24,046 nt of DNA, taken from positions 1-24,046 of the IMG/VR virus record IMGVR_UViG_3300032331_001206; one strand, given 5' to 3'. The translations under genes and the position numbers were made by a program. The notes beneath the pieces were generated by a model that saw only the letters and a program-made list of their open reading frames with translations, did not search any database and was not told where the DNA came from. This DNA is from a virus. Shown here piece after piece: positions 1 through 24,046 of this stretch; the stretch's first letter is position 1, and each line of letters starts with the position of its first letter.

Positions 1-1
1 T

Positions 2-109
2 GATAGAAACCAATTAGTAGGTAATATTTACTTACAACCTACCAAAACTGCTGAATTTATATACTTGAATTTCAATGTTACACCAACTGGAGCAACTTTC
101 CCAGCATAA
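2..109 (+). CDS. Tail sheath protein, C-terminal end (partial)
   Basis: The frame is open from the window edge and ends at TAA 107-109, giving 35 residues beginning DRNQLVGNIYLQP and ending NVTPTGATFPA. This matches the C-terminal pattern of contractile phage tail sheath proteins (LVGxIYxxPxxxxEFIxLxFxxTPTGAxF). The sheath surrounds the tail tube and contracts during DNA injection. The tail tube gene follows directly, the usual T4-type order (gp18 then gp19). Only the tail end is visible, so the call rests on a short conserved stretch plus synteny. Confidence 0.8.
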   Translation, partial: DRNQLVGNIYLQPTKTAEFIYLNFNVTPTGATFPA

Positions 110-124
110 AAATTAATTATATAG

Positions 125-138
125 ATATTTATAATAAA
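125..138 (+). promoter_or_regulatory. AT-rich repeated element, candidate late promoter (copy 1)
   Basis: The 14-mer atatttataataaa lies 9 nt before the tail tube start. The same 14-mer occurs exactly at 4638-4651 and 14489-14502, each time just upstream of a structural gene cluster. Its core TATTTATA is the reverse complement of the T4 late promoter TATAAATA, so it is not simply a T4 late promoter in the direction of the genes. A promoter role is inferred from placement; it could instead be part of the translation leader. Confidence 0.45.
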
Positions 139-147
139 TAAAAAGAC

Positions 148-636
148 ATGGCAATATTAGACGCAAACGAGATATTCTTCACAGCCTTTGAACCAAAACA
201 GGCTAACAGATTCATCCTTTATATGGATGGAGTACCTAGTTACCTAATCAAAGGAGTAAACGCTGTAACGTTAACTCAAGGTGAAGTAACATTAAACCAT
301 ATTAACGTATATAGAAAAGTTAAAGGTAAAACTACTTGGGGTAACATTCAAATGACATTATTCGACCCAATCACCCCATCAGGTGCTCAGTCAGTAATGG
401 AATGGGTTCGTTTACACCATGAATCAGTAACAGGTAGAGATGGATATTCTGATTTCTATAAAAAGGACTTAGTAATAGATGTTTTAGGACCAGTTGGTGA
501 TATTGTAGGAGAATGGATCTTAAAAGGCGCATTCATAACAGAAGCTAACTTTGGTGATTATAACTGGGATACTGAGAACACAGCAGTTAACCTTACAATG
601 ACTGTAGCTGTTGATTACTGCGTATTGAACTTCTAA
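148..636 (+). CDS. Tail tube protein (T4 gp19-like)
   Basis: At 162 aa it is nearly the same length as T4 gp19 (163 aa). Recognisable gp19-family features are the N-terminal FEPKQANRFILYMDGVPSYLIKG segment, the central FDPITPSGAQSVMEWVRLH segment and the C-terminal beta region with NFGDYNWDTENTAVNLTMTVAVDY. It polymerises into the inner tube through which DNA passes. The gene sits between the sheath and the tape-measure chaperone genes. The start has an A-rich leader (ataaataaaaagacATG) without a Shine-Dalgarno sequence. A strong hairpin terminator follows, which fits a high-copy product transcribed apart from the low-copy genes downstream. Confidence 0.92.
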   Translation: MAILDANEIFFTAFEPKQANRFILYMDGVPSYLIKGVNAVTLTQGEVTLNHINVYRKVKGKTTWGNIQMTLFDPITPSGAQSVMEWVRLHHESVTGRDGYSDFYKKDLVIDVLGPVGDIVGEWILKGAFITEANFGDYNWDTENTAVNLTMTVAVDYCVLNF

Positions 637-657
637 TTCAAAAATTATATTTTAAAA

Positions 658-690
658 GGGCTCGCAAGTTTTGCGAGCTTCTTTTTTCTT
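658..690 (+). terminator. Rho-independent terminator after the tail tube gene
   Basis: The stem GCTCGCAA (660-667) pairs perfectly with TTGCGAGC (671-678) around the loop GTT, with two possible G-U pairs below it. A T-rich tract (ttcttttttcttt) follows. It lies 22 nt after the tail tube stop codon. The A-rich upstream flank could allow some function on the other strand, but no minus-strand gene is seen here. Confidence 0.88.
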
Positions 691-707
691 TATATATTTA
701 TATATGA
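691..707 (+). promoter_or_regulatory. AT-rich element, candidate late promoter (loose copy)
   Basis: tatatatttatatatga contains the TATTTATA core (695-702) found in the exact 14-mer copies elsewhere in the window. It follows the terminator directly and precedes the gene at 734, where a new transcript would be expected to begin. The match is to the core only, in very AT-rich DNA, so the evidence is weak. Confidence 0.3.
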
Positions 708-733
708 CATTAAAGTTATAACTAATAAAAGAT

Positions 734-1465
734 ATGGAAAATAAATTCACAACACCAACAGAAACTGTTGACTTACCTTCACAAGGTTTAATCTACCCTG
801 AATCATCTCCTTTATCAAGCGGAAAAATTGAAATGAAATACATGACCGCTCGTGAAGAAGATATATTAACTAACCAAAACTACATCAATAAAGGCACAGT
901 ATTAGATGAGTTAATTAAATCACTCATTGTATCTGACGTAAATTATGAAGACCTAGTAGTAGGCGATAAAAACGCCTTATTAGTAGCAGCTCGTATTTTA
1001 GGGTATGGTAAAGATTATAAATTTGAGTATGATGGTGAAGAATATAATATTGACCTAACTACTATTGAAAATAAATCTATTAATCCTAAATCATTTAAAA
1101 AAGGAATAAATGAATTTAATTTTACTTTACCATCAACAGGAACAGAAATAACATTTAAGTTATTAACAGGAGTTGATGAAAAGAAAATTAATGCTGAATT
1201 AGAAGGATTAAAGAAAATAAATAAAAACTCATCATCAGAAATATCTACTCGATTAAAATATCTTATCACTTCAGTCGGAGGTAATCGAGATTCTAAAGAT
1301 ATTAGAAATTTCGTTGATCAACAACTATTAGCTCGTGACTCCAGAGCGTTAAGGGAGCATATAAAGGAGGTACAACCAGACGTAGATCTGACCTTTTTTC
1401 CCGAAGGAAGCAACGACAAAGTTTCAATTCCAGTTGGACTTAGCTTTTTTTGGCCTGACATCTAA
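734..1465 (+). CDS. T4 gp26-like baseplate/tape-measure chaperone, zero-frame product
   Basis: The 243-aa product opens with TPTETVDLPSQGLIYPESSP, then KIEMKYMTAREEDILTNQNY and a helical core. This is the pattern of the T4 gp26-type baseplate assembly family common in T4-like phages. By position, between tail tube and tape measure, it matches the gpG-type chaperones that coat the tape measure before tube assembly (family knowledge). Residues 238-239 (FF) are encoded by a run of seven T, after which this frame gives WPDI and stops. The overlapping next frame continues with 92 more residues, so a longer product of about 331 aa is likely. The start has an A-rich leader (actaataaaagatATG). Confidence 0.75.
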   Translation: MENKFTTPTETVDLPSQGLIYPESSPLSSGKIEMKYMTAREEDILTNQNYINKGTVLDELIKSLIVSDVNYEDLVVGDKNALLVAARILGYGKDYKFEYDGEEYNIDLTTIENKSINPKSFKKGINEFNFTLPSTGTEITFKLLTGVDEKKINAELEGLKKINKNSSSEISTRLKYLITSVGGNRDSKDIRNFVDQQLLARDSRALREHIKEVQPDVDLTFFPEGSNDKVSIPVGLSFFWPDI

Positions 1466-1730
1466 TGTTATTCCTATAGTTAGATCTAACTTATTTACTC
1501 AAATTCATGAAATTGTTTTTCATGGCCAAGGAGGTTATGACTGGACTACAGTCTATAACATGCCTACTTGGCTTCGTAAATTTACTTTTCATAAATTACA
1601 AGAACATTATGAAAAACAAAATGAATCACAGAATGAAGATTTAGGCTCTCAAACTAGTAATATTAAAGATGGAAAAGTTGAATTACCATCACATTTTAAA
1701 GGTAAGTTAGGTAAAGCACCTAAATATTAA
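1434..1730 (+). CDS. Frameshifted extension of the tape-measure chaperone (gpT/gp51-position)
   Basis: This frame overlaps the preceding gene by 32 nt and is +1 relative to it. It has no plausible start of its own: the only early initiator is TTG at 1434 with no leader signal, and the first internal ATG (1560) would remove the best-looking part, the NLFTQIHEIVFHGQGGYDW region. It is probably made as a C-terminal extension of the 734-1465 protein by slippage at the T7 run (1445-1451). The same two-product arrangement is known upstream of tape measure genes in lambda (gpG/gpGT, -1) and Mu (-2). Visible content is a helical segment with NMPTWLRKFTFHKLQEHYEKQ and a polar, Lys-rich tail. The coordinates give the open frame; the translated part probably begins near 1452. 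Confidence 0.6.
   Translation: MDLAFFGLTSNVIPIVRSNLFTQIHEIVFHGQGGYDWTTVYNMPTWLRKFTFHKLQEHYEKQNESQNEDLGSQTSNIKDGKVELPSHFKGKLGKAPKY
1445..1451 (+). other. Candidate programmed frameshift site (T7 run)
   Basis: Zero-frame codons are AGC TTT TTT TGG; the extension frame reads GCT TTT TTT GGC. Phe-tRNA on 1448-1450 can move +1 to 1449-1451 and still read TTT with a Trp codon waiting in the A site. A -2 slip would also land on TTT. A 14-nt perfect palindrome (1478-1491, AGTTAGATCTAACT) lies 26 nt downstream, but its fold as a stimulator is unproven. The alternative is a homopolymer sequencing error of one T. Confidence 0.55.
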
Positions 1731-1743
1731 TTCCTTATTTATT

Positions 1744-1759
1744 TAATATTTATTATATA
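1744..1759 (+). promoter_or_regulatory. AT-rich element, candidate late promoter (near copy)
   Basis: taatatttattatata shares the first nine bases, taatattta, with the taatatttataataaa copies at 4636 and 14487. It lies 13 nt before the tape measure start. It is a near match in an AT-rich gap, so confidence is low. Confidence 0.3.
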
Positions 1760-1772
1760 TACCTAAGTTAAT

Positions 1773-4631
1773 ATGGCAGCCAACAATTTTAGTAAAGCAG
1801 AAATAGAAGAATTAAGATCGTTAATTAAACTTTTACAAAAAGATATTGATGGTGTAGAATTTGACAACCTTGTTAAATCAGGTAAAGCTGCTAAAGATTA
1901 TCTTCAAAAACTTAGAGAAGAATCTACTAAATTTGCGGGTGATATTGGTGAAGCTGTTGAAGGCTTCCAAAGGATGATTAATGAAATTAAAAACACTAAT
2001 ACTGGTGTTAATAAAGTAGCTAAATCATTCCAAAATTTAAGTTCTATAGCTGAAAAAATCCAATATCATCAAAGAGGTATCTCTACTTTAACTGAAAAGG
2101 ATATAAAATTACTTCAAGAAAAGCAAAAGAAAGAAAAAGTAAATTTAGAAAACATTAGTAAACTCTTACAGTTAGAGAAAAAAGGTCTAGAAGATAGATC
2201 TAAAGCTAATCAAGCCGCTATTAATAATTTAGCATTTATTACTAATAAAACGTTAGCTGAAAGAATCCAACTTAGAGGATTAGTTAACGAAAGGACTAAA
2301 TTAAATAAAGAACTACAAAAAAATATAACGGCTCAAGGTAATATAGTTGGTATTTTAAAAGAAGAAGATACTTATTATAATCAATTAGAAGCTGATTTAG
2401 CATCTATTAACACTCAATTAGATAAAGAACAGAGATTATTAGGTTTAGGTGGAGTAGCAATTAAAGGTATTGGTTCTGCTTTAGATAAATTAGGATTTGG
2501 TGGTTTATCTTCTAAACTTGGTTTAGAAGAAGCTAATGAAAAAATGAAAGAATTAGCTAAAGAAATCCGAGAAGCTAATGGAGATGCTAATTCATTTGCT
2601 AATAAATTTAAAGTATTAAAAGCTGGGATTAGTTCAATGGGTTCATCACTTATTGAAAACTTAAAAGATCCTTTAGTTATAAGCACATTCTTTATTACCC
2701 AAATTATAGATGCCCTTAAATCTGCTGATGACCAAACAGGACAATTAGCTAAATCATTTAATAAATCATATAGTGAAGCAAGTAAAGTTAGAAATGAATT
2801 AAATACAATAGCTAACTTATCAGGAGATATCAATGTATCAACCAAAGGTTTACAAGAAAGTATGGTTGCTGTAGGTAATTCTTTAGGTACTAATGCTATG
2901 TTAAATGAAAAAGATTTAGTTACTTTTACTAAATTAAGAGAAATGGCTGGTTACACTAATGAAGAATTAATAGGTATCCAACAATTATCATTAGTTAACG
3001 GTAAAACATTAGAAGATAACACTAAAGAAATATTAGGTGGAGCGCAGGCATACGCGAATCAAAATAAATTAGTTATTAATGAAAAAGAAGTACTTAAAGA
3101 AATTAGTAAAGCATCAGCCTCATTAAAATTATCATTAGGTGGAAGCGCTGAAGCATTGGCTATAGCTGTAGTTCAAGCTAAACAATTTGGTTTAAACTTA
3201 GAACAAGCAGAAAAAATATCTCATTCATTACTTCAATTTGAAGATAGTATTTCTTCTGAATTAGAAGCAGAATTATTAACTGGTAAGAATTTTAATTTTG
3301 AAAGAGCAAGATCATTAGCACTTGAAGGTAAAACTGCTGAAGCAGCTGCTGAAGTAGCTAAACAAGTAGGATCAGCTAAAGACTTTGGTAAATTAAATGT
3401 TATTCAACAAGAAGCTATAGCTAAGTCTATGGGTATGCAAAGAAATGAATTAGCTCAATCTTTAATGGATAAAGAAGCATTAGCCAAATTATCAGCTAAA
3501 GAAGGAGAATCAGCCCAACAAGCATTTAATAGATTAGTTGAAGAAGTAGGGATGGAAGAAGCTAAAAAACGTCTAGGTAATGATCAAATAGCTAAACAAT
3601 ATGAGCAACAATCCATACAAGAAAAATTTAATGCTACTGTTGAAAAACTAAAAGAAGTATTCATGTCTTTAGTTACTCCATTGATGCCTGTTTTAGATGT
3701 ATTTTCTGAAATATTCAAAATAGTAGGCCCAATAGTTGGAGGATTAGGACAAATGTTAAAATTCTTAGTCCCTATAGCTAAATGGGTTGGTATAATAGCT
3801 ATAGGTTATAAAACAATGCAGTTTGCTGGGGATGGTTTATATAGAAAAACTGTGTTAATAAATGCTGCTAAAAAAATTGGTTTAATAACTGACAGACAAT
3901 CTGTTATGACTCAAAAAGCAGCTAATATTTTAGCTAAAGGAACACTATTAACTGAAAACCAAAAAGAAATGGTTAAGAGGAATAGTCTTTTACTTACTAT
4001 AAAAAATAATATACAGAAAAAGCTTGAATTGATGTTTGGTAAACAATCTTTAGCAACATCAATAAAAGAAGCGGCTATAAAAGCTAAAAATTATTTAGTA
4101 GATAAAGCAACTAATGTTTTATTATACACTAGAAATATCCTTTCCGCTATAGGTAATAGTATAGCAACAGTTTATAATGCAATAGCTAAATCTAGTTTAG
4201 TAAAATTAATAGGACAAGCTGTCACAACTGTTATTAGAGCATTTACAAGTTTAGGACCTTGGGGATTAGTAGCTGGTTTAGCAGCTGGTGCAAGTGTAGC
4301 GGCATTAGGATACAAGTTTTTAAAAGGTAATGACATTATGTCAGCTGGTAAAGGTAAAAATGGATACGGTAAACGTACTTTATTAGCACCTGAAGGAGCA
4401 ATTGCTTTAAATGATAAAGATACTGTTATAGCAGGAACTGATTTAGGAGGTAAAGGTAAACAACAAACACAACAATCTTCATCTCCTTCAATTAATATGC
4501 AACCTATGATAGATAAATTAGCGGCTGTAGAAAGTGTACTTAATCAAATATTAAATAAGAGTAGTGATGTATATATGGATTCTACAAAAGTAGGAACAGC
4601 ATTAAACATAAGTTCTGTTCAAGTCCAATAA
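1773..4631 (+). CDS. Tail tape measure protein
   Basis: The 952-aa product has long Lys/Glu-rich heptad-like helices over about residues 1-230 and alanine-rich helices through about 620. Hydrophobic stretches follow near residues 630-690 (MSLVTPLMPVLDV, VGPIVGGLGQMLKFLV) and near 825-860 (LGPWGLVAGLAAGASVAALGY). The C-terminus has GYGKRTLLAPEGAIALNDKDTVIAG, a pattern I associate with tape measure proteins of Bacteroidota phages. The protein sets tail length and is delivered ahead of the DNA. At the usual 1.5 angstrom per residue the tail tube would be roughly 140 nm, longer than T4 (gp29, 590 aa); this is an inference. Its position right after the frameshifting chaperone pair is the classic arrangement. 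Confidence 0.9.
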   Translation: MAANNFSKAEIEELRSLIKLLQKDIDGVEFDNLVKSGKAAKDYLQKLREESTKFAGDIGEAVEGFQRMINEIKNTNTGVNKVAKSFQNLSSIAEKIQYHQRGISTLTEKDIKLLQEKQKKEKVNLENISKLLQLEKKGLEDRSKANQAAINNLAFITNKTLAERIQLRGLVNERTKLNKELQKNITAQGNIVGILKEEDTYYNQLEADLASINTQLDKEQRLLGLGGVAIKGIGSALDKLGFGGLSSKLGLEEANEKMKELAKEIREANGDANSFANKFKVLKAGISSMGSSLIENLKDPLVISTFFITQIIDALKSADDQTGQLAKSFNKSYSEASKVRNELNTIANLSGDINVSTKGLQESMVAVGNSLGTNAMLNEKDLVTFTKLREMAGYTNEELIGIQQLSLVNGKTLEDNTKEILGGAQAYANQNKLVINEKEVLKEISKASASLKLSLGGSAEALAIAVVQAKQFGLNLEQAEKISHSLLQFEDSISSELEAELLTGKNFNFERARSLALEGKTAEAAAEVAKQVGSAKDFGKLNVIQQEAIAKSMGMQRNELAQSLMDKEALAKLSAKEGESAQQAFNRLVEEVGMEEAKKRLGNDQIAKQYEQQSIQEKFNATVEKLKEVFMSLVTPLMPVLDVFSEIFKIVGPIVGGLGQMLKFLVPIAKWVGIIAIGYKTMQFAGDGLYRKTVLINAAKKIGLITDRQSVMTQKAANILAKGTLLTENQKEMVKRNSLLLTIKNNIQKKLELMFGKQSLATSIKEAAIKAKNYLVDKATNVLLYTRNILSAIGNSIATVYNAIAKSSLVKLIGQAVTTVIRAFTSLGPWGLVAGLAAGASVAALGYKFLKGNDIMSAGKGKNGYGKRTLLAPEGAIALNDKDTVIAGTDLGGKGKQQTQQSSSPSINMQPMIDKLAAVESVLNQILNKSSDVYMDSTKVGTALNISSVQVQ

Positions 4632-4637
4632 TAGCTA

Positions 4638-4651
4638 ATATTTATAATAAA
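4638..4651 (+). promoter_or_regulatory. AT-rich repeated element, candidate late promoter (copy 2)
   Basis: Exact copy of the 14-mer atatttataataaa, here preceded by ta as in the copy at 14489. It lies 6 nt after the tape measure stop and 18 nt before the 58-aa gene. A role as the start of a transcript for the baseplate block is inferred from position. Confidence 0.45.
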
Positions 4652-4669
4652 CCTTTAAAATATAAAATC

Positions 4670-4846
4670 ATGGGACTACTAGACATACTAACAACACAAG
4701 GATCACTATTAACAAATACTGATGGTCAAACTCCAACTGCTTACAACCAACAAGTATCAGTTTTAGACCCAGCTTCATTAGTAGGATCTCAATTAGATTT
4801 AGACGGACAAACTCCAACTCAATATATCAATAACTTACCAGGATAA
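4670..4846 (+). CDS. Small protein with DGQTPT repeats, unknown function
   Basis: This 58-aa gene starts at ATG 4670 and ends at TAA 4844-4846, sharing one base with the next ATG (TAATG). Support for it being real: a candidate late promoter just upstream, an A-rich leader (aaatataaaatcATG), a tight fit in an otherwise empty 214-nt gap, and an internal sequence repeat. DGQTPTAYNQQ recurs as DGQTPTQYINN about 30 residues later. Its opening MGLLDILTT resembles the opening of the next protein (MGLIDLRTD), so it may share a binding surface with it. I do not recognise the family. By position, between tape measure and baseplate genes, a minor tail or baseplate role is plausible. Confidence 0.7.
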   Translation: MGLLDILTTQGSLLTNTDGQTPTAYNQQVSVLDPASLVGSQLDLDGQTPTQYINNLPG

Positions 4847-7248
4847 TGGGATTAATCGATTTAAGAACTGATCTTAAATCTCTCAGATATGGTAATGATC
4901 AAAGAGGAGGTGGTTCAAGTAACCAACCCTACATTACCACTTCCATACCTGAGGGTTATGCTCCAACGTCAGCAGATTTCTTGCTACGTAATGGATACTT
5001 AAACCCTGTTAACTCATTTCAGGATGTAAAAAGATTATCTAAATTCTTTACTGATACAAAAACTCCTAACGGATTATTATTTACTATCAAACAAGAATTA
5101 TTAGAAAGACAAAATCCTAAATTAGTTAATATTAATAGAATTTATAATCCATTAGGAACACTATCTCAAGCTGGTTTAAATTCTTTAGGTTTTCATGTTA
5201 ATAAACAAGGATTAAATAATTCTGAACCATCATATTTTAATGGTGGAAGATATGGTTATTATTATGCAACAAGAGGATTTGGTGTAGACCCTACATTCCA
5301 ATTCCTACCAGGAGAAGGATATGAAAATAGATTAACTATAGCGTATACTGCTAAAGTAGAGAAAAAACCATTAGGTCCTTTAACTATTAATCCTTTTGGT
5401 GTAACAAATTTAGCTGGTAGTGGTATATTATTGTCTTATCCTGGTGGTCCTAATGCTCCATTAGGGTTAGGTATAACTAATATTAGAATTCAAAATCCAA
5501 CTCGTACTGTAGATTTACCTAAAGACAGAACAGTATTTGGTCTTAGAGAAGGTGGTACAAATATAGATAATAAAAATTATTTAGTATATAGTGGAGCACT
5601 AACTATTAATTGGGTTTATGGGAATAATAACTATGAATTTGGAATTAATAGAGGAGCATCAGACGCGTACTATTCATTAGATAATGTTCCAACTAGTTAT
5701 TTAATTAAGTTAACAGGTAATCAAACAGGTAATGTAAAAGATAGTATATTAAATAGAGATACATCTGTTAATAAACCACCTATCCAAAGTAATAATACTT
5801 TTAATTTAAATGGAGAATTATTAAAAACAGATCTTAATTATCTAAGACCAACTGGTGTTAATTCATCCAATGTTACCTGGGTATATCCTTCAGGCTCAAT
5901 TGTAAAAAATAGAGATACATCTGTTAATAAACCTGAAGATAGAGAAGCAAATAAGTTTAATTTAAATAGTGGTAAATTAAAAACTGATTCTAATTATTTA
6001 AGACCAACTAATGTAAGTTCAAGTAACGTTAATTGGGTGTACAACCCATCTGGAGAAACAAATGCTTCAAATGAGTTTATAATTACATATGGTGAGGATA
6101 ATGAAAAAATATATACAAACAATGTTAGTAATATATTAAATAGGAAAGGAACAATTGGTGAAGTAAAAGATATTCCTAAAACTTTTCTCCCATCAAAAAG
6201 ACTAATAGGATGGCCTAATACTTTTAAAATTGGTAAGAAAGGTGGGGCTAAAAATCTTATAAACCTTAACAAATTAACAGAGGCATCAGATAAATACACT
6301 AGGGAAACAGGTAATAAAATTAGTAATAGATTAGATTCTAATCTTCAACAAAACATACCTTCAATCCAATCATTCTCAGATGCGGCTGTTGTTACTAATA
6401 AGGGAGTAACTACTTTAAATTCCTTAAACCCATATTATAACATAAAAACTATACCAGACCCTGAAAACCCAACAAAGGGTGGTACAATAGTTCCATTACC
6501 ATATCCTAATATATCTGAGTTTAATAGAGAAACAACATATAAAACTTCACTAACTCAATTCCGTACTGATAGACCACAGTTAACTAATGAATCTATAAAT
6601 TCAGATGAGTTACAACTTCAACGTGTTTTAACAAAAGATAAAGCTGAGGACTACAAAAATACAGATTTAATTAAGTTTTTCTTTGAAATTAATAATAATG
6701 ATGCTACAACAGATACTGAGAACTTTTGGTTATTCTTTAGAGCGTATCTTAATGAATTTGGAGATGATTATAAAGCAGAATGGGATTCTTACAAATATGT
6801 AGGAAGAGCTGAAAACTTCTACAAATACACTGGCTTCTCCAGAAATATTTCATTATCATTCACAGTATACGCTCACTCAAGAGCAGAAATGAAACCAATT
6901 TACCAAAAATTAAATTATCTTGCGGGTGTAACTGCTCCAAATTACTCAGAAGCAGGATATATGAGGGGTAATTTTGTTAATATAACTGTAGGAAATTATT
7001 TAAATTCGGTTCCATGTATTATTGAAAGTGTAAGTTTAAAACCATCATTTGAGGCTGGGTGGGATATAAATAGAGATGATAATGGGATAATTATAACACC
7101 AACAACATTAAATAGTGTAGATGATGTAGGACAATTACCTAGAATGATTGATGTAAGTTTAAGTATTATACCAATACACTCATTCACACCTAGATTCCAA
7201 GCCTCATTCATTAACACACCAACAGATGATCCTCAAGTTACTATTTAA
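4846..7248 (+). CDS. Baseplate protein with C-terminal tail-tube-initiator-like domain
   Basis: The 800-aa structural protein has a C-terminal domain of about residues 607-790. Visible there are the FFFEINNND strand, NFWLFFRAYLNEFGDDY, the SRAEMKPIYQKLNYLAG segment, a GYMRGNFVNITVGNYL strand and LPRMIDVSLSIIPIHSFTPRF at the end. This resembles the T4 gp48/gp54 family of baseplate proteins from which the tail tube starts to polymerise. The first 600 residues are Asn/Gly/Tyr-rich, low in cysteine and unassigned. They include a 52-codon tandem duplication (residues 303-404). It is much larger than T4 gp48 or gp54, so the N-terminal part is probably an extra baseplate module. Its start overlaps the 58-aa gene by one base, suggesting coupled translation. 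Confidence 0.6.
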   Translation: MGLIDLRTDLKSLRYGNDQRGGGSSNQPYITTSIPEGYAPTSADFLLRNGYLNPVNSFQDVKRLSKFFTDTKTPNGLLFTIKQELLERQNPKLVNINRIYNPLGTLSQAGLNSLGFHVNKQGLNNSEPSYFNGGRYGYYYATRGFGVDPTFQFLPGEGYENRLTIAYTAKVEKKPLGPLTINPFGVTNLAGSGILLSYPGGPNAPLGLGITNIRIQNPTRTVDLPKDRTVFGLREGGTNIDNKNYLVYSGALTINWVYGNNNYEFGINRGASDAYYSLDNVPTSYLIKLTGNQTGNVKDSILNRDTSVNKPPIQSNNTFNLNGELLKTDLNYLRPTGVNSSNVTWVYPSGSIVKNRDTSVNKPEDREANKFNLNSGKLKTDSNYLRPTNVSSSNVNWVYNPSGETNASNEFIITYGEDNEKIYTNNVSNILNRKGTIGEVKDIPKTFLPSKRLIGWPNTFKIGKKGGAKNLINLNKLTEASDKYTRETGNKISNRLDSNLQQNIPSIQSFSDAAVVTNKGVTTLNSLNPYYNIKTIPDPENPTKGGTIVPLPYPNISEFNRETTYKTSLTQFRTDRPQLTNESINSDELQLQRVLTKDKAEDYKNTDLIKFFFEINNNDATTDTENFWLFFRAYLNEFGDDYKAEWDSYKYVGRAENFYKYTGFSRNISLSFTVYAHSRAEMKPIYQKLNYLAGVTAPNYSEAGYMRGNFVNITVGNYLNSVPCIIESVSLKPSFEAGWDINRDDNGIIITPTTLNSVDDVGQLPRMIDVSLSIIPIHSFTPRFQASFINTPTDDPQVTI
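5752..6057 (+). repeat. Tandem in-frame duplication inside the 800-aa baseplate gene
   Basis: Two adjacent units, 5752-5907 (52 codons) and 5908-6057 (50 aligned codons), both start NRDTSVNKP and contain FNLN, LKTD, NYLRPT and SSNVxWVY. I count 32 identical residues of 50. The first 26 nt of the units are identical, while the rest has diverged mainly at third positions and in a linker. Confidence 0.85.
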
Positions 7249-7250
7249 AA

Positions 7251-7550
7251 ATGAATAGATACCAAAACATACCAGTCATAAAAAATACCCAAGGTATTAG
7301 ATATTATAGAGATAATAAGTATCCTAGAGTACCTTTATCTTCTACTGATATATATGTTATAACAACTATTGGAGATAGATTTGATTTATTAGCTCAACAA
7401 TATTATAATGATTCATCATTATGGTGGGTTATATCTACTGCTAATGAAACACTATCTCAAAACTCATTATACATTCCAACCGGTACTCAAATTAGAATAC
7501 CAACAGATGTATCAAATATATTAAATGCTTACATGTTATTAAATACATAA
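7251..7550 (+). CDS. LysM-type baseplate wedge protein (T4 gp53-like)
   Basis: The 99-aa product contains a LysM-like fold in the T4 gp53 pattern, about residues 28-85: PLSSTDIYVITTIGDRFDLL, then AQQYYNDSSLWWVISTANE, then LYIPTGTQIRIP. T4 gp53 clamps adjacent wedges in the baseplate, and its LysM domain acts structurally rather than on peptidoglycan. This protein is about half the length of T4 gp53 (196 aa) and consists mostly of the LysM core. It lies between the tube-initiator-like gene (2-nt gap) and the hub gene (4-nt gap), consistent with baseplate assembly. A small LysM tail protein of the P2 gpX or Mu type is the alternative. Confidence 0.75.
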   Translation: MNRYQNIPVIKNTQGIRYYRDNKYPRVPLSSTDIYVITTIGDRFDLLAQQYYNDSSLWWVISTANETLSQNSLYIPTGTQIRIPTDVSNILNAYMLLNT

Positions 7551-7554
7551 AGTT

Positions 7555-10500
7555 ATGCCTAGAGATATTATTGGTGAAAGTTTTAAACCGTATGTAGCAT
7601 TACAAATTGGTGTTAGACAAAATGCATTAGGTTTATATAAAGAAAGAAACCCAGATCTATTAAAATACATAAATAATAATACATCTTGGGTTAGATTATC
7701 TTCAGGTGTTAATATAACATATGAAAAAGCTAAAGAATTAGGAGTTACTAACTTTTCAGGAGATCTTTTAGCTAAAAAATCAGTATTATTTTCTGCACGA
7801 AAATATGAAAGTTACAATGTAGGTAATTTCGCTGGTGACTTTACACATGGTGTTGGTTATGACAAACAAAATCCTTCATATGGTTATACACCATCAATTG
7901 GACTAGCTGGAAATGATTTAAATGGAGTAGATGTTACAACATATGGTCTAGTACCACCCCCAGGTATAGTTTCAGCTGAAATTAAATCATTAAATAGAGG
8001 TTCATTAAGAGAAGCTACTGTTGAAATAGTATGTCATAGTTTAGCTCAATTTAGAATAATAGAAGCATTATATTTAAAATTAAAGTTTAGTATGTTTCTA
8101 GAGTGGGGTCATACTTTATGGTATGATAATAACACACTTCGTAATGATATGCCTGATTGGGTTCACCAAGGATTTTTAAATGGTGATTATGATCAAGATA
8201 AAGTACTAGAAATATTAGAACAACAAAGAGAATCATATTGTGGAAACTATGATGGTTATTTAGGATATGTTAGAAATTTTGATTGGAGTTTAAGACAAGA
8301 TGGAGGATACAATATTACATTAAAACTTATATCTATAGGTGATGTTATTGAATCATTAAAAGTTAACACTAACTACCCAGGAATCCAAAGTACAACAGAA
8401 TCTACTGAAGAAAACCAAAATAAACCCCCAGTTATAGTTAATAAAAATAAATCTACAATAAATCAAATATTATATGCTCTTAGAAGTGAGATTGATCAAC
8501 AAAATGGTATTATAAATGGATTTAATGATGGGGGAACTGGCGCTAGTTTAACAACTAGCGAAATTGTTAGATTTACAAAAACTAATGCTCAATATGATTT
8601 AATAGCACCTAATTATTTTGATCCTAAAGAAGTAACAGATTGGAATAAGGCTAGTAATATTTTAGTGTATCAAGAAGCTATAAAGAATAGATATTATAGT
8701 TTAGTAACAGAAGAAGATGGTGATGCTGTTCAAAGTGATCTTTATTATATAAAATTAGGTACATTATTAAGAATAATAGAATCATTTTTATTAAAATATG
8801 ATACTTCTAAATCTAATACTGATGGTGTTCATAAACCTATGTTTTATATAGATCATGATTATGAAACTAATTTATGTTTAACTATACCAAACCAAGGAAG
8901 TACTAATCCTCAAATCTGTTTATTAAAACCGTCAGACAACTCAGCTCAAGGTGGTGGAAGTGGAACAGCATCTGCTAAAAAAACATATACTTTATATACT
9001 TATGATCTTTTAGGAAATGGACTTAATTTATGGCCTGATGGTAATTCATTTCAAGCTTATGTTTTTAAACAACCTGTTGTAACACGTAATGTTAGCGAAG
9101 ACAATATTCCATATAATACTAGTAAAATTAAAGGAGTGCCAACTACTGTACCTAATGATGATAAACCTGAACTTATTGACTCAGTAATTCTGACTCGTAG
9201 AGAAGGTCAAACAATAACAGTCCAAGATGCTAATGATTGGGGAAGCAGATATGGATTTAATAAACCATTAACAATAGCCTCAGAAGATGAATTTGAATAC
9301 AATACCGCAGATACTATAGAAGTAGATGAGACATGGTTTACAACAAGTTGGATACAAGGAGCAACTGAAACTGTAGATAATCCTAGAAATTTATCTGGTT
9401 TAGGTGATTATTTTAGAGTTAGTGGATATCCATTTTTAGGTAAATTTATGCATATTCATATTAATTTAGATTTTATATCTACCACATTAACAAATAATAT
9501 AGACGAAGAAGGAAAAGTATCATTATATGCATTTTTAACACAGATAATGCAAGGTATATCAGATGCTACAGGACAAATAAATTCATTTGAAGTAGTATAT
9601 GATGAATTAACTAATTATTTTTATATCATAGATAATAATACTTTACCTGGCGCTGGTGATTATTTAAATAGAGATATGACACCTACTAAACTTAATGTTA
9701 ATTTATTAAATTCTAATGAAGGTAGTTTTGTAAAAGAAGTATCAATTAAAAGTCAATTAGATAATAAATTTGCTTCTACTATATCAATAGGTGCTCAAGT
9801 TAATGGTAATAAAGTAGGAGAAAACGCCACTGCGTTAAGTAAATTAAATGTTGGGTATGAAGATAGAGTACTTAAAGAAAAGTCAAGTATAATTGATGTT
9901 AAAACAGAAGATGAAACAACAACTGATGCTTCTGGATCTATTTCACCTGAACAAGCATATACAAATAACTTAACTCAATATGCTAATATCATTAATAAAA
10001 TTCAAATAGGAACTATAACACAAGATGATATAACTAGTGGGACTGAAGCAGTTGTTGACTTATTTAAATATGAATTAGGGTATTACACTCAACAAGGAAA
10101 TATAGGTGGAGTAGGATTTATTCCTATTAACCTTGAATTAACAATGAAAGGACTTAGTGGTCCTAGAATATATGAGTCATACACTATCAATGATGAAATA
10201 TTACCTGATAACTACAAAAAGAATATACAATTCATAACTAAAGGTGTATCGCATAAAATTAGTGATAACGATTGGGTTACTACTTTAGAAAGTCTTAGTG
10301 GTCCTAGACAAATTAATTTAAAACCAATAGGAGCTGAAAACTTTATAACAGGAGATGGAGCTACTTCTCCTACTGAGGAAACAAACATACTTGACCCATA
10401 CCGTAATATAGGTAATTGTAAAAGAGCATCATCATACCCTAATCTACCAGTAATACCATATGTTAGAACATATATAAGTGATGATGAAATGATGAGAATA

Positions 10501-10971
10501 TTAAAACCTAATTTCTCAAAAGAAGTAGCTTTAGCCGCGTTTGCTATTATGAAAAATGAACAAGGGGAAGGAGATAGATTTAGAGGATTTAATAATAATT
10601 ATGGTGGAATGCAAACTGACTCTGGAAAATGGAGTAATGATGGCGCTATAACAGGTAGATTATGTTTAAAAGATGGAAGTGGTGAGTTTAGAGAATTTGC
10701 TTCTTTTAGTAATGCTGAAGAAGGTATTAAGTATAAAACTACTAAAATTAAAAACTTTGGAATTTATATTGGAGGAACACCAAAGAGATTTGATGATAAC
10801 CCATGGTTCCAAAAACAATTACCTTATGTTAACGCAGTATCAACAACATACGGATATGAGTGGATTAGATCTAGCGCAGGTATAGCTGATGGTAGATGGC
10901 AACAACAACCATTTTTAGATAAAATGCAAGGATTTTATTCAAAAGCAGAACAAGTTTATAACAGAGTTTAA
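7555..10971 (+). CDS. Baseplate hub protein with C-terminal peptidoglycan hydrolase domain
   Basis: The 1138-aa product begins with a hub-like region. Around residues 133-195 it has VPPPGIVSAEIKSLNRG, REATVEIVCHS, a helical IIEALYLKLKF segment and FLEWGHTLW, a pattern found in gp27-type hubs of environmental T4-like phages. Residues 820-945 carry two LSGPR motifs (KGLSGPRIYES, ESLSGPRQINL) typical of the hub's later beta domain. After a Thr/Glu/Asn-rich linker (about 945-985), residues 987-1138 look like a lysozyme or glucosaminidase-type hydrolase: VALAAFAIMKNEQGEG with candidate catalytic Glu1002 or Glu1005, then NNNYGGMQTDSGKW, FASFSNAEEGIKY and aromatic-rich helices. It would sit at the tail tip and cut the cell wall during entry, as T4 gp5 does. 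The domain order, hub then hydrolase in one chain, differs from T4, where gp27 and gp5 are separate. Confidence 0.7.
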   Translation: MPRDIIGESFKPYVALQIGVRQNALGLYKERNPDLLKYINNNTSWVRLSSGVNITYEKAKELGVTNFSGDLLAKKSVLFSARKYESYNVGNFAGDFTHGVGYDKQNPSYGYTPSIGLAGNDLNGVDVTTYGLVPPPGIVSAEIKSLNRGSLREATVEIVCHSLAQFRIIEALYLKLKFSMFLEWGHTLWYDNNTLRNDMPDWVHQGFLNGDYDQDKVLEILEQQRESYCGNYDGYLGYVRNFDWSLRQDGGYNITLKLISIGDVIESLKVNTNYPGIQSTTESTEENQNKPPVIVNKNKSTINQILYALRSEIDQQNGIINGFNDGGTGASLTTSEIVRFTKTNAQYDLIAPNYFDPKEVTDWNKASNILVYQEAIKNRYYSLVTEEDGDAVQSDLYYIKLGTLLRIIESFLLKYDTSKSNTDGVHKPMFYIDHDYETNLCLTIPNQGSTNPQICLLKPSDNSAQGGGSGTASAKKTYTLYTYDLLGNGLNLWPDGNSFQAYVFKQPVVTRNVSEDNIPYNTSKIKGVPTTVPNDDKPELIDSVILTRREGQTITVQDANDWGSRYGFNKPLTIASEDEFEYNTADTIEVDETWFTTSWIQGATETVDNPRNLSGLGDYFRVSGYPFLGKFMHIHINLDFISTTLTNNIDEEGKVSLYAFLTQIMQGISDATGQINSFEVVYDELTNYFYIIDNNTLPGAGDYLNRDMTPTKLNVNLLNSNEGSFVKEVSIKSQLDNKFASTISIGAQVNGNKVGENATALSKLNVGYEDRVLKEKSSIIDVKTEDETTTDASGSISPEQAYTNNLTQYANIINKIQIGTITQDDITSGTEAVVDLFKYELGYYTQQGNIGGVGFIPINLELTMKGLSGPRIYESYTINDEILPDNYKKNIQFITKGVSHKISDNDWVTTLESLSGPRQINLKPIGAENFITGDGATSPTEETNILDPYRNIGNCKRASSYPNLPVIPYVRTYISDDEMMRILKPNFSKEVALAAFAIMKNEQGEGDRFRGFNNNYGGMQTDSGKWSNDGAITGRLCLKDGSGEFREFASFSNAEEGIKYKTTKIKNFGIYIGGTPKRFDDNPWFQKQLPYVNAVSTTYGYEWIRSSAGIADGRWQQQPFLDKMQGFYSKAEQVYNRV

Positions 10972-10973
10972 AT

Positions 10974-11516
10974 ATGACTTACATTCCTCAAAATAAGATT
11001 AAAACTAACCTATACACATCTGGGGATGAATTTACATACTTAAATTCTACTCAAATATATATAGGTTACTATCATAAACTTTATAACGGTAAATATTTTA
11101 CAGGTGCTACTCCTAATTTTACTGATAAAAAAGAAATTGTTGTAGCTAAAGGTCAATCAAATTCTGATTATAAAAATTTTATAGGTGATGGAGCTAAACC
11201 TTCTATATCTTTTTCCCCAATATTACCTACACAACAAGATTATTCTAATGGAGAATTTACTAGATATTTTAGTATTAAAAGAAATCAACCTATATTCACT
11301 GAAATAAATAAAAATACTTACACTCAATTTCAAAAACAAAGTCCTGATGTACTTTGGAAATTATATAGAACATTTTCTTTATTTTGGAAATTAACAGGTA
11401 CAGTGGAAGAAGTAGCCCAAGTAAATAAAAATATAGTTGAATTAACAGAACAAAGAGAAAAAGCACTAGGACTTGGCTTATATTTAAAAGAAAATTATAC
11501 TCAATACTATAAATAA
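10974..11516 (+). CDS. Unassigned virion-associated protein, 180 aa
   Basis: I do not recognise a characterised family. The N-terminal half is Tyr/Thr-rich with IYIGYYHKLYNGKYFTGATP, a pattern I have seen in structural-block proteins of environmental phages. The C-terminal part is helical (about 120-180) with SPDVLWKLYRTFSLFWKLTG and a charged helix ending LGLGLYLKENY. No signal peptide or membrane segment is visible. It starts 2 nt after the hub stop and its stop overlaps the next ATG by one base (TAATG). It belongs to the baseplate-fibre operon, so a baseplate accessory or fibre-connecting role is likely by position only. Confidence 0.7.
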   Translation: MTYIPQNKIKTNLYTSGDEFTYLNSTQIYIGYYHKLYNGKYFTGATPNFTDKKEIVVAKGQSNSDYKNFIGDGAKPSISFSPILPTQQDYSNGEFTRYFSIKRNQPIFTEINKNTYTQFQKQSPDVLWKLYRTFSLFWKLTGTVEEVAQVNKNIVELTEQREKALGLGLYLKENYTQYYK

Positions 11517-11842
11517 TGAGTACAAGAACACCATTTCAGTGGGATAACGCAAATTTTTCTTGGGATGCGAATCCATTCCCGAATCAAAGTAAAAATCCGT
11601 TTACTTGGGATGATTGCGCGTTAATAACCGAGGTAATAGGTGCGTTAGGTGGAGGTTACACGCCAGATGATTTTTTTGGTAAACAACCTGATAAGAAACA
11701 AAAATTTATAAAGTTACTTTGTAAAGTAGAAGGCAAAGAATACAAAGAAACTAAAGAGGTACTAGATCGTAAAATACGTATATCGGACATATCCCTAGTT
11801 GCTAAGGAAGTCTTAGGAATAAACATAAAAGTAGACTTATAA
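11516..11842 (+). CDS. Unassigned small protein with Trp-Asp repeats, 108 aa
   Basis: The N-terminal 35 residues hold three FxWD units (FQWDNANF, FSWDANPF, FTWDDC) separated by Pro/Asn-rich spacers. Aromatic-Asp repeats of this kind occur in small structural proteins of T4-like environmental phages, but no function is established that I can name. The rest is charged and helical (DKKQKFIKLLCKVEGKEY, then ISLVAKEVLG). Both ends overlap neighbours by one base (TAATG), which suggests translational coupling in a 10974-12399 unit. Composition is slightly less AT-biased than neighbouring genes, with codons such as gcg and ccg. Confidence 0.7.
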   Translation: MSTRTPFQWDNANFSWDANPFPNQSKNPFTWDDCALITEVIGALGGGYTPDDFFGKQPDKKQKFIKLLCKVEGKEYKETKEVLDRKIRISDISLVAKEVLGINIKVDL

Positions 11843-12399
11843 TGTATAAATTATTTACTGACAAAACAGAAGTATTTGAGTGTAATATTAAACTTGAAGG
11901 CGCTTCATTAAAAAACAGCTCAGCTCGATTAATCATTGAGTCTGAAGATGTTAATTTAATGTTCGAAGGAACAATTAATAAAGACGGAAAATGTTCTATT
12001 CCTATTAAAAAATTAAAAGGATTACTAGAAGATAACACCTCAGGTCAAATAAAGCTTGAAGTCATAGCAGAGGATACGTATTTTACTCCTTGGAAATCAG
12101 ATTTTATAGTAGATTCATCTCGTAAAGTAACTGTAGAAGTTAAATCATCGGATGCTGAAATTATAAAAGACACTGCTCCTAAAATTCAAATTACAGGAAT
12201 ACAAGAAGTTGATCCTGTAACTGAACATATTATCAGAATAGTTAAAATGTTGGTTAAAGAAGATATCAATGTTAAAAACTTAACTGTTAAAAAAGATAAA
12301 GTAAATAATATAATCGGTACTTATCTACAAGAAAACAAAGTTGAACAAAATTATGTTCAAGAGATTATAAATGGGATAGTTTCTAAACTACCTAAATAA
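11842..12399 (+). CDS. Conserved unknown beta/alpha protein in the baseplate-fibre block, 185 aa
   Basis: The N-terminal 105 residues alternate short strands (FECNIKLEGASL, ARLIIESEDVNLMFEG, GQIKLEVIAEDTYFTPW, FIVDSSRKVTVEVK), suggesting a beta-sandwich. A Pro/Thr linker and a helical C-terminus follow (HIIRIVKMLVKEDINVKNL, QNYVQEIINGIVSKL). Similar uncharacterised proteins appear beside tail genes in uncultured T4-like phages, to my recollection, and no function is known. The start shares one base with the upstream stop. It precedes the fibre genes and could be an adaptor or assembly factor; this is inferred from position only. Confidence 0.7.
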   Translation: MYKLFTDKTEVFECNIKLEGASLKNSSARLIIESEDVNLMFEGTINKDGKCSIPIKKLKGLLEDNTSGQIKLEVIAEDTYFTPWKSDFIVDSSRKVTVEVKSSDAEIIKDTAPKIQITGIQEVDPVTEHIIRIVKMLVKEDINVKNLTVKKDKVNNIIGTYLQENKVEQNYVQEIINGIVSKLPK

Positions 12400-12411
12400 A
12401 TAAAATAAGTT

Positions 12412-14481
12412 ATGGCTGGACCTTTTGATTTAACAGGTCAGAATATTGAGGATACATACCAACGTATTCTCCAAACTGATGGTACTAACATATATAATGG
12501 AACAGGTTCACTGTTCTCAATCCCATCTGCATTCCCATATACTGGGTCTGCTTTAATAACTGGAAGCTTAGGTGTAACTGGTTCTGTTAGTGTGAATGGA
12601 AGAACTGGGACAGGTTTAATATCTATCTATGGTGATGTAGGGTCAACTTTACGTTTAAATGTAGGATCTTCAAACCCAAATAAATTACAATTTACTCAAG
12701 AATTCACACCTGGAACTCCTACTGAGATAGGTTTTGTATCTAATGAATGGGGTACAGGAATGATTTTAAGTACATTCCAAGACATAATATTTAAACCAGG
12801 TAATACTGAACGAGCTAAATTTGTAAGTGCTACAGGTAATTTCCTTATAGGCACAACTACAGACTCAGCTCGATTAACAGTAAAAGGTTCTGGCACTACA
12901 AGTGCAACAAATAATTTTTCAATAACAGATAGCGCGGATACTTTATTATTTAGGATTAATGATTTAGGTCATATTACTTTAAGTAGTAACCAAGCATCTA
13001 AACAAGCAAAATTCTTTATAAGTGGGTACACTACTTATCCTGCTCTTAATATAACTTCGGGTGCTACAACTTTATCTACAATAGATGGAGGTAATTTAGC
13101 TCTACAAGGTGGGCTTATTCAATTTTATAATGGAACTGGTACAACCGAATGGGGTAGGTTTTTTAGTAATGGAAATTTACTAATACAAACAGGTGGAACC
13201 TATACAGACGCTGGTTATAAACTTGATGTTAGTGGAAGTTTAAGAGTACAAAACAATTCATTAAACACCTTTATTGCTTCCGCGGGAGCAATATCTACTC
13301 GAGCTGATAGTTTAACTTTTAATACAACAACTAACTCATACTATGGGATTGTTTTAACCCCAAGTAATTCTGATGGAGAAATAAGATTTAGAAATAGTAA
13401 CACAGCTAATATTGTAAACGAAGGAAGAAACTTTAACTTTTACACATCAAATGCTAACACTAGTTATGTAGGATCTGCATTTATGTTTTCTGGGGGAACA
13501 CGTGTAGTTGCTGGCCAATCTGCTAACTCACAATGGAACATATTTTATATTAGTGCATCTGTTGCTACTCCTAATGCTGGTTCTGGGAGTTACAATATAT
13601 TAAATATTGGCGGAGGAATAGACCAATCAGGTGGAGGAAATGGAGTTACAAGAGGTTTATATGTTAACCCAACATTAACATCAACACCCGACTTCAGAGC
13701 AATTGAAACTACAACTGGTAGTGTTGTATTTGATGGTGGAAGTGTTGGTATTGGGACAACTTCTTCTTTATTTTTTAAATTAGTTGTTCAAGGTGGTATT
13801 CAAGTAAGAAGTTCTACAAGTAATTTTGTTGGATTATTAATAGGTGACCAGTCTATTAGAAGAAGAGACACTGGAACATTTGCGTTAGGTACTAATGACT
13901 CAGCAACAGCTATTTATATGTTTGCTCCTACAAATAATGTAGGAATAAATACAGCAACTGATGCTGGGTATAAACTCGATGTAAGTGGTAGTACAAGAGT
14001 AAGTGGAACATCAACCCTACAAGGTGCTGTAGCTGTCAATTCAACAAACGTATCAACAGGATATGCTTTATTTGTTAATGGTGTAATAGGTGCTACTTCT
14101 GTAACACTAACCCAAAACTTAACAATGGGTGAGAATTATGCTATTAGTAATAATGGAAGCCAAACAATAGACATTGACGCTAATAATGATAGTACTAATG
14201 CTGTCTTTAGAGTAACAGCTAATGGTACTGCAAATGAATTATTCCGAGTAAACGAAACAGGTAGTTTTGGTATAGGAACTACAACCCCTAATTACAAATT
14301 AGATGTAAGTGGAAGCGCTCGAATTACAAACGGACTTATAATATCAAGTTCTACAACAATAAATGATCAACTTGTTATCAATATTCCCGAAACAGATGGA
14401 CCGATTGATGATACAAGACCAGCAGGATTCTATAAAGCAACAGTGAATGGAGCTGTAGTATTCTTACCATACTATTTATAA
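12412..14481 (+). CDS. Tail fibre-like protein with IGTTTxxYKLDVSGS repeats
   Basis: The 689-aa Gly/Ser/Thr/Asn-rich protein carries at least five degenerate units of the form GNxxIGTTTxxAGYKLDVSGSxRV: GNFLIGTTTDSARLTVKGS, TDAGYKLDVSGSLRVQ, SVGIGTTSSLFFKLVVQGG, ATDAGYKLDVSGSTRV and SFGIGTTTPNYKLDVSGSAR. Such units are known from Bacteroidota surface proteins and phage fibres and probably form a trimeric beta-structured shaft. The short N-terminus (FDLTGQNIEDTYQRILQ) is a candidate attachment segment. The C-terminal 35 residues (INIPETDGPIDDTRP, then AVVFLPYYL) look like a cap. No S74 intramolecular chaperone motif is visible. The leader is aataaaataagttATG. Confidence 0.75.
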   Translation: MAGPFDLTGQNIEDTYQRILQTDGTNIYNGTGSLFSIPSAFPYTGSALITGSLGVTGSVSVNGRTGTGLISIYGDVGSTLRLNVGSSNPNKLQFTQEFTPGTPTEIGFVSNEWGTGMILSTFQDIIFKPGNTERAKFVSATGNFLIGTTTDSARLTVKGSGTTSATNNFSITDSADTLLFRINDLGHITLSSNQASKQAKFFISGYTTYPALNITSGATTLSTIDGGNLALQGGLIQFYNGTGTTEWGRFFSNGNLLIQTGGTYTDAGYKLDVSGSLRVQNNSLNTFIASAGAISTRADSLTFNTTTNSYYGIVLTPSNSDGEIRFRNSNTANIVNEGRNFNFYTSNANTSYVGSAFMFSGGTRVVAGQSANSQWNIFYISASVATPNAGSGSYNILNIGGGIDQSGGGNGVTRGLYVNPTLTSTPDFRAIETTTGSVVFDGGSVGIGTTSSLFFKLVVQGGIQVRSSTSNFVGLLIGDQSIRRRDTGTFALGTNDSATAIYMFAPTNNVGINTATDAGYKLDVSGSTRVSGTSTLQGAVAVNSTNVSTGYALFVNGVIGATSVTLTQNLTMGENYAISNNGSQTIDIDANNDSTNAVFRVTANGTANELFRVNETGSFGIGTTTPNYKLDVSGSARITNGLIISSSTTINDQLVINIPETDGPIDDTRPAGFYKATVNGAVVFLPYYL

Positions 14482-14488
14482 CAAATTA

Positions 14489-14502
14489 ATATTTATAATA
14501 AA
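14489..14502 (+). promoter_or_regulatory. AT-rich repeated element, candidate late promoter (copy 3)
   Basis: Exact copy of the 14-mer atatttataataaa, extended on the left to taatatttataataaa (14487-14502) exactly as at 4636-4651. It sits 14 nt before the 113-aa gene and 7 nt after the fibre gene stop. Confidence 0.45.
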
Positions 14503-14516
14503 CAAATAAAAATAAA

Positions 14517-14858
14517 ATGGCAGTACAAGTAACCGGATTTTTCCAAAACCCACAAACAGGATTGATTTACGAATCTCCTCTATTAACATTAGTACCACAC
14601 CTTCAATATGCAGGTCAAATCGCAATGGATGTATTCATTGCTAACAATGGTGCAGTAGGATATCAAAGTATTGATAAAGCTACTTTAACATATGATCCTA
14701 CAATTACAGATGCATATACTCAATTGATTGATGCTTTAGATACTTATGTAATTGATAATCTTCAAGATGCTAACGCTATCAATAGCGCTTCAACATTTGA
14801 GAAATATTCCCCACCAGCCCCAACACCTGAGCCTACTCCTGAAGAGCCAACAGTTTAA
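14517..14858 (+). CDS. Unassigned small structural-block protein with Pro/Glu-rich tail, 113 aa
   Basis: Not recognised. It has a compact hydrophobic N-terminal part (VTGFFQNPQTGLIYESPLLT, AGQIAMDVFIAN), a helix (ITDAYTQLIDALDTYVIDNLQ) and a flexible tail rich in Pro, Thr and Glu (PPAPTPEPTPEEPTV). Its own candidate late promoter lies directly upstream and the next fibre gene starts 3 nt after its stop, so the two are probably co-expressed. A fibre-attachment or fibre-assembly role is possible by context. The A-rich leader aataaaaataaaATG supports the start. Confidence 0.65.
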   Translation: MAVQVTGFFQNPQTGLIYESPLLTLVPHLQYAGQIAMDVFIANNGAVGYQSIDKATLTYDPTITDAYTQLIDALDTYVIDNLQDANAINSASTFEKYSPPAPTPEPTPEEPTV

Positions 14859-14861
14859 TAA

Positions 14862-17342
14862 ATGGCAGAATATTTTCCAATAGATGTTTCCTCGATAGGA
14901 TCCTATTCAGGATCCTTTTCGGGGTCTTTTTTTGGAAACGGAAGTGGAATTACAGGTATAAGTGCCTCTAATGCTATATCTGCTTCTTATGCCGCTACTG
15001 CTTCTTATTTATTAGGTAGTATTGCTTCTGCTTCATATGCTTTATCTGCGTCATACGCTGCTAATGGTGGTGTGACTCAATTATTAGCAGGTCCTAATAT
15101 TACTTTATCTCCAACAAATGGTTTAGGTCAAGTGACAGTTAGTGCTACATTAAGTGGAAGTACAATTTTTAACACAGCAACAGGTTCGTATGGTAGTTTT
15201 TATGATACAACAACCCAAACTAATCCTATAGCTAATGTACCTCGTTCAATGTCTTTCAATTCAACAGACATAACAAACGGAGTATCAATATCTGGATCAA
15301 CAAATCCTTTTAACACATATGTTAAAGTAATTAATGCTGGGATATATAATATCCAATTCTCAGCGCAAGTAGATAAAACAGATGGAGGTACAGATGATAT
15401 TGTTATCTGGTTACGTAAAAATGGAATTGATTTAACTGACACCGCAACCACTTTAACTTTACCAACAAACAACTCTAAAGTAGTAGCGGCTTGGAACTGG
15501 TTTGTGACATCCGCAGCTGGAGATTATTATCAAATCATATGGGTATCTGCTGATACTGATTTAAGATTATTAGCAGAACCAATTTCAGGTACACACCCAG
15601 GAATACCCTCTGTAATACTAACAGCAAATCGTGTAGACCAATTTTTATCAAACACAGGTTCATTTAGTGGGTCATTTAATGGTTCCCATACAGGATCATT
15701 TAGTGGTTCATTTACAGGATCATTATTTGGCACTGCAAGTTGGGCTACAAATGCTTTAACAGCATCTTATGTTAATCCATTAAGACAAGATGTTATAATA
15801 ACAGGTAGTACTATTATTAGTAGTTCAAATGCTACCCAACTACAAGTAGGTAGCAATTTATTATTTGTAAGTAGTAGTGGTCGAGTAGGTATTAGAAATA
15901 CTGTTCCTAATAGTGATCTAGAAATATATGGTGTAGGCAGTGGAGATGGTACTTTACGATTAACACGCGGAAACAACAATGCTAACTATGTAGCATTATC
16001 AGGTGGTACTAGTGGAGCTATATATAATATTAATACATCAGGTGTCCAAGATCATATATTTCAAACGGCTGGTGTTGAAAGAATGCGTATTAGCTCAAGT
16101 GGTAACATAGGTATAGGAACAAGTACACCTGCTAATACACTAGATGTTAATGGGACTGCTAGAATTTTAAGCTCAGGAGGAGGTAATATATTTAATGTAT
16201 TTGCTTACACCACTTACAACGCAATGACAATAAGTGATGCTGGTACAACATTAAGAGAGAATGGAACAAACCCAAGTCTAACAGCTAATTTATTCTCAGT
16301 CGCAGCTACAACAATTGGAGTAAATGGAAGAAGGGCAAATACCTCTTTTAACATTAATAGATATTCAACAGACGATTCGTTTGGTGTATTTAATGGAGCA
16401 ACAAGTATACCTGATTTTCTTATAAAAAATAATGGTAATATCTTAATAGGAACCACAACTGACTCAGGTTTTAAATTAAATGTAAGTGGCTCAGGTCGAT
16501 TCACAAGTAACTTAACAGTAACAGGCTCATTAATAGCATCTTCATTTACAGGCTCATTACAAGGAACAGCTAGTTGGGCTACAAATGCTTTAACAGCATC
16601 TTATGTTAACCCCTTAATACAAAGAGTCACAATAACAGGATCTTTAATAGTATCAGGCTCATCTAATGGAATAGATACTACATATGGTACTCTATTGACT
16701 AACGGAGTAAATAAAGTAGATTGGCAAGGTGGTGTACTATCTACAAATATAGGTAACAACTCAGTTGATTGGGAAAATTATAGTTTAAATGATAGTAGTG
16801 CTAATGTAAGTATAGATTGGGAGAATAGAGTACTTTATACTCCAAATAGTGTTGAGGCTTTTAATTACGCATCATATAATGATGATGTTGTATCTAGTCG
16901 ATTATATATCGCTAATTATATAAACAACCAACAACAACAAAATCTTACAGAATATGCTCGATATTCAGGGCAGGTCATTGGAGGCACAATAGACGCTAGT
17001 GTCACTGCTTTTGACATAATGTACTTAGATACTGACGGTACATGGAAATCATTAAAAAATCTTCCAACTGTATCTACTAAAATGTTAGGTATTGAAGCTG
17101 ACGGATCTATATTAATAGATGGTGACATGACTGTGAGTGATGATGGATCAGTAGGAACATACGTAGTAGGCGCGGACCACGGACTCCCAGTTTATTTATC
17201 AGGAACAACAGGACGATTAACAACTACACAACCTGCCAGTGATGTAATAAGAGTAGTAGGACATATTTACTATCAAAACCCAGTTTCTACCAATGTATGG
17301 CTAATGAAGTTTAGACCAAGTAATGATTGGACTCAAATATAA
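14862..17342 (+). CDS. Large tail fibre/adhesin with GSF and ASYA repeats and a C1q-like domain
   Basis: The 826-aa protein starts with low-complexity GSYSGSFSGSFFGNGSG and SASYA repeats (residues 15-70). Residues 110-250 resemble a C1q/TNF-type jelly roll (INAGIYNIQFSAQVDKTDGG, IVIWLRKNGIDL, WNWFVTSAAGDYYQIIW), a fold used for receptor binding in several phage fibres. Another GSF tract (residues 265-290) leads into units like those of the 689-aa fibre (GRVGIRNTVPNSDLEIYG, GNIGIGTSTPANTLDVNG, GNILIGTTTDSGFKLNVSG). The block GTASWATNALTASYVNPL occurs twice. The C-terminal 150 residues (ARYSGQVIGGTIDASVTAFD, GADHGLPVYLSGTTG, NDWTQI) form a distinct non-repeat domain. Function: host adsorption. 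Confidence 0.75.
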   Translation: MAEYFPIDVSSIGSYSGSFSGSFFGNGSGITGISASNAISASYAATASYLLGSIASASYALSASYAANGGVTQLLAGPNITLSPTNGLGQVTVSATLSGSTIFNTATGSYGSFYDTTTQTNPIANVPRSMSFNSTDITNGVSISGSTNPFNTYVKVINAGIYNIQFSAQVDKTDGGTDDIVIWLRKNGIDLTDTATTLTLPTNNSKVVAAWNWFVTSAAGDYYQIIWVSADTDLRLLAEPISGTHPGIPSVILTANRVDQFLSNTGSFSGSFNGSHTGSFSGSFTGSLFGTASWATNALTASYVNPLRQDVIITGSTIISSSNATQLQVGSNLLFVSSSGRVGIRNTVPNSDLEIYGVGSGDGTLRLTRGNNNANYVALSGGTSGAIYNINTSGVQDHIFQTAGVERMRISSSGNIGIGTSTPANTLDVNGTARILSSGGGNIFNVFAYTTYNAMTISDAGTTLRENGTNPSLTANLFSVAATTIGVNGRRANTSFNINRYSTDDSFGVFNGATSIPDFLIKNNGNILIGTTTDSGFKLNVSGSGRFTSNLTVTGSLIASSFTGSLQGTASWATNALTASYVNPLIQRVTITGSLIVSGSSNGIDTTYGTLLTNGVNKVDWQGGVLSTNIGNNSVDWENYSLNDSSANVSIDWENRVLYTPNSVEAFNYASYNDDVVSSRLYIANYINNQQQQNLTEYARYSGQVIGGTIDASVTAFDIMYLDTDGTWKSLKNLPTVSTKMLGIEADGSILIDGDMTVSDDGSVGTYVVGADHGLPVYLSGTTGRLTTTQPASDVIRVVGHIYYQNPVSTNVWLMKFRPSNDWTQI
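15738..15775 (+). repeat. Direct repeat copy 1 in the fibre gene
   Basis: A 38-nt stretch identical to 16572-16609, encoding most of the SWATNALTASYV block. Both copies follow a GSFTGSL-coding segment, so the related region is longer than the identical core. Confidence 0.85.
16572..16609 (+). repeat. Direct repeat copy 2 in the fibre gene
   Basis: Identical to 15738-15775, 834 bp downstream, in the same reading frame. The offset is 278 codons, so recombination between copies would delete or duplicate a shaft segment in frame. Confidence 0.85.
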
Positions 17343-17351
17343 AAATAAAGT

Positions 17352-17873
17352 ATGGCTGGGATAAGTAATATAACTAAAATAAATGGTAATTTAATAAATG
17401 CTGCAACAGCATCATATGCTGTTGATCATATGATAGTTACCGGATCGCTTTTTGCTCAAGGTAAGATAAGCACTAACCAAGCAATAACAACTGGGTCAGA
17501 TATTGTTATAAAATTTGTAGATGACTACGACCCACAAAATTGGTATGACGCTACAACATGGAGAGTTACCCCAACTGTTAATGGATATTATAATGTTTCT
17601 TTTGGTGCATGGTTTGAAAACATGGTAGCATCCTCCTCAGCACAAGTTAATGCTCAAGCAAGAAAGAATGGTAATTCATTTATGATTGTACAACAGCCAT
17701 GTAACAATGGAACAGGTATAAGCTTAACAGGCACAAAAATTACCTACCTTAATGGTAGTACTGATTACGTTGACTTCACAGTATATAATGGAGCTACTAC
17801 TACTAAAAATATTCAAGCTGGAACAGCCGCTGGGTCTGGTACTTGGTTCTCAGTATTTCTACTAACACAATAA
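17352..17873 (+). CDS. Small fibre/adhesin with C1q-like jelly-roll domain
   Basis: The 173-aa product has a short N-terminal segment related to the large fibre (NLINAATASYAVDHMIVTGSL) followed by one domain, residues 45-173. Strands such as TTWRVTPTVNGYYNVSFGAW, QVNAQARKNGNSFMIVQQP, DYVDFTVYNGATTTKNI and TWFSVFLLTQ match the C1q/TNF-like pattern, in which GxYxVSF and the terminal FSVFLL strand are typical. It is probably a trimeric receptor-binding tip or a cap on the fibre encoded just upstream. It has an A-rich leader (ataaaaataaagtATG), starts 9 nt after the preceding stop, and ends the structural block. Confidence 0.65.
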   Translation: MAGISNITKINGNLINAATASYAVDHMIVTGSLFAQGKISTNQAITTGSDIVIKFVDDYDPQNWYDATTWRVTPTVNGYYNVSFGAWFENMVASSSAQVNAQARKNGNSFMIVQQPCNNGTGISLTGTKITYLNGSTDYVDFTVYNGATTTKNIQAGTAAGSGTWFSVFLLTQ

Positions 17874-17906
17874 TTTGGCCTGCAAAATCTTTATTACTAT
17901 ATTATT
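17874..17906 (+). promoter_or_regulatory. Promoter with TTTGGCCT and TATATTA boxes (polymerase gene)
   Basis: TTTGGCCT (17874-17881) and TATATTA (from 17898) are separated so that 20 nt lie between TTTG and TATATT. The identical arrangement occurs at 19695. The layout fits the Bacteroidota housekeeping consensus TTTG-N19-21-TAnnTTTG, with the final TG of the -7 box missing. It lies immediately after the last structural gene and about 20 nt before the polymerase start. Confidence 0.65.
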
Positions 17907-17920
17907 AAAAAATAAAGGTT

Positions 17921-19198
17921 ATGTATTGGTTAGTAGAAACTAAAGATCAATTAAGAGAATTTTTTAATCAAGACTATAAGGAAGTCTTTGTTGAGATTAT
18001 TCCTTATCATAATCAAATTCACCCTGCTTTAAATGATGTATGTTTAGTCTATATTAGACCAACTTATGATTCTAAAGGATATATGTTTTGTATTGACCAT
18101 AGTGAAACAATGTCACTTGGGAAAACATACATTGAAAAATTATTAAAACATATAGATACGGTTTATGTTAGGGATAAAAAATCATTCCTATATTATTTCC
18201 AACTAAACAAAGTAACAGATATTTCTTCTATTAAATATGTAGAAACTCCATCTGAACCTGTATTTGATATCTTTTATAGAAAACATCCTAATAAAACAGA
18301 TATTAACAAAATAATTCCAATAGTTAAGCATTATGAGGTTTGTGAGAATATTTATACTCAACTCCAACAAATTATATTGGAACCAAAACCAGAATATGTT
18401 AAATTCTATAATAAAGGTGCTTTAGCATTTTTTGGAATTGAAAAGAACGGAATTAAAATTAATGAAGACAAGTTTTATAAATACTATGAACCAAATAATA
18501 GCTTATACTCGATACGCGATAGTAGGGTGTTTACTCAATATAATCTCAATACTACAACAAGACGCCCATCTAATGCCTTTAATAGCATTAACTTCGCTGC
18601 TCTAAAGAAAGACAACCACTCAAGAGCAAGCTTTATACCACAAAACAATGAATTTCTTGAAATTGATATTTCTGCATACAATCCGACTTTGGCTGGACAA
18701 CTGGTTTCTCATGAATTTAGTAACCCTGATATTCACGCTGATTTTGCTAGCATGTATGGCGTAGACTACGCTAAAGCAAAAGAATTAACATTTAAACAGT
18801 TATACGGTGGAGTATTTGAAGAATACAAATCACTTCCATTCTTCCAAAAAATTCAAACATATGTTCAAGAACAATGGAAATTGTTTAATGAACAAGGTTT
18901 TATTAACGCTCCTATATCAGGTTACATGTTTAAAAAGGATTCATTAGAAAATATGAATCCACAAAAATTATTCAATTATATCTTACAAAACCTAGAAACA
19001 TCTACAAACATAGGTATACTACTTAAGATTCATAAGATATTAGCAGGTAAAAATACTAAAATAGTTCTATACACATATGACTCATTTCTACTTGATTGGG
19101 ATGAAGATGAAGAGCAAGAATTAGAACAGATCAAAAATATATTTAAAGAAATGAAGTTATCAATAAAAATTAATGGAGGGAAGAATTATGACTTTTAA
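17921..19198 (+). CDS. Family A DNA polymerase, short and divergent
   Basis: The 425-aa product has PolA-type motifs in order. TTTRRPSN at 211-218 corresponds to the TxxGRLSS region. Motif A is LEIDISAYNP with catalytic Asp249. Motif B is AKAKELTFKQLYGG with Lys287 and Tyr295. Motif C is LYTYDSFLLDW with catalytic Asp387. Differences from E. coli Pol I: the motif A Glu (Glu710) is Asn254, the motif B Arg754 position is Tyr283, and the motif C His-Asp-Glu is Tyr-Asp-Ser. The N-terminal 150 residues resemble the size and strand pattern of a 3'-5' exonuclease domain but I see no DxE or other clear metal-binding set. Canonical T4-like phages use a family B polymerase (gp43), so this is probably the replicative enzyme by replacement. 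It has its own promoter; the leader is aaaaaataaaggttATG. Confidence 0.8.
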   Translation: MYWLVETKDQLREFFNQDYKEVFVEIIPYHNQIHPALNDVCLVYIRPTYDSKGYMFCIDHSETMSLGKTYIEKLLKHIDTVYVRDKKSFLYYFQLNKVTDISSIKYVETPSEPVFDIFYRKHPNKTDINKIIPIVKHYEVCENIYTQLQQIILEPKPEYVKFYNKGALAFFGIEKNGIKINEDKFYKYYEPNNSLYSIRDSRVFTQYNLNTTTRRPSNAFNSINFAALKKDNHSRASFIPQNNEFLEIDISAYNPTLAGQLVSHEFSNPDIHADFASMYGVDYAKAKELTFKQLYGGVFEEYKSLPFFQKIQTYVQEQWKLFNEQGFINAPISGYMFKKDSLENMNPQKLFNYILQNLETSTNIGILLKIHKILAGKNTKIVLYTYDSFLLDWDEDEEQELEQIKNIFKEMKLSIKINGGKNYDF

Positions 19199-19634
19199 AT
19201 CAGGCTATGATATGTATGACACGAACAATATTAATATCAAGGATTTGTTAAACAATAAGTTATTTTGCACATTCACAAGTGGTGAGGAATTAGATGAGTT
19301 AGTAAGTGAATTATCTGCTGTCTACACCATTATGTACAACAAAATGTTTGTGTTGTTTGTTAAAAGCACAAATGAATATGTTGTCACTTACAATGTCGAT
19401 CAAGGTAACGTAAATTCAATCCCCGAGAACACAATTCTAGTTCATCGTAAAAAAGAAACCAATACGCTTTATACTATAAATGCTCTAAATGAACTTATTA
19501 AAAAGTTAAATGGAGGAGTAGTTGATATGGCTTATAGAGTAAATTGGCCTCATTATAAAAATAGCATATTATTAACCCAACATAACGAGTTAAAACAATT
19601 GAATACAAAGGTATTCAAGATCATTGAATTATAA
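19188..19634 (+). CDS. Conserved unknown protein between polymerase and SSB, 148 aa
   Basis: The frame also has an ATG at 19173 (153 aa), but 19188 is preferred because GGAGGG lies 8 nt before it, a rare Shine-Dalgarno-like sequence in this window. Either start overlaps the end of the polymerase gene, implying coupled translation. Visible features are FTSGEELDELVSELSAVY, a VLFVKSTNEYVVTY hairpin, a well-ordered ENTILVHRKKETNTLYTIN segment, LNELIKKLNGG and YRVNWPHYKNSILLT near the end. No catalytic motif, membrane segment or metal site is apparent. I do not recognise a characterised family. Its location suggests a replication accessory role. The -119 nt gap after it holds a promoter. Confidence 0.7.
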   Translation: MTFKSGYDMYDTNNINIKDLLNNKLFCTFTSGEELDELVSELSAVYTIMYNKMFVLFVKSTNEYVVTYNVDQGNVNSIPENTILVHRKKETNTLYTINALNELIKKLNGGVVDMAYRVNWPHYKNSILLTQHNELKQLNTKVFKIIEL

Positions 19635-19694
19635 GGTACGTAACGTTAAAGAAACACTACGAGAAAAGGCATTTTAAAAGCTTGTATTAGCTAG

Positions 19695-19726
19695 TTTGGC
19701 CTATTAGTAAAAATGTAGTATATTAA
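19695..19726 (+). promoter_or_regulatory. Promoter with TTTGGCCT and TATATTA boxes (SSB-helicase run)
   Basis: TTTGGCCT (19695-19702) and TATATTAA (19719-19726) with exactly 20 nt between TTTG and TATATT, the same as at 17874. It lies in the 119-nt gap before the SSB gene, about 30 nt upstream of its ATG. The genes from 19754 to the window end have no further gap large enough for an obvious promoter, so it probably drives all four. Confidence 0.65.
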
Positions 19727-19753
19727 ATAGTAACAATTTAAAACCAAATAAAA

Positions 19754-20602
19754 ATGGACATCAATGCGATTAAACAGAGATTAAGCTCTCTACAGTCATC
19801 AGGCGCCAAAAAAGAAAAGGTTGACTATTCCAAGTATTATTGGAAGCCTAAAGCAGAAGGTAAGTATCAAATCCGAATTGTACCTTCAGTGCTAAACAAG
19901 AATAACCCATTCCAAGAAGTGTTTGTACACTACGGGTTTTCAAAATTCCCAATTTATGCTCTAACCAACTGGGGTGAAAAAGATCCAATCGTTGAGTTTG
20001 CAAAATCACTTCGTACTACACAAGAAAAAGAAAACTGGCAATTGGCTAAGAAATTAGATCCTAAAATGCGAGTATTTGCTCCTGTAGTTGTTCGTGGTGA
20101 AGAAGAAAAAGGAGTACGTTTGTGGGAGTTCGGAAAAGAAATCTATATGCAATTATTAGGTATTGCTGAGGATGAAGATTATGGAGATTTCACTGACATC
20201 AGCGAAGGACGTGACTTTACAGTTGACGTAGTAACAGGTGATATTGGTGGTCGTCAAGGATTAAAATCATCAATTTGTGTTAAACCTAAAACGTCACCAC
20301 TAGGTACTGATAAAGAAACTATCAAAATGTGGTTAACTGAACAACCAAATGTTCTAGAGTTACAACGTAAAACTTCATTTGAAGATCTTAAAACAATTTT
20401 AGCTAACTTCTTAAACCCAGAAGAGGAAGAGACAGTAGCAGTTGAAGTAGATGAAGATGAAGATCCGATCATTGCAAAAGCAAAAGAAGAACCTAAAACA
20501 AACTATAGTTTGAAAGCAGCTCCAGTAGCTAAGGTATCTAAAGCGGATAAGTTTGATGCTTTGTTTGATGACGAAGACGAGAGCGAAGAAGCACCATTCT
20601 AA
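19754..20602 (+). CDS. Single-stranded DNA-binding protein (T4 gp32-like)
   Basis: The 282-aa product has the gp32 layout: a basic N-terminus (about 1-25), a core beginning YSKYYWKPKAEGKYQIRIVP, and a strongly acidic C-terminal tail ending DDEDESEEAPF that in T4 recruits replication partners. The core shows FQEVFVHYGFSKFPI and LTNWGEKDPIVEFAKSL, where gp32 normally has its zinc ribbon. His59 is kept, but the three zinc cysteines are absent, and the only Cys in the chain is far downstream (SICVKPK). It is the first gene of the replication run, with its own promoter, and the leader accaaataaaaATG lacks a Shine-Dalgarno sequence. It coats single strands during replication and recombination and partners with the UvsX-like protein next door. 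Confidence 0.85.
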   Translation: MDINAIKQRLSSLQSSGAKKEKVDYSKYYWKPKAEGKYQIRIVPSVLNKNNPFQEVFVHYGFSKFPIYALTNWGEKDPIVEFAKSLRTTQEKENWQLAKKLDPKMRVFAPVVVRGEEEKGVRLWEFGKEIYMQLLGIAEDEDYGDFTDISEGRDFTVDVVTGDIGGRQGLKSSICVKPKTSPLGTDKETIKMWLTEQPNVLELQRKTSFEDLKTILANFLNPEEEETVAVEVDEDEDPIIAKAKEEPKTNYSLKAAPVAKVSKADKFDALFDDEDESEEAPF

Positions 20603-20617
20603 TAAATAAAAACTTAT

Positions 20618-21703
20618 ATGGCCAAAAAGAAAGAATCTTTAATGACAGCGGTCTCTGCTGAAATGAAAGCTAGTTTTAATCTAGATAAATTTAAAGAGAA
20701 AAAATTACTTAACACAACAGTTAAGTTTAAAGAACAAAGATGGATTCCATTCTCTGAAGCATTACAAGATTCAACTTCACTTCCGGGTGCAGCAGTAGGA
20801 CATATTAATCTCTTAAGAGGACACAGTAACACAGGTAAAACAACAGCATTACTTGAGTTGGCAATTAATGCCCAGAAAATGGGCATTTTGCCTGTGTTTA
20901 TTATTACAGAGATGAAATGGTCTTGGGAACATGCTAAACAAATGGGTTTCCAAGTTGAAGATGTTGTCGATGAATCAACAGGAGAAGTGTTAGACTATAA
21001 AGGATTTTTCCTATATACTGATAGAAGTTCATTAGGAACTATTGAAGATGTAGCAGAATTTATAGCTGACTTGTTAGATGAGCAAAAGAAAGGTAATTTA
21101 CCTTATGATTTATGCTTCTTCTGGGACTCAATTGGTTCTATACCTTGTAAAATGAGTGTTGAACAGAATAAAAATAATCCGATGTGGAATGCAGGTGCAG
21201 TATCACAACAGTTTGGTAATTTTATTAATCAACGTTTCCCATTATCAAGGAAAGAATCATCACCATATACAAATTCAATGGTTGCAATTAATAAGATCTG
21301 GGTCGCACCAGCTGAAAATATGTTTGCTCAACCTAAAATGAAAATGAAAAATGGTGAGACAATGTTTTTAGACGCTTCAATTGTATTAACATTTGGTAAT
21401 ATTACTAATAGTGGTACAAGTAAGTTAAAAGCAACTAAAGATGGTAAGGAAGTTGAATTCGCAGTTCGTACTAAAGTAGCAGTAGATAAAAATCACGTCA
21501 CAGGATTACAAACTAAAAATACAGTTGTAGCTACAATACATGGTTTTATTCAAGATGATAACAAGGATATTGCTGATTATAAGAAACAACATGCTCATGA
21601 ATGGGTACATATTTTAGGTAGTATTGATGGAATTGGTCTCGCTGAAGATAAGTCCGAATGGGATGAGAGTAAAGAGAACATTACATTAATTGACGAAGAA
21701 TAA
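20618..21703 (+). CDS. uvsX: UvsX-like recombinase (RecA family)
   Basis: The 361-aa product has Walker A GHSNTGKT at residues 68-75 and a Walker B-type strand LCFFWDSIG with Asp170. MSVEQN and NPMWNAGAVSQQFGNFIN follow, and the late segment has VAVDKNHVTG. The order and length (T4 UvsX is 391 aa) fit phage UvsX rather than bacterial RecA. It forms filaments on single-stranded DNA, displacing SSB, and drives strand invasion for recombination-dependent replication and repair. It starts 15 nt after the SSB stop, and the nuclease gene begins one base after its own stop, so the three are surely one transcript. The leader is aataaaaacttatATG. Confidence 0.88.
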   Translation: MAKKKESLMTAVSAEMKASFNLDKFKEKKLLNTTVKFKEQRWIPFSEALQDSTSLPGAAVGHINLLRGHSNTGKTTALLELAINAQKMGILPVFIITEMKWSWEHAKQMGFQVEDVVDESTGEVLDYKGFFLYTDRSSLGTIEDVAEFIADLLDEQKKGNLPYDLCFFWDSIGSIPCKMSVEQNKNNPMWNAGAVSQQFGNFINQRFPLSRKESSPYTNSMVAINKIWVAPAENMFAQPKMKMKNGETMFLDASIVLTFGNITNSGTSKLKATKDGKEVEFAVRTKVAVDKNHVTGLQTKNTVVATIHGFIQDDNKDIADYKKQHAHEWVHILGSIDGIGLAEDKSEWDESKENITLIDEE

Positions 21704-21704
21704 G

Positions 21705-22751
21705 ATGGATAAAAAAGATTTATTCCGGTTATTAGATAATATTAAACCAGGAGACGATGAAGAAATCACAGGTACATTTTCAAAACATGATAAAGTATTA
21801 ATTATAGATGGTTTAAATCTATTCTTAAGAAACTTTGCAGTATTGAATTATGTTAACCAGGGAGGAGTTCATGTTGGTGGTTTAGGTGGTTTTTTAAGAT
21901 CATTAAGTTTTCTAATTAACACAAATAAACCTACATCTGTGTATATTGTATTCGACGGAGTGGGTTCTTCCATAAACAGGAAGAACTTACTCCCGGAATA
22001 CAAATCAGGTAGGAATCAAACCCGAATGACTAACCATGATACGTTTGATGATTTAGATGAAGAACATGAATCTAAAGTAAATCAAATTTCTCGACTCATT
22101 CACTATTTAAGGTGTTTACCCGTCAACTTAATTATGCTCGATAAAGTCGAGGCAGACGACATTATAGCGCATTTATCCCGTTATATGACCACTAAATACG
22201 ACAGTAAATGTACAATTGTGTCGGCGGATAAAGATTTCTTACAACTAGTAGATGATAACATAACAGTTTATAGTCCTATGGTTAAAGAATATTACACACC
22301 AAAACTAGTAAAAGAAAAATTTGGCCTCCCAGCTCATAATTTTATCTTATATAAGACATTAATGGGTGATAACTCAGATAAGATACCTGGAGTACAAGGA
22401 TTAGGACCTAAAAAGTTATTTAAATTGTTCCCTGAATTAGCAGAGAGAGAAATGACTTTAGAAGAGGTTTTTGAAATAAGTGAGTCTAAATACAAAGACA
22501 ATATTATTTATTCCAGGGTGGTTTTTAATAACGAGAGTATTAGGAACAATTATTTGATTATGGATTTAGGTAATCCGTTATTAGATGAGGGTGAGAAGAA
22601 GCATATCGAGAGTATAATTGAACAACCAATTGAAAGAACAAAAGCAGCTGAGTTTATTAAGTTATATAACGAAGATGGGTTACATCACACAATCAAAAAT
22701 GTAGAGTATTGGATTAGAGACACATTCAAAGTTTTAAACAGTTTTAAATAA
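21705..22751 (+). CDS. 5'-3' exonuclease / flap endonuclease (T4 RNase H family)
   Basis: The ATG at 21705 is chosen (348 aa); an upstream in-frame TTG at 21690 lies inside the preceding gene and is unlikely. PIN/FEN metal-binding residues are visible: LIIDGLNL with Asp35, VFDG, the EADDII cluster with Glu149, Asp151 and Asp152, SADKDF with Asp175 and Asp177, and the helix-3-turn-helix region GDNSDKIPGVQGLGPKK starting at residue 221 with Asp222 and Asp225. The enzyme removes RNA primers and 5' flaps on the lagging strand. At 348 aa it is somewhat longer than T4 RNase H (305 aa). Its place between the UvsX-like gene and the helicase fits a replication operon. Confidence 0.88.
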   Translation: MDKKDLFRLLDNIKPGDDEEITGTFSKHDKVLIIDGLNLFLRNFAVLNYVNQGGVHVGGLGGFLRSLSFLINTNKPTSVYIVFDGVGSSINRKNLLPEYKSGRNQTRMTNHDTFDDLDEEHESKVNQISRLIHYLRCLPVNLIMLDKVEADDIIAHLSRYMTTKYDSKCTIVSADKDFLQLVDDNITVYSPMVKEYYTPKLVKEKFGLPAHNFILYKTLMGDNSDKIPGVQGLGPKKLFKLFPELAEREMTLEEVFEISESKYKDNIIYSRVVFNNESIRNNYLIMDLGNPLLDEGEKKHIESIIEQPIERTKAAEFIKLYNEDGLHHTIKNVEYWIRDTFKVLNSFK

Positions 22752-22760
22752 ATAAAAGTT

Positions 22761-24046
22761 ATGACGTTAAGCACACTATCCTCGTATGGAATACATTTCC
22801 AGACGAAAGTAATATCTTCCTTATTAACACATAAGGAATTTTTAGTCAACATACATGACATTATAAGCGAAGAGTATTTCGATAACTCAGCTCATAAATG
22901 GGTCATAAGTGAAATCTTAAAGTACTATGACAAATACCATACTACACCAAGTATGGAAGTCTTGAAAGTACAAGTTAAGAAAATTGATAATGAAGTTCTA
23001 CAATTATCGATTAAAGAACAATTAAAAGAAGCATATAAAGCATCAGACGATGATTTAGCTTATGTAGAGGAAGAGTTTTCTAACTTCTGTAAAAACCAAC
23101 AATTAAAGAAAGCATTATTAACATCAGTAGATTTATTAAATGCTGGTGATTATGATTCAATTAGAAACTTAGTTGATAACGCTTTAAAAGCTGGTGGTGA
23201 TAAGAATTTAGGATTAGAATATAGTAAAGATATTGAGTCTCGATATAGAGAAGAAAATAGAACTCCAATTCCTACACCTTGGGTTTTGTTTAATGACTTA
23301 TTACAAGGTGGTTTAGGTGAAGGTGACTTTGGATTGATATTTGGTAATCCGGGAGGAGGTAAATCATGGACATTAATTGCTTTAGGAGCACATGCTGTTC
23401 AATTAGGTTTTAATGTAGTACATTATACTTTAGAGTTAGGTGAAGATTATGTTGGGAGACGATATGATGCTTGTTTAACAGGTATTCCTGTTAATAACAT
23501 TATGAGTTTTAAAGACCAAGTCGAAAAAGAGATATTAGAACTACCAGGTAATTTAGTTATTAAAGAATACTCACCTGGTAAAGCATCTATTTCAACAATT
23601 GAATCACATATTCAAAAGTGTATTGACTTAGATTTTAAACCAGACTTAGTGATTATCGATTACGTAGACTTACTTCGATCAAAAAGAAACAATCGTGAGC
23701 GTAAAGATGAAATTGATGATATTTATCTTAGTACTAAAGGTCTTGCTCGTGAGTTAAAACTTCCTATATGGAGTGTATCTCAAGTTAATAGAGCAGGAGC
23801 TAAAGACGATATTATTGAGGGTGATAAAGCCGCAGGTAGCTATGACAAAATCATGATTACAGATGTGGCTATTTCTCTCTCACGTAAAAAAGAAGATAAA
23901 GTGAAAGGAACAGGTCGTTTTCATATAATGAAAAATAGATATGGTATGGATGGCTTAACATTCGGAGCCAAAATAGACACATCTACAGGTCATATGGAAA
24001 TCTTTGACAACTACGATGACGATCCAGATCAATATACTCCTTCAAA
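22761..24046 (+). CDS. Replicative DNA helicase, DnaB/gp41-like (3' end outside window)
   Basis: The reading frame from ATG 22761 stays open to the last base: 428 codons without a stop. The N-terminal 160 residues are helical, as expected for the primase-interacting domain. The RecA-like motor has Walker A GNPGGGKS (195-202), a Walker B strand LVIIDYVDLL with Asp300, and later WSVSQVNR and IMKNRYGMDG segments typical of DnaB motifs H3 and H4. It unwinds duplex ahead of the polymerase as a hexamer. The start lies 9 nt after the nuclease stop with leader aaataaaagttATG. It appears nearly complete at the edge, since the sequence after the last motor strand (FDNYDDDPDQYTP) is the kind of polar tail that ends this family. 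Confidence 0.9.
   Translation, partial: MTLSTLSSYGIHFQTKVISSLLTHKEFLVNIHDIISEEYFDNSAHKWVISEILKYYDKYHTTPSMEVLKVQVKKIDNEVLQLSIKEQLKEAYKASDDDLAYVEEEFSNFCKNQQLKKALLTSVDLLNAGDYDSIRNLVDNALKAGGDKNLGLEYSKDIESRYREENRTPIPTPWVLFNDLLQGGLGEGDFGLIFGNPGGGKSWTLIALGAHAVQLGFNVVHYTLELGEDYVGRRYDACLTGIPVNNIMSFKDQVEKEILELPGNLVIKEYSPGKASISTIESHIQKCIDLDFKPDLVIIDYVDLLRSKRNNRERKDEIDDIYLSTKGLARELKLPIWSVSQVNRAGAKDDIIEGDKAAGSYDKIMITDVAISLSRKKEDKVKGTGRFHIMKNRYGMDGLTFGAKIDTSTGHMEIFDNYDDDPDQYTPS

Follow-up and report, generated by a model that had tools for sequence, protein, structure and literature searches.

Probable programmed +1 frameshifting in a T4-related myovirus gene for tail assembly chaperones

Results

The chaperone locus and its neighbours

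The DNA analysed in this study (the window) was the 24,046 nucleotides of the viral record IMGVR_UViG_3300032331_001206. Two overlapping open reading frames, ORF A and ORF B, were found between the genes for a tail tube protein and a tape measure protein, which is the gene order of a TAC-N/TAC-NC pair of tail assembly chaperones (TAC). ORF A encodes 243 amino acids, and its 3' codons are AGC TTT TTT TGG CCT GAC ATC TAA. ORFs A and B meet at a run of exactly seven T. The frame of ORF B is +1 relative to that of ORF A, is open from inside ORF A to position 1730, and has a TTG at position 1434, within ORF A, as its sole listed start. Reading ORF A through position 1450 and then ORF B from position 1452 gives a fusion of 331 amino acids. 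A preliminary description, made from the letters of the window, had placed the meeting of the two frames at these seven T and had predicted forms of 243 and 331 amino acids; the coordinates (1445-1451) were right by sequence reading, and translation of A and of the fusion gave the same lengths. The features of the locus are as follows.

148-636, plus strand: upstream neighbour, gene for a tail tube protein (match to the tail tube family phrog_4542, E=2.5e-21)
734-1465, plus strand: ORF A, putative short chaperone (TAC-N), ending in FFWPDI and a stop (PF12322, phrog_150, AlphaFold2 model)
1445-1447, plus strand: first Phe codon TTT, predicted E-site codon when slippage occurs (TTC, CTT or TGG in relatives)
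1448-1451, plus strand: predicted slip tetranucleotide TTT_T, the P-site tRNA moving from 1448-1450 to 1449-1451 (codon variants; CTT_T alternatives)
1451-1453, plus strand: zero-frame A-site codon TGG (Trp), common to most relatives
1452-1454, plus strand: GGC, next codon read after the predicted slip (sequence reading)
1452-1459, plus strand: conserved GGCCTGAC, coding in both frames (WPD, GLT), with TGA in the -1 frame
1463-1465, plus strand: zero-frame stop TAA of the short product
1452-1730, plus strand: ORF B, 92 aa in the +1 frame, the helical C-terminal domain of the predicted 331-aa TAC-NC
1773-4631, plus strand: tape measure gene, downstream neighbour (similarity to a phage immuto protein)

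The tail tube gene also gave a weak match to PF06841 (T4 gp19), under the gathering score. The product of the downstream gene resembled the protein annotated as tail tape measure in Flavobacterium phage immuto (29% identity, E=1e-48). Elsewhere in the window, a 425-aa ORF (17921-19198) matched phrog_17, a DNA polymerase family, with the match restricted to profile positions 958-1207, which suggests a split or partial polymerase.

Identity of the two reading frames

ORF A matched PF12322 (T4_baseplate) at 28.2 bits, above the cut-off of 24.5, and 31 of 45 homologues of A matched this family at E<=0.01 (best 3e-18). Both T4 gp26 and T4 gp51 also match PF12322, and phrog_150 was common to ORF A and these two proteins. 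The PF12322 match and the tube and tape measure neighbours bear out the earlier suggestion of a T4-like tail chaperone. ORFs A and B were folded separately with AlphaFold2. The model of A had a pLDDT of 90.9, and its matches in a library of viral structures were T4-like baseplate-hub and hub-assembly-chaperone proteins. After re-alignment of 619 PDB chains, the best neighbours of the A model were YqbN (Z 5.6, rmsd 4.4, 88 aligned) and then the HK97 TAC (Z 4.8, rmsd 3.9, 92 aligned), with low scores for both. The YqbN protein of B. subtilis is a prophage protein which we take to be of the tail-chaperone type. Low on their own, these structural scores of a predicted model agree with the position of the gene between tube and tape measure. 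A search of the PDB by sequence gave nothing beyond chance ribosomal matches.

ORF B was modelled as a short helical domain with moderate confidence. Among 40 B proteins, 17 matched phrog_32580 ('tail assembly chaperone') and 4 matched phrog_634 (the gp51 C-terminal family), all of these matches being weak. Single sequences gave no hhalign match to T4 gp51 or gp26, and family profiles were needed. Because the fused A+B profile (positions 59-305) aligned with gp51 (43-249; probability 77, E 2e-5) and reached the end of gp51, and gp26 covered essentially A only, ORF A appears to correspond to gp26, as the TAC-N counterpart, and A+B to gp51, as the TAC-NC counterpart.

Conservation of the two-frame layout

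The two-frame layout was kept in essentially all relatives examined, with 266 dereplicated junctions from IMG/VR contigs (down to approximately 28% identity) and, in addition, Flavobacteriales MAGs and isolated phages. Nearly all of the nearest 80 IMG/VR loci shared the junction TTT TTT TGG CCT GAC and the +1 position of B, a recurrence well beyond chance. In a codon census of 140 protein-selected, dereplicated loci, the commonest junction codons were TTT TTT TGG (124 loci), followed by TTC TTT TGG (4 loci), by TTT CTT TAC, TTT TTT TTC and TTT CTT TGG (3 each), and by CTT TTT TGG, TGG TTT TGG and TTC TTT CGG (1 each). The 124 loci agree with the earlier proposal of a Phe-tRNA on TTT with a Trp codon in the A site. 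The alignment of homologues that had been recommended as a check gave a divided answer: the layout persisted in essentially all of the 266 junctions, but the run of seven T was not present in all. The T run of the window is real but is not the signal as such, as TTC_TTT_T, TTT_CTT_T and TGG_TTT_T also occur.

The MAG homologues (37-48% identity, several of the MAGs being Flavobacteriales) still had TTTTTTTGGCCT. In the isolated phages, B was in the +1 frame after TCC TTT TTT TGG AAT (RM378), TTT CTT TGG (immuto), TTT TTT TGG (Mel-JY01), TTT TTT CAC (SP-15), TTT TTT AGT (LIS04) and TTC TTT CGT (GXN1), and the same was true of the 484-kb LR756508, with TTT CTA TTC. From these comparisons, the T4-related phages with +1 chaperone loci appear to form a large group, for the most part from Bacteroidota. 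In the deposited annotation of RM378, immuto, SP-15 and LIS04, there is a small internal ORF or nothing at the position of the frameshifted domain. The same junction was found near both ends of NHDW01000006.1, a 306-kb contig binned as Methylococcaceae. This contig resembles a jumbo phage of about 280 kb with circularly overlapping ends, placed in a MAG by mistake.

Coding potential of ORF B

The +1 frame after the site was open for a median of 90 codons in the 252 junctions (of 266) where this frame ends within the contig, and for fewer than 54 codons only in loci L005 and L065. The -1 frame shuts almost at once, and 263 of the 266 junctions share the early codon at which it stops. Over 50 codons, pN/pS was 0.38 in the B frame versus 1.07 and 1.27 in the other two frames, a comparison that shows purifying selection on B, in the +1 frame only. 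This selection and the layout kept in essentially all relatives uphold the initial reading of the junction as a programmed frameshift. The suspicion that B is conserved from the overlap onwards was also correct, as conservation begins at GLT, at the slip site.

The B frame of L005 (5719-5808) is broken after 30 codons and is open in near-identical relatives; this is likely to be a sequencing error or a broken copy. Locus L065 is a natural split, in which the gene for a GIY-YIG homing endonuclease (PF01541; 5300-5938, plus strand) lies exactly between A and B. In this locus B follows at 5941-6159 and starts with an ATG that it has acquired, and A still ends in the FFWPD tail, although the codons of the tail have drifted to TTC TTT TGG CCC GAT. 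A group I intron was considered for L065, and the Rfam search gave none; no intron or cis element was found by Rfam, every match being under the gathering score.

Direction of the shift and alternative explanations

The frame relation between A and B alone permits a shift of +1 or -2, as had been recognised in the preliminary description, which left this choice open and set -1 aside. In the +1 group, no X_XXY_YYZ heptamer with a downstream ORF in the -1 frame was found. The choice between +1 and -2 was resolved to +1 for the group by natural variants. The sequence TTC_TTT_T was present in 43 of the 266 junctions, with B still in the +1 frame. A -2 slip is unworkable on TTC_TTT or TGG_TTT, because the tRNA-Phe would face UCU or GGU, and these and related variants therefore indicate +1 slippage at NUU_U for the group. 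In all of the 140 census loci the second codon was TTT or CTT followed by T, the P-site NUU then U of the prfB type, the exception being L564 (TTC TTT CGG, i.e. UUU_C). When the second codon of the site encoded Phe it was never TTC (0 of 134), against a TTC share of 4-14% at the other conserved Phe positions, with 4% at the first Phe of the site and 8-14% elsewhere. A DNA scan of IMG/VR gave, among the matches listed, a TAC context for 51 of 120 TTC TTT TGG CCT GAC matches versus 1 of 120 for TTY TTC TGG CCT GAC (p=3e-17, for loci that are related and with the TTY TTC pattern, being two sequences, having the larger background). Even with these reservations the contrast is very large. The lone TTY TTC exception among the matches listed, L316 (TTT TTC TGG), keeps UUU_U one codon earlier. 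By comparison of homologues, then, the slip tetranucleotide is essential. The +1 direction in the window itself follows by homology, and its own seven T alone would in principle allow -2 or transcriptional slippage.

A Mu-like -2 ribosomal slip on the T run would lead to the same frame with one extra Phe, and predicts FFFG instead of FFG in the junction peptide (VSIPVGLSFFFGLTSNVIPIVR in the window, VSFLFGLTPEYR in immuto). The seven T of the window and of most close relatives do let the tRNA re-pair two bases back, TTT is above expectation as the first Phe codon, and LIS04 (TTT TTT AGT) fits a -2 slip at the second codon and equally a +1 slip at the first. The excess of TTT at the first codon, however, equally fits an E-site effect (PMC3498833), and re-pairing two bases back fails in the TTC_TTT_T and TGG_TTT_T homologues as well as in GXN1 and L564 (TTC_TTT_C), which makes a -2 slip very unlikely. 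In transcriptional slippage, the RNA polymerase would drop one U or add two at the homopolymer of seven T found in the window and close relatives, so that the mRNA pool would encode the fusion. Yet the layout is unchanged in the many homologues with just four T (TTC TTT TGG) and in immuto, L140, L152, L105, L115 and L144, which have CTTT. The run also lacks the lengthening that is usual for slippage runs, and remains at seven or fewer save for a few TTT TTT TTC (T8). Since a mechanism acting on seven T cannot work on four, transcriptional slippage is rejected in the TTC_TTT_T lineages, and it is extremely improbable as the general explanation.

Just as improbable is ORF B being a separate gene with its own start and coupled translation. 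Annotators have called small internal ORFs in RM378, SP-15 and immuto, and B of L065 does have an ATG; against this, in 79 of the 266 junctions the stretch of the +1 frame from the preceding stop to the site has no ATG, GTG or TTG, the conservation of B starts only at the slip site, and the TTG of the window, which falls in the codons of a conserved V/I-G of A, is missing in many relatives. A homopolymer at the junction of a contig from a metagenome might raise the suspicion of a sequencing error, but numerous independent contigs share the layout, as do isolated phages with finished genomes, and a broken gene is at odds with the purifying selection on B; the probability of either is negligible.

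Codon context and search for stimulators

RNAalifold predicted no pairs in a consensus structure of 31 sequences, and the z-scores of single-sequence folding were mixed (-2.1 for the window, near zero for L040 and immuto). No conserved purine-rich block resembling a Shine-Dalgarno (SD) element was present upstream of the site in the 266 junctions, which fits the rare use of SD by Bacteroidia (PMC8710568). The A-site codon in the 140 census loci was TGG, TAC, TTC or CGG. As UUU_U is common in other genes (about 2,400 occurrences in 493,000 codons of the fetched loci), the tetranucleotide alone cannot suffice. Candidate stimulators are the UGG A-site codon, the weak E-site UUU and the downstream CCUGAC; a weak duplex in the E site is reported to promote +1 shifting (PMC3498833). 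Avoidance of TTT_TGG was not seen in other genes, where TTC preceded TGG outside the site in 26 of 72 cases, near the 33% found before T-starting codons. The next base had a strong effect on Phe codon choice in these AT-rich phages: across 975 ORFs of the fetched loci, TTC made up 53% of Phe codons when C followed, 33% when T followed and 15-19% when the following base was G or A.

Conservation per position of GGCCTGAC was 0.97-1.00 across the 266 junctions. The CCTGAC within it places a TGA in the -1 frame just past the slip (window 1452-1459). This -1 stop is kept by the variants CCTAAG, CCTAAC, ACTAAC, CCTAAA and CCTAGA and by AATAAG of RM378, and it is missing just past the slip in L554, L556, L558 and L083. 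Such a stop may serve to terminate ribosomes that slip -1 on the T run.

Discussion

On the strength of these sequence comparisons, a programmed +1 ribosomal frameshift is very probably used in the TAC gene of this T4-related myovirus. The majority of ribosomes would stop at the TAA of ORF A and yield the 243-aa TAC-N. In a minority, with peptidyl-tRNA-Phe on UUU (1448-1450) and a slowly filled UGG in the A site, the tRNA would slip +1 onto UUU (1449-1451), GGC would be decoded next and ORF B read, giving the 331-aa TAC-NC. The CUU_U lineages would use the same slip, as in prfB. The predicted junction peptide is VSIPVGLSFFGLTSNVIPIVR in the window and FFPEDGPDGGVDIPIGVSFLGLTPEYR in immuto. By analogy with lambda gpG/gpGT, the tape measure protein may be coated by TAC-N, and tail tube subunits may be recruited through the domain that TAC-NC has in addition. 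That both proteins are made, with what efficiency, with stimulation by UGG and E-site UUU and with a role in assembly, is what we infer for this locus.

The literature calls frameshifting in TAC genes widely conserved among phages with long tails, 'except T4' (PMC5009743). Shifts of -1, -2 and +1 occur across tailed phages, with HSTV-2 a likely +1 case (PMC5009743, PMC8211752). The remark in the preliminary description that +1 would be unusual in tail genes holds in that such shifts are rare, but this haloarchaeal virus is a precedent. HSTV-2, a tailed archaeal virus, is reported to have a +1 tail shift, and differs in gene, host and A-site codon (PMC8211752). The lambda gpG/gpGT proteins are likewise a TAC-N/TAC-NC frameshift pair, but the lambda shift is -1 in the lambda G family, whereas the shift proposed here is +1, in the T4 gp26/gp51 family, and uses no X_XXY_YYZ heptamer. 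In T4 itself, which shares PF12322 and phrog_150 with this locus, the form matching A (gp26) and the form matching A plus a C-terminal extension (gp51) come from two separate genes on opposite strands instead of one frameshifted locus. According to papers that cite it, Vladimirov et al. 2022 (PMID 34826709) reported gp26 and gp51 as the chaperones of T4.

Resemblances to +1 sites outside tail genes are also evident. The prfB (RF2) gene of Flavobacterium, including Flavobacterium johnsoniae, has a CUU_UGA +1 shift (PMC8710568). In both cases a P-site CUU or UUU would slip +1 onto UUU, and the immuto lineage has exactly CUU_U; prfB, however, has an SD-like element, a UGA A site and autoregulation, whereas the chaperone site is without SD, has the sense codon UGG and would give two products. 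Influenza PA-X (UCC_UUU_CGU; PMC3498833) is a structure-free +1 slip on UUU, and GXN1 and L564 likewise have UUU_CGN; PA-X differs from the window locus in gene, host and A-site codon.

In RAS14, XacN1, Atu_ph07, PA5oct, BF, Munch and Melnitz, the homologue of B follows U_UUU_UUU or U_UUU_UUC and lies in the -1 frame. These jumbo and T4-like phages have homologous A and B and the same Phe-Phe codons, and differ in direction. The -1 layout after U_UUU_UUN, with the frameshift unannotated, was observed in proteobacterial jumbo and T4-like phages (L167, L168 and L170-L175). A 2025 paper with a related report for Adele describes -1 shifting in Vandenendeviridae (PMC12846349). Citing Vladimirov 2022, it also mentions that T4-like phages have poly-T signals for -1 shifts in their TAC-N genes (PMC12846349). 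For T4-type phages the solution is two genes. Because the +1, -1 and two-gene solutions need four changes on the tree of A (minimum two), on which several branches are long and weakly placed, the direction of the frameshift appears to have changed at least once in the family. Our literature search found no report of a +1 shift in the T4 gp26/gp51 family, although part of this may have been noted in Vladimirov 2022.

A broader reading, to which we give an even chance, is that of a distinct structure-free +1 signal that works on Bacteroidota ribosomes without SD help, and that consists of UUU_U or CUU_U at the P site, preferably with UUU in the E site, of UGG in the A site and of CCUGAC after it. 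In this broader reading, the two Phe codons would serve a -1 shift in homologues, and the direction would have flipped within one orthologous pair, with T4 using two genes instead.

The annotation of RM378, immuto, SP-15 and LIS04 can be corrected, as the fusion is unannotated in all four. The hundreds of aligned natural variants amount to a mutational scan of a +1 site, and indicate which base of the P-site codon is fixed and that the E-site codon is free to vary. What would be new is that the T4 gp26/gp51 family itself frameshifts, and does so forward, in a very large and mostly uncultured clade, and the existence of +1, -1 and two-gene homologues makes the switching of direction directly testable.
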